Source of the DNA: Bacillota bacterium
GTDB lineage: Bacteria > Bacillota > Sulfobacillia > Sulfobacillales > Sulfobacillaceae
Length of the DNA stretch: 57,394 nt
Reading direction: 5' to 3'
NCBI GenBank assembly: GCA_023511625.1
Contig: JAIMBD010000015.1
Span: forward strand, 1-57,394
A model generated the notes under the pieces. It searched no databases. It saw only the letters and a list, made by a program, of their open reading frames with translations, and was not told where the DNA came from. Shown piece after piece: positions 1-57,394 of this stretch. Each line of letters starts with the position of its first letter. Within the stretch, counting starts at the first letter, position 1. The translations under genes were made by a program, and so were the position numbers.

Positions 1-991
1 GCTGATCGTCCGGCAGGTCCGAGTAGGGATACAGGACCGCGGCCGTGACCTTCAGCTCCCCCTCGGGGTCGTGGTCGACGAGCGTCACCTCCTCGCGCTT
101 TTCGGGCTCGATCCCCGCGAGCAGCCGCTCGGCGATCTCCGCCGTCCGTTCTCGCTGCTCGCGCCAGTACCGGGCCCAGGCCACCCCACGCTCGGGCTGA
201 TCCACGCGGGTCAGGAACTCGGGGATCACCTTGCGCAGTTCGGCCAGGACCAGTCGTCCGTAGGCGCGGGCCTCGGCGAGCGGGTGGACCGACAGCCGCA
301 TCACGAGGTGTTCGTAGGACTGGCCGCTCGCGTAGATGCCGAGGTTCGAGCGCGTCCCGGCGGGCAGCAACAGCCGGAGCGCGTCGCACGTCTTCGCCGT
401 GATCGTCTGGCCGTATACCGTGTCGCTGTCGCCGGGTTGTTGCGGGTAGCGGCGGACGAACCACGACCGCAGCGGTTCGTACATCCGCCCGTAGGTCGCG
501 AAGACGTCGTCGAGGAAGGCGCGGTAGTCGTCCGCGAGCGAGCTTGCATCGAGCTCCGGGGGAACGGTCGCCCGCCAGCGGCCGCCCGGGCGGTCGTCGT
601 ACCGCAGGTATCGGGTGGACTGCTCGAGGTAGGCGGCGAGGCGACCCCACTCGAGAGCCTTCGCGAGCGGCTGCGATACCTGTTCGCAGGCGAGGTGGAC
701 GCCGCCGAGCTGGGCGACGGAGTCGTCGCCGTACTCCACGAAGACGTTCTCGTACAGGCGCCGCGCGCGCGCACGGCCGACGTCCTCATCCGGGCCTGGG
801 GCGCCGACGATGCGATCGGCGAACTCGTCGAGGAACAGCCGACGCAGCGGCTTCGTCGTCCGGGAGTACCGGGCGAACAGCGCCCCCTTCGTGGCCTCGG
901 GGAGGTTGATGAGCGCGAACACCGGCCCGTCGAGGTTCGTGACGTAGCGGGAGAGGATCGCCCGCTCCTCGGGCGTGAAGGCCAGATCCAT
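1..991 (-). CDS. ThyX-like flavin-dependent thymidylate synthase family protein, 3' end off the window
   Basis: The frame opens at ATG 989-991 on the minus strand, with GAGGAGA about seven bases upstream, and stays open to the left edge, so about 330 residues are visible and the C terminus is missing. It begins MDLAFTPEERAILSRY and carries EYGDDSVAQLGG, ACEQVSQ, LEQSTRYLRYDDRPGGR and LPAGTRSNLGIYASGQ. These resemble ThyX, which makes dTMP from dUMP with FADH2 and methylene-tetrahydrofolate. As I recall, long two-repeat ThyX-like proteins of this kind are annotated in Actinobacteria (Thermoleophilia). The classic RHR motif is not clear here, so thymidylate synthase activity is not assured. The gene does not match the lineage of the main contig and is probably a chimeric piece. 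Confidence 0.7.
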   Translation of the reverse strand, partial: MDLAFTPEERAILSRYVTNLDGPVFALINLPEATKGALFARYSRTTKPLRRLFLDEFADRIVGAPGPDEDVGRARARRLYENVFVEYGDDSVAQLGGVHLACEQVSQPLAKALEWGRLAAYLEQSTRYLRYDDRPGGRWRATVPPELDASSLADDYRAFLDDVFATYGRMYEPLRSWFVRRYPQQPGDSDTVYGQTITAKTCDALRLLLPAGTRSNLGIYASGQSYEHLVMRLSVHPLAEARAYGRLVLAELRKVIPEFLTRVDQPERGVAWARYWREQRERTAEIAERLLAGIEPEKREEVTLVDHDPEGELKVTAAVLYPYSDLPDDQ

Positions 992-1085
992 GCATCGTCT
1001 CCTCGTGCGTCGAAGCCCTCTTTATGCACGGTCGTTCGGTTGTTGGCTGTCGGGACGGTGACAGCAGCCGCTACACTGCCGGCCC

Positions 1086-2309
1086 ATGAGCTCCGACGCC
1101 CCTACCGCTTCCCGGCCGCTGGTGATCCTGATTTCCGGGACCGGCTCCAACATGCAGGCCATCGTGCGCGCGGCCCAGCAGCGGCGCTGGCGCGAGCGCC
1201 ACGGGGCGTTCGTCGCCGCCGTCATCAGCAACCGGCCGGACGCCAAGGGGCTGGCTTGGGCGGCCGGGGAGGGCCTGCCCACCGCGGTGGTGGACCACAA
1301 GGCCTATCCCAGCCGCGAGGCGTTCGACGCGGCGCTGGCTGAAGCGATCGGTCGCTTCGACCCCGACGGGCGGGCGCTGGTGGTGCTGGCCGGCTTTATG
1401 CGCATCCTCACGCCCGGCTTCGTCGAGCGTTTTGCGGGGCGGCTCGTCAACATCCACCCTTCGCTGCTGCCGGCTTTCCCGGGGCTGCACACGCACCAGC
1501 GTGCCATCGAGGCCGGCTGCCGCTTTGCCGGCGCGACGGTGCACCAGGTCACGGCCGAGCTGGACCAGGACGACCCGGACGCGCGGCGCATCGCCGACTT
1601 GATTGCCACCGATCCGGGTCTGACCGCGCGGCTGCTCAAGCTCGCCAACTCGGCGTTTTTTGGCCTCTCGCGCCAGATCGACTCGGTGGGCGAGGCGATC
1701 ACCGTGCTCGGCTTCAACCACCTGCGCACGCTCGTGCAGGCGGTGGCGCTGGGCAGCAGCTTTCGTACCGTGCCCGGCGTCAACCTGGAGCAATTTTGGC
1801 GCTACAGCCTCAACACCGCCAAGATCTGCCGGCCGCTGGCACGCAGCCTCAAGCTGCCGGAAGGTGCGGCCTTTACCGCCGGCCTGGTGCACGCGGTGGG
1901 CGATCTGGTCATGCACATCGGCATGCCCGACGTGGTGGCCAAAATCGACTGGCGGGTCTCGCCTTTTGACATGAAACGCGCCGAAGTCGAACGCGCCGTG
2001 CTGGGCTACACCTACGCCGACGTCAGCGCCGCGTTTGCCCAGCGCTGGGATTTTCCGGACAACATCGTCACCGCCCTGCGGCACCAGCTGCTCCCCTTCG
2101 AGGGCGATATCTACGAGCCGCTGGCGGGCGTCGTGCACATGGCGTCGTGGCGCGCGCGTGCGCAGGAGATGAACCTGGACCGCGAGGCGATGCGCGCCAC
2201 CTTCCCCGACGTGGTGGCGATTTTGCTCGGGCTCAGCCTCGAGACCGTGCTCGACAAAGACCCCGAACAGTGGACCTCCGCGGGCGAGCTCGCGGCCTTT
2301 TTGCATTGA
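1086..2309 (+). CDS. Chimeric frame: PurN front part fused to an HDOD domain
   Basis: Residues 1 to about 160 are phosphoribosylglycinamide formyltransferase (PurN, purine synthesis): ISGTGSNMQAI near the N terminus, the NIHPSLLPAFPG active-site loop and GATVHQVTAELD. A normal PurN continues with the Asp-Gly-Pro-Ile strand and about 40 more residues, which are absent. From about position 1560 the frame is instead an HDOD signalling domain (DPGLTARLLKLANSAFFGL, FTAGLVHAVGDLVMHIGMP) without its own N terminus. PurN loses part of its catalytic core, so the joined protein is unlikely to be a working PurN. Both halves look betaproteobacterial. TACACT at 1072-1077 lies close before the ATG. I read this as an assembly fusion; a true gene fusion is the less likely alternative. 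Confidence 0.7.
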   Translation: MSSDAPTASRPLVILISGTGSNMQAIVRAAQQRRWRERHGAFVAAVISNRPDAKGLAWAAGEGLPTAVVDHKAYPSREAFDAALAEAIGRFDPDGRALVVLAGFMRILTPGFVERFAGRLVNIHPSLLPAFPGLHTHQRAIEAGCRFAGATVHQVTAELDQDDPDARRIADLIATDPGLTARLLKLANSAFFGLSRQIDSVGEAITVLGFNHLRTLVQAVALGSSFRTVPGVNLEQFWRYSLNTAKICRPLARSLKLPEGAAFTAGLVHAVGDLVMHIGMPDVVAKIDWRVSPFDMKRAEVERAVLGYTYADVSAAFAQRWDFPDNIVTALRHQLLPFEGDIYEPLAGVVHMASWRARAQEMNLDREAMRATFPDVVAILLGLSLETVLDKDPEQWTSAGELAAFLH

Positions 2310-2686
2310 TGGTCATGCGCTTGCAGGCATTGCTACAGCACCCCGACGCGTTGCCGGTCGTGCCCGAGGTGGCGGCGCCCGTGACCTTCGAGGAAGCGCT
2401 TCGCCGTCTGGACCCGCCCGCAATCCTGCCGTACGAGGGCGAGCGGCAGATAACGCTGGCGAAGGCCCTGGATGCGCTCGGACGGCCGGAGGCGCTGACC
2501 ATCCTCATCGGCCCGGAAGGGGGATTCACCCGCCCGGAGGTCGAACGGGCGGTCTCGCGGGGAGCGCAGCCGGTCTCGTTGGGGCCCCGGATCCTCCGCT
2601 CCGAGACGGCGGGCATTGTGGCGGCGACGCTGGCCCTGGCCCGTCTGGGCGCCTTCGATCCGCCGTCGCACTCTCAGGGCTCGTAG
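2309..2686 (+). CDS. rsmE: C-terminal half of RsmE (16S rRNA m3U1498 methyltransferase) with a foreign N terminus
   Basis: The last 105 or so residues are the knotted SPOUT domain of RsmE, with LIGPEGGFTRPEVE and LGPRILRSETAGIVAATLAL, the SAM-binding knot. RsmE proteins are normally about 245 residues, so half is missing. The first 17 or so residues (MVMRLQALLQHPDALPVV) are not RsmE: they look like the start of an HDOD protein, and the ATG overlaps the stop of the HDOD frame just upstream (TGATG). The switch occurs in or near the word VVPEVA, around 2360-2375. The 3' end overlaps the convergent M23 peptidase by 13 bp, so these two probably belong to the same source genome. Confidence 0.75.
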   Translation: MVMRLQALLQHPDALPVVPEVAAPVTFEEALRRLDPPAILPYEGERQITLAKALDALGRPEALTILIGPEGGFTRPEVERAVSRGAQPVSLGPRILRSETAGIVAATLALARLGAFDPPSHSQGS

Positions 2687-3399
2687 GCTTCGTACGTCCA
2701 GAGGACGGGGTCCACGTTCACCCCGCGCACGACGATCTCCCAGTGCAGGTGCGGGCCCGTCGCCAGACCTGTCGACCCTGCGCGCCCCACCTGCTGGCCC
2801 GCTACGACTGCCTGCCCCTGGGTCACGTCGATCTGCGACAGGTGGTGGTATGCGCTGAAGACGCCCATCCCGTGATCGATGATCACGCTGTTCCCGCGCA
2901 CGCTCAGCGGTCCGGCGAAGGCGACGACGCCGTCAGCGGAGGCGTAGACGGGATCGCCCTCCTGCGCGAGGAAGTCGGTGCCGTGGTGATAGTCGGTCAC
3001 CGGCCCGCCGTTGTAGCTGCGGCCGATGCCGTACGGGCTGGTGATGGGGGACGACATGGGCAGACGGAAGGGCCCGCTCCACCGGCGCTCAGGCGTGAAT
3101 GCCGCGAAGATGCTGGCGCGCAGGTTCAGCTCCGACTGCACGAACGACGGGTCGAGGAGCTGCTCCTGCCCCGGCGGGAGGAAGATCTCCTCGACGGGAT
3201 ACGGCGTGTCCACCACCGCGACGCTGTAGGAGATGGCGATGGGCGAACCGTCGGGGGCGACGCCGGTGAGCGTCATCAAATAGGTCCCGGGTTCGAGGTC
3301 GGCGCCGGCGCCGATGATGGTCCACCAGGCGCCTGGCGCCCACTCCGCCAGCGGGTAGACCCTGCCCGCGAAGCTCAGTGACGCCGAGGTCGCCTGCAA
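2674..3399 (-). CDS. M23-family peptidase (LytM domain), N terminus lost
   Basis: The C-terminal half is a peptidase M23/LytM domain that cleaves peptidoglycan cross-bridges. It has the zinc ligands in YHHGTDF (H, D), the HHLSQ segment and the TGPHLHWEI ending. The N-terminal part is a beta-rich region with LPPGQEQLLDP before it. TTG at 3397-3399 is the first available start, but the frame stays open beyond it into GC-rich sequence, and there is no signal peptide, so the real start has been lost. The domain layout resembles secreted M23 proteins of Chloroflexi. The break coincides with the GC-rich hairpin at 3433-3458, where the main contig seems to begin. Confidence 0.75.
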   Translation of the reverse strand: MQATSASLSFAGRVYPLAEWAPGAWWTIIGAGADLEPGTYLMTLTGVAPDGSPIAISYSVAVVDTPYPVEEIFLPPGQEQLLDPSFVQSELNLRASIFAAFTPERRWSGPFRLPMSSPITSPYGIGRSYNGGPVTDYHHGTDFLAQEGDPVYASADGVVAFAGPLSVRGNSVIIDHGMGVFSAYHHLSQIDVTQGQAVVAGQQVGRAGSTGLATGPHLHWEIVVRGVNVDPVLWTYEAYEP

Positions 3400-3432
3400 C
3401 GGAACCCGGACGACGGCCGCGCCCCCCTGCGC

Positions 3433-3458
3433 GGGGGGCCCCTTTACACGGGGCCCCC
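3433..3458. terminator. GC-rich hairpin at the presumed start of the main contig
   Basis: GGGGGCCCC at 3434-3442 pairs with GGGGCCCCC at 3450-3458 around a seven-base loop. The same core recurs at 4899-4930 after yacL, so it looks like a terminator type of the main genome. It lies exactly where the M23 frame is broken off. Confidence 0.5.
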
Positions 3459-3605
3459 GGCGGCGTTAGGGGGAAAGATTTTCGTTCGAGCCAAGCCTGG
3501 AGTTTGTGACGCCAGTCACGTTGATTCGACCGGTCGGGGAGGCGGTCTTCCCCGAATTTGCCCCGGCTTTGGCGCCCTTGTCTCCCCAACCGGGCCTGAA
3601 CGCGG
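3459..3605. other. Gene-free stretch upstream of the yacL promoter
   Basis: I see no coding frame with family resemblance here. The M23 frame on the minus strand is already interrupted and yacL has not begun. Together with the following promoter and leader, the gene-free gap runs from about 3421 to 3777. Confidence 0.5.
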
Positions 3606-3635
3606 TTCGTGTTCGCGGGAGCAAGGTGGTATGAT
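3606..3635 (+). promoter_or_regulatory. Probable sigma-A promoter of yacL
   Basis: TTCGTG at 3606-3611 and TATGAT at 3630-3635 are separated by 18 bases. The leader to the yacL start is about 135 bases and contains no other recognised gene. Confidence 0.45.
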
Positions 3636-3777
3636 GAAGGCACGGCAGCGTGTGGCGCGGGGGGAATTGCCCCGCTGGACTCTTCGGTACGTAATTTTAT
3701 CTTTCCCCCCGGGAAGACTAAAAACTGGATGACCGACAAGTCATTGCAAGCCGTGGGAATTGCGGGAGGTGAAAGAT

Positions 3778-4878
3778 ATGGACCGGGTGACGCGGCAGAT
3801 CTTGACCGTCGCCGGAGCTGTCCTCGGGCTTCTGGCGATCATCCAAAACCGGGTAGCGATCGAGGAGGCCTGGCCATATCTCCACTCCCCCGGTTGGCCG
3901 CACTTCGGCATCGCCCTAGGTGCCGGGATCGTCGGGGGAGGTTTGGTAGGGTATTTCCTGGGCCCGGCCCTGGTGCGGTGGGGAAAGGCGGCGGTAGCCT
4001 GGGGGGAAGGGCGTTTACAGCGGACCCCGACTCAGGACCTTTTGTCTGGGTCGATCGGATTGATCGTAGGGTTGCTGGTGGCGTTTTTGGTCGGGGTGGA
4101 CCTCGGAGGCCTGGGGCTTTTGGGGGCCGTCCTGCGCGTGGCCATCACCATCGGGTTTGGGTACTTAGGCCTGCGGGTCTCGGTGCGCCGCAAGGACGAG
4201 TTGATGCGGCCGCAGAACTGGATGACGCGGGTCAAGCACCGCAGCGGGGAGGGCGTCAAACCCAAGATTCTCGACACCTCGGTCATCATCGACGGGCGGA
4301 TCGCAGACATTTGCCGCACCGGATTCCTGGAGGGCCCGCTGGTGATCCCGGGTTTCGTGTTAGAAGAGTTGCGGCACATCGCCGATTCGGCGGACGTGTT
4401 GAAGCGCAATCGGGGGCGGCGGGGACTGGACATTCTCAACCGCATCCAAAAGGAGCTGCACGTTCCGGTGCAGGTCTACGAGCGAGATGTAGATCCGGGG
4501 GCAGAGGTCGATTCCAAGCTCCTGAAGTTGGCTCGGCAGCTGGACGGCAAGGTCGTGACCAACGACTTTAACCTCAACAAGGTGGCGGAGCTGCAAGGCG
4601 TTCCGGTGCTCAATATCAACGAGTTGGCCAACGCCGTCAAGCCGGTGGTATTGCCGGGCGAGGAGATGGTGGTCCACGTCATCAAGGACGGCAAGGAGGC
4701 CGGCCAGGGCGTGGGGTATCTCGACGACGGCACCATGATCGTGGTCGACGGCGGTCGCAAGTCGATCGGCCAGACAGTGCAGGTGGTGGTGACTTCGGTC
4801 CTCCAGACGGCTGCCGGCCGCATGATTTTCGCCAAACTGAAGAGCCCGGTCAGCATGGAGGTCCAAGAGGCGCGGTGA
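3778..4878 (+). CDS. yacL: YacL-type membrane PIN/TRAM domain protein
   Basis: A 366-residue protein of usual family length. The first 130 or so residues contain about four hydrophobic segments ([42 protein letters not shown] and the [18 protein letters not shown] stretch). A PIN nuclease-like domain follows, with acidic residues in [23 protein letters not shown] and VTNDF, and then a TRAM RNA-binding domain ([18 protein letters not shown]). ATG 3778 is chosen because GGGAGGTGA stands just upstream; a TTG at 3760 has no such site. In Bacillota yacL commonly sits beside ispD and ispF, as here. A role in RNA or rRNA processing is likely from the domains but not shown by the sequence. Confidence 0.9.
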
Positions 4879-4898
4879 TGGGCTAAACCCACCCGTCC

Positions 4899-4930
4899 GG
4901 CGGGGGCCCCTGTTTAAAGGGGCCCCCGCC
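4899..4930 (+). terminator. Hairpin after yacL
   Basis: A 12-bp perfect stem, GGCGGGGGCCCC (4899-4910) with GGGGCCCCCGCC (4919-4930), around an 8-base AT-rich loop. No T-run follows. It lies 20 bases after the yacL stop and before ispDF. Confidence 0.6.
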
Positions 4931-5014
4931 CATCTGTTGTAGGCCTTTGACCCCCGAAGCTCTTGTCCTGGGCGCGAGGTCCTCGCTACAGTGTTGGCGG
5001 AAGGGGGCAGGCAT

Positions 5015-6229
5015 GTGGTCCGGGACTGGCTCGTGGTGGTGGCAGCCGGCGAGAGCCGACGGATGGGGGTGGTCGGTCCGAAGGTCTGGCAGGCTGTCGA
5101 GGGGCGTCCGCTCTTGGCCTGGACGATCGGCCGATTGGAGACGACCTGGCCGTGGCAGGGGGCTGTCTTGGTGGTGCGGGCGGCGGATCGGGAGCGGGGA
5201 GCGGCCTTGGTGCAGGCGTCGGGGTTAAGCCCCTGGACGGTAGTGGCCGGAGGCAGTACGCGTGCCGCCTCGGTGCGGGCGGGACTGGCGGCCTTGCGAG
5301 AGGCCGGGGCCAAAGCCGGCGACCGCGTCCTCATTCACGACGGCGCGCGGCCGTGGCCTTCGGCGGCCCTGGTGGCGCGGGTGATGGAGCGGCTTGAGGC
5401 CGGGGCCGAGGCGGTGGTCCCCGTGCTCCCGGTCCGCGACACCGTCAAAGCCGTGGACGGGGATCGCGTGCGCTCCACCATCGATCGCGAGGGGTTGAAG
5501 CTGGCCCAAACGCCTCAAGGGTTTCGGTTTGGCACCATCTGGGCGGCCCACGCCCGCCTTGGGGACGAGGCCGTGACCGACGACGCTGCCGCGGCGGAAC
5601 TGGCGGGGGTGCCGGTGGCGACTGTGGCGGGGGAGGCCGACAACCGGAAGGTGACCGTTCCCGAAGACTGGGAGTGGATCCGCGCCGTGGTGGCGCGGGA
5701 AGGAGGCGCCGTGGCGCGAACCGGCCAAGGCTACGACGTGCACCCCCTGACGGCCGGCGGCCCCTTGGTGTTGGGCGGCGTGGCCATCCCCTTCGAATCG
5801 CATCTGGCGGGCGACAGTGATGGCGACGTGCTCACCCATGCCGTCATCGACGCCGTCTTGGGGGCTATCGGCTGGGGAGACCTCGGCGCCTGGTTTCCGC
5901 CCGGCGACCCCCGTTGGCACGGGGCCGATTCTACCGAGCTCTTGGCCCAGGTGGTCCGCGCCCTGCGCCAATGCGGAGTGGTTATCCAGGCCGTGGACGC
6001 CACGGTGGTGGCGGCTCGCCCGCGCCTTCGCCCCTGGGTGCCAGACATGGCGCGGCGCCTGGGTGCCGTGATGGGATTGGGGCCCGGTTGGGTGTCGATC
6101 AAGGCCACCTCGACCGACGGGCTCGGGTTCGAGGGGCGGGGAGAGGGCATCGCCGCCTTGGCCCTGGCCACGCTGCAGGTGCCGTGGCCGGGGGCCGTGT
6201 CCCCGCCGCCGGCAGCCGAGGGCTCCTAA
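5015..6229 (+). CDS. ispDF: Bifunctional IspDF: MEP cytidylyltransferase and MECDP synthase
   Basis: A 404-residue fusion catalysing two steps of the MEP isoprenoid pathway: MEP to CDP-ME, and CDP-ME 2-phosphate to the cyclic diphosphate. Residues 1-225 are IspD, with VVVAAGESRRMG, PKVW, GGSTRAASV, HDGARP and TPQGF. Residues 235-395 are IspF, with GYDVHPL, the HAVIDAVLGAIGWGDLG metal site, FPPGD, and KATSTDGLGFEGRGEGI. The frame is open upstream to GTG 4991, but GTG 5015 has AAGGGGG at the right distance and gives the usual IspD N terminus. The stop overlaps the convergent amidase by four bases. The intermediate enzyme IspE is not in the window. Confidence 0.93.
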   Translation: MVRDWLVVVAAGESRRMGVVGPKVWQAVEGRPLLAWTIGRLETTWPWQGAVLVVRAADRERGAALVQASGLSPWTVVAGGSTRAASVRAGLAALREAGAKAGDRVLIHDGARPWPSAALVARVMERLEAGAEAVVPVLPVRDTVKAVDGDRVRSTIDREGLKLAQTPQGFRFGTIWAAHARLGDEAVTDDAAAAELAGVPVATVAGEADNRKVTVPEDWEWIRAVVAREGGAVARTGQGYDVHPLTAGGPLVLGGVAIPFESHLAGDSDGDVLTHAVIDAVLGAIGWGDLGAWFPPGDPRWHGADSTELLAQVVRALRQCGVVIQAVDATVVAARPRLRPWVPDMARRLGAVMGLGPGWVSIKATSTDGLGFEGRGEGIAALALATLQVPWPGAVSPPPAAEGS

Positions 6230-6894
6230 CCCCCGCGCTCGGCTAGATAGCGGAGGATGCCTTGGGCCACGGCGGCCCCGAGCCGGGCCTGCCAGGTGGG
6301 GGAGGTCAGGCGTGCCCGGTCGGCCGCCGCCGTGAGAAACCCGAGTTCGACCGTGACTGCAGGGACGCCGGCCTCGACCAGGACCAGGTGGCGGGCGGGA
6401 CGGGGCGCGTGGTAGATACCGGTGACTGCCGTCAAGGGGGCTGTTAAGGCGTCGGCCAAGGCGCGGGAGGCCAGGGAGGGGGCGTAGTAGTAGACGATGG
6501 GACCCACTGCGCGGCCGGAGGGCTCGGCGTTGCTGTGAATCGAGACCAGCAGGGTGGCACCGCGGTGGCGCGCGAGGAAGGCGCGGTACCGGAGGTCGCG
6601 CACCACGAGGTAGGGGCCGGGGGCTGCCGTCGTGTCCCCCTGCCGAGTGAGCACCACCGCCACGCCGCGGCGGCCGAGGACGCGAGCGGCCGCTACCGTC
6701 ACCTCCCAGTTGACCGTCTTTTCCAAGACGCCGCCGGCGCCGACGGCTCCGGGGTCGATGCCGCCGTGGCCGGGATCGAGCACCACCAGAGGCCGCCCCG
6801 CCGCCACCGTCACCCGCGGCGGATGCCATCCCAAAAAGGCCCATCCCCCGACCAATCCTGCCAGTGCCCAAAGCCACCGCCATCGCAAGGCCAA
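6226..6894 (-). CDS. cwlD: N-acetylmuramoyl-L-alanine amidase, CwlD-like (Amidase_3)
   Basis: A 222-residue protein with an N-terminal hydrophobic segment (LWALAGLVGGWAFLGW, signal anchor) and one Amidase_3 zinc domain: LDPGHGGIDPGAVG, an E in LEKTVNWEVT, VSIHSNAEPSG and VTVELGFL. The zinc and catalytic residues are all present. There is no cell-wall-binding repeat, which matches CwlD, the enzyme that cuts stem peptides to allow muramic-lactam formation in spore cortex. In B. subtilis cwlD also lies near the ribosomal cluster. The start is TTG at 6892-6894 with AGGAGG four bases before it; no ATG suits better. A vegetative Amidase_3 role cannot be excluded. Confidence 0.8.
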   Translation of the reverse strand: MALRWRWLWALAGLVGGWAFLGWHPPRVTVAAGRPLVVLDPGHGGIDPGAVGAGGVLEKTVNWEVTVAAARVLGRRGVAVVLTRQGDTTAAPGPYLVVRDLRYRAFLARHRGATLLVSIHSNAEPSGRAVGPIVYYYAPSLASRALADALTAPLTAVTGIYHAPRPARHLVLVEAGVPAVTVELGFLTAAADRARLTSPTWQARLGAAVAQGILRYLAERGG

Positions 6895-7278
6895 CGCGCC
6901 TCCTTCGCTCCCTATCCCCTATGCCGGTCCCGGGCGGTTCAGTCGCGCGCGGCTGGGGGACGCCCTGACCCTGGGGACGGTGCTGCGGCGTTGGGTAAGA
7001 GGGGGACCCTTTTGCGGCAAAAACGGTGGAGGAGGCGGATGCCTTGGGCGGCGATGCGGGTGGCTTCGGGTCCAACGGAGGGGTTTCGGGAGTGGCCGAG
7101 GTGTGGTTCGGCCCGGAGGGTGGCGCAGGGCGGGGAGTGTCGGTGGCGGCCGCCGGCCCTTCCTCGGCTACCGGCCGCCGCTCGTCCGGCGCACCGTACC
7201 GGCCTTCGGAGCCGTCGCAGCCAGGCCCGCGAGATGCCTTGACCGGCGCTCGATCCCCTACCGGGCAAAAGGTTGGCG
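6895..7278. other. Gene-free stretch between the amidase and lutC
   Basis: Several open frames cross this 384-base stretch on both strands, but their products are rich in Arg, Gly and Pro with no domain resemblance, and they run into the neighbouring genes, so I reject them. A small inverted repeat, TTTTGC-G-GCAAAA at 7010-7022, is the only ordered element I see. The lut operon terminator and the amidase promoter should lie here, but neither is clear. Confidence 0.5.
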
Positions 7279-7866
7279 TCAGGCCAGCGGCTCCTCGCAG
7301 ACGATGGCGACCGCCACCCGGGGCCCGTGGACGCCAACCACGAGCTGCCCTTCAATGTCGGCGGTCATGCTGGGGCCTGTCACGAACTTGGCCACTGGCG
7401 GCCAGCCTGCGGCGGCCGCTGCACGGTAGAGGCGGTGGAACGCCTCGCTGAGGGTGGCGACAACGCGGTCTGTGGGGATGACCGCCACGTGGATCGGGGG
7501 GAGCAGGGAGGGCAGCAGCGGCGTGGTGGGCCCTAGCGCGAGGAGGACACTTCCGGTTTCGGCCACGGCGGCCAAGGCGCCGGTGACGCCCATGGCTGCC
7601 GCAGCGGCCGCTTGCCGGTACGCCGTCGGATCTTGCCCCGGCTCCCAACGCACGGCGCGCACGGCAGCGATCCACGGCAAAAGCCGTTCCGGTCGGTCCA
7701 GTTCCTCCGGCAGCCACAAAGCGGCCACGGCGTCCTCATCGGAGGGAACCCAACGCTGCCAGGCCTCGGCCAGCCGGTCTCCCAGCCGCTCGTCGGGGCC
7801 CACATACCACCCGACGCCGCCCGCCGCCTCCCAGCGCGCGAGGAATTCGGCCACCGTCGGCGTCAT
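7279..7866 (-). CDS. lutC: LutC: lactate utilisation protein C (LUD domain)
   Basis: A 195-residue LUD-domain protein, shorter than typical LutC of about 240. It ends with the family pattern VAETGSVLLALGP, HVAVIPTDRVV and FVTGPSMTADIEGQLVVGVHGP. LutABC together oxidise L-lactate to pyruvate through iron-sulfur centres. ATG 7866 overlaps the lutB stop (ATGA), so translation is coupled, and GGAGGG stands upstream. It is the third gene of the leftward lutA-lutB-lutC set. Confidence 0.88.
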   Translation of the reverse strand: MTPTVAEFLARWEAAGGVGWYVGPDERLGDRLAEAWQRWVPSDEDAVAALWLPEELDRPERLLPWIAAVRAVRWEPGQDPTAYRQAAAAAAMGVTGALAAVAETGSVLLALGPTTPLLPSLLPPIHVAVIPTDRVVATLSEAFHRLYRAAAAAGWPPVAKFVTGPSMTADIEGQLVVGVHGPRVAVAIVCEEPLA

Positions 7867-9317
7867 CGGAGCGCCCTCCCGGCGGATTCTGGCCGCGCGG
7901 CCCACCACTCCCGGAAGGTGGGCGAGGCCACCGGCGGCATGCTGCGGCTTTGGAACCATCCCGCTGCCATTCCCGGCGCGCCTTCCAGGCGGTCGCCGCG
8001 GCGGTACCAGCGCTGGGCCAAGCGGGCCCAGCGGATGGTGCGCCGGTAGCCGGCGGGAGTCCGCCACTGCGCGGCCCATTGGCGGATGCTCCACCGGTGG
8101 GCCGTGGGGACCAACTTGCGGCGCACCTTCTCCTGCCGCAAGCGGATGATGTGGGCGGGCAGGTCGATGGCCATCGGGCAGGCCTCGGCACAGGCGTGGC
8201 ACACCGTGCACAACGCTGATGGCAACTCCGGCAGGATGCGGAAGTCGGTCAAGAGCGGTGTCTCCACGATCCCAATCGGGCCGGAGTAGACGCTGCCGTA
8301 GGCGTGTCCCCCCACCTGGCGAAAGACCGGGCACACGTTCAGGCAGGCGGCGCACCGAAGGCAGGTCAGCACTTCCTCGTACGGCGTGCCGTGAAGGGCG
8401 GAACGGCCGTTGTCGAGCAGGATGAGGTGCCACGCCTCGGGTCCTTCTGCCACGCCCGGACCTCTCGGGCCGTGGACCAAGGTGGTGTAGGTGGACAGGC
8501 GCCGCCCCACGCCGCTTAAGGCCGGCTGCTGGACGATATCCAAAAGGTCGTCCCAGGTGGCTACCAGCTTTTCCAGACCGACCACCGACACCAAGACCCG
8601 GGGCAGAGTGGTGGTCATGTCGGCGTTGCCCTCGTTGGTGATCAGGACCAGGGTCCCGGTTTCCGCCACCAGGAAATTCCCCCCGGTGATTCCCATGTCG
8701 GCGGCTAGAAATTCTTCGCGCAGCCGTCGGCGCGCGTACTCGGTCAGGGCTTCGTAGGCGTCGCTCGAGGGCGGCAAAAGGCCGTGTTGGGCCGCATCCT
8801 CGCGGAACAGCTCCGCGATCTGGGCGCGGTTGCGGTGGATGGCCGGTCCCAAGATGTGCGAGGGCTTCTCTCCGGCCAACTGGATGATGTACTCCCCGAG
8901 GTCGGTCTCCAGCACCACGATGCCGTCTTGGGCCAAGGCCTGGGTGAGCTCAAGCTCTTCGGTCACCATCGACTTGGATTTGATCACCCGGCGGACGGCG
9001 TACTGGCGGGCGATCTGGCGTACCAGAGCCACCGCCTCGGCGGCCGTGGCAGCAAAGTGGGGGGTTCCGCCGTGAGCGGTCACGGCGGCTTGGAGCTCCG
9101 ACCAGAGTGTCTGCCAGCGGGCCACAGCCTGGCGCTTGGCGACTTGGGCCCGCTGGAGCTTGACTTGGCCCTCGGGGTAATCGGCCAGGGCGCGGCGTCG
9201 GCCTTCTGCCAGCCGACGGGTCACCTCGCCCACGGTCCGGCGCATGGTCGCGTTCTTCAGGGCGGCCTCGCGCCGTGTAGGCCAGGGCCGGGGGTCTTGG
9301 GGCAGCGTGCCGGTCAT
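7863..9317 (-). CDS. lutB: LutB: iron-sulfur subunit of lactate oxidation
   Basis: A 484-residue LutB of expected length. The N-terminal two thirds are a LUD domain (VIKSKSMVTEELEL, ETDLGEYIIQLAGEKPSHI, MGITGGNFLVAETGTLVL). The C-terminal part has two 4Fe-4S sites, CLRCAACLNVCPVF and CTVCHACAEACPMAIDLP. ATG 9317 has GGAGGGAAGCCC before it. The gene follows lutA directly, with only a tandem repeat between the two, and overlaps lutC by four bases, as in the B. subtilis lutABC operon for L-lactate use. No GntR-type LutR gene is nearby. Confidence 0.93.
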   Translation of the reverse strand: MTGTLPQDPRPWPTRREAALKNATMRRTVGEVTRRLAEGRRRALADYPEGQVKLQRAQVAKRQAVARWQTLWSELQAAVTAHGGTPHFAATAAEAVALVRQIARQYAVRRVIKSKSMVTEELELTQALAQDGIVVLETDLGEYIIQLAGEKPSHILGPAIHRNRAQIAELFREDAAQHGLLPPSSDAYEALTEYARRRLREEFLAADMGITGGNFLVAETGTLVLITNEGNADMTTTLPRVLVSVVGLEKLVATWDDLLDIVQQPALSGVGRRLSTYTTLVHGPRGPGVAEGPEAWHLILLDNGRSALHGTPYEEVLTCLRCAACLNVCPVFRQVGGHAYGSVYSGPIGIVETPLLTDFRILPELPSALCTVCHACAEACPMAIDLPAHIIRLRQEKVRRKLVPTAHRWSIRQWAAQWRTPAGYRRTIRWARLAQRWYRRGDRLEGAPGMAAGWFQSRSMPPVASPTFREWWAARPESAGRALR

Positions 9318-9329
9318 GGGCTTCCCTCC

Positions 9330-9375
9330 TTAGGATCGCGCCTGGGATCGCGTTAGGATCGCGCCTGGGATCGCG
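9330..9375. repeat. Perfect 23-bp tandem duplication at the lutA end
   Basis: Two exact copies of a 23-bp unit lie at 9330-9352 and 9353-9375. Each contains GGATCGCG twice, so that octamer occurs four times (9333, 9345, 9356, 9368). The upstream copy supplies the last codons and stop of lutA; the other fills the gap before the lutB ribosome binding site. Confidence 0.95.
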
Positions 9376-10192
9376 GCGGGGAAAGCGGCGCGGAAGGTGG
9401 CGAAAAGTCTTGCCAGTGGCCGGTCTCGGCGGCGTCGACCACCTCAGCGAGGTAGCGGACCGGAAACGTCACGCCCCTCCGGCGCCAGCGGCCTTCGAGG
9501 TGCAACAGGCACCCGAGGTCGGCACCGGTCAGGCAGACCGCGCCTTCGGCCCGCAAGGCATCGAGGGCCGTAAGCTTGGCGTCGGCCAAGGCCGTGGACA
9601 CCACCGGTTCGGTCATGCTGTAGGTGCCGCCAAAGCCACAACACTCCTCGGCATGCACGGGTTCGCGGACGGCGACGCCACGGTCTTCTAGCACGGCGCG
9701 GGGCGCTTGGGTCTCTTTGAGCAGTCGGCGCATATGACAACCGAGATGGCAAGCCACCACCGGGCCTGGGGCGGGCTTCGGCCCGGCCAGCGGCGGCACG
9801 TGATCCCGGACCCACTGGCTCCACTCCCAGACCCGTTGCGCGACGGCCGCCGCGCGCTCCCGCCAGCGGGCGGCAGCGGCCTCGGGCTCTCCGCGCTCTT
9901 GCGCGTCTTCCGCCAACAGTGCCGGGTAGCTGTGGATCACCATGGCCGCGCAGGACCCGGACAAGGCCACGATGGGGCCTTCGGTGGATTCGAAGGTGGC
10001 CACCCAATGGCGCGCCAATGCCGCCGCCTCGGGCTTGAAGCCGGCGTTGTAGCTGAACTGACCGCAACACGTCTGGGCTTCGGGGAATTCCACCGTGACT
10101 CCAGCCCGTTCCAGGACCTGGACGGCGGCGATACCTGCCTCGGGGCGGAAGAGGTCGACGAGGCAGGTGACAAAGAGCTGCACCTTGGACAT
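9353..10192 (-). CDS. lutA: LutA: CCG-domain subunit of lactate oxidation
   Basis: A 279-residue protein with the two cysteine-rich CCG domains of LutA/GlcF/HdrB-type iron-sulfur proteins: EAQTCCGQFSYNAGF near residue 42 and HLGCHMRRLL followed by EECCGFGGTYSMTEP in the second half. It is the first of the lut genes and should pass electrons from lactate with LutB and LutC. ATG 10190-10192 has GGAGTAAGCC before it. The C-terminal tail, rich in Pro and Ser, ends inside a tandem repeat. The gene lies 108 bases after the small gene at 10301-10594, so it could be read from the same upstream promoter as mrdA. Confidence 0.92.
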   Translation of the reverse strand: MSKVQLFVTCLVDLFRPEAGIAAVQVLERAGVTVEFPEAQTCCGQFSYNAGFKPEAAALARHWVATFESTEGPIVALSGSCAAMVIHSYPALLAEDAQERGEPEAAAARWRERAAAVAQRVWEWSQWVRDHVPPLAGPKPAPGPVVACHLGCHMRRLLKETQAPRAVLEDRGVAVREPVHAEECCGFGGTYSMTEPVVSTALADAKLTALDALRAEGAVCLTGADLGCLLHLEGRWRRRGVTFPVRYLAEVVDAAETGHWQDFSPPSAPLSPPRSQARS

Positions 10193-10300
10193 GGCTTACT
10201 CCTTCCGGCCTTGGGGCCAAAGGCGCCGCACTGGCGCGCGGCATCAGCCGGTATGCTCGCTGGCCCTGGTTCGCGATGCGGCCGGAAAAATCCTGCTCGG

Positions 10301-10594
10301 TTACGGCCTGCGCCGTTCCAGCACCAGGGTTCGGGCGGCGGCGAACCGTTCGCGCCAGTACTCGGCGGCCATCTCAGCCTCCGACTCTTGGCCCGGCACC
10401 TCTTCCTGGCGGTCGGCGATGTTGGCGAGGACGATGGCTTCCACCTGGTCGAGCAAGCGCAGCAGCAACGCCTGAGGGGCGTCTCCCCACTCGCCGCCCA
10501 GGGCGCGGTCGACGAAGGCGACGGGGTCGGGATCTTCGACCGCCGCCTCGTAGTAGCGGTCGACCCAGTGTTCCACCGCTTCATGGACATCCAT
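10301..10594 (-). CDS. Hypothetical acidic 97-residue protein
   Basis: The start is ATG 10594, with GAGGAGG eight bases upstream, which supports a real gene. The product is acidic and helix-rich (MDVHEAVEHWVDRYYEAA, LLRLLDQVEAIVLANIADRQEE, WRERFAAARTLVLERRR), with no signal peptide or membrane segment. I do not recognise a family. It lies 30 bases after mrdA and 108 bases before lutA, in the same direction, so it is probably in one transcript with them. Confidence 0.65.
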   Translation of the reverse strand: MDVHEAVEHWVDRYYEAAVEDPDPVAFVDRALGGEWGDAPQALLLRLLDQVEAIVLANIADRQEEVPGQESEAEMAAEYWRERFAAARTLVLERRRP

Positions 10595-10624
10595 GGCACA
10601 AGCCTCCTCGATTGGGGGAATCGC

Positions 10625-12595
10625 TCACCCTTGCGGCGGAATCACGGGGGTTCCAGCCGCGGGCGAGGCCGGTTTGGAGGAATGGGTGTGGTACCCGTAG
10701 GGCCAGGCGTACTGAGAGCCGAAGACGCCGTCGAATACCGCCTGGGCCTTGGGGTCGGCCACCTTGAAGTACTGGTCGTAGATGGCGCGCGCCACGAATC
10801 CGGAGTCGGCGCCCCACTCTCCCCCGTCCACGTAGACGACGATCAGGAGGGTGGGATGAGGCATGGGGCCGTAGGTGACGAAGAAAGCGTTGTTGGGATG
10901 GCCTGTCTGTTGGGCCGTGCCGGTCTTGGAGGCCACGGGAATGGGGAAGCCTGCCAGCGCGCCGTAGCCGGTGCCGGAGACGCCAAGGGCGATGTTGGGG
11001 TCTTGGGCCGAGAGCTCCATGCCGCGCTGGACGGTCTGAAAGACCCAGGCCGGAGCCGGCACGTGGCCCTGCACCACGGGGTGGAAGACCTTGACGGTCT
11101 TCCCGCTGGGGGTGGTGATGCGCGAGACCAGGTGCGGCCAATAGAGGGTACCCCCATTGGCGATGGCGGCCTCCGCGCGGGCGAGGGCGATCAGGGTGTA
11201 CTGGGAGATGCCCTGGCCGATGACGGTGTTCAGGTTGTCGCCCCACGTCCACGGTTGGCCGGTTTCGGCTTGGTAGCGGGCAGGCGTGGGAATAAGACTG
11301 CGCACTTCGTTGGGCAGGTCGATACCGGTCAGCTGGTTCATCCCAAATGCGCGAAGCCAGTGGTCCATGAGATTAATGCCCATGTCGTAGCCCAGGGTAT
11401 AGAAAAAGGTATCGTCCGAGAGCCCAATCGCCTGCTCGATGTTCAGCCAGCCAAAACCCGGGGCGTACCAGTTATGCATGGTCGGCAACTTGGGAAAGTA
11501 GCCGGGGTCGTAGATTTCGGTGGACGGGGTGACCACGTGCGAGGCCAGGGCGGCCACGGCCATGAGGGGCTTGAAGATCGATCCCGGCGCGAACAGCCCT
11601 TGAATCGGCCAGATGACCAAAGGGTCGAGCGGGTTGTGGATGAGGCTCTGGTAATACTGGCTGCGCTCCTTAAGGTCGTTGGGCAAGAGATGGTTGGGGT
11701 TGTAGGAGGGCAGGCTGACCATGGCCAAAATGTCGCCGTTTTGCGGATTCATGGCGATCACGGCCCCGCGTTGGGCGTCGGGGCTGTGCGCCACGGGGTT
11801 CTGGGTCTGGCGCATGGCTTGCATGACGTATTGAAGCGCCGACTGAGCGGTTTCTTCTAGGCGCCAGTTGATGGTCAGGTGCAGGGTGTCTCCGGGCGTG
11901 GGGACTTCCTGTCCGTACAGCCGCACCAGTTGACCTTGGCGATTGACTTCGGCATACTCGCCGCCCGACTGTCCGTGCAGGTATTGGTTGTACTCTTCCT
12001 CCAGCCCGGCCGCACCCACGATAGAGGTCATCGTGTACCCCTGGTTCTTGAGCGCTTGGTATTGTTGGGCATTGATCTGGGAGACGAAACCCAAGATGTT
12101 TCCCATCACGCTGCCGAACGGGTAACTGCGTACGGCCACCGGCTGGATGCGGATGTTGGGCAGGTGGCTGATGTTCTCTTCGATGGCCGTCATCTGGGCC
12201 GCCGTCAGTCCCGAGGTGATCTCGATGGGCTCGTACGCCGGCAAGGTCTTGAGCCCCCGTTGAATGACGGCCGCAATCGCCGAAGCCGGCACGCCCAAGT
12301 AGCGGGACAGGTCTTGGACCTCGCTGGCGGGCATGGGTCCGCCCTGGTTGAGGTAATACAGGGTCCACGCCGGCTTGGACGTGGCCACCGTCACCCCGTC
12401 GGCGGTAACGATGTTGCCGCGCGGGGCAGGAATGGGAAGCTTGCGCAGGTAGTCTTGCCGCGCCAAGGCCTGATACTGGCTGGCGTGCGCCACCTCGAGG
12501 TACCAGAAACGGGACCCCACAGCGGCGAAGGCCAGGAACACGAACAGGCCGAACCAGATCACGCGGCGTGCCAGTTGCCTTGGGGCCATGGTCAT
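10625..12595 (-). CDS. mrdA: Penicillin-binding protein 2 (class B, elongation transpeptidase)
   Basis: A 656-residue class B PBP. It has an N-terminal membrane anchor (VIWFGLFVFLAFAAVGSRFW), a dimerisation region with RGNIVTADG, and a transpeptidase domain with the SxxK serine in GSIFKPLMA, the SDDTFFYTLGYDMG motif (SxD form usual in PBP2) and the KTGTAQQ box. It cross-links peptidoglycan during cell elongation, normally with RodA, which is not nearby. ATG 12595 is chosen because GGAG lies five bases before it; a TTG at 12610 is an alternative. The gene is transcribed divergently from cysS and heads a leftward run ending in lutABC, an unusual neighbour set for mrdA. Confidence 0.9.
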   Translation of the reverse strand: MTMAPRQLARRVIWFGLFVFLAFAAVGSRFWYLEVAHASQYQALARQDYLRKLPIPAPRGNIVTADGVTVATSKPAWTLYYLNQGGPMPASEVQDLSRYLGVPASAIAAVIQRGLKTLPAYEPIEITSGLTAAQMTAIEENISHLPNIRIQPVAVRSYPFGSVMGNILGFVSQINAQQYQALKNQGYTMTSIVGAAGLEEEYNQYLHGQSGGEYAEVNRQGQLVRLYGQEVPTPGDTLHLTINWRLEETAQSALQYVMQAMRQTQNPVAHSPDAQRGAVIAMNPQNGDILAMVSLPSYNPNHLLPNDLKERSQYYQSLIHNPLDPLVIWPIQGLFAPGSIFKPLMAVAALASHVVTPSTEIYDPGYFPKLPTMHNWYAPGFGWLNIEQAIGLSDDTFFYTLGYDMGINLMDHWLRAFGMNQLTGIDLPNEVRSLIPTPARYQAETGQPWTWGDNLNTVIGQGISQYTLIALARAEAAIANGGTLYWPHLVSRITTPSGKTVKVFHPVVQGHVPAPAWVFQTVQRGMELSAQDPNIALGVSGTGYGALAGFPIPVASKTGTAQQTGHPNNAFFVTYGPMPHPTLLIVVYVDGGEWGADSGFVARAIYDQYFKVADPKAQAVFDGVFGSQYAWPYGYHTHSSKPASPAAGTPVIPPQG

Positions 12596-12621
12596 CGCTC
12601 CGTTCTTCAAGCTTAGTCCCT

Positions 12622-12630
12622 AGTGTAGCA
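12622..12630 (-). promoter_or_regulatory. Extended -10 promoter of mrdA
   Basis: On the minus strand the sequence TGCTACACT is an extended -10 element, about 30 bases before the mrdA start. The matching -35 is weak. Confidence 0.4.
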
Positions 12631-12694
12631 AAGTGGGTCAGGGCAGGCGGGGGTCGATATCTGGGAAGACTGGAAGCGGACGCCCGCTCCAGAC

Positions 12695-12724
12695 TTGACG
12701 GCGGCGAAAAGGGTTGGATACGCT
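12695..12724 (+). promoter_or_regulatory. Probable sigma-A promoter of cysS
   Basis: TTGACG at 12695-12700 and TACGCT at 12719-12724 with an 18-base spacer, giving a leader of about 65 bases before cysS. I looked for a T-box in the leader and did not see its conserved core. Confidence 0.45.
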
Positions 12725-12796
12725 CTTTCTAACCTCGCCGGACGGGGAGCTGAAGCGGAACGGTCCGGGCCGGGAGAAGGGACCGGGGTAGTAGTC

Positions 12797-14248
12797 ATGG
12801 CCATTCAGGTATTCAATACGCTGACTCAAACCAAAGAACCCTTGGTTCCGCTGGTGGAAGGTCAGGTCTCGATCTACGTGTGCGGCGTGACCCCGTACGA
12901 CCACGCCCACATCGGGCACGCCCGCCCGGCGGTGGTGTGGGATGCCATCAAGCGCCACCTGCGGCGCCGGGGGTATGTGGTTCGCCATGTGCAGAACTTC
13001 ACCGACATCGACGACAAGCTGATCCGCCGGGCCCGGGAGCGCGGCGAGTCGGTGCGGGATGTGGCAGAGCAGTACATGGCGGAGTACCAGTGGGCGATGG
13101 GCGCGCTGGGCGTGCTGCCGCCCGATTTCATGCCGCGGGTGACCGACAACCTGCCGGCCATCCTGGAATTCGTCTCGGGCCTGGTAGATCGCGGCTACGC
13201 CTATGCCCGCGATGGCGACGTCTACTTCCGGGTGGCGAAGATGCCCGATTACGGAAAGCTGTCCGGTCGCAGCCGCGAGGCCTTGCGGGCGGGGGCTCGC
13301 GTCGAGCCCGAGGAAAACAAGGACGACCCTCAGGATTTTGCCCTCTGGAAACGGGCGCCGGAAGACCAACCGGGGTGGGACAGCCCGTGGGGACGCGGGC
13401 GGCCGGGATGGCACATCGAGTGTTCGGCGATGTCCTCCCGGTATCTCGGGCCGCGCTTTGACTTGCACGGGGGCGGCATCGACCTGATCTTCCCGCACCA
13501 CGAAAACGAGATCGCGCAGTCCGAAGCGTACTGGGGGCATCCGAGCGCCCGAATCTGGGTGCACAACGGCCTGGTCACGCTGTCGCAGGTGAAGATGTCG
13601 AAGTCGTTGGGCAACGGCGTCGAACTCCGCGAGCTGTTGTCGCGCACCGATCCGCGCGTACTCCGGACCTACCTGTTGAGTGTGCACTACCGGTCGCCGC
13701 TGGAATTCAGCGAGGAAGGGCTGCGCGACTGGGGACACGGTCTTCAGCGCCTGCGCAGCCTGTGGGAAGAGGTGCGGGCGCTCGGGCCGACCTCGGTGTT
13801 CGGAGACCGCGCCTGGCTCGAGGAGCTGTGGGGGTTCGAGCGCCGCTTTTTGGCGGCCCTGGATGACGACTTCAACACGGCCCGGGCTTTTGCGGAATGC
13901 TACGAGTTGGTGCGGGACGCCCGCCGGGTGCGGAGTGCAGGCGGGCCGGGGGCCGCTGTGGCCGGCTACCTCGCGAAACTGGGCCTGGCGGCAGCCGACG
14001 AGATCTTGGGGTTTCTCGACCCGGAAAAGGTGCCGGCTTCCACGGCCGAGCCGGCGGAAGGCGGCGTGCCGCGCTGGGTAGAGATGTTGTTAGCAGTCCG
14101 CCAGCAAGCCCGCCAGAGCGGGCAGTATGCGTGGGCCGACCAGGTGCGCGAGGTGCTGTGGGAAGCCGGATGGGGGGTTGAAGATGGCCGGGAGGAGAGC
14201 CGGGCGGTTCCCCGGGCGGGCCGCAAGACCGGGACGAACGCGCCATGA
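12797..14248 (+). CDS. cysS: Cysteinyl-tRNA synthetase
   Basis: A 483-residue class I synthetase that charges tRNA-Cys. It begins MAIQVFNTLTQTKEPL and shows the zinc cysteine in YVCGVTPYDHAHIGHARP with the HIGH-type motif, NFTDIDDKLI, WHIECSAMS with a zinc cysteine, HHENEIAQSEA and the KMSKSLGN motif. The frame is open upstream, but ATG 12797 gives the family N terminus; the ribosome binding site is weak. It overlaps rlmB by 65 bases. In many Bacillota mrnC (Mini-RNase III) lies between cysS and rlmB; it is missing here. Confidence 0.95.
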   Translation: MAIQVFNTLTQTKEPLVPLVEGQVSIYVCGVTPYDHAHIGHARPAVVWDAIKRHLRRRGYVVRHVQNFTDIDDKLIRRARERGESVRDVAEQYMAEYQWAMGALGVLPPDFMPRVTDNLPAILEFVSGLVDRGYAYARDGDVYFRVAKMPDYGKLSGRSREALRAGARVEPEENKDDPQDFALWKRAPEDQPGWDSPWGRGRPGWHIECSAMSSRYLGPRFDLHGGGIDLIFPHHENEIAQSEAYWGHPSARIWVHNGLVTLSQVKMSKSLGNGVELRELLSRTDPRVLRTYLLSVHYRSPLEFSEEGLRDWGHGLQRLRSLWEEVRALGPTSVFGDRAWLEELWGFERRFLAALDDDFNTARAFAECYELVRDARRVRSAGGPGAAVAGYLAKLGLAAADEILGFLDPEKVPASTAEPAEGGVPRWVEMLLAVRQQARQSGQYAWADQVREVLWEAGWGVEDGREESRAVPRAGRKTGTNAP

Positions 14249-15140
14249 AAGGCCGGCGCCCCGGCCAGGTCAGCCGGCGGGACGACCGGAACGCAAGGGG
14301 GCAGCCAGCGGGGGGCCGGCGCTGGCGCCTGCGGCCGACGTGGTCTTTGGGCGACAACCGGTGCGCGAGGTGCTGCGCGCCGGGCGCCCTGTGGCTCGGA
14401 TCTGGCTGCAGGCGGGGCCGGCTAGAGGTAGTCTGGGCGAGATCGCGGGGCTCGCGCGGGAACGCGGCGTGCCGGTGGTGGAGGTGCCCCGGGCCCACCT
14501 CGACCGCCTGACGGCGGGCGCGGTCCACCAAGGGGTGGTGGCGCAGGTAGCGGCGGCGCCCACCTGGACCTGGGACCGGCTGGAGGCCCACCTGACCGAG
14601 GTCTCCGAACCGTTTCTGCTCCTGTTGGACCGCGTCCAAGATCCGCAGAACCTGGGGGCCATCCTCCGGGTGGCAGAGGCGGCAGGGGCCGACGGCGTGG
14701 TGATCCCCCAGCGCGGCGCGCCGGGGTTGACTGGAGCCGTCGCCAAGGCGGCGGCAGGGGCCGCGGAGTGGATCCCGGTGGCGCGGGTAGCGAATCTTGC
14801 CGCGACGGTTCAGGCGCTGCAACGGTGGGGGTTTTTTGTCTTCGCGGCAGTGCCCGACGGAGAACGCGCCTATTTCGAAGTCGACTGGCGAGGGCCGGTG
14901 GCGGTGGTCATCGGCGGAGAGGGGACGGGAGTACGTCCTTTGGTGGTGGCGCGGTGCGATGGGACGGTGCGCATCCCGATGGCCGGCAAGGTGGCGTCGT
15001 TGAATGCCGCCGCCGCCGCGGCGGTCATCGCGTTTGAAGTGCGCCGCCAGCGCGGTGGCCTTGCGGCCGAGGGCCCTGGGGGGATGGAACGCCGGCGAGC
15101 GGGTGCGGAGGAAAGCGGGGGAGTTCCTTCTAAAAAGTGA
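14184..15140 (+). CDS. rlmB: 23S rRNA 2'-O-methyltransferase RlmB/TrmH family
   Basis: A SPOUT methyltransferase of 318 residues. An Arg/Pro-rich extension of about 50 residues precedes the substrate-binding domain (VVFGRQPVREVLRAG). The SpoU domain follows, with LDRVQDPQNLGAILR, VVIGGEGTGVRPLV and the knot IPMAGKVASLNAAAAAAV. It should methylate the ribose of G2251 (E. coli numbering) in 23S rRNA or a related site. ATG 14184 has GGGGGG seven bases upstream and lies inside the end of cysS in another frame. A later start would remove the basic extension, and I see no better site. The next gene is sigH; the usual yacP (NYN nuclease) between them is absent. Confidence 0.88.
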   Translation: MAGRRAGRFPGRAARPGRTRHERPAPRPGQPAGRPERKGAASGGPALAPAADVVFGRQPVREVLRAGRPVARIWLQAGPARGSLGEIAGLARERGVPVVEVPRAHLDRLTAGAVHQGVVAQVAAAPTWTWDRLEAHLTEVSEPFLLLLDRVQDPQNLGAILRVAEAAGADGVVIPQRGAPGLTGAVAKAAAGAAEWIPVARVANLAATVQALQRWGFFVFAAVPDGERAYFEVDWRGPVAVVIGGEGTGVRPLVVARCDGTVRIPMAGKVASLNAAAAAAVIAFEVRRQRGGLAAEGPGGMERRRAGAEESGGVPSKK

Positions 15141-15143
15141 GGG

Positions 15144-15173
15144 TTGACGGTGGTTTCATGGCCTCTCTATAAT
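15144..15173 (+). promoter_or_regulatory. Strong sigma-A promoter of sigH
   Basis: TTGACG at 15144-15149 and a perfect TATAAT at 15168-15173 with 18 bases between. The leader to the GTG start is about 110 bases and noticeably more AT-rich than its surroundings. Confidence 0.8.
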
Positions 15174-15291
15174 GGGCCTTGAATGCCAGGCAATATCTGG
15201 GGAGATTGAAATTTCTGTTCATTGTGAGTTTAGCTATTCATCGAACCTTGTCTGGACCCTGGACGGTCGGCGTGTCATGGAGGGATTGCGG

Positions 15292-15966
15292 GTGAGCATA
15301 GGCCTCAGCCAAGACTCGGTGATAGATTACGAACTCATGATGGACGAGGATATCGTGCTGGAAGCGCGGGAAGGCGTAGACGAGGCGTTGGAGTACTTGA
15401 TCAACAAGTACAAGAACTTCGTCCGGGCCAAGGCGCGGTCCTACTTCTTGATCGGGGCGGATCGCGAGGATATCGTGCAGGAGGGCATGATCGGGCTCTA
15501 CAAGGCCATCCGCGACTTTCGGAGCGACAAGTTGGCCTCGTTCCGAGCCTTCGCCGAGCTGTGCATCACCCGGCAGATCATCACTGCCATCAAGACCGCC
15601 ACGCGCCAAAAACACATCCCCCTGAACTCCTATGTATCCCTCAACAAGCCGATTTACGAGGAGGACTCCGACCGGACGCTGTTGGACATCCTGTCGGCGG
15701 CGCGAGTTTCGGATCCCGAGGAGATGGTGATCCACCGCGAGGAATTCGGCGACATCGAGGAGAAGCTCGGCGAGATCCTCTCCGATTTAGAGTGGAAGGT
15801 GTTGATGGCGTACCTCGACGGCCGGTCTTATCAAGAGATCGCGACGGAATTGAAGCGGCACGTGAAGTCCATCGACAACGCCTTGCAGCGCGTCAAGCGC
15901 AAGCTCGAGCGGTACCTCGACGGACGGGTGCAGATGGGCTGGATGGCTCGTCAGCTGGCGGAATAG
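15292..15966 (+). CDS. sigH: RNA polymerase sigma factor SigH (Spo0H)
   Basis: A 224-residue sigma-70 factor close to B. subtilis SigH in size and order. It has region 2 (LINKYKNFVRAKARSYFLIG, DREDIVQEGMIGLYKAIRDF, FRAFAELCITRQIITAIKTA) and region 4 (LSDLEWKVLMAYLDGRSYQEIA, a helix-turn-helix, then VKSIDNALQRVKRKLERYL). SigH directs early stationary-phase and sporulation genes. GTG 15292 is chosen because GGAGGGA stands seven bases before it; an upstream ATG at 15277 lacks a site. The position before rpmG-secE-nusG is the conserved one in Bacillota. Confidence 0.93.
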   Translation: MSIGLSQDSVIDYELMMDEDIVLEAREGVDEALEYLINKYKNFVRAKARSYFLIGADREDIVQEGMIGLYKAIRDFRSDKLASFRAFAELCITRQIITAIKTATRQKHIPLNSYVSLNKPIYEEDSDRTLLDILSAARVSDPEEMVIHREEFGDIEEKLGEILSDLEWKVLMAYLDGRSYQEIATELKRHVKSIDNALQRVKRKLERYLDGRVQMGWMARQLAE

Positions 15967-15992
15967 TTAAAGGGGCGGCTCGAGACGGGTGC

Positions 15993-16021
15993 TTGAATTG
16001 CGTCGGGTTCCATGCTACAAT
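15993..16021 (+). promoter_or_regulatory. Promoter of the tRNA cluster
   Basis: TTGAAT at 15993-15998 and TACAAT at 16016-16021 with a 17-base spacer, 23 bases before the first tRNA. Confidence 0.7.
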
Positions 16022-16044
16022 AGGCCCCGCGGCGAGGGTCAAGA

Positions 16045-16120
16045 GCTGGCGTAGCTCAATCGGTAGAGCAGCTGATTTGTAATCAGCAGGTTACGGGTTC
16101 GAGTCCCATCGCCAGCTCCA
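16045..16120 (+). tRNA. tRNA-Thr (anticodon TGT)
   Basis: A 76-base cloverleaf with encoded CCA. The acceptor GCTGGCG pairs with CGCCAGC, and the anticodon stem GCTGA/TCAGC encloses TTTGTAA with TGT in the middle. The T arm carries GGTTCGAGTCC. Confidence 0.95.
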
Positions 16121-16147
16121 GGTTCCCAAGCCTCAAAGGATTCCAGC

Positions 16148-16233
16148 GGATGGGTGCCCGAGTGGTTAAAGGGGGCGGTCTGTAAAATCGCTGGCTTACG
16201 CCTACGTTGGTTCGAATCCAACCCCATCCACCA
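16148..16233 (+). tRNA. tRNA-Tyr (anticodon GTA)
   Basis: An 86-base class II tRNA with a long variable arm, as expected for bacterial tRNA-Tyr. The acceptor GGATGGG pairs with CCCATCC, the anticodon loop is CTGTAAA, and CCA is encoded. Confidence 0.95.
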
Positions 16234-16237
16234 CCAT

Positions 16238-16314
<77 letters not shown>

Positions 16315-16315
16315 T

Positions 16316-16391
<76 letters not shown>

Positions 16392-16419
16392 TTTTTGTTT
16401 TGCGAGGCGGAAGGGCGTC

Positions 16420-16764
16420 TTAGAGCGCCCGCCAGAGATACCAAAGGACGGCCAGGCCCACAAGCCCCAGTCCGGCGCCGATGGCCAAAGGCAGGCCGGT
16501 CTGCGGCAGGGGACGGTTCTCGAGGAGGCTTCGGCGATTGCGGTAATACATCAAGGTGGCGGCGGAGACGAGGCCGGTGCCGGACCCCACCAGGAACAGG
16601 CCCAAGAATCCCGACGCTCGGCCCCGGTGGGCCTCCAGGTGCAGGAAGAGGTCAAATTTGGAGGCGACGAATCCAAAGGCCATCAAGGCGATTCCGGTGC
16701 GCAGCCAGGCGAGGAAGGTGCGCTCGTTGGCGAGGAGCGCGCGCGGATCGGGCCGGTGTTCGAT
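16420..16764 (-). CDS. DUF202 (YidH-like) inner-membrane protein with an apparent ATC start
   Basis: A protein of 114 residues if it starts at 16764. The conserved DUF202 signature DPRALLANERTFLAWLRTGI is present, followed by three hydrophobic segments (GIALMAFGFVASKFDLF, FLGLFLVGSGTGLVSAATLMY and LAIGAGLGLVGLAVLWYLW). Function is unknown for the family. The signature lies upstream of the first ATG (16683) and TTG (16686). Before it, the frame offers only an ATC at 16762-16764, placed seven bases after a perfect AAAGGAGGT. Starting at the TTG or ATG would delete the signature, so I prefer the ATC. The gene lies alone, convergent with the tRNA cluster. Confidence 0.8.
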   Translation of the reverse strand: MEHRPDPRALLANERTFLAWLRTGIALMAFGFVASKFDLFLHLEAHRGRASGFLGLFLVGSGTGLVSAATLMYYRNRRSLLENRPLPQTGLPLAIGAGLGLVGLAVLWYLWRAL

Positions 16765-16815
16765 GGCGGCACCTCCTTTCCCCGAAGCGAGTCGCCGGCG
16801 GTTCGTCTCCGGCTA

Positions 16816-17694
16816 GTGTACCCTGCCGATGACCCCGAAGTGTGGGTGTGGGAAGGCGACGCCGGCGCGGTGCTGCAAACGCTGCCGCAAAGCTGGCGCT
16901 TTCGCTGCATTTACTGGGACCCTCCGTTTTTCACCGGGCGGGACCGGCGCGGCGACCGGGGGGCGTTCGTCGACGCCTGGGACTCCTTGGGGGAGTACCT
17001 GGCGGTCATGCGCCGGCATTGGGAGGCGATGGCGGAGCGCCTGCGCCCGGACGGATTCTTCGCGCTGCACTGCGATTGGCACGCCTCGCACTATCTTAAG
17101 GTGTTGGGCGATGCCATCTTCGGCTACGACCAGTTTCGCAACGAGATCGTCTGGCACTACACCGGGCGGCGCCAAGGCGCGCGCTGGCGCCTGAACGCCA
17201 AGCACGACGTGATCCTGGTGTGGGCCAAAAGCCGCCGCGCGCTCATGCACCCGCTCTTTGAGCCCTGGGATCGCGCCCAGTACGTGCGCATGAAGCGTCA
17301 AAAAGTCCACCGCGACGAGGAGGGGCGCGAGTGGATCTGGGGACATCGGGGCCGCGGGCGCTCCCACGCCTACCGCATCTACCTCGACGAGGTGGTGCGC
17401 CAAGGGCGCGCGCTCGATGACGTCTGGGATCTGCCCATCCTCAACACCAGCGACCGCGAGCGGGTCGGCTACCCCACTCAAAAGCCGACCGCGCTGTTGC
17501 GGCGCCTGCTGGCTCTGCTCACGGATCCCGGCGACTTGGTGGGCGACTTCATGGCTGGATCCGGGACCACCGGCGTGGCGGCGCGGGAACTCGGGCGGCG
17601 GGCCGTGCTGGCCGACGTAAACCCCGAGGCGGTGGCAGTGATGATCGAGCGCCTTCGGCCGGGGGCCAAAATTGACAGTCCTTTGCCGCCGTGA
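16816..17694 (+). CDS. Solitary DNA adenine (N6) methyltransferase, beta-type
   Basis: About 292 residues. The catalytic DPPF (in YWDPPFFTGRDR) comes early and the SAM-binding DFMAGSGTTGVAA late, preceded by YPTQKPTALLRRLL. This is the motif order of beta-class m6A/m4C methyltransferases. The central part (RRQGARWRLNAKHDVILVWA and the region after it) probably holds target recognition. No restriction gene is adjacent, so it is an orphan enzyme by context, inserted between the tRNAs and rpmG. The start is uncertain: GTG 16816 is the first suitable codon and lacks a clear ribosome site. The end overlaps the rpmG promoter. Confidence 0.85.
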   Translation: MYPADDPEVWVWEGDAGAVLQTLPQSWRFRCIYWDPPFFTGRDRRGDRGAFVDAWDSLGEYLAVMRRHWEAMAERLRPDGFFALHCDWHASHYLKVLGDAIFGYDQFRNEIVWHYTGRRQGARWRLNAKHDVILVWAKSRRALMHPLFEPWDRAQYVRMKRQKVHRDEEGREWIWGHRGRGRSHAYRIYLDEVVRQGRALDDVWDLPILNTSDRERVGYPTQKPTALLRRLLALLTDPGDLVGDFMAGSGTTGVAARELGRRAVLADVNPEAVAVMIERLRPGAKIDSPLPP

Positions 17695-17700
17695 TACAAT
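17672..17700 (+). promoter_or_regulatory. Near-consensus sigma-A promoter of rpmG-secE-nusG
   Basis: TTGACA at 17672-17677 and TACAAT at 17695-17700 with 17 bases between, lying across the methyltransferase stop. Confidence 0.85.
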
Positions 17701-17728
17701 GCTTCCGCACGAGTAGGGGGCATGCGCG

Positions 17729-17878
17729 ATGCGGACGATCATCACTTTGGCCTGCGTGGAGTGTAAGCGGCGGAATTACACCACCACCAAGAACAAGAAG
17801 AACGATCAAAACCGGTTGGAGCGGCGCAAGTACTGCCGGTGGTGCAAGACCCACACCCTGCACCGCGAGACGCGTTGA
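17729..17878 (+). CDS. rpmG: Ribosomal protein L33
   Basis: A 49-residue protein, [17 protein letters not shown]..., with the two zinc-knuckle pairs CVEC and CRWC, so it is the zinc-binding form. AGGGGG lies eight bases before ATG 17729; an ATG at 17722 is in another frame. It heads the rpmG-secE-nusG run in the usual Bacillota position. Confidence 0.95.
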
Positions 17879-17928
17879 CGGCCCTCCGGCCCGGCGGTCG
17901 GGAGGGGCAGGGGAGGCGACAGCCGAAG

Positions 17929-18144
17929 ATGGAAGCCAAGAACAGCACCGTCAACACCGCCAGCGAACGGTCCCGCCGGTTCCTCAAGGATGTGCGGGCG
18001 GAGTTGCGCAAGGTGTTGTGGCCGACTCCCCGGCAGACGGCGCAGTACACGGGCACGGTGGTGGCCGCTACCATTTTGGTCGGCCTCATCATCATGGGGT
18101 TAGACGCCATCTTTAACTTGGGCTTGCAGCAATTCGTGCGCTGA
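17929..18144 (+). CDS. secE: Preprotein translocase subunit SecE
   Basis: A 71-residue single-span SecE. A charged N-terminal helix (RFLKDVRAELRKVLWPTPRQ, the conserved amphipathic motif) is followed by one membrane segment (VVAATILVGLIIMGLDAIF). It stabilises the SecY channel. The start at ATG 17929 is inferred from length; GGGGAGG lies about a dozen bases upstream. It is placed between rpmG and nusG as in most bacteria. Confidence 0.93.
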   Translation: MEAKNSTVNTASERSRRFLKDVRAELRKVLWPTPRQTAQYTGTVVAATILVGLIIMGLDAIFNLGLQQFVR

Positions 18145-18224
18145 GGGTCGCGTGGTGGGAGACGCCGGCGCCTTGGGCCGTGCCTGAAGGCGTAAAGGCG
18201 TGTTTTTTTGTGGAGGCGCAAGCC

Positions 18225-18755
18225 ATGGGAGCCGACTGGTACGTCATCCATACCTACTCTGGGTATGAGAATAAGGTCAAGGCCAATCTGGAGCGGCGCG
18301 TGGCCTCGATGGGCATGGAGGACAAGATCTTCCGGGTGGTGGTGCCCATGGAGGAAGAGTTGGAGGTCAAGGACGGCCGCAAGAAGTTGGTCAAGAAAAA
18401 GGTCTTTCCCGGATACGTGTTGGTGGAGATGATCATGACCGACGACTCCTGGTACGTCGTCCGCAACACGCCGGGGGTGACGGGTTTCGTCGGCTCTGGC
18501 TCGCGCCCCATTCCCCTCCAGGAGCACGAGGTGCACATGATCCTGGGCAAGGATTTGTCCGGGACGCCGGAGTTGCCGCGGGTCAATCTGACCGTTGGCC
18601 AGGAGGTGCAGGTGGTGGACGGGCCGTTCGAGGGGTTTTCCGGACGGATCGAGGCCATCTCCCCCGAGCGCGGCAAGGTCAAGGTGATCGTGTCCATGTT
18701 TGGGCGCGACACGCCGCTCGAACTCGACTTTACGCAGGTTTCCGAGATGAAGTAG
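18225..18755 (+). CDS. nusG: Transcription antitermination factor NusG
   Basis: 176 residues, the usual length. The NGN domain begins WYVIHTYSGYENKVKANLE and contains FPGYVLVEM, TPGVTGFVG and the linker region; the C-terminal KOW domain has VGQEVQVVDGPFEGFSGRIE. It links RNA polymerase to the ribosome or Rho and modulates pausing. ATG 18225 has GGAGG eight bases before it. Confidence 0.96.
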   Translation: MGADWYVIHTYSGYENKVKANLERRVASMGMEDKIFRVVVPMEEELEVKDGRKKLVKKKVFPGYVLVEMIMTDDSWYVVRNTPGVTGFVGSGSRPIPLQEHEVHMILGKDLSGTPELPRVNLTVGQEVQVVDGPFEGFSGRIEAISPERGKVKVIVSMFGRDTPLELDFTQVSEMK

Positions 18756-18851
18756 GGCGGCGTCGCCGCCTGGGGCTTGGGCGGGAAGGTTCGCGCCGGC
18801 TGCCCCGACGTCTGGCCCTGCTACCTAAATCATCGAAGCGAGGGACAAAGC

Positions 18852-19277
18852 GTGCCGAAGAAAGTGACCGGGGTGATCAAGCTCCAGATCCCAGCCGGCA
18901 AGGCCACGCCGGCGCCGCCGGTGGGCCCGGCCCTGGGTCAGCACGGGGTCAACATCATGGCCTTCGTCAAGGAATACAACGAGCGCACGGCCAACCAGGT
19001 CGGGCTGATCATTCCGGTGGAGATCACCGTCTACGAAGACCGCTCGTTCACGTTCGTGACCAAGACGCCGCCGGCGGCAGTGTTGATCAAAAAAGCGTTG
19101 GGACTGGAGACGGCGTCGCCTACCCCCAACACCAAAAAGGTAGGCAAGCTGACGCGGGCGCAGGTGCGCGAGATCGCCGAAACCAAGATGCCGGACTTAA
19201 ACGCCAGCAGTCTGGAGGCGGCCATGCGCATGATCGAAGGCACGGCCCGCAGCATGGGGGTCGAGGTCGGCGACTGA
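18852..19277 (+). CDS. rplK: Ribosomal protein L11
   Basis: 141 residues with GTG start 18852 (AGGGA upstream), encoding a mature N terminus [40 protein letters not shown] is the thiopeptide- and 23S-binding N domain, and the C domain ends [14 protein letters not shown]. It binds the GTPase-associated centre of 23S rRNA. It is paired with rplA downstream. Confidence 0.96.
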
Positions 19278-19324
19278 GCGTGGGAGGCTCTTAAGGGGGC
19301 CCGTGACCACGAAGGGGGAGCAGG

Positions 19325-20026
19325 ATGAAGCACGGCAAGCGGTATCTCGAGGCGGCGGCTGCGGTGGATCGCACCCGCCTGTACGAGCCAGAGGAAGCGC
19401 TGGAGTTGGCCAAGCGGCTCAGCCGGGCCAAGTTTGACGAGACGGTGGAGGTAGCGGTGCGTCTCGGCGTCGACCCCCGCCACTCCGACCAGATGGTGCG
19501 CGGGGCGGTCACCTTGCCCCGCGGCATCGGCAAGACGCGCCGGGTGCTGGTCTTTGCCAAGGGCGAAAAGGCCCGCGAGGCGGAGGAGGCCGGCGCGGAC
19601 TGGGTGGGGGCAGAGGAGCTGGTGGATCGCATCCAGCAGGGGTGGACCGATTTCGACACCGCCGTCGCCACGCCTGACATGATGGGGTTGGTGGGTCGGT
19701 TGGGGAAGATCCTCGGACCGAAGGGGCTCATGCCCAACCCCCGCACCGGGACGGTGACGTTTGAGCTGCGCCAAGCCATTGCCGAGATCAAGGCCGGGAA
19801 GATCGAGTTTCGCACCGACAAGGGGGGGATCGTTCACGCCCCCATCGGCCGCGTCAGCTTCGAGGTGGAGGCCTTGGCGGAAAACTTGGCCGCTCTCATC
19901 GACGCCCTGGTCAAAGCCAAACCCCAGGCCGCGAGGGGTACCTATATCAAGGGGATCACCATCTCGACGACGATGGGGCCGGGCATTCCCGTCAACCCGC
20001 ACGCGGTACAGCGGGTGGCGGTCTGA
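19325..20026 (+). CDS. rplA: Ribosomal protein L1
   Basis: 233 residues of standard length, [17 protein letters not shown]..., with [23 protein letters not shown]-type core segments, GPKGLMPNP and [15 protein letters not shown] near the end. It forms the L1 stalk and in many bacteria represses its own operon. GGGGAG lies before ATG 19325. It is followed by a hairpin and then ddl, not by rplJ as is usual. Confidence 0.96.
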
Positions 20027-20048
20027 CGCCGGCGGAAGGCGAAGACCA

Positions 20049-20072
20049 GGGGCGGGCTGAAGGGCCCGCCCC
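20049..20072 (+). terminator. Hairpin after rplA
   Basis: GGGGCGGGC (20049-20057) pairs with GCCCGCCCC (20064-20072) around a six-base loop, 22 bases after the rplA stop. There is no long T-run, so it may be only a partial terminator. Confidence 0.6.
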
Positions 20073-20164
20073 CCGCGTTTCCGATGGGGAAAATCGCGGG
20101 CCGGTCTCCCCTCGCCTCGGGGGCCGAGAGCGTATATCTTAAAGGGCGAGGAGGCGATGGCGCG

Positions 20165-21118
20165 ATGCGGGTGGCGGTGGTGGCGGGAGGGCTGTCGGAG
20201 GAGCACGCCATCTCGGTAGCCAGCGGCACGATGGTGGTCGAGGCGCTGGCGGGACACGCCCGCTACCAACCGGCGCTCGTCGTCATCGGCCGAGATGGGG
20301 TCTGGCGCCTTGGGCCAACGGAGGCAGCCGGTGTCACCGGCATCTCCCGGGCCAAGGCCACCGCCGAGGGGGTGCGACTGCTCGCCGAGTTCGACCTGGC
20401 ATTTTTGGCCCTGCACGGCCGATTTGGCGAGGACGGGACCATCCAAGGGGTACTGGAGTACCTGGGACTGCCTTACACCGGAAGCCGCCTGTTGGCGTCG
20501 GCCTTGGCCATGGACAAACGGCGGGCCAAGCAGTGGTTCCGCGCGCACGGCCTGCCGGTGCCGCGCGACGTAGCGCCGGAGGCGGGGATGGAGTTTCCGG
20601 TGGTGGTCAAGCCGAACTGTGGGGGATCCAGTGTGGGGGTGCAGCTGGTCGATTCGCCAGATGCGCTGGAGGCGGCCTTGGCTGCGGCCGGCCCTGGTGC
20701 CCTGGTGGAGGAGCGGCTTTTGGGGCGCGAAGTGACCTGCGCAGTGTTGGAGGACCTGTCGGGGGAGGTCGAGGCCCTGCCGGTGATCGAAATCGTTCCC
20801 CGTCGGGGGCGGTTTTTCGACTTCGCGGCCAAGTACGAGGAAGGGGGTGCCGACGAGGTGTGCCCGGCGCCGCTCGCCGTGGAGGTGACGGCCCGGATCC
20901 AGGCGCTGGCCGTCGCCGCACACCAGGCGTTGGGATGCCGCCACTTTTCGCGCACCGACATGATCCTCACTGCCGACGGCCCCGTGATCCTGGAGACCAA
21001 CACCATCCCCGGCTTGACCCCGGCCTCCCTCTTGCCCAAGGCGGCCCGGGCAGCCGGGATGAGCTTTGCCCAGCTGGTGGAACGGCTCTTGCGCCTGGCG
21101 GAACGCGACGGGCCCTGA
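20165..21118 (+). CDS. ddl: D-alanine--D-alanine ligase
   Basis: A 317-residue ATP-grasp ligase that makes D-Ala-D-Ala for peptidoglycan. Seen are GGLSEEHAISVASG near the N terminus, LHGRFGEDGTIQGVLEYLG, VVVKPNCGGSSVGV (ATP loop), the Y in AKYEEGG, RTDMIL and the metal-binding ETNTIPGLTPASLLPKAA end. All expected catalytic residues appear intact. The start ATG 20165 follows GAGGAGG by 10 or so bases. Its position between rplA and rplJ is unusual; ddl normally sits with cell-wall genes. Confidence 0.93.
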   Translation: MRVAVVAGGLSEEHAISVASGTMVVEALAGHARYQPALVVIGRDGVWRLGPTEAAGVTGISRAKATAEGVRLLAEFDLAFLALHGRFGEDGTIQGVLEYLGLPYTGSRLLASALAMDKRRAKQWFRAHGLPVPRDVAPEAGMEFPVVVKPNCGGSSVGVQLVDSPDALEAALAAAGPGALVEERLLGREVTCAVLEDLSGEVEALPVIEIVPRRGRFFDFAAKYEEGGADEVCPAPLAVEVTARIQALAVAAHQALGCRHFSRTDMILTADGPVILETNTIPGLTPASLLPKAARAAGMSFAQLVERLLRLAERDGP

Positions 21119-21148
21119 GAAGGCGGGTGGAAGGGGGAGGGAGGGGCC

Positions 21149-22111
21149 ATGACCGAGCACAGCCCGCGCCGCGGCGCCGGCCGCCGCGGCACCGAGACGC
21201 GGGACGAGGTACCGTTTAGCATCATCCAATTGCAGTACTTCTGCACCGTGATGCGGATGGGCTCGCTGGCCAAGGCGGCGGAGCTGCTGTTCGTGACGCC
21301 CGAGGCGGTGGGCGCTCAGATTCGCAAGCTGGAACAGAGTCTCGGCGTCAAGCTGACGTCCCACCGGCGCGGGCACTGGCAGCCTACCCCTGAAGGCCGC
21401 CAGTTGCTCCAGCGCGCGGAGGTCATCTTGCGCCAGCTGCACGAGCTGGAACAGGCGGTAGGCCACCGGCCGGCCAAACCGCGCCTGCGCCTGTGGGCGG
21501 TCCGGGCCGCGGCGGAGACGTGGATTCCGCGCCTCGTGCGCGACCTGGGGCTGGTGGCGGCCTGGGACTTAGAAATCCGGACCGCGTTGTCGCGCGACAT
21601 CGTCCAAGCCGTGGCCAGCGGCACGGCAGACATCGGATTGGTGGGGCTGTTCAACCAGGAGGTGGAGGCAGCGGCAGTGCGCCGCGAGCATCGGCTGCAC
21701 CTGTCCCTGCTGGCCGAAGACCCCATGGTGGTGGTGATGCCGCGCGAGCGGGCGCAGGCATTGGCGCACCGCCGCGTGGGCTACGGGGAACTGGCCCGAT
21801 TAGGGCCCTTGATCTTTCTTGAGGACATGCCCTTGCGCGCAGAGATCCACCGCCACCTGTCGCGCCTTGGCATCTCGTACGCCGACCGGGTGCTGAGCAA
21901 CGATTTCCATGCCATCCTGGCCATGGTGGGGGCCGGGCTCGGGGTGGGACTCTTGCCCCGCATGGCCACCGAGCAGGTGTCGGAAGCAATGGCGGTGTTG
22001 CCCCTGCACCCGCCCTTGGTGCGGGGGATCTATTGGGTGGTGCGCGAGGCCGAAGGGACGCGGTGGGATGAGCTGCGCGAGGCCTTGGCCGCCATCGCCG
22101 CCCCGTCGTAG
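21149..22111 (+). CDS. LysR-family transcriptional regulator
   Basis: 320 residues. An N-terminal tail of about 25 residues precedes the winged helix-turn-helix (IIQLQYFCTVMRMGSLAKAA, FVTPEAVGAQIRKLEQSLGV). A substrate-binding domain follows, with TADIGLVGLFNQE and GAGLGVGLLPRMA. It starts 30 bases after ddl with GGGAGGGAGGGG before the ATG, so ddl and this gene are probably one transcript. LysR genes usually face their target divergently; here there is none upstream, so the target and ligand are unknown. Confidence 0.88.
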   Translation: MTEHSPRRGAGRRGTETRDEVPFSIIQLQYFCTVMRMGSLAKAAELLFVTPEAVGAQIRKLEQSLGVKLTSHRRGHWQPTPEGRQLLQRAEVILRQLHELEQAVGHRPAKPRLRLWAVRAAAETWIPRLVRDLGLVAAWDLEIRTALSRDIVQAVASGTADIGLVGLFNQEVEAAAVRREHRLHLSLLAEDPMVVVMPRERAQALAHRRVGYGELARLGPLIFLEDMPLRAEIHRHLSRLGISYADRVLSNDFHAILAMVGAGLGVGLLPRMATEQVSEAMAVLPLHPPLVRGIYWVVREAEGTRWDELREALAAIAAPS

Positions 22112-22147
22112 ACCCCTGCCCGGCAAGACCTCGCCGGGCAGGGGGGT
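22112..22147. terminator. Hairpin between convergent lysR and NTF2-like gene
   Basis: ACCCCTGCCCGGC (22112-22124) pairs with GCCGGGCAGGGGGGT (22133-22147), an eight-base loop and two extra Gs bulged. It begins one base after the lysR stop and can serve both strands. Confidence 0.75.
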
Positions 22148-22150
22148 CCG

Positions 22151-22732
22151 TCAGCGTTTGGCCTCAAGCTCTGCCAAGATGGCGCGGTGCGTGGCCTGCA
22201 CCCATTCCGGAGTGACGAGGTCGCTCGGGTCGATGGGCTCCACGGTGGCGCTGGTGGCATCGACATACAGGTGCTCGCCGATGAGGCGAGCCTCGGCGTC
22301 ATACGGCCAGATGAAGGCCTGGCGAGTCTGAAAGTGGTAGTGGCGATCCTTGTCGGGCACCTCTACGCCGAACTCGGCCAAGATGTGCCCCGTGGCGAGG
22401 AAGTGGAACGTCAGCTCGTCGGCCAGTCCCCAGTCGGCCACGGCGATTTGGTCGTCCGAGTTCCACATCACGAAGCGCTGCGCGGCTCGGTAGAAGTCCA
22501 CCACGGCCGCCTTGCCCCGCAATACCACCGGTTTCCCCCAGTTGATGCGGTAGACCGGCTCATCCACCATCAGGTCGGGGGCGACGATGCGGTCGAACTC
22601 GCCGGCGAGTTCCAGATGGACGTGGAGGCGATAGTTTTCCAAGATGCGCCGGTGGTGGGGGTTGGTGGTGGTTTCGAGCAACCGGGTCACCGGGTCCATG
22701 ACGTGGGCGATCTGGTACTGAAAGCGGTTCAT
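22151..22732 (-). CDS. NTF2/SnoaL-like fold protein of unknown function
   Basis: 193 residues from ATG 22732. The body has the look of an NTF2-like domain: HRRILENYRLHVHLELAGEF, ELVDEP-like segment LMVDEPVYRINWGK, GKAAVVDFYRAA, and a run of beta strands (ELTFHFLATG, QAFIWPYDAEARLIGEHLYV). Such folds serve as isomerases, hydrolases or ligand-binding proteins, so function cannot be named. The frame is open upstream of 22732 but that part is Pro/Arg-rich and unlikely to be coding; a purine-rich site lies too far off to decide the start. It lies in the rplA-rplJ insertion, convergent with lysR. Confidence 0.65.
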   Translation of the reverse strand: MNRFQYQIAHVMDPVTRLLETTTNPHHRRILENYRLHVHLELAGEFDRIVAPDLMVDEPVYRINWGKPVVLRGKAAVVDFYRAAQRFVMWNSDDQIAVADWGLADELTFHFLATGHILAEFGVEVPDKDRHYHFQTRQAFIWPYDAEARLIGEHLYVDATSATVEPIDPSDLVTPEWVQATHRAILAELEAKR

Positions 22733-22899
22733 CGGCGTGTGCAGGGGCGGGCTTGGAGTGGCCCCCTCCCCCTCCTCCTTTCCGCGTGCGCGAAGTGGGA
22801 GCCGTCCCGAGCTCCTCGACGGTGCCGGCCGGAAGTCGGGCAAGCCCGCACGGTCGGTCGGGTCTTCGGTTCTCGCGGTTTCGGCGATTCCCTTTTGGA

Positions 22900-23274
22900 T
22901 TAATCGTCAGGCTCGTGCTTGTCAAGCCCCAAGGAGGCGGTGGGCGCCTGGCGGAGGGGGAGGGTTGCGACGGCAGACCACAGGGGTTCGGTCCGTGGCA
23001 CTCGCGCCACGCCACCGATGTTGGTCAGGGGCAGCGCCAGCCGACGGGCCAACCCAGGCAGGATGCCGTCCGTCACCGGGTCCTCCACCACCAGGTAATT
23101 GCTTCCCACATGGACCAACACCCCCGTGATGGTGGAGGCGTGGTCGACGGCGTACAGCACGCTTAATCGTACGCGCGCGCCTTGAAGGTCCTTCAGGTAG
23201 TCGACGAAATCGGGCGGCCACGGCGGACTGGTCGTAGCGCCGTCCGCGGGGGGCACGGGCAGGTGGGACGCCAT
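22900..23274 (-). CDS. Small unknown protein, possibly LSm-like
   Basis: 124 residues from ATG 23274, with AGGAGGT eight bases upstream, a strong site that supports expression. A Pro-rich head is followed by VDYLKDLQGARVRLSVLYA, ITGVLVHVGSNYLVVEDP and LPLTNIGGVARV. The strand pattern, with a glycine-centred turn and VGSNYLVVED, recalls Sm-like small beta-barrel proteins (for example DUF2642-type spore proteins of Bacillota). This is resemblance only. It is on the minus strand, 167 bases before the NTF2-like gene, and probably heads a two-gene transcript. Confidence 0.6.
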   Translation of the reverse strand: MASHLPVPPADGATTSPPWPPDFVDYLKDLQGARVRLSVLYAVDHASTITGVLVHVGSNYLVVEDPVTDGILPGLARRLALPLTNIGGVARVPRTEPLWSAVATLPLRQAPTASLGLDKHEPDD

Positions 23275-23434
23275 GGCGGTGCACCTCCTGCAAACGGCGT
23301 GGCGGGAGGCCTTGCCTTCTCGCCCAACCCTATGCCGGCGGGCGGTCGTCTATGTGCTTTCGGGGAGGGGTGCCCGAGCAGGGGGATTGAGGGCCCGGCC
23401 AGGCCTCGTCCGTGCTCCAAGGCCTGGCGTTCCC

Positions 23435-23463
23435 TTGATCCCAGGGCGGGGCCGTGGTAGGAT
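23435..23463 (+). promoter_or_regulatory. Probable promoter of rplJ-rplL
   Basis: TTGATC at 23435-23440 and TAGGAT at 23458-23463 with 17 bases between, just before the L10 leader. The whole 326-base gap from 23275 to 23600 holds only this promoter and the leader. Confidence 0.6.
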
Positions 23464-23477
23464 GAGCCTAAGAGCCC

Positions 23478-23588
23478 ATGACGGCAGGTGCCTTGTGCGG
23501 CTTAATACCCTGCCCAGGTCAGCGGAAGACGGCATCGGCGGTCGAGCCGTGCACCTCTGCCTTTGACGCGGGCGGGGGCTATTTTTTT
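23478..23588 (+). ncRNA. Ribosomal protein L10 leader RNA
   Basis: The sequence GACGGCAGGTGCC, then CGGCTTAATACCCTGCC with CAGGT, matches the conserved core of the L10 leader (kink-turn with GCAGG and CCTGCC arms and the GGCTTAAT bulge). It ends in a G-rich segment and a run of seven Ts just before the rplJ ribosome binding site. L10 in complex with L12 is known to bind such leaders and repress rplJ-rplL. The later half (23530-23588) may form alternative hairpins acting as an attenuator. Confidence 0.8.
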
Positions 23589-23600
23589 GGAGGTGGTGCG

Positions 23601-24125
23601 ATGCCGACCCCACGCAAGGCGGCGATCATCGCCGAAACGCGGGAGGAGCTCGAGCAGGCAGCTGCCGCCGTGTTGGCCGACTACCGAGGGATGACGGTCC
23701 AGCAGATGACGCAGTTGCGCCGCACTTTGGCCCAACAGGGCGTGACGCTGCGGGTGATCAAAAACACCCTGCTCCGCCTGGCGGCCGAGGGCGCAGGCAT
23801 CGAAGGGCTGGACGCCTACTTGGCGGGGCCGACGGCGGTGGCCTTCTCGCGCCAGGACCCCGTGGCTCCGGCCAAAGCCTTGAACCAAGCCATCCGCGAC
23901 TACCGGCGGATGGAGATCAAGGGCGGAGTCTTGGGGCGGTCGGCCATCGGACCGGACCAGGTCCGGGCGTTGGCGGAACTACCGCCGCGCGAGGTGTTGG
24001 TAGGTCAATTGGTGTCGGCCCTGGCCAGTCCCATGCAGCGCGTGGTGTGGGTGTTCAATGCGCCCCTGGCCAACTTGGCGCGCGTGCTCGACCAGATTCG
24101 GCAGCAGCGCGAGGCCGCGGGTTGA
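23601..24125 (+). CDS. rplJ: Ribosomal protein L10
   Basis: 174 residues beginning MPTPRKAAIIAETREELEQA, with VLADYRGMTVQQMTQLRR, LRVIKNTLLRLA and a C-terminal helix (VWVFNAPLANLARVLDQIRQQRE) that carries L12 dimers. GGAGGTGGTGCG precedes the ATG. It forms the base of the L7/L12 stalk and is likely autoregulated through the leader at 23478-23588. Confidence 0.95.
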   Translation: MPTPRKAAIIAETREELEQAAAAVLADYRGMTVQQMTQLRRTLAQQGVTLRVIKNTLLRLAAEGAGIEGLDAYLAGPTAVAFSRQDPVAPAKALNQAIRDYRRMEIKGGVLGRSAIGPDQVRALAELPPREVLVGQLVSALASPMQRVVWVFNAPLANLARVLDQIRQQREAAG

Positions 24126-24167
24126 CGAATTTTTTGCGGCGAACCGACGGGGTTAGGAGGTAAATCG

Positions 24168-24557
24168 ATGGCCAAAGTCGAAGAGATCATCGAAGCCGTC
24201 AAGGGGATGAACGTGCTGGAGCTCGCGCAGTTGGTGAAGGCACTGGAAGAGGAGTTCGGCGTGACGGCTGCGGCCCCGGTGGCAGTGGCGGCGGCACCGG
24301 TAGCGGCGGGTCCTGCGGCACCGGCAGCCCAGGAGGAAGCCGAGCAGACGGAATTCGATGTGATCCTCACGGCTGCGGGAGACAAGAAGGTCCAGGTCAT
24401 CAAGGTGGTCCGGGAATTGACGGGTCTTTCTCTGACGGATGCCAAGGCGCTGGTGGACGGCGCGCCCAAGGCAGTCAAGGAGAAGATCTCCCGGGCCGAC
24501 GCCGAAGCGGCGAAGGCCAAGCTGGAAGAGGCTGGCGCGACGGTCGAGATCAAATAG
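24168..24557 (+). CDS. rplL: Ribosomal protein L7/L12
   Basis: 129 residues. The N-terminal dimer helix ([25 protein letters not shown]) is joined by an Ala/Pro/Val hinge to the factor-binding C domain ([40 protein letters not shown]). TAGGAGGT stands before the ATG. It recruits GTPase factors to the ribosome. Confidence 0.96.
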
Positions 24558-24604
24558 GGGAGGGTTCCCATACCACAAAAGCCCTCCTCCAGGGAAAGCT
24601 ACGC

Positions 24605-24633
24605 TTGACCTGGGGGTGGGCTTGTGGTACTAT
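24605..24633 (+). promoter_or_regulatory. Probable promoter of rpoBC
   Basis: TTGACC at 24605-24610 and TACTAT at 24628-24633 with 17 bases between; the leader to rpoB is about 100 bases. A short GGAGGG/CCCTCC hairpin after rplL (about 24560-24590) may separate it partly from the upstream genes. Confidence 0.55.
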
Positions 24634-24743
24634 AACAACTTGCTAGTTTTTGGAGCCATGTCGGCTACGACCATCCTGACACGAAGGCCCCGAGGAACCG
24701 GTTGCCGGGTCCAGTACACTTGGGAACAAGGAGCTGACAGTGA

Positions 24744-28373
<3,630 letters not shown>

Positions 28374-28389
28374 CCCGCGGAGGTCAAAC

Positions 28390-31872
<3,483 letters not shown>

Positions 31873-31888
31873 CCCGAAGTTGGGGCGG

Positions 31889-31917
31889 TTGACAGGGGTC
31901 GGGGGCGATGATAGAAT
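31889..31917 (+). promoter_or_regulatory. Strong promoter of the L7Ae-rpsL-rpsG-fusA genes
   Basis: TTGACA at 31889-31894 and TAGAAT at 31912-31917 with 17 bases between, starting 16 bases after the rpoC stop. Confidence 0.8.
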
Positions 31918-31952
31918 AGCCCAGTGCGTTTACGACCCTGGGAGGCCGGGGG

Positions 31953-32222
31953 ATGGCAGTGGGGCCAGAAGAGGCGCTCAGAGATCCTCGACGGCGGGTG
32001 GTCGGGGCCCGAGAAACCTTAAAACGGGTACTGGCGGGAGATGCGCAAAGGGTGTGGGTGGCCAAAGATGCCGATCCGGCGGTGGTGGCGGAGGTCATCG
32101 CGGCCGCGACGTCCCGCCAGATCCCGTTGCACTACGTGGACACCATGGCCGAATTGGGCCAGTGGTGCGGGATTCAGGTCAAGGCCGCCTGTGCGGCGGA
32201 AACGGTGAAGCCCCGACGGTGA
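31953..32222 (+). CDS. rplGB: L7Ae-family RNA-binding protein (YbxF/RplGB type)
   Basis: 89 residues: [34 protein letters not shown] then [26 protein letters not shown]. This matches the small L7Ae proteins found between rpoC and rpsL in Bacillota, which bind kink-turn RNA and associate with ribosomes. ATG 31953 is preceded by GGGAGGCCGGGGG. A gap of 157 bases with no recognised gene separates it from rpsL. Confidence 0.85.
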
Positions 32223-32379
32223 CCCGGCGGCGGCAGCGGTCCCATGCGTCTTTGCGAGGCGGCCCACCGGGCCGCCCTCCGTTCCCTGGCCAAGAGGGGC
32301 CGGCTTGGGGACGGACCAGGGTGGCAGTGCGAAACCCAGAAACGAGGGAAGCCCGAACGGGAATGGAAAGGAGATGTGC

Positions 32380-32766
32380 ATGCCTACCATCAACCAATTG
32401 ATTCGGCACGGCCGCAAGCGCGTGAAGGCCAAGTCGAAGGCGCCGGCCCTGCAGGGCAACCCCCAAAAGCGGGGCGTGTGCATCAGCGTCAAGACCGTCA
32501 CCCCCAAGAAGCCGAACTCGGCGTTGCGCAAGGTGGCACGGGTGCGCCTGACCAATGGCCAAGAGGTCACGGCCTACATCCCGGGCATTGGTCACAACCT
32601 GCAAGAGCACTCGGTGGTGCTGGTGCGGGGAGGGCGGGTGCGCGACCTGCCCGGCGTGCGCTACCATATCATTCGCGGCGCCCTGGACGCGGCCGGGGTG
32701 CAGAAGCGGCAGCAGGGCCGCTCGAAATACGGCGCCAAGAAAAACCAGGCGGCTGGCAAGAAGTAA
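32380..32766 (+). CDS. rpsL: Ribosomal protein S12
   Basis: 128 residues: [38 protein letters not shown] and [20 protein letters not shown]. The decoding-centre lysine in PKKPNS is present. The second streptomycin-related lysine (position 88, in VKDLPG of most bacteria) is Arg, codon CGC at 32641-32643. ATG 32380 suits the site AAAGGAG; an ATG two codons earlier (32374) is too close to it. Confidence 0.96.
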
Positions 32767-32785
32767 GGAGTAAGAGGGGGAGACG

Positions 32786-33256
32786 ATGCCCAGACGAGGT
32801 CCCGTGGCTCCGCGGGAGATCCCGCCGGATCCGGTATATGGTAGCCCGTTGCTGCAGAGCCTCATTAACAAAGTGATGATGAGCGGCAAGAAGGCGCTGG
32901 CGCAAAAGATCGTCTACCAAGCCATGGAGCGCATCGCCGAAAAGACCGGCAAAGACCCCATGGAAGTGTTCGAGGCGGCGGTCAAAAACGCCACCCCCGT
33001 CTTAGAGGTACGGCCGCGGCGCGTAGGGGGTGCCACCTACCAAGTGCCGATGGAGGTCCGGCCTGCCCGACGCTCCTCGCTGGCGCTCCGGTGGCTGGTG
33101 CAGTACGCGCGACAGCGCAACGAGCGGGGGATGGTGGAGCGGCTCGCCAACGAGCTGATCGACGCCTCGCAGAACACGGGGGGCGCCGTGCGCAGGCGGG
33201 ACGAGGTCCACCGCATGGCCGAGGCCAACAAGGCCTTCGCCCACTATCGCTGGTAA
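32786..33256 (+). CDS. rpsG: Ribosomal protein S7
   Basis: 156 residues, standard length: [26 protein letters not shown]-equivalent [37 protein letters not shown] and [26 protein letters not shown]. It nucleates assembly of the 30S head and is a classic translational repressor of the str operon in E. coli. It lies 19 bases after rpsL and 20 before fusA. Confidence 0.96.
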
Positions 33257-33276
33257 GCCGAGAAGGGAGTTCCGGT

Positions 33277-35367
33277 ATGGCCCGAGCCTTTCCGTTGGAA
33301 AAGACCCGCAACATCGGGATCATGGCCCATATCGACGCCGGGAAGACCACCACCACCGAGCGCATCCTGTTCTACACCGGGCGGGTGCACAAGCTCGGCG
33401 AGGTCCACGAAGGTACGGCCACGATGGACTGGATGGTGCAAGAGCAGGAGCGCGGCATCACCATCACCTCGGCGGCTACCAGCTGCCAGTGGCGCGATTG
33501 CCGCATCAATATTATCGATACGCCCGGCCACGTGGACTTCACAGTTGAGGTGGAACGCTCCTTGCGCGTTCTGGATGGCGCAATCGCCGTTTTTGACGCC
33601 AAGGGTGGGGTAGAACCGCAGTCGGAGACGGTGTGGCGGCAGGCCGACAAGTACCATGTGCCGCGCATCGCCTACGTCAACAAGATGGACATCGTCGGCG
33701 CCGACTACGCCCGGTGTATCGACCAGATCCGGACGCGGCTCGGGGCCAATCCGGTGGCCATCCAGTGGCCGGTGGGGGTGGAGGATACCTTCCGCGGCAT
33801 CGTGGACTTGGTGCGCATGGAAGCGTACTTCTACCTCGACGACCTCGGCACCCGAGGCGAGTACGAGCCCATCCCCGACGACCTTCAGGAGGTGGCCCAA
33901 GCCCGGCGGCAGATGCTGCTGGAGGCCCTGGCCGAAGTCGACGACGCCTTCATGGAGAAGTATCTGGAAGGGGAAGCCGTGACGGCCGACGAAATCCGGG
34001 CGGTGCTGCGCAAGGGCACCCTTTCGGGCCAGTTGGTGCCGGTCTTGTGCGGGGCCTCCTACCGGAACAAGGGGGTGCAGCCGCTGCTAGACGCCGTGGT
34101 CGACTACCTTCCGTCGCCGCTCGACATCGGCGCTGTGCGCGGTCACGACCCCGAGACGGGGGAGGAAATCGTCCGCGAGGTCTCCGACGAGGCGCCCTTC
34201 TCGGCCCTGGCGTTTAAGATCATGTCTGACCCCTTCGTGGGGAAGTTGGCCTACTTCCGGGTGTACTCCGGCACGCTGACGGCGGGGTCGTACGTCTACA
34301 ACGTCACCAAGGGACGGCGGGAGCGCATCGGGCGCATCCTGCGCATGCACGCCAACCACCGCGAGGAGATCGACGCCGTCTACACGGGCGACATCGTGGC
34401 GGCCGTGGGGCTGAAAGACACCACCACCGGCGACACCTTGGCCGACGAGCAGCACCCCATCCTCTTGGAGTCGATGCAGTTTCCCGAGCCGGTCATCTCG
34501 GTGGCTATCGAGCCCAAGACCAAGGCCGACCAAGACAAGATGGGAATGGCGCTTGGCCGCCTGGCCGAGGAAGACCCCACCTTCCGCATGCACACCGACC
34601 CCGAGACTGGGCAGACCATCATCTCCGGGATGGGGGAGCTGCACCTCGAGATCATCGTCGACCGCCTGCTGAGGGAGTTCAAGGTTCAGGCCAACGTGGG
34701 CAAGCCGCAGGTGGCTTACAAAGAGACCATCCGTAAGGCGGTGGAGGCAGAAGGGAAGTTCATCCGCCAGACCGGAGGCCGCGGCCAGTACGGACACGTG
34801 TGGATCCGGCTGGAGCCCTTGGAGCCTGGGCAGGGATTTGAGTTTGTGAACAAGATTGTCGGCGGCGTGGTGCCCAAGGAATACGTGCCGGCGGTGGAAA
34901 ACGGGATCCGGGAGGCGATGGAGACTGGGGTCCTGGCCGGATACCCCACCATCGACGTGCGGGCGACGCTGTACGACGGCTCTTACCACGAGGTGGACTC
35001 CAGCGAGATGGCCTTTAAGATCGCGGCCTCCTTGGCCTTCAAGGCGGCGGCGCAGAAGGCCAATCCCGTGTTGCTGGAGCCGATCATGGCCGTGGAGGTG
35101 GTGGTGCCGGAGGAGTACATGGGCGACGTCATCGGCGACCTCAACGCCCGCCGCGGGCGGATCGAAGGCATGGAACCGCGGCCCGGCGGAGTGCAGGTCA
35201 TCCGGGGCCAGGTCCCGCTGGCGGAGATGTTTGGATACGCCACCGACCTGCGCTCGCGCACACAAGGGCGCGGCACCTATACCATGCAGTTCTCCCACTA
35301 TGAGGAGGCGCCGCGCCACGTCACCGAGCAGGTGATCAAGGCAGCCGGCAGCAAGAGCCAACGGTAA
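33277..35367 (+). CDS. fusA: Elongation factor G
   Basis: A 696-residue translocation GTPase. The G domain has [50 protein letters not shown] and NKMD. Domains II to V follow, with [18 protein letters not shown] and [13 protein letters not shown] 33277 is placed after AGAAGGGAG; the frame is open upstream inside rpsG but has no site there. It belongs to the str operon. Confidence 0.97.
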
Positions 35368-35469
35368 GGGCCTGCCCGGGCCCGGGGCCAAATCCCGGGG
35401 CCGGAGCGGGGCGCGTTCGGGCCCCCGGGGGCGGTGGGCCCGCCACCATTGAAAGAGGAGGTTCAGGCA

Positions 35470-36672
<1,203 letters not shown>

Positions 36673-36690
36673 AGGACGAGGGGGAAGACA

Positions 36691-36999
36691 GTGGCCCAAC
36701 AGAAGATACGCATCCGGCTGAAGGCTTTCGACCATGAGGTGTTGGACCAGTCGGCGGCGCGGATCGTGGAGACCGCTCGGCGCAATGGGGCTTCGGTGTC
36801 GGGCCCCATTCCCCTGCCTACCGAGCGCACGGTGTACACGGTCCTCACCGCCCCCAACGGGGAGAAGGACATTCGCGAACAGTTCGAACGGCGGATTCAC
36901 AAGCGGCTGATCGACATCATGGATCCCAGCCAAAAGACGGTCAACGCCTTGATGCGGCTCGATCTCCCGGCCGGAGTCGACATCGAGATCAAACTGTAG
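36691..36999 (+). CDS. rpsJ: Ribosomal protein S10
   Basis: 102 residues with GTG start 36691 after GAGGGGGAAG. It reads [36 protein letters not shown] and a C-terminal strand VDIEIKL. It is a 30S head protein that also acts in NusE antitermination. It heads the S10 cluster directly after tuf. Confidence 0.96.
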
Positions 37000-37013
37000 G
37001 CGGGGAGGATCAC

Positions 37014-37664
37014 ATGAAGGGGATTATCGGCACCAAGGTGGGCATGACCCAGGTCTTCGACGACGAGGGCCGAGCCGTGCCGGTGACTGTCATCCACGCC
37101 GAGCCCAACGTGGTCGTGCGCCACCGCACGCTCGAAAAGGACGGCTACGAGGCGGTCCAGTTGGGCGTAGGGTTTATCAAACCGCACAAGGTCAAAAAGC
37201 CCCAGCGGGTCGACTTCGAGAAGCGCGGCATTCGACCGGTGCGGTACTTGCGGGAGTTTCGGCTCCCCGGAGCGCTGGACCTGCCGGTGGGCAGCGAGCA
37301 CCGGGTGGAGGCGGCGTTCCAGGCCGGCGACGTGGTGGATGTGACCGGGATCTCCAAAGGGAAGGGATTTGCCGGCGTCATCAAGCGCTGGGGATTTCGC
37401 CGGGGCCCGATGAGCCACGGGTCGAAGTACCACCGCCGGGTGGGGTCGCTCGGGCCTCGGATGTCGGGGGGCGGCGGTCGGGTGCGACCGGGCCGCAAGA
37501 TGCCGGGGCGCGCCGGACACCGCCGGGTGACGGTGCTCAACTTGAAGGTGGTGCGGGTCGACGCCGACCGCAACCTCCTGTTGGTCAAGGGGGCCGTGCC
37601 GGGGCCCAAGGGCGGACTGGTGCTGGTGCGGCAAGCCGTGCGCCAGCGAGAGGGGGGACAATAA
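37014..37664 (+). CDS. rplC: Ribosomal protein L3
   Basis: 216 residues: [57 protein letters not shown] and [15 protein letters not shown], which reaches the peptidyl transferase centre. GGGGAGG is upstream. The stop is one base before rplD. Confidence 0.96.
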
Positions 37665-37665
37665 G

Positions 37666-38292
37666 ATGCCGACGGTTCCGGTGAAAAACCTCGAGGGTGA
37701 GGTCGTGGGCGAGATCCACCTGGCCGACGCGGTGTTCGACGTCCCTGCCAATCCCGCCCTGTTGCACCGCGTGGTCACGGCGTACCTCGCCAATCAGCGC
37801 GAGGGGACGGCAGCCACCAAGACCCGCGCCATGGTGCGGGGTGGTGGGCGTAAGCCCTGGCGGCAAAAGGGCACCGGGCGGGCTCGCCAGGGTTCGATTC
37901 GGGCTCCCCACTGGCGGCACGGGGGGGTCGTGTTCGGACCGCACCCGCGCGACTACACGCAGCGGGTGCCGCAGAAGATGCGCGCTGCGGCCATCCGCCA
38001 GGCGCTGTCGGCCAAACTGCGGGAAAAGGAACTGACGGTGGTCGACCGGTTGGCGCTGCCGGCGATCAAGACCAAACAGGTGGTGCGGTTTCTCCAGCGC
38101 CTCGAGCTCGGGGAAAACGTGCTGATCATCACCCGCACGCCCGACGTCAACTTGAAGTTGTCGGCGCGCAACCTGCCGGAGGTTAAGACCACCACCACCG
38201 ACTCGCTCAACGCGTACCAGCTGTTGAAGTACCACCAGATCCTGCTGGACCGCGACGCGGTGGCGGCCATTGAAGGGGTGTTCGGGCAATGA
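37666..38292 (+). CDS. rplD: Ribosomal protein L4
   Basis: 208 residues: [21 protein letters not shown], the tunnel loop [20 protein letters not shown] with [20 protein letters not shown], and a globular C part. L4 lines the exit tunnel and in E. coli represses the S10 operon. It overlaps rplW by four bases (ATGA), so translation is coupled. Confidence 0.96.
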
Positions 38293-38576
38293 AGAGCCCA
38301 TACGACATCATCATTCGCCCCATCATCACCGAAGCCAGTCACGACGCCCTGCAGTACAACAAGTACACCTTTGAGGTGGCTCCCGACGCCAACAAGATCG
38401 AGATCCGGCAGGCAGTGGAGGAGATCTTTAAGGTGCGCGTGGTCAAGGTCAACACCTTGTGGCGGCGGGGCAAGGTCAAGCGCCGGGGGCGTGCAGTGGG
38501 GCGGACGCCTGACCGCAAGAAGGCCATCGTGACCTTGGCGCCCGGGGACACCATCGAGCTGTTCCCCGGCATGTGA
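38289..38576 (+). CDS. rplW: Ribosomal protein L23
   Basis: 95 residues: [40 protein letters not shown] and [19 protein letters not shown]. It sits at the tunnel exit and docks trigger factor and SRP. ATG 38289 lies inside the rplD stop. Confidence 0.96.
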
Positions 38577-38604
38577 GCGGCGCGCAGGGGAAGAGGAGGA
38601 CAGC

Positions 38605-39432
38605 ATGCCGATTCGGAAGTTGAAGCCGACCTCCCCGGGGGTGCGCCACATGACGGTGTTCACCTACGAGGAGATCACGAAGGACGAACCCGAGAAGTCG
38701 CTCACCATCGGCTGGCACCGTAAGGCGGGGCGCAATCACCACGGGCGCATCACGGTCCGCCACCGCGGGGGCGGCAACAAGCGGCGGTACCGGATCATCG
38801 ACTTCCGCCGCCAGAAGGACCACGTCCCGGCCAAGGTGATCGCCATCGAGTACGACCCCTTCCGCACGGCGCGAATCGCGCTGTTGGAGTACGCCGACGG
38901 CGAGCGGCGATACATCTTGGCTCCGCTGGGAGTCAAGGTGGGCGACACGGTCGAGTCCGGTCCGGGGGTGGACATTCGCCCCGGCAACGCCCTGCCGTTG
39001 AGCGACATCCCGGTGGGCACGGTGGTGCACGCCATCGAACTGCTCCCGGGGGCCGGCGCCCAGTTGGCCCGGTCGGCGGGAGCGGCGGCCCAGGTCATGG
39101 CCAAGGAGGGACGGTATGCCCTGTTGCGCCTACCGTCGGGCGAGATCCGGAAGGTGCCGCTCAAGGCTCGGGCCACGGTGGGTCAGGTGGGCAACGTCGA
39201 ACACGAGAACATCAACCTCGGCAAGGCCGGGCGCAGCCGGTGGTTGGGACGGCGACCCAGCGTGCGAGGCGTGGTGATGAACCCGGTCGACCACCCGCAC
39301 GGGGGAGGCGAAGGCAAGGCGCCCATCGGCCGCAAGCGGCCGGTGACGCCGTGGGGCAAGCCTACGTTGGGCGTCAAGACGCGGCGCAAGCACAAGCCCT
39401 CCGACCGCCTGATCGTGCGGCGGCGCAAGTAG
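38605..39432 (+). CDS. rplB: Ribosomal protein L2
   Basis: 275 residues: [39 protein letters not shown], and the C-terminal [20 protein letters not shown] with the histidine near the peptidyl transferase centre. AGAGGAGG-type site before ATG 38605. Family length is normal. Confidence 0.96.
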
Positions 39433-39479
39433 CGGCGGGTTTGGGCCACGCGAGGCAACCGCGACGAAAGGAGGGAGCG

Positions 39480-39764
39480 ATGGGGCGATCGGTGAAGAAG
39501 GGGCCGTACGTCGACCCCAAACTGCTGAAGAAGATTCGCACCATGCTGGCCAAGAACGAGAAGCGGGTCATTAAGACGTGGTCGCGGGCCAGCACGGTGG
39601 TGCCGGAAATGGTGGGGTTCACCATCGCGGTGCACGACGGGCGGCGGCACGTCCCGATCTACATCAGCGAGGAGATGGTGGGCCACAAGTTGGGAGAGTT
39701 TGCTCCGACCCGCACCTTCCGGGGACACGGGGAGCACACCGAGCGGTCGACGGCGCTGAAGTAG
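39480..39764 (+). CDS. rpsS: Ribosomal protein S19
   Basis: 94 residues: [39 protein letters not shown] and [23 protein letters not shown] stands before ATG 39480. It binds 16S rRNA in the 30S head near the A site. An 81-base gap to rplV holds only a possible weak hairpin. Confidence 0.96.
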
Positions 39765-39845
39765 GGCGGCCCGTCGTCGGGACCAAGGTCCCGACAGAGG
39801 TGCCACGATGGGACCAGGTTAGGATCAGAGGGAAGGAGGGTGTCG

Positions 39846-40196
39846 ATGGAAGACGTTCAGGAGGCACGGGCCCACGTCCGAGGCGTACGCATTGCGCCGC
39901 GCAAGGTGCGGATCGTGGTCGACTTGGTCCGCGGGCGCAGTCTGCGCGATGCCCAGGCCATCCTGCGCCACACCCCCAAACGCGCCTCGCGGGTGGTGGC
40001 CAAGCTTTTGGCCAGCGCCGCGGCCAATGCTCAGCACAACTACGACATGGACCCCGAGGACCTTTACGTGCACGCCATCTGGGTGGACGGGGGGCCGATC
40101 ATGAAGCGCATTCGCCCGCGCGCCCGGGGTCAGGCGTTTCCCATACTGAAGCGCACCAGCCACGTGTCGGTGGTGCTGCGGCAGCGCCATTCCTAA
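39846..40196 (+). CDS. rplV: Ribosomal protein L22
   Basis: 116 residues: [39 protein letters not shown] and the tunnel-lining hairpin [22 protein letters not shown] 39846 is preferred over an in-frame GTG at 39840 because AAGGAGGG then has normal spacing. Confidence 0.95.
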
Positions 40197-40211
40197 GGTA
40201 AGGGGGTCGAC

Positions 40212-40889
40212 ATGGGGCAGAAGGTTCATCCCAAGGGGCTGCGTTTGGGGATCATCAAGGATTGGGATTCGCGCTGGTTCGCCGTCCCCAAGAAGAATCC
40301 CGAGCTTTTGGCGGAGGACGTGCGCATTCGCCGGTTCATCAAGTCCCGCCACTACAGCGCCGGCATCTCTCGGGTGGAGATCGAGCGCGGCACCTCCAAC
40401 AAGCTGCGCATTTCGGTCCACACCGGAAAGCCGGGCATGGTGATCGGCAAGGGCGGCGTGGGCGTGGAGGCCTTGCGCAAGGACCTCGAGCAATTGACCG
40501 GCAAGCAGGTCAACCTCAACATCCTCGAGGTCAAGAACCCGGAGGTAGATGCGCAGCTGGTGGCGGAGTCGGTGGCCACGCAACTGGAGAAGCGCATCGC
40601 CTTCAAGCGGGCCATGAAGCAGGCGGTGCAGCGGGCCATGCGGCAGGGCGCCAAAGGGGTCAAGGTGATGGTCAGCGGTCGGCTCGGCGGCGCCGAGATC
40701 GCCCGCCGGGAGTGGACCTGGGAAGGGTCTATCCCCTTGCATACCCTGCGCGCCGACATCGATTACGGATTTGCCGAGGCGCACACCACCTACGGGGTGA
40801 TCGGGGTCAAGGTGTGGATTTACAAGGGGCAGGTGCTGCCGGGCGCGCGCCGGCGGCCCGCAGCGGCGGCCCGCGAAGGGGGGCGGTAG
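40212..40889 (+). CDS. rpsC: Ribosomal protein S3
   Basis: 225 residues: [22 protein letters not shown] domain [21 protein letters not shown], and the C domain [20 protein letters not shown]. It forms part of the mRNA entry helicase site. AAGGGGG lies before the ATG. Three bases separate it from rplP. Confidence 0.96.
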
Positions 40890-40892
40890 GCG

Positions 40893-41327
40893 ATGTTGGC
40901 GCCCAAGCGCACCAAGTACCGCAAGATGCACCGAGGTCGGCTCAAGGGGGAGGCCCATCGCGGCAACCGCCTGGCCTTTGGCGAATACGGGTTGCAGGCC
41001 CTGGAAGCGGCGTGGATCACCGACCGACAGATCGAGGCGGCCCGCGTGGCGCTCACGCGCCACATCCGGCGTGGCGGCAAGGTTTGGATCACCATCTTTC
41101 CCGATAAGCCGATCACCAAGAAACCGGCCGAGACCCGCATGGGGAGCGGCAAGGGCAATCCGGAGTACTGGGTGGCGGTGGTCAAACCGCAGCGCATCCT
41201 GTTCGAGTTGTCTGGAGTGCCGGAAGATGTGGCCCGGGAGGCCATGCGGCGGGCGTCGCACAAGTTGCCCATTCGGACGCGGTTCGTCAAGCGCGAGGAG
41301 CCAGAGGTGACGGCACATGAAGGCTAA
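40893..41327 (+). CDS. rplP: Ribosomal protein L16
   Basis: 144 residues: [60 protein letters not shown] and a basic C terminus. It stabilises the A-site tRNA region of the 50S subunit. It overlaps rpmC by 11 bases. Confidence 0.96.
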
Positions 41328-41532
41328 GGAGCTGCGCGAACTGAGCGATGCCGAACTTCAGGCCAAACTCCAAGGGTTGAAGGAAGAGCTCTTCAAGTTG
41401 CGGTTTCAGTTGGCGACGGCGTCGCTGGAAAACCCGATGCGGATCCGACAGGTGCGCAAGGACATCGCGCGGGTGCACACGGTGTTGCACGAGCGCACGT
41501 TGCAGCGCCAGGCGCAAGGGCGGAAGGCGTAA
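41317..41532 (+). CDS. rpmC: Ribosomal protein L29
   Basis: 71 residues, two long helices: [20 protein letters not shown] and [20 protein letters not shown] with [15 protein letters not shown]. It sits near the tunnel exit. The start is inside the end of rplP. Confidence 0.95.
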
Positions 41533-41560
41533 CGCCGTGGCCGGGATCGGAGGGAACAGG

Positions 41561-41830
41561 ATGGAATTGCCGGAGTACCTCAAACGGCGCAAGGTCCGCG
41601 AGGGCAAGGTGGTCAGCAACAAGATGCAGAAGACCGTGGTGGTGGCGGTGGAGTCGTTGGTGCCGCATCCCCTCTACGGTCGGCGGATTCGGCGGACCAA
41701 GAAGTACAAGGCGCACGACGAGGAGAACCAGTGCCAGGTGGGGGACATCGTGCGCATCGTGGAGACGCGCCCGCTGTCCAAGGAAAAGCGCTGGCGGGTG
41801 GTGGAGATCTTAGGGCGAGCCCGCACGTGA
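41561..41830 (+). CDS. rpsQ: Ribosomal protein S17
   Basis: 89 residues from ATG 41561, with GGAGGGAACAGG upstream; an earlier GTG at 41537 is possible but lacks a site. Core: [40 protein letters not shown] and [19 protein letters not shown], the OB-fold primary 16S rRNA binder. Confidence 0.95.
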
Positions 41831-41864
41831 GCGCAGTGGGGGCTTTGACGAAGGGGAGAGGAAC

Positions 41865-42236
41865 ATGATTCAGCCGCAGACGCGGTTGGTGGTGGCGGAC
41901 AACACCGGAGCCAAGGAATTGATGTGCATCCGCGTTCTGGGCGGGTCGTTTCGCCGCCACGGGAACGTCGGCGACGTGATCGTGGCCTCGGTCAAGTCGG
42001 CTACCCCTGGCGGGATGGTGAAGAAGGGCGACGTGGTCAAAGCCGTGATCGTCCGCACCCGTAGCGGCAAGCGGCGTCCGGACGGCTCGTACATCCGGTT
42101 CGACGAGAACGCGGCCGTGATCTTGCGCGGAGACGAAAAGGAGCCGCGGGGCACCCGCATCTTTGGCCCGGTGGCACGAGAGCTCCGGGAGCGCGAGTTC
42201 ATGAAGATCATCTCGCTGGCCCCGGAGGTGCTGTAG
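41865..42236 (+). CDS. rplN: Ribosomal protein L14
   Basis: 123 residues: [40 protein letters not shown] and [20 protein letters not shown]. It is a five-stranded barrel at the subunit interface, next to L19 and the 16S rRNA bridge. GGGGAGAGGAAC precedes the ATG. Confidence 0.96.
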
Positions 42237-42265
42237 CCGGCAAAGCAAGGAGGGGGGTGCAGCCG

Positions 42266-42577
42266 ATGCACGTGCGCAAGGGGGATACCGTCGCGGTCCT
42301 CGCCGGCAAGGACAAAGGCAAGCAGGGCAAAGTGATTCGGGCCATTCCCAAGGAAAATCGGGTGGTCGTGGAAAAGGTCAATCTGGTCAAGCGCCACCTC
42401 AAGCCTTCGCCCAAGAATCCGAACGGCGGCATCGTCACCATGGAGGCTCCCATTCACGCGTCCAACGTCATGCTGGTTTGTAAGGCCTGCAACCGGCCGA
42501 CCCGCGTGGGCAAGCGGTTTCTTGACAACGGAGCGAAGGTGCGGGTGTGCAAGCGCTGCGGGGCCACCATCGACTAG
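42266..42577 (+). CDS. rplX: Ribosomal protein L24
   Basis: 103 residues from ATG 42266 (AAGGAGGGGGG upstream; an in-frame GTG at 42257 is too close to that site). A KOW motif ([20 protein letters not shown]) starts the protein and a zinc-ribbon-like pair, CKACNRP and CKRCGA, lies in the C-terminal half. It initiates 50S assembly. Confidence 0.95.
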
Positions 42578-42598
42578 CGACGACGAAGGGGGTTGGCG

Positions 42599-43153
42599 AT
42601 GGCGATTGAGTCGGCGCTCAAGGAGCGGTACGACCGCGAGATCGTGCCGGCTCTGATGGAGCGATTCCATTATCGGAACCGGATGGAGGTCCCAAAGCTG
42701 GTCAAGGTCGTGGTCAATATGGGCGTGGGGGACGCCGTCGGCAACCCCAAGCTCCTCGAGAGCGCCGTCCAGGACCTGACGGCCATCACGGGGCAAAAGC
42801 CGCTCGTGACCCGGGCCAAGCGCTCGGTGGCATCGTTCAAGGTGCGGGCAGGCATGCCCATCGGGGCCAAGGTGACGCTACGCGGGCAGCGGATGTACGA
42901 CTTTCTGGAGAAGCTGTTCTACATCGCGCTGCCGCGGGTTCGGGACTTCCACGGCCTGTCCACGCGCGGGTTCGACGGCCGCGGCAGCTACACGCTCGGA
43001 GTGCGGGAGCAGATCATCTTTCCCGAGATCGAGTACGACAAGGTCGAGCGCATTCGTGGGATGGAGATTACGATCGTCACCAGTGCCGTCAACGACGAGC
43101 AGGCCAAGGTGTTGTTGGAGATGTTGGGGATGCCGTTTGCCCCCCAGCATTGA
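42599..43153 (+). CDS. rplE: Ribosomal protein L5
   Basis: 184 residues from ATG 42599 (GAAGGGGG upstream; TTG 42593 rejected). Core: [60 protein letters not shown] and [20 protein letters not shown]. It contacts 5S rRNA and P-site tRNA. Confidence 0.96.
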
Positions 43154-43185
43154 CGGCCAGAGCGGGGCGGGAGAAAGGAGGGCCA

Positions 43186-43371
43186 ATGGCTAAGAAGTCC
43201 TTGATCGCCAAGGCCCGGCGAGAGCCGAAGTTCAAGGTGCGCAAGTATCACCGGTGCCAGCTGTGCGGCCGGCCGCGCGCCTACATCCGGGACTTTGGGC
43301 TGTGCCGGTTGTGCTTCCGGCAACTGGCGCACCGCGGGGAGATCCCGGGAATCCGGAAGGCCAGCTGGTGA
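43186..43371 (+). CDS. rpsN: Ribosomal protein S14, zinc-binding type
   Basis: 61 residues, the short C+ form: [20 protein letters not shown], then [20 protein letters not shown] with both cysteine pairs for one zinc, and the [18 protein letters not shown] end. AAAGGAGGGCCA precedes ATG 43186. Confidence 0.96.
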
Positions 43372-43394
43372 AGCCAAGGGAGAGGAGGATGGTC

Positions 43395-43787
43395 GTGACC
43401 GATCCGATTGCGGATATGCTCACGCGGATTCGGAACGCCAACACCGTGTATCGGGACCACGTCGACGTGCCGGCGTCGCGCGTGAAGCGGGCCATCGCCC
43501 AGATCCTCAAGGAGGAAGGATTCATCCGGGACGTGGAGCTGGTCGAGGACGGCCACCAAGGGACGCTGCGCTTGTACTTGAAGTACGGGCCGAACCGGGA
43601 GAAGGTCATCACCGGGCTTCGGCGGATCAGCCGTCCGGGCTTGAGGGTCTACGCCGGTTGCGACGAGCTGCCGCGCGTCCTGGGAGGACTCGGCATCGCG
43701 GTGGTGTCTACCTCGCGGGGGATCATGACCGACAAACGGGCCCGGCAGGAACGGGTCGGCGGCGAGGTCTTGTGCTACGTGTGGTAG
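43395..43787 (+). CDS. rpsH: Ribosomal protein S8
   Basis: 130 residues from GTG 43395, which gives the family start [19 protein letters not shown] and has AGGAGG six bases before it. An ATG two codons upstream touches that site and is rejected. The C domain ends [20 protein letters not shown] and GGEVLCYVW. It is a primary 16S rRNA binder that in E. coli represses the spc operon. Confidence 0.95.
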
Positions 43788-43820
43788 ATCGACGACAGCC
43801 GGAGAGGGGGGAGCAGACGG

Positions 43821-44360
43821 GTGTCGCGGATTGGCAGGATGCCGATCCCGGTTCCGCCCGGGGTCGAGGTGCGGATTGACGGCCAGCGGGTCGAGGTCCA
43901 AGGGCCCAAAGGCAAGCTGGTCCGGGTGCTGCGCCCGGAGGTGCGGGCGGTCCTGGCCGACGGGCAGCTCCGGATCGAGCCGACCGAGGACAGCCTGGAG
44001 GCGCGGGCCCAGTGGGGGCTGCATCGCACGCTGGTGGCCAACATGGTGGAGGGCGTGTTTCGGGGCTACGAGAAGCAGCTGGAGTTGAGCGGCGTCGGCT
44101 ACCGGGCGGCCAAGCAGGGAAACCGGGTGGTGCTCACGGTGGGGTTCTCCCACCCGGTGGAGATCGAGCCCCCGGAAGGGATCCAGTTTGACGTTCCCAA
44201 TCCCACCAACGTGGTGGTGCGCGGGTTTGACCGCGAGCTCGTGGGCCAGGTGGCGGCGCGCATCCGCAGCGTGCGTCCTCCGGAGCCCTACAAGGGCAAG
44301 GGGATCCATTACGTCGGCGAGCGCATCCGGCGCAAGGTCGGCAAGACAGGGAAGAAATAG
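43821..44360 (+). CDS. rplF: Ribosomal protein L6
   Basis: 179 residues with GTG start 43821: [40 protein letters not shown] and the C-terminal [20 protein letters not shown]. It lies at the base of the L7/L12 stalk. Confidence 0.96.
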
Positions 44361-44374
44361 GGGGAACGGGTGGG

Positions 44375-44740
44375 ATGTACGCGCGCTTCAATCGCAGAGA
44401 GGCCCGGCTCCGACGCCACCGGCGCATCCGCGCCAAGGTGTCGGGCACTCCGGAGCGGCCGCGCCTTTCGGTGTTCCGGTCCAACTGCAACATTTACGCG
44501 CAGGTGATCGATGACACCACCGGGCACACGCTGGCGGCGGCCTCCACCCTGGAACCTGCCCTGAAGGCGGAGCCCGGAGGGCTGACGGTGGCCAAGGCCC
44601 GCTTGGTGGGTCGTTTGGTGGCAGAGCGGGCGTTGGCCAAGGGGGTTCGCAAGGTGGTGTTCGACCGGGGCGGCTATCGGTACCACGGTCGGGTTCAGGC
44701 GCTGGCGGATGGCGCCCGCGAGGCGGGGCTGGAGTTTTAG
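44375..44740 (+). CDS. rplR: Ribosomal protein L18
   Basis: 121 residues: a basic N-terminal tail ([20 protein letters not shown]), then [20 protein letters not shown] and the C-terminal [20 protein letters not shown]. It binds 5S rRNA with L5. GGGGGAACGGGTGGG precedes ATG 44375. Confidence 0.95.
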
Positions 44741-44771
44741 CGGGCGTCTTGAGCGAGGAAGGGGGTTGGAA

Positions 44772-45305
44772 ATGGCCAGACCGACCAACAACGAACCGGC
44801 GGCGGCGCCGGAATTCAAAGAGCGCGTGGTTGCCATCAACCGCGTGGCCAAGGTGGTGAAGGGAGGACGGCGGTTCAGCTTCAGCGCCTTGGTGGTGGTC
44901 GGAGACGAGAACGGGCGGGTCGGAGTGGGCTTAGGCAAGGCGGCGGAGATTCCCGACGCCATTCGCAAGGGGGTCGAGGACGCCAAAAAGCACCTCATCA
45001 CCGTCCCGCGTCGCGGCGGTACCGTCCCCCACCCGGTGGTGGGCTTGTTCGGCGCCGCACGGGTGATCATTCGGCCGGCGGCCGAGGGAACGGGGGTGAT
45101 CGCCGGCGGGCCGGTGCGCGCGGTGATGGAAGCGGCGGGCATCCGCGACGTGCTCACCAAGTCGCTCGGCACCAACAACCCCAACAACGTCGTGGCGGCG
45201 GCCATGGACGGCTTGCGGCAGATGCGCGATGCCGCGACGGTGGCGCGCCTGCGCGGGCGCACAGTGCGCGAGGTGGTAAAGGGGGCACATGCCCAGCATG
45301 GCTAA
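44772..45305 (+). CDS. rpsE: Ribosomal protein S5
   Basis: 177 residues from ATG 44772 (GGAAGGGGGTTGGAA upstream). Core: [40 protein letters not shown], the C domain [20 protein letters not shown] and [16 protein letters not shown]. It overlaps rpmD by 17 bases. Confidence 0.96.
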
Positions 45306-45504
45306 GATTCGCGTAACCTTGGTCAAGAGCCCCATCGGCTACGCCCAGGACCAGCGGGTCACGGTGCGGATGCTGGGGCTGCGCAAGATGTGGTCGAGCG
45401 CGGTGCACGAGGACACCCCCTCCATCCGGGGCATGGTACACAAGGTGCGCCACTTGGTACGGGTGGAGGCGGTGCCTGAAGAGGAGGCGACTGAGAAGCC
45501 ATGA
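45289..45504 (+). CDS. rpmD: Ribosomal protein L30
   Basis: 71 residues from ATG 45289; ATG 45298 (starting [20 protein letters not shown]) fits the family equally well, and AAAGGGGG does not decide between them. The core continues [20 protein letters not shown] and [13 protein letters not shown]. The gene overlaps both rpsE and rplO. Confidence 0.92.
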
Positions 45505-45938
45505 GGCTGCACGAATTGCGCCCGGCGCCGGGCTCGAACACCCCCAAGACCCGCCGCGGGCGAGGGATTGGCTCGGGGTTGGGCAAGACTGCGGGCCGCG
45601 GAACCAAAGGGCAGAAGGCGCGGTCTGGAGGCCACATCCGGCCGGGGTTCGAGGGGGGTCAGATGCCGCTGTACCGGCGCCTGCCCAAGCGGGGGTTCGT
45701 CAACCCGTTTCGGGTGGAGTACGAAGTGGTCAACCTCAAGGACCTCAATCGGTTTGAGCCGGGGACCGAGGTCACACCGGAGCTCTTGCGCCAAGTCCGC
45801 TTGGTGCGGCGCCCGCTGCCGGTGAAAATCTTAGGTGAGGGGGAGCTGGACCGGCCGCTGGTGGTGCGGGCGCAGGCGTTTTCCAAGTCTGCGCGGGAAA
45901 AAATCGAAGCGGCGCAGGGGCGCGCCGAGGTGATCTGA
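45501..45938 (+). CDS. rplO: Ribosomal protein L15
   Basis: 145 residues: [60 protein letters not shown] and a C domain with the repeated basic helix. It overlaps the rpmD stop by four bases (ATGA) and ends one base before secY. Confidence 0.96.
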
Positions 45939-45939
45939 G

Positions 45940-47226
45940 ATGGCCCAGACGCAAGCGGTGCTCAATGCCTTGAGGGGTTCGGACCTAAACCGCCGTCTTG
46001 GGTTTACCCTGTTGATGCTGGTCGTCTTTCGGCTGGGCGCCCACATCCCGATTCCCGGGGTGCGGGCCTCGGTCATCCAGGCCCTGTTCCAAAACGGCGC
46101 CAGCGTCTTCTCCCTGCTCAACCTGTTCGCCGGCGGTGCCACGGCGACGCTCTCTCTGTTTGCGCTCAGCATCATCCCGTACATCAACAGCAGCATCATC
46201 ATGCAGTTGATGACGGTGGTGATCCCCACCCTGGAAGAGTGGTCCAAGGAGGGGGAGGAGGGGCAGCGCCGGATCAACACCTATACCCGCTGGGGGGCCC
46301 TCATCCTGGGTGCGCTGCAGTCGCTCGGCATCAGCTACTTTCTGTACAACTACAGCTATCAGGGGCAGTCGGTGTACATCCACCACGACATCGGCTCCTT
46401 GTTGCTGACGGCGCTGCTTCTGACCACCGGCACCATCGTGTTGATGTGGATCGGGGAGCAGATCAGCGACAAAGGGATCGGGAACGGGATCTCGCTGTTG
46501 GTGTTTTTCGGCATCATCTCCCGCCTGCCGTACGGGTTCAACACGCTAAGCCAATACCTGGCCGCGGGAGCCTTGAGCGTGACCAAATTGGTCATCTTCC
46601 TTTTGGTGGCTGTGGTTATCGTGGCCGGGGTGGTGTTCGTCAACGAGGGGCAGCGCAAGGTTCCGGTCCAGTACCCGAAGCGGGTGGTGGGGCGGCGCAT
46701 GTACCAAGGACAGACCACCCACCTGCCTATCCGCGTCAACCAAGCCGGGGTCATCCCCGTCATCTTCGCCATCTCGCTCTTGGTCTTGCCGTACACCGTG
46801 GCCAACTTTGTGCGGCCGACGTGGACGCAGTGGCTCGAGCAATACTTCGGGTTTACCTCGGGGGTCTACATCGCCTTGGAATTCCTCTTGGTGGTGCTGT
46901 TCACCTTCTTCTACTCCCAAGTGGTGTTCAAGGTGGACGACATCGCCGACAACCTCAAAAAGGCCGGCGGCTACATTCCGGGCATCCGGCCGGGCAAACC
47001 CACCGCCGAGTACCTCGGGCGAGTGTCGAACCGGCTCACCTTCATCGGGGCATTGTTTTTGGGCGTCGTGGCGATTCTGCCCAACTTTGTGACCATGGCC
47101 ATGGGCATCCCCGGCCTGTATTTCGGGGGCACCTCGCTGCTGATCGTGGTGGGGGTGGTGTTGGACACCGTCAAGCAGATGCAGGCGCACCTCCTGATGC
47201 GCCAGTACCAGGGCTTTATGAAATAG
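45940..47226 (+). CDS. secY: Preprotein translocase subunit SecY
   Basis: 428 residues, ten hydrophobic spans. Seen are VFRLGAHIPIPGV, the plug region SVFSLLNLFAGGAT, ALSIIPYINSSIIMQLMTVV, GNGISLLVFFGII, and the cytoplasmic loop KVPVQYPKRVVGRRMYQGQT where SecA and the ribosome bind. The C terminus ends LLMRQYQGFMK. It forms the export channel with SecE (17929-18144). Confidence 0.96.
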   Translation: MAQTQAVLNALRGSDLNRRLGFTLLMLVVFRLGAHIPIPGVRASVIQALFQNGASVFSLLNLFAGGATATLSLFALSIIPYINSSIIMQLMTVVIPTLEEWSKEGEEGQRRINTYTRWGALILGALQSLGISYFLYNYSYQGQSVYIHHDIGSLLLTALLLTTGTIVLMWIGEQISDKGIGNGISLLVFFGIISRLPYGFNTLSQYLAAGALSVTKLVIFLLVAVVIVAGVVFVNEGQRKVPVQYPKRVVGRRMYQGQTTHLPIRVNQAGVIPVIFAISLLVLPYTVANFVRPTWTQWLEQYFGFTSGVYIALEFLLVVLFTFFYSQVVFKVDDIADNLKKAGGYIPGIRPGKPTAEYLGRVSNRLTFIGALFLGVVAILPNFVTMAMGIPGLYFGGTSLLIVVGVVLDTVKQMQAHLLMRQYQGFMK

Positions 47227-47235
47227 GGGGACACG

Positions 47236-47895
47236 ATGAACCTCTTGTTGTTGGGGGCGCCGGGCGCCGGCAAGGGGACGCAGGCCAAGCGGCTGGCCGA
47301 GGTCCTGGGCCTGTTGCACCTGTCGACCGGCGACCTGTTTCGCGCCCATCTGAGTCAAGGCACGCCCCTCGGCCAGACCGCCCGCCGGTACATGGAGCGG
47401 GGGGAGTTGGTGCCGGACGACGTGACCTTGGCGATGGTCTTCGAACGCCTCGCCGACCCCGAAGGCCGGGCGGGATTCGTCCTCGATGGCTTCCCCCGCA
47501 ACCTGGCTCAGGCCGAGGCCTTCGCGCAGCGCTTGGCCCAAAGCGGGCAGCGGCTGGACTTGGCGTGTTACCTCCGGGTCGCCGACGCGGTGCTGGTGGA
47601 ACGGCTGACCGGGCGGCGGACCTGCCCGCAGTGCCAGGCCACCTACCACCTGCGCTATGCGCCCCCGCGCGAAGACGAGCGGTGCGACCGCTGTCAGGTC
47701 CCCCTGGTGCAGCGCCCCGACGATCGGCCGGAAACGGTGGCTCGGCGCCTGGCCGTCTACCACGCCGAGACGGCGCCCCTCATCGCCTATTACCGCGCGC
47801 AGGGGATTCTCCGCGAGGTGGACGGGGAGGCGCCACCGGAGGTGGTCACTGAGCGCCTCCTGGAGCTGGTGCAGGAAGTGGGGCGAACCCGGTGA
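47236..47895 (+). CDS. adk: Adenylate kinase, zinc-lid type
   Basis: 219 residues. The P-loop is GAPGAGKGTQAKRLAE, the AMP site HLSTGDLFRAHL and GFVLDGFPRNLAQAEAF. The lid carries four cysteines in CPQCQATYHLR and CDRCQVP, a structural zinc site common in Gram-positive Adk. It overlaps map by four bases (GTGA), as in the usual secY-adk-map order. Confidence 0.96.
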   Translation: MNLLLLGAPGAGKGTQAKRLAEVLGLLHLSTGDLFRAHLSQGTPLGQTARRYMERGELVPDDVTLAMVFERLADPEGRAGFVLDGFPRNLAQAEAFAQRLAQSGQRLDLACYLRVADAVLVERLTGRRTCPQCQATYHLRYAPPREDERCDRCQVPLVQRPDDRPETVARRLAVYHAETAPLIAYYRAQGILREVDGEAPPEVVTERLLELVQEVGRTR

Positions 47896-48644
47896 TCGAG
47901 CTCAAGAGCGCGCGCGATCGCGAGAAGATGCGGCGGGCAGGACGGGTGGTGGCAGAGGTCTTGGCCATTTTGCGCGAAGCCGCCGTGGCGGGGGTGACCA
48001 CGCGGGAGCTGGACGCGCTGGCCGAGGCCGAAATCTTGCGCCGCGGCGGGCGCCCCGCCTTCAAGGGGTACCACGGATATCCGGCGAGCCTGTGCGTCTC
48101 CATCAACGAGCAGGTGGTGCACGGGATCCCCGGCCCGCGCCGGCTGCAGCCGCACGACCTCGTCAGCCTCGACCTCGGCGCGGTGGTGGACGGATTTGTC
48201 GGGGATGCCGCCATCAGCTTTTTCATCGGCGAGCCCCCTTCGCCGCGGGCGGCGGAGTTGGTGGCGGTGACGGAGGCTTCGCTTCGGGCCGGGATTGCGG
48301 CGTTTCAGGTGGGCGGCCGACTGGGGGACATCTCGCACGCCGTGCAGAGCCTGTGCGAGGCCCACGGTTTCTCGGTGGTGCGGGACTTCGTCGGCCACGG
48401 CATCGGGCGGGCCATGCACGAAGAACCCCAGGTGCCGAACTTCGGCGCGCCGGGGCAAGGCATTCGGCTGCGGCCGGGGCTGGCGCTGGCCATCGAGCCG
48501 ATGGTCAACCTCGGCGGCTACGAGGTCGAGGTCCTCGACGACGGGTGGACGGTGGTGACGCGGGACGGCAGCCTTTCGGCCCACTTCGAGCACACCGTGT
48601 TTCTGGGGGAAAATGGCCCGGAGATTTTGACCCGCGTCGAGTAG
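47892..48644 (+). CDS. map: Type I methionine aminopeptidase
   Basis: 250 residues with GTG start 47892 inside the adk stop. The dimetal ligands are all present: two Asp in VSLDLGAVVDGFVGDAAISF, His in VGHGIGRAMHEEPQVPNF, Glu in ALAIEPMVN and Glu in HFEHTVFL. It removes the start methionine from new proteins. No N-terminal zinc-finger extension. Confidence 0.96.
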   Translation: MIELKSARDREKMRRAGRVVAEVLAILREAAVAGVTTRELDALAEAEILRRGGRPAFKGYHGYPASLCVSINEQVVHGIPGPRRLQPHDLVSLDLGAVVDGFVGDAAISFFIGEPPSPRAAELVAVTEASLRAGIAAFQVGGRLGDISHAVQSLCEAHGFSVVRDFVGHGIGRAMHEEPQVPNFGAPGQGIRLRPGLALAIEPMVNLGGYEVEVLDDGWTVVTRDGSLSAHFEHTVFLGENGPEILTRVE

Positions 48645-48652
48645 ATTTTCGG

Positions 48653-48658
48653 TAGAAT
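48653..48658 (+). promoter_or_regulatory. Possible -10 element before infA
   Basis: TAGAAT lies just after map. The nearest -35-like word, TTGACC at 48627-48632, is 20 bases away, which is too far for a good promoter. The 160-base gap to infA otherwise holds nothing I recognise. Confidence 0.3.
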
Positions 48659-48804
48659 AGATTAGTCAGACCCGGTGTAGGTTGAGAAAAGGCTGGGGAT
48701 CCTAACCAATTGACCAGCCTTGGGGGACGGGCGCGGGCGCACCGAACCGGCCCCCGAACGATGCGAGAATCCAGAACGAGTCGGGTCCGGAAAGGAGGAG
48801 CGGA

Positions 48805-49023
48805 TTGTCTAAGGAGGACGCCATCGAGGTCGAAGGGACGGTCATCGAACCGTTGCCGAACGCCATGTTTCGCGTGGAGTTGGCCAATGGGCACAAGGTG
48901 CTGGCCCACGTTTCCGGAAAGATTCGGATGCATTTCATCAAGATCCTGCCGGGCGACAAGGTGACGGTGCAGCTGTCTCCCTACGACTTGACGCGCGGGC
49001 GCATCACGTACCGCTACAAGTAG
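48805..49023 (+). CDS. infA: Translation initiation factor IF-1
   Basis: 72 residues with a TTG start at 48805 after a perfect AAAGGAGG. It reads [40 protein letters not shown] and [13 protein letters not shown], the OB fold that blocks the A site during initiation. No ATG lies near the site, so TTG is well supported. Confidence 0.95.
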
Positions 49024-49067
49024 GAGCCCAGGCGGGATGCCGCGGGACCTAGGGGAGGGGGGAGAGG

Positions 49068-49181
49068 ATGAAGGTTCGGGCCTCGGTCAAGCCGATTTGC
49101 GAAAAGTGTAAGGTCATCAAGCGGCATGGCCGAATGATGGTGATCTGCGAAAACCCGAAGCACAAGCAGGTGCAGGGCTAG
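49068..49181 (+). CDS. rpmJ: Ribosomal protein L36
   Basis: 37 residues: [20 protein letters not shown], then [17 protein letters not shown], with the Cys3-His zinc site intact. GGGGGGAGAGG precedes ATG 49068. The following 186 bases to rpsM are GC-rich and without a gene. Confidence 0.95.
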
Positions 49182-49367
49182 CCAAGGTCCCGCCCGGCCC
49201 TCGCGTCGGCCGGCGGCACCCGGAGCAGGGGGCGTCGGCCGGAGGGCACCCTCCCTCTTCGGTGCCTGTCGCTGCGAAAGCCGCTCCGCCCCGGCGAGGC
49301 TTCGGGAGGCGGGGCCGGCGGCAGAGGGAGTTTGGAAGACGTCAACACACGCGTAAGGAGGATGTCT

Positions 49368-49739
49368 GTGGCCCGTATCGCTGGGATCGACTTGCCCCGG
49401 GAGAAGCGCATCGAAGCGGCCCTGCCGTACATCTACGGGATCGGGTGGTCGCTGTCGCGGAAGATCTTGGCCGAAAGCCAGGTCAATCCCGACACCCGGG
49501 TCAAGGACCTGACGGAGGAAGAGGTTGCGCGCATCCGCGAGGTGCTGGAGCGCAACTACCGCGTGGAGGGAGACCTCCGCCGTGAGGTGCAGATGAACAT
49601 CAAGCGCCTGATCGACATCGGGAGCTACCGCGGGCTGCGGCACCGGCGGGGGTTGCCGGTGCGCGGCCAGCGGACCAAGACCAACGCGCGTACCCGCAAG
49701 GGGCCGCGGCGCACCGTAGGCGCCAAGCGCAAGAAGTAA
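49368..49739 (+). CDS. rpsM: Ribosomal protein S13
   Basis: 123 residues from GTG 49368, giving the family start [27 protein letters not shown] lies six bases before it, while an in-frame ATG at 49362 touches the site. The end is [20 protein letters not shown] with a basic tail that contacts the P-site tRNA. Confidence 0.95.
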
Positions 49740-49769
49740 AGCCGGGAGAGGAAGGAGCCACAGCACGCG

Positions 49770-50162
49770 ATGCCAACCAGGCGAGCCACCAAGGGCAAGC
49801 GCCGGGATCGCCGCCACGTCGAGCGGGGAACCGCGCACATTCGTTCAACCTTCAACAACACCATCGTGACCATCACCGACCCGCAGGGCAACACCTTGGC
49901 GTGGTCTTCGGCGGGTCAGGCCGGCTTTAAGGGCTCCCGCAAGAGCACGCCGTTCGCCGCCCAGCTCGCGGCCGAGAACGCGGCGAAGGCGGCCATGGAA
50001 TACGGAGTGCGCGAGGTCGAGGTCTTGGTTAAGGGCCCGGGTTCCGGGCGGGAGGCGGCCATTCGCTCGTTGCAGGCCGCAGGGCTGGAAGTGAGCTTGA
50101 TCAAAGACGTCACGCCTATCCCGCACAACGGGTGCCGCCCGCCGAAGCGGCGCCGGGTGTAG
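49770..50162 (+). CDS. rpsK: Ribosomal protein S11
   Basis: 130 residues: [60 protein letters not shown] and the end [16 protein letters not shown]. It is a platform protein at the mRNA exit. GAGAGGAAGGAGCC stands upstream. Confidence 0.96.
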
Positions 50163-50295
50163 GCGCCTTCTCCACGGCGGGGACGGATCCCCCTGGCGGG
50201 TGGTGGGAGCTTGGCGCCCGCCCCGCGGGGGATAAGGTTGCCCAAGCCCAAGACGAGAAAAGGCGACAGCAAACGAAAGGAAGGAGGCGCAGGCA

Positions 50296-50919
50296 TTGGC
50301 ACGGTACACCGGACCGGTCTGCAAGTTGTGCCGCCGCGAAGGCGTAAAACTCTTTTTGAAGGGTGAGAAGTGCTACACCGACAAATGCCCGGTGACGCGC
50401 CGCCCGTACCCGCCCGGACAACACGGGCAGGGGCGCCGTAAACTTTCGGAGTACGGCATCCAGCTGCGGGAGAAGCAGAAGGCCCGCCGCACCTACGGGG
50501 TGTTGGAGGGGCAGTTCCGGCGCTACTTGGAGTGGGCCTCCAAGCGTCCGGGCGTCACCGGCGAGATGTTGCTCCGATACCTCGAGCGGCGGCTCGACAA
50601 CGTCGTCTACCGGTTGGGGTTGGCCTCGTCGCGAGCCGAAGCGCGGCAATTGGTGCGCCACGGACACTTTGAGGTCAACGGCCGGCGCGTGGACATCCCC
50701 TCGTATCTCGTCAAAGTCGGCGATGAGATCCGCGTGCGCGAATCGAGTCGCGCGAAGGCCCGGTTCAAAGAGATGGCCAACACGCCGGCGCGCAACGTCC
50801 CCGGCTGGCTCGAGGCTCACCCCGAAACCTTAAGCGGGCGGGTGGTGCGCTGGCCCAACCGCGACGAGATCGACGCGCCGGTTCAAGAGCAGCTGATCAT
50901 CGAGTTCTACTCGCGGTAA
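50296..50919 (+). CDS. rpsD: Ribosomal protein S4
   Basis: 207 residues with TTG start 50296 after GAAGGAGG. The N-terminal zinc cysteines are [20 protein letters not shown] and C in KCPVTRR; the S4 domain has [20 protein letters not shown] and [20 protein letters not shown]. It is a primary 16S rRNA binder and in E. coli represses the alpha operon. The 133-base gap before it shows no gene. Confidence 0.95.
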
Positions 50920-50970
50920 GGCTGGCCTTTCGCAAAGGAAGGGAGGCAAGGCCCGCTGGAAAGGGGGGCC

Positions 50971-51924
50971 ATGCAGATGACCGAAATCGAGAAACCCGAG
51001 ATTCGACGGGTCGACCAGAGCACGGATCCGCATTACGGCCAGTTCGTCGTGGAGCCGCTGGATCGCGGGTACGGGATTACGCTCGGGAACGCCTTGCGGC
51101 GCATTCTACTGTCGTCGTTGCCAGGGACGGCCATTACCTCCGTGCGAATTGAAGGGGTTCTCCACGAGTTTTCGGTCGTCCCGGGGGTGCGGGAGGACAC
51201 CACCGACATCATCCTCAACCTCAAGCGGTTGCCTTTGAAGTTGTGGTCCAACGAGCCGCACACCGTGCGCATCGAAAAAGAGGGGCCGGGCGAGGTGGTG
51301 GCCGGCGACATCATCGCCGACTCGGACGTGGATATCTTGGATCCATCCCATCACATCGCCTGGCTGGACGAGGGTGGGCGGCTGGCCATGGAGATGGTGG
51401 TGGAGCGCGGGCGCGGATACGTCCCGGCCGAGAAGAACAAGAAGCCGGACCAGGCCATCGGCGTCATCCCCGTCGACGCCATCTTCAGTCCCGTGGAGAA
51501 GGTCAACTGGCGAGTGGAGGACACGCGGGTCGGCCACATCACCGACTACGACCGCTTGACCTTGGAAGTGTGGACCGACGGTTCGCTGACGCCGGAAGAG
51601 GCGGTATCGATGGGGGCCAAGATCCTGACCGATCACCTCAAGCTGTTCATGGACCTCACCGACGGACTCGGGGGCGTCAAGCTGGGCGGGGACCACGAAG
51701 AAGACAAACGCGACCGGCTCCTGGAGATGCCTATCGAAGAACTAGACCTGTCGGTGCGTTCCTTCAACTGCCTCAAGCGTGCGGGGATCAATACCGTCGG
51801 CGAGCTGGTGAACAAGACCGACGAGGACATGATGAAGGTGCGCAACCTCGGCAAGAAGTCGTTGGAGGAGGTCAAGGAAAAGCTGGCCAGCCTTGGCTTG
51901 AGCTTGCGGCCTTCCGAAGACTGA
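50971..51924 (+). CDS. rpoA: RNA polymerase alpha subunit
   Basis: 317 residues (ATG 50971; ATG 50977 is an equally fair start given GGGGGG at 50963-50968). The N domain has [20 protein letters not shown] and [20 protein letters not shown]. The C domain, which binds UP elements and activators, has [20 protein letters not shown] and [20 protein letters not shown]. It lies between rpsD and rplQ, the standard alpha order. Confidence 0.97.
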
Positions 51925-51958
51925 CGGCGATAAGACGTCCCGAAGGAGAGAAAGAGGC

Positions 51959-52300
51959 ATGTCACGACATCGGAAGCTGGGGCGCCCCGGAGGCCACCGC
52001 AATACCATGTTGCGCAATCTCGTGACCTCGCTCTTGCGCGAGGAGCGGATTACCACCACCGTGCCGCGGGCTCGGGCGGTGACGCGGATGGCGGAGCGGA
52101 TGATTACCCTTGGCAAGCGGGGGGACTTGGCGGCGCGCCGGCAGGCACTGGCCTACATCTGGGACGAAGAAGTGGTGGTCAAGCTGTTCAGCAACATCGC
52201 GCCGCGGTACGCCGACCGCCAGGGCGGGTACACGCGGCTGATGCGGCTTGGCCCCCGGCGCGGCGACGCCGCCCCGATGGCGATCTTGGAATTGGTGTAA
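51959..52300 (+). CDS. rplQ: Ribosomal protein L17
   Basis: 113 residues: [40 protein letters not shown] and [20 protein letters not shown]. It closes the ribosomal protein super-cluster; a terminator follows. GAAGGAGAGAAAGAGGC precedes the ATG. Confidence 0.96.
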
Positions 52301-52321
52301 GCCGCGCCCGAAGTCGCTCGC

Positions 52322-52358
52322 ACCCGTCTTTCCCGGGCCGACCGGCGGAAAGGCGGGT
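52322..52358 (+). terminator. Terminator after rplQ
   Basis: ACCCGTCTTTCC (52322-52333) pairs with GGAAAGGCGGGT (52347-52358), a 12-bp stem with one T-G pair, followed by a T-rich GTTTCTG. It ends the long rightward ribosomal cluster. Confidence 0.8.
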
Positions 52359-52420
52359 GTTTCTGTGATCCCTGCCGTGCGCCCAGGGACAGGCGACGGC
52401 ATCGGACCAGGAGGGCGAGG

Positions 52421-53206
52421 ATGGCTGTTCGATTCCGCGTAGCCTATCAGGGAACCCGCTATCACGGCTTCCAGCGCCAATCCGGGTCCGTGCCCACCGT
52501 GCAGGGGGTGCTGGAGGCCGTGCTGACGGAACTGTTGGGACCGGGGCGGGTGCGCGCGGCCAGCCGCACCGATGCCGGCGTGCACGCCCAGGGCCAGGTG
52601 GCGGTGTGGACGGGGGAGAACCCCATCCCCTTGGATCGGTTTGCCGACGTCATCAACCGCCGACTGCCTGGCGATATCTGGATCGACCGCCCGCAACCGG
52701 TGGACCCTCGATGGAACCCCCGGCGCCAGGCTGTCGCCAAAGCGTACTCGTACCGGTTGTGGGTCTCTCCCGAGCCCTGCCCGGTCACCTGGCGCCCTTT
52801 CGTGTGGGTGGTGGAAGGCCGGCCCAACTGGGCCGTGCTGGAGGCGGCTGCGCGCGCGTTTGAGGGCGAGCACGACTTCTGGGCCTTTCGCAGCGAGGGG
52901 TCTTCGGCCAAGACCACCGTGCGCCGGGTCTTGGTCAGCCGCTGGGAACGGGAGGCCGACGGCGCCATCTGGCGATACCGGGTGGTGGCCAATGGATTTC
53001 TGTATCATATGGTGCGGAAGATGGTCGGGGCTCAAGTGCGGGCGGCGTTAGCAGGGGATTGGACGCCCATCCGCACGGCGTTGGCGGACCCGCGCGCGGG
53101 CAAGATGCGGGAGTTGGCGCCTGCCGAAGGACTGGTGCTGGACTGGGTGCGGATGAGGGGGGAACCGGAGGATGCTCAGGACCTTGATCTTGGCGTTGGG
53201 CGCTAA
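52421..53206 (+). CDS. truA: tRNA pseudouridine(38-40) synthase TruA
   Basis: 261 residues: VAYQGTRYHGFQRQSG, the catalytic Asp in RAASRTDAGVHAQGQV, FRSEGSSAKTTVRRV and FLYHMVRKMVGAQVRAA. It isomerises uridines in the anticodon arm. GAGGGCGAGG precedes ATG 52421. In many Bacillota ecfA-ecfA'-ecfT separate rplQ and truA and rplM-rpsI follow; here both sets are absent. It overlaps the next gene by 35 bases. Confidence 0.95.
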   Translation: MAVRFRVAYQGTRYHGFQRQSGSVPTVQGVLEAVLTELLGPGRVRAASRTDAGVHAQGQVAVWTGENPIPLDRFADVINRRLPGDIWIDRPQPVDPRWNPRRQAVAKAYSYRLWVSPEPCPVTWRPFVWVVEGRPNWAVLEAAARAFEGEHDFWAFRSEGSSAKTTVRRVLVSRWEREADGAIWRYRVVANGFLYHMVRKMVGAQVRAALAGDWTPIRTALADPRAGKMRELAPAEGLVLDWVRMRGEPEDAQDLDLGVGR

Positions 53207-54083
53207 CCCGGTCCTGCGCGCGGCCGCCCGGCGGTACGGGCTTAGGCTCGGAGCTCGCCGCTTCGTGGCGGGAGAGGCGTGGCCGGAGGCCGCAGCAGTG
53301 GTGCGGGCGCTAAACCGCGACGGCATCGCCGCGACCGTCGACGTGCTGGGCGAGGCCATGGCCAACCCCGCCGAGTGGGATGCGGCTCGCGACCGCTATC
53401 TGGCTGTGCTCGCCGGCATTGCGGCGGAGGGCCTCGACGCCCACGTCTCGCTCAAACTGACGATGTTTGGCCTCAGTGCAGGACCGTCGGAGGCGGAGCA
53501 GCACGTCCGCCCGGTGGTGGCTCAGGCTGCCGCCCAGGGCAGCTTCGTGCGCATCGACATGGAAGCCTCCGAGTGGACCGACCTTACCCTCGACCTCTAC
53601 CGCCGCCTTTCTTTCGACTACCCCGCCCAAGTGGGCGTGGTGCTACAGGCCTATCTCTATCGGACGCGGCACGACCTCGACCGCCTGTCGGATCGCCCGC
53701 GCAACTTTCGCATCGTCAAAGGCGCCTACCGCGAGCCCAAAGACCGCGCCTTTCCCCGAAAGGCTGACGTCGACCGCAACTACGGGGCGCTGGTGAAGAC
53801 GGCGCTTGACCGCGGCCACTACGTGGCCATCGCAACCCACGACGCCAGCCTTATCACCGAGTTGGAAGCGTGGATTCGGGCCCGAGGGATCGGGCCCGAT
53901 CGCTACGAGTTTCAGATGCTGTACGGGATTCGCTATCCGTTGTTGCAGCACCTACGCGCCCGCGGCCATCGCTGTCGGGTGTACGTGCCCTTTGGGCGAG
54001 ACTGGTACCCTTATTTTGTGCGACGGATGGCTGAGCGCCCGGCCAATCTCTGGTTCGTGTTGCGGGCCTTGGCAGAGCGCTGA
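53172..54083 (+). CDS. Proline dehydrogenase (monofunctional, FAD)
   Basis: 303 residues, the size of PutB/PRODH from Bacillota and Deinococcus. The TIM-barrel signature is seen in VSLKLTMFGL, VRIDMEASEWTDLTLDLY, VVLQAYLYRT, FRIVKGAYREPKD, VAIATHDASLI and FQMLYGIRYPLLQHL, followed by RVYVPFGRDWYPYFVRRMAERP. It oxidises proline to pyrroline-5-carboxylate and feeds electrons to the respiratory chain. ATG 53172 with GGAGG close upstream lies inside truA, so the two are co-translated. No P5C dehydrogenase gene is in the window. Confidence 0.92.
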   Translation: MLRTLILALGANPVLRAAARRYGLRLGARRFVAGEAWPEAAAVVRALNRDGIAATVDVLGEAMANPAEWDAARDRYLAVLAGIAAEGLDAHVSLKLTMFGLSAGPSEAEQHVRPVVAQAAAQGSFVRIDMEASEWTDLTLDLYRRLSFDYPAQVGVVLQAYLYRTRHDLDRLSDRPRNFRIVKGAYREPKDRAFPRKADVDRNYGALVKTALDRGHYVAIATHDASLITELEAWIRARGIGPDRYEFQMLYGIRYPLLQHLRARGHRCRVYVPFGRDWYPYFVRRMAERPANLWFVLRALAER

Positions 54084-54114
54084 GGCAGGCAGCAGACCGC
54101 CCGGCGCCGGCCGG

Positions 54115-54627
54115 CTACCGGCGCAATGCTGCGACGGCTGCCTCGACGGCGGCGTAGTTGGGATGTTGCGCCAGCTCGGGCACGTACTCAACGTAGCGCA
54201 GGCGGTCTTCCGGGTCGACGACGAACACGGCCCGCGACTCGAGGCGCAGCGCCGGGATGAGCGTGCCGTAGGCGATGCCGAACGCAGCATCCCTGTGGTC
54301 CGACAGGGTGATGACCTGCTCCAATCCCGAGTTTCCACACCAGCGGGCCTGCGCGAAGGGGAGGTCCATGCTTACCGTGAGCACCACCACGTCTGAGCCG
54401 GATTGGTTGAGCGTCTGATTGAAGCGGCGGGTCTGCTGGTCGCAGACTGGCGTGTCCAACGAGGGGACGACGCTCAACACGCGGATCTTCCCTGCCCAGT
54501 CGCTCAATTGGCGCTCTTGGAGCGAGGTGTCCACCAAGCGGAAGTTGGGAGCGGGGTCTCCGACCTGGAGCGCCGGGCCGGCCAAAGCCAAAGGGCGCCC
54601 GCCAAACAGCACCGTTCTCTCTGCCAT
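54115..54627 (-). CDS. tpx: Thiol peroxidase Tpx (peroxiredoxin)
   Basis: 170 residues: VLFGGRPLALAGPALQVGDPAPNF, with the peroxidatic Cys in SVVPSLDTPVCDQQTRRFN and the resolving Cys in ARWCGNSGLEQV, the pattern of atypical two-Cys Tpx. It reduces hydroperoxides using thioredoxin. ATG 54627 is preceded on the minus strand by GGAGGAAGGAGACAC. It is convergent with the proline dehydrogenase, 31 bases apart. A longer open frame upstream of 54627 is not coding by its look. Confidence 0.92.
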   Translation of the reverse strand: MAERTVLFGGRPLALAGPALQVGDPAPNFRLVDTSLQERQLSDWAGKIRVLSVVPSLDTPVCDQQTRRFNQTLNQSGSDVVVLTVSMDLPFAQARWCGNSGLEQVITLSDHRDAAFGIAYGTLIPALRLESRAVFVVDPEDRLRYVEYVPELAQHPNYAAVEAAVAALRR

Positions 54628-54837
54628 GTGTCTCCTTCCTCCTTTGCCCCCCATCACGCGGTTTGTCGACAGCCGTGGGACGGGACCGACGGCGCCTGGG
54701 CGCCGGGTTTTCAGCCCGTGACCGCACTCGGCGTGGGAGCGGGGGAAGCGAACCCTTCCGAACCCGGTCGCCGGGGTCCTCCTCCTATTCGCCACTGAGG
54801 TTTTCCAATCCTGCCCGCGATCCGAAGACGGCTTCCC
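54628..54837. other. Gene-free stretch between tpx and the SDR gene
   Basis: This part of the 367-base divergent gap (54628-54994) should hold the tpx promoter on the minus strand, which I cannot assign with confidence. No gene is seen. The SDR promoter and repeats fill the rest. Confidence 0.4.
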
Positions 54838-54866
54838 TTGGGGCCCCGGCCGCGTTTTGATAGAAT
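54838..54866 (+). promoter_or_regulatory. Probable promoter of the SDR gene
   Basis: TTGGGG at 54838-54843 and TAGAAT at 54861-54866 with 17 bases between. The transcript would begin about 30 bases before the 13-bp repeats. Confidence 0.5.
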
Positions 54867-54906
54867 TGGGCGACGGATCGCGCGTTTTCAGGAGACCGAG
54901 GCGTTC

Positions 54907-54971
54907 GGAGACGGAACCTGGAGACGGAACGTGGAGAAGGAACGTGGAGAAGAAACGTGGAGAAGGAACGT
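54907..54971 (+). repeat. Five tandem 13-bp repeats in the SDR leader
   Basis: Five consecutive units related to GGAGAAGGAACGT begin at 54907, 54920, 54933, 54946 and 54959. The third and fifth are identical and the others differ by one to three bases. They end 23 bases before the SDR start and would lie in its 5' untranslated RNA. Each unit carries a GGAG word like a ribosome binding site. Confidence 0.9.
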
Positions 54972-54994
54972 CGACAGCTGACAAAGGAGGGGCC

Positions 54995-55756
54995 ATGGCA
55001 GGGGTACTCAAGGACAAAGTGGCAGTGGTTACGGGGGCGGCTGGCAGCCTGGGGCTGACTACCGCGCGGCGGTTTTTGGCCGAAGGGGCCAGGGTGATGT
55101 TGGTGGACCAGGATGACGCGGCCTTGGGGGCGGCGGCGCGCGACCTTCCGGTATCCTCCGTGGCCACGATGGTGGCCGACGTCAGTCGGGCGCAAGACGT
55201 GCAGGCCTATCTGGAGGCGACGGTGGAGCGGTGGGGACCGATCGACGTCTTGTTCAGCAACGCCGGCAACGCTGGGCCCATTGCGGCCATCACCGATTGC
55301 CCGGAGGAAGCGTTCGACCGGGTATGGGCCGTGCATGTCAAGGGCGCCTTCTTGAACTGCAAATACGGGCTTCCGCGCATGCGCGACGGCGGCAGCATCA
55401 TCATTACCTCCAGTGTGGCCGCCTTTCGCGGGGACCCGGGAGCAGGCGCGTACATCACCGCCAAACACGCCCAGATTGGGCTCATGCGTACCGTGGCCAA
55501 AGAGGCCGCTCCGCGGCGAATCCGGGTCAACACCATCCATCCTGGGCCGGTGCACAACCGGTTCCAGGCCGACATCGAAGCGGCCTTAAGCCGCGTGTGG
55601 GGACAAGATGCCACGGCCGTTTTCGACCAGCAGATTCCGTTGGGGCGCCACGCCGATCCCGAGGAGGTGGCGGCGGCTGTGGTCTATCTGGCCTCGGATG
55701 CGAGCCGATATATCACGGGCCACACGCTGGTGATAGACGGCGGGCTCAGCATCTAA
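54995..55756 (+). CDS. Short-chain dehydrogenase/reductase (SDR)
   Basis: A 253-residue classical SDR. The cofactor motif is VVTGAAGSLGLTTARRF (TGxxxGxG form), an Asp after strand two (LVDQDD) suggests NAD preference, NAG is in LFSNAGNAG, and the catalytic Ser, Tyr and Lys are in ITSSVAAFRG and AYITAKHA. The C terminus is GRHADPEEVAAAVVYLASDA and GHTLVIDGGLSI. Substrate unknown. ATG 54995 follows a perfect AAAGGAGG. It is convergent with the P450 gene, 25 bases apart. The frame is open upstream through the repeats, but that part is not protein-like. Confidence 0.9.
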   Translation: MAGVLKDKVAVVTGAAGSLGLTTARRFLAEGARVMLVDQDDAALGAAARDLPVSSVATMVADVSRAQDVQAYLEATVERWGPIDVLFSNAGNAGPIAAITDCPEEAFDRVWAVHVKGAFLNCKYGLPRMRDGGSIIITSSVAAFRGDPGAGAYITAKHAQIGLMRTVAKEAAPRRIRVNTIHPGPVHNRFQADIEAALSRVWGQDATAVFDQQIPLGRHADPEEVAAAVVYLASDASRYITGHTLVIDGGLSI

Positions 55757-55781
55757 ACCGGGCGCTCGGCCAGGCAACAGG

Positions 55782-56999
55782 TCAGTGGACGGTCCGCCGC
55801 ACGCCACGCAGGAGCAGTTGGGGCACACCGTACAGGATGCCTTGCATGGTGGGGCTTTCTATGCTTTCGACCGGCTCCCACCGCTCCCAGTCTCGGAGCA
55901 AGAGGTCGAGGGCGATGGTGGCCTCAAGGCGCGCCAGGGGGGCTCCGAGGCAGGTGTGGGGGCCGAAGCCGAAACTAATGTGCGGATTGGGGCGTCGGGT
56001 GGGCAGGAAGTGTTCAGGGTCTGGGAACTTGGCCGGGTCGCGGTTGGCCGCCCCGATCCAGGCTACCACCGGCACGTCGGCAGGGATTTCGACGCCGCCG
56101 AGCACGACCGGATGCAGCGTAAACCGAGAGATGCGCTGTACCGGCGACCAATACCGCAACACCTCCTCGACGAAGAGGCGGATGGCTTCCGGCCCGCCCT
56201 GGCGCAAGGTGTCAAACCACTCCGGATGCAACGCGAGCCACAGGGCGGCGTTGCTCAAGAGGTTGGTGGTGGTGACGTGCCCGGCGATTAAGAGCAACAC
56301 GCAAAACTGAAAGACCTGGTCTCGGTTAAGCCGGGCGCCCTCCACTTCTTGCGAGACCAAATGGCTCATGAGATCGTCTTGGGGCGTGTGGCGGCGAAGT
56401 TCCAGGAAATCGTGGAAGTACGCCTCCATCTCCTCGCGGACGGCCTGCCGCGTCGGGTCGCGGAAGAAATCTTGGCGGAAGCGAAACGGGTCGCGTTCGC
56501 CGAAAACCAAAAGCGTGTCGACCCACCGTTTGAAGCGCTGCCGGTCGCTGGCTGGGACCCCGAGAAGCTCCGAGATGACCGTCACCGGCAAGGGATAGGC
56601 AAAGTCGCGCACGAAGTCGAACCCAGCAGGGTCGAGGGCCGCGAGATAGGTGCGGGCCAGGGCCTCGACGCGCGGGGCCAACCGGTCCATGCTGGGAGCG
56701 TTAAAGGCCGGGTTGACCATGGTGCGAAGGCCCGTGTGCTCCGGCGGGTCCATGCGGATCAGGCTCTCGGCAAACAGGGCGCGCTTGGGGGGCGTCTGGC
56801 GCGTACGTTGCCAAAAGGCGCGAAAGTCGGAGGAAAAGTCCTGGTACCGGGAGAGGACCGTCTTGGCGTGGTCGTAGCTGAACACTTCCCAGTAGTTCCC
56901 GTCCGATTGGTAATGCACCGGTGCCTCGTGGCGCATGGCGCGGTACCAATCAAACGGGTTGTCGCGCGAAGGAACCACCCACTGTGCCATCGTGCGCAT
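55782..56999 (-). CDS. Cytochrome P450
   Basis: A 405-residue soluble bacterial P450. The I-helix oxygen motif is LLLIAGHVTTTN, the K-helix ExxR is EEVLR, and the heme loop is FGFGPHTCLGAPLARLE with the thiolate Cys. MDPPEHTGLR is the usual C-helix heme-contact region. ATG 56999 has AGGAGGCAG before it; ATG 56990 is an alternative. No ferredoxin or reductase gene is adjacent, so the redox partner and substrate are unknown. It lies convergent with the SDR gene; a joint pathway is possible but not shown. The frame continues open upstream for another 378 bases without protein-like content. Confidence 0.92.
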   Translation of the reverse strand: MRTMAQWVVPSRDNPFDWYRAMRHEAPVHYQSDGNYWEVFSYDHAKTVLSRYQDFSSDFRAFWQRTRQTPPKRALFAESLIRMDPPEHTGLRTMVNPAFNAPSMDRLAPRVEALARTYLAALDPAGFDFVRDFAYPLPVTVISELLGVPASDRQRFKRWVDTLLVFGERDPFRFRQDFFRDPTRQAVREEMEAYFHDFLELRRHTPQDDLMSHLVSQEVEGARLNRDQVFQFCVLLLIAGHVTTTNLLSNAALWLALHPEWFDTLRQGGPEAIRLFVEEVLRYWSPVQRISRFTLHPVVLGGVEIPADVPVVAWIGAANRDPAKFPDPEHFLPTRRPNPHISFGFGPHTCLGAPLARLEATIALDLLLRDWERWEPVESIESPTMQGILYGVPQLLLRGVRRTVH

Positions 57000-57394
57000 C
57001 TGCCTCCTTCCGCCACGCGTAGTCTCCCCGCAAGGTCCGGTGCCATACCGGGGCTCAAAGGATCTGGATCTTCGGGTACCCTGGAGCGAGGCGCGCTTCG
57101 GGAGGCCGGGGGGAAAGTGGCCTCGGGCCCGTGGACGAGAGGGGCCGCGGGTCTCCGGGTCATTGCCGGACCCCGGAACGGGAAAGGCGGGTCTGGCCCC
57201 TTGCGCGATCGTGCGCCGGACCTTCTTGCCGCGTTCCGACCTGGTTGGCGTAAGGCCCGTGCGGTCGTTGGGGGATGCTTCGGGGGGGGGGGGGGGCAGC
57301 GGGCGCGGGGGGGGGGGGGGGCGTTTTATCGGCGGCCCCACCGCGCAGGAAAAGCCCGTTCCCCGGCCGTGGCCCAAACCGCGGGGGCCGGCGG
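57000..57394. other. Gene-free right end with two long G runs
   Basis: This 395-base stretch upstream of the P450 shows no gene that I trust. G runs of 15 bases lie at 57282-57296 and 57307-57321. It looks like a low-quality contig end. A P450 promoter should lie near 57010-57090 on the minus strand but is not clear. Confidence 0.5.

Follow-up and report, generated by a model that had tools for sequence, protein, structure and literature searches.

A resident ddl gene and changing cargo between rplA and rplJ in the order of Sulfobacillus

Chromosomal integration hotspots lie between conserved core genes and combine variable content with fixed flanks. According to the accessible text of a survey of Proteobacteria, the gene string rplKAJL-rpoBC ranked first in conservation among 38 operons; its splits, few among 33 taxa, fell mostly at the boundary between rplKA and rplJL (PMC4481853). 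For B. subtilis, the accessible part of another study describes rplJL as having its own mapped sigma-A promoter, a leader of 213 nt and control by L10(L12)4 attenuation (PMC4538822; RF00557). Here, we describe an order of another phylum in which the same rplKA/rplJL joint is open. Since proteobacterial splits at this joint have been published, the opening varies a known theme. However, unlike the few splits reported in the accessible text on Proteobacteria, it is order-wide and holds one resident gene and changing cargo. The open-access literature yielded no paper on the rplA-rplJ joint in this lineage, nor any pairing Sulfobacillus with rplJ.

The joint in the window and its control signals

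We analyzed a stretch of 57,394 nucleotides (the window) in which a gap of 3.57 kb separates the end of rplA (20026) from the start of rplJ (23598). The gap contains no ribosomal gene; its occupants are ddl, a gene of the LysR family and two genes without a name. Open reading frame (ORF) and domain searches thus confirmed the first-pass annotation, which had reported a rplA-rplJ link broken by four unrelated genes facing both ways: ddl and LysR lie on the plus strand, the ORFs at 22151-22732 and 22900-23274 on the minus strand. The features are as follows.

18852 to 19277, plus strand: rplK (L11)
19325 to 20026, plus strand: rplA (L1), the joint's left border (PF00687)
20049 to 20072, plus strand: G+C-rich hairpin 3' of rplA, without U-tract (z -2.5)
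20165 to 21118, plus strand: ddl, D-alanine--D-alanine ligase, recurring resident of the joint (PF07478, PF01820; frame open from 20084)
21149 to 22111, plus strand: LysR-family regulator, putative cargo, found only here (PF00126, PF03466)
22113 to 22144, no strand: perfect 12-bp hairpin between convergent genes (z -4.4)
22151 to 22732, minus strand: 193-aa protein, annotated earlier as "NTF2-like", putative cargo, found only here (ORF; frame open to 22843)
22900 to 23274, minus strand: 124-aa protein, annotated earlier as "Sm-like", putative cargo (ORF)
23435 to 23463, plus strand: candidate rplJ promoter TTGATC-17-TAGGAT (8/12 consensus bases)
23457 to 23594, plus strand: putative L10 leader (RF00557) including a U-tract and a hairpin of the attenuator type (covariance model, E 0.0044)
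23598 to 24125, plus strand: rplJ (L10), the joint's right border (PF00466)
24168 to 24557, plus strand: rplL (L7/L12) (ORF; named from sequence and place)
24744 to 28373, plus strand: rpoB

The window's Ddl carries both Ddl domains and scored 264.8 bits against TIGR01205 (cut-off 245.65). Its likely start, 20165, lies inside an ORF spanning 20084-21118, and it is the sole match of this Ddl in its own genome. Judged from their domains, the identities of ddl and LysR are certain. The names "NTF2-like" and "Sm-like", in contrast, remained unproven, the 193-aa and 124-aa proteins having no Pfam or NCBIfam match. A PDB search with these two proteins returned nothing except RibD (E 0.97) for the 124-aa protein, and their single-sequence structure models (mean pLDDT 42 for the 193-aa and 46 for the 124-aa protein) were not good enough to search for similar folds. 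Distant relatives of the 193-aa protein were found on Rhodococcus plasmids, and the C-terminal SH3 domain of RimP was weakly matched in two of three scanned relatives of the 124-aa protein (E 0.04 and 0.14). By eye, a weak match of the latter in one genome (G044) resembles an S1-type protein. We also looked for a foreign base composition of the four inserted genes and saw none, their GC (0.64-0.70) and GC3 (0.82-0.88) being like those of rplA and rpoB.

On the left flank, the annotated hairpin is present, with 3 of 200 shuffles equally good, but it lacks the U-tract of a terminator; it may be a weak terminator or an mRNA 3' end. The hairpin between the convergent genes is probably a two-way terminator. 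On the right flank, the putative L10-target leader, the terminator 5' of rplJ and a candidate promoter of its own resemble the arrangement given for B. subtilis rplJL in the accessible text of PMC4538822; in the window, however, 3.4 kb of other genes precede the leader, and attenuation is a prediction. RF00557 matched at full length with 28.3 bits, short of its gathering score (44), and a terminator scan placed a hairpin at 23554-23578, followed by CTATTTTTTT, before rplJ.

The annotated "new promoter plus L10 leader" was supported for the leader; the promoter is a weak candidate, and its being new is unsupported. Indeed, its 8/12 match was reached by 4.8% of shuffles, and a standard promoter scan of the window found none, this candidate falling below its threshold. 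Across 40 of the 42 regions (two had too little upstream sequence), the mean was 8.9 matches versus 6.9 in shuffles, with at least 9 in 23/40; several regions of genera g9, g14 and g4 and three outgroups gave matches no better than their own shuffles. The case for an ancestral rplJ promoter comes from the B. subtilis study, which, in its accessible part, maps one (PMC4538822).

Among 20 of the 41 loci analyzed besides the window, all matched an L10 leader upstream of rplJ; nine of them reached the gathering score (44), and the weakest match had 33.8 bits (E 0.074). These include three class outgroups with rplA-rplJ gaps of 201-266 nt, which indicates that the leader is older than the insertions. 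A recent break followed by repair of regulation, as first suggested, is rejected on account of the leader in these compact-joint outgroups; furthermore, B. subtilis rplJL has its own promoter.

Extent of the opening, its resident gene and its cargo

The window's order, which includes Sulfobacillus and has heat-loving acid-dwellers among its members, was represented by 42 genomes. The rplA-rplJ gap was measurable in 24 of them (12 of the other 18 were split between contigs, and 6 had a gene that was not found); it ranged from 573 to 22068 nt and exceeded 1 kb in 20/24. Elsewhere in the phylum, this was the case in 1/104 genomes, from a sample of 108 of which three had no rplA/rplJ pair; a second rplA/rplJ copy (G132) and a second rplJ piece (G120) were dropped. 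The ranges touch, as the smallest gaps of the order (573-743 nt; 4/24, all g9) overlap with 3/104 phylum genomes at 574, 589 and 690 nt. The order's wide joint nevertheless exceeds chance expectation. In the class outgroups, rplA and rplJ were 169-341 nt apart in 17/19. The neighboring joints of the order are closed in every genome in which they could be measured: rplK-rplA measured 50-102 nt in 38/42 genomes, and rplJ-rpoB, which holds rplL, 550-919 nt in 39/42. In all 24 contiguous cases, the rplKA and rplJL halves had the same strand and order and lay within 22 kb.

The ddl gene was found at the joint in 26/42 genomes, always in the ribosomal direction (26/26), and between rplA and rplJ in 15/24 contiguous cases. 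It holds this position across three families and is the only one of the window's four inserted genes found at the joint in relatives. Comparison with relatives, by which the first-pass annotation would have its genes prove incidental if scattered or absent, thus found this to be true of three genes, whereas ddl is kept at the joint. In a Ddl tree built without the ddl fragment of G027, the joint-type Ddl and moved copies of g9 formed one clade (36 rows, support 100/100). The deep branches were not resolved and the outgroup was not confined to one side of a branch, so that a second ddl transfer is possible. On the rplA+rplJ tree, ddl at the joint required three changes (41/43 rows scored), as one gain and two losses would yield. 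A genome scan with the Ddl alignment gave mostly distant Ddl among its best 80 matches.

Directly 5' of ddl, 17 genomes of two families encode a conserved protein of about 70 aa (F5); 15 of these pairs are on contigs linked to the joint, and 2 are not. F5 also occurs at the joint without ddl in seven g9 genomes. Its dN/dS was 0.04-0.28 (6/7 pairs computable), and some matches were weak (e.g., G012, E 0.004). At the joint, F5 was not found in 9/26 genomes with ddl there, and the window's genus is without it. F5, the gene of a small membrane-like protein, was probably part of the original ddl piece.

The other three genes behave differently from ddl. At E <= 1e-20, the window's LysR was found in its own genome only, among 61 genomes; similarly, the "NTF2-like" gene matched only its own genome at E <= 0.001. 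The "Sm-like" protein has relatives in 16 other genomes of the order, off the joint in the 12 where placement was readable; among all 17 other genomes with a match, it is off the joint in the 13 that allowed placement. These three genes would thus represent lineage-specific cargo. A genus-mate (G001) carries UbiA and hydantoinase genes at the joint, with ddl followed by hydantoinase genes, and other genomes of the order hold a cobalamin operon or transporters; cargo differs by genus, and what is annotated is mostly metabolic. The gene maps come from a simple codon-usage caller, by which genes may be missed or mis-started.

Origin and meaning of the open joint

We consider it likely that the joint is an old permissive transcription-unit boundary, that ddl entered it early and stayed, and that cargo was added later. 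The boundary would separate two transcription units, rplKA and rplJL-rpoBC, and the control region of rplJL, with its L10 attenuation leader, would predate the order. DNA could then enter after rplA while rplJL stayed tied to its own control. A piece with ddl, probably preceded by F5, would have entered in the order's ancestor in the ribosomal direction; ddl would have persisted while other genes arrived and left on both its sides. Two later losses of ddl from the joint are envisaged. One would have occurred in genus g9, to which S. thermotolerans belongs and in which F5 is still present by itself; the other would have occurred in a clade of three genera that carries a different block of genes at the joint and a different type of Ddl elsewhere. 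F5 would have been lost from the genus of the window. The gap and ddl surveys thus support the proposed insertion, but as an old state of the whole order rather than a peculiarity of one genome. Position, distribution, direction, leader and turnover are observations; we infer the order of events, the vertical inheritance of ddl and the reason why the joint tolerates DNA.

As in integration hotspots, content between fixed core flanks varies and differs by genus. A dedicated hotspot, in which a site-specific recombinase or attachment site brings cargo, nevertheless seems highly improbable. Among the matches listed, mobile-type genes do occur in some intervals (at least two OrfB_IS605, one IstB_IS21 and one Resolvase in 44 proteins, and at least one Resolvase in 59 further cargo proteins); the interval of G029 holds a HEARO RNA accompanied by the remnant of an IscB-like ORF, and that of G107, the phylum sample's one gap above 1 kb, an rve-type transposase ORF (both ORFs named by eye). 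However, no recurrent recombinase was seen among the matches listed for 143/264 called cargo ORFs, a scan in which mobile genes are undercounted because 25/64 and 25/85 families were listed. Furthermore, the window's joint has no tRNA, no inverted repeats were found there, and its four weak two-copy direct repeats are not at the borders. No attachment site was seen either. Unlike hotspot content, the annotated cargo is mostly metabolic, and the resident is a conserved cell-wall gene.

Simple translocation, by which a rearrangement separated rplKA from rplJL and the intervening genes are ordinary chromosome, is highly improbable. Splits between rplKA and rplJL-rpoBC are, in the accessible text, the main breaks of the block in Proteobacteria (PMC4481853), and in G006 and G025 (genus g6), where rplJ is on a different contig from rplA, 32-34 kb separate rplA and ddl; the halves may have come apart there. 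On the other hand, the 24 contiguous cases keep their arrangement, and ddl stays at the joint in three families. A functional module of ligase and LysR neighbor, as first suggested, is extremely improbable: only 30 nt separate the stop of ddl from the start of LysR, which has the same orientation, and a shared transcript is thus possible, but neither G001 nor any other of the 61 genomes has a match to this LysR at E <= 1e-20. A conserved four-gene module is rejected, as ddl alone was found at relatives' joints.

As an extension of this reading, which we regard as unlikely in both its parts, a needed ddl copy in the joint would have made a clean return to the compact string improbable, and the joint would stay open order-wide and collect cargo. 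Since every ddl at the joint is placed after rplA and oriented like it, read-through may also couple the supply of D-Ala-D-Ala to the rates of ribosome synthesis and growth. Overall, our findings suggest that a highly conserved gene string can hold settled genes throughout an order, provided that the downstream unit has its own control signal. From compact joints to openings of more than 20 kb, these genomes form a usable series on how transcription-unit boundaries steer the placement of acquired genes, and the same series could test whether a cell-wall gene at the joint is coupled to ribosome production.

Gene content and size of the rplA-rplJ joint

In the window, rplA ends at 20026 and rplJ starts at 23598, and four genes were found in between:

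Between rplA and rplJ, + strand: ddl (Pfam, certain)
Between rplA and rplJ, + strand: LysR gene (Pfam, certain)
Between rplA and rplJ, - strand: two unnamed genes (ORFs), labeled NTF2-like and Sm-like in the first-pass annotation

The observation that inserted genes break the rplA-rplJ link is thus sound. Pfam and NCBIfam searches with the unnamed minus-strand pair returned no match, a PDB search returned no useful match, and single-sequence structure models of the two proteins were poor. A G+C-rich hairpin without a U-tract lies 3' of rplA, and a 12-bp hairpin separates the convergent genes inside the joint.

We searched for rplK, rplA, rplJ, and the start of rpoB in the window genome and 60 relatives, a set holding 34 genomes of the window's family and 42 of its order. 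The rplA-rplJ distance, measurable in 24 of the 42 order genomes (12 were split between contigs and 6 had a gene not found), ranged from 573 to 22068 nt and exceeded 1 kb in 20 of the 24. Within the same order, rplK-rplA measured 50 to 102 nt (38/42) and rplJ-rpoB, which contains rplL, 550 to 919 nt (39/42). Genomes from other families of the class had an rplA-rplJ distance of 169 to 341 nt in 17 of 19 cases. Additionally, we sampled 108 other genomes of the phylum with a completeness of at least 90%, 105 of which had both rplA and rplJ. The gap was 169 to 690 nt in 103 of these. Of the other two genomes, one has a gap of 1917 nt with an ORF that we take for an rve-type transposase, and in the other the two genes lie on opposite strands. 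Three additional class members in this sample had gaps of 439, 439, and 589 nt. The smallest gaps of the order are those of genus g9, and their sizes overlap with the upper end of the ordinary phylum range. Based on these measurements, rplA-rplJ is the only open joint among those measured and, as a rule, is open in this order only.

Elsewhere in the window, positions 16420-17694, between the tRNA cluster and rpmG-secE-nusG, encode an 88-aa membrane-protein-like small ORF (- strand) and an N6/N4 DNA methylase (PF01555), which may represent a further insertion next to this ribosomal string. A TTGACA-17-TACAAT motif was read by eye upstream of rpmG.

ddl and the small gene preceding it

We found ddl at the joint in 26 of the 42 order genomes, in the ribosomal direction in all 26. 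In 24 it lies downstream of rplA on the same contig and strand, and in 2, which are broken assemblies, directly before rplJ. The window genome gave only one ddl match, the copy at the joint. Linkage to the joint cannot be told in four order genomes. Seven genomes of g9 have a contiguous gap without ddl and carry the same Ddl type elsewhere, and the other five order genomes (genera g4, g7, and g10) have a different Ddl type located elsewhere, with a block of VTT, MarR, and MFS genes adjoining rplA or rplJ. In the Ddl tree, the joint-type Ddl and the moved g9 copies form one clade (36 rows, support 100/100). On the rplA+rplJ tree (41 of 43 rows scored), the presence of ddl at the joint requires three changes, most simply explained by a single gain and two losses. 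We infer that ddl may act as an anchor holding the joint open. The g7 joints are contiguous and 5.25 kb long without ddl, and anchoring by ddl therefore cannot be the whole answer.

Immediately 5' of ddl, 17 genomes from two families harbor a gene, F5, whose product of approximately 70 residues shows two hydrophobic stretches by eye. Fifteen of these genomes have it on contigs linked to the joint, and it is unlinked in G014 and G022. Its dN/dS values of 0.04 to 0.28 (six of seven pairs computable) indicate that F5 is a real gene. The protein is conserved and unnamed, and F5 (e.g., L055:3092-3304) matched no Pfam family above the cut-off. F5 was not found in the two genomes of the window's genus or at the joint of seven other genomes with ddl there. 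In seven g9 genomes, F5 occurs at the joint without ddl, and we take these lone copies to mark sites from which ddl has departed.

Turnover of the other genes

The remaining genes at the joint, here called cargo, differ between genera. In G001, the genus-mate of the window, rplA is followed by UbiA, ddl, hydantoinase A and B, and FAA hydrolase. The cargo includes a cobalamin operon in G002; SDH, MFS, and chemotaxis genes in G005; genes for an EAL-GGDEF protein and an ammonium transporter in G008; MacB-type genes in G036; and M1-peptidase and amidohydrolase genes in G038. The window's LysR gene had no match in other genomes at E <= 1e-20 (61 genomes searched), nor did the NTF2-like gene at E <= 0.001 in the 61-genome set. 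The Sm-like gene had matches in 17 other genomes, lying away from a contiguous joint in 13; in the other 4 (G001, G016, G019, and G025) the joint is not contiguous. The first-pass suggestion of a four-gene module fails on these distributions.

In G001, the Sm-like gene is flanked by a transporter and an oxidoreductase, as judged by eye. In 15 relatives (L003-L017), it has a conserved neighbor of approximately 260 to 340 aa about 1 kb off, both scanned copies of which match a HipA-like kinase (PF20613); the window copy has no neighbor of this type. The window genome also encodes an NTF2-like paralog, 43% identical (L050, G000:C7:27257-27808), and none of the 60 relatives matched a query of either copy. 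Four Rhodococcus plasmid records carry relatives 36 to 37% identical to the window's NTF2-like gene, and one Salipiger plasmid record gave a partial match.

The base composition of the window cargo resembles that of core genes. Mobile-type genes are present in some intervals, among the families listed (143 of 264 called cargo ORFs scanned). Furthermore, the close relatives G017 and G029, 92 to 95% identical around the site, differ by approximately 1 kb at the joint. The extra stretch of G029, in the rplA-rplJ gap and absent from G017, carries a HEARO RNA (L067:1589-1815, - strand, 126 bits) and an ORF that we read as an IscB remnant, apparently degraded.

The rplJ control region and the origin of the joint

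At the right border of the window joint, we found a full-length L10 leader (RF00557; 28.3 bits, E 0.0044, against a gathering score of 44) and a candidate rplJ promoter that matches the consensus at 8 of 12 bases, below the threshold of a standard scan. Of the 41 loci analyzed besides the window, 20 were submitted to the leader search: 17 order members and 3 outgroups of the class in which the joint is compact. The leader lies 5' of rplJ in all 20, at or above the curated score in 9 and down to 33.8 bits (E 0.074) in the weakest case. In B. subtilis, a published study describes a mapped sigma-A promoter of rplJL and a 213-nt leader, with attenuation by L10(L12)4 (PMC4538822). Given its presence there and in the compact-joint outgroups, the L10 leader predates the insertions. 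The promoter scan averaged 8.9 matches versus 6.9 in shuffles (40 regions), and several regions, including the 3 outgroups, were no better than their own shuffles. Because the scan is uneven, we base the age of the promoter on the B. subtilis finding.

An insertion followed by repair of regulation had been proposed for the window. The insertion holds, but it is order-wide and old; the repair does not, since the boundary leader was already in place. In Proteobacteria, according to PMC4481853, the splits detected in this block, the most conserved of 38, fall mostly at the rplKA/rplJL boundary. The simplest account is a tolerant boundary, an early resident ddl insertion, and later cargo turnover: rplKA/rplJL would be a transcription-unit boundary that tolerates insertions, one early insertion, ddl probably together with F5, would have become resident, and the cargo would have turned over afterwards.
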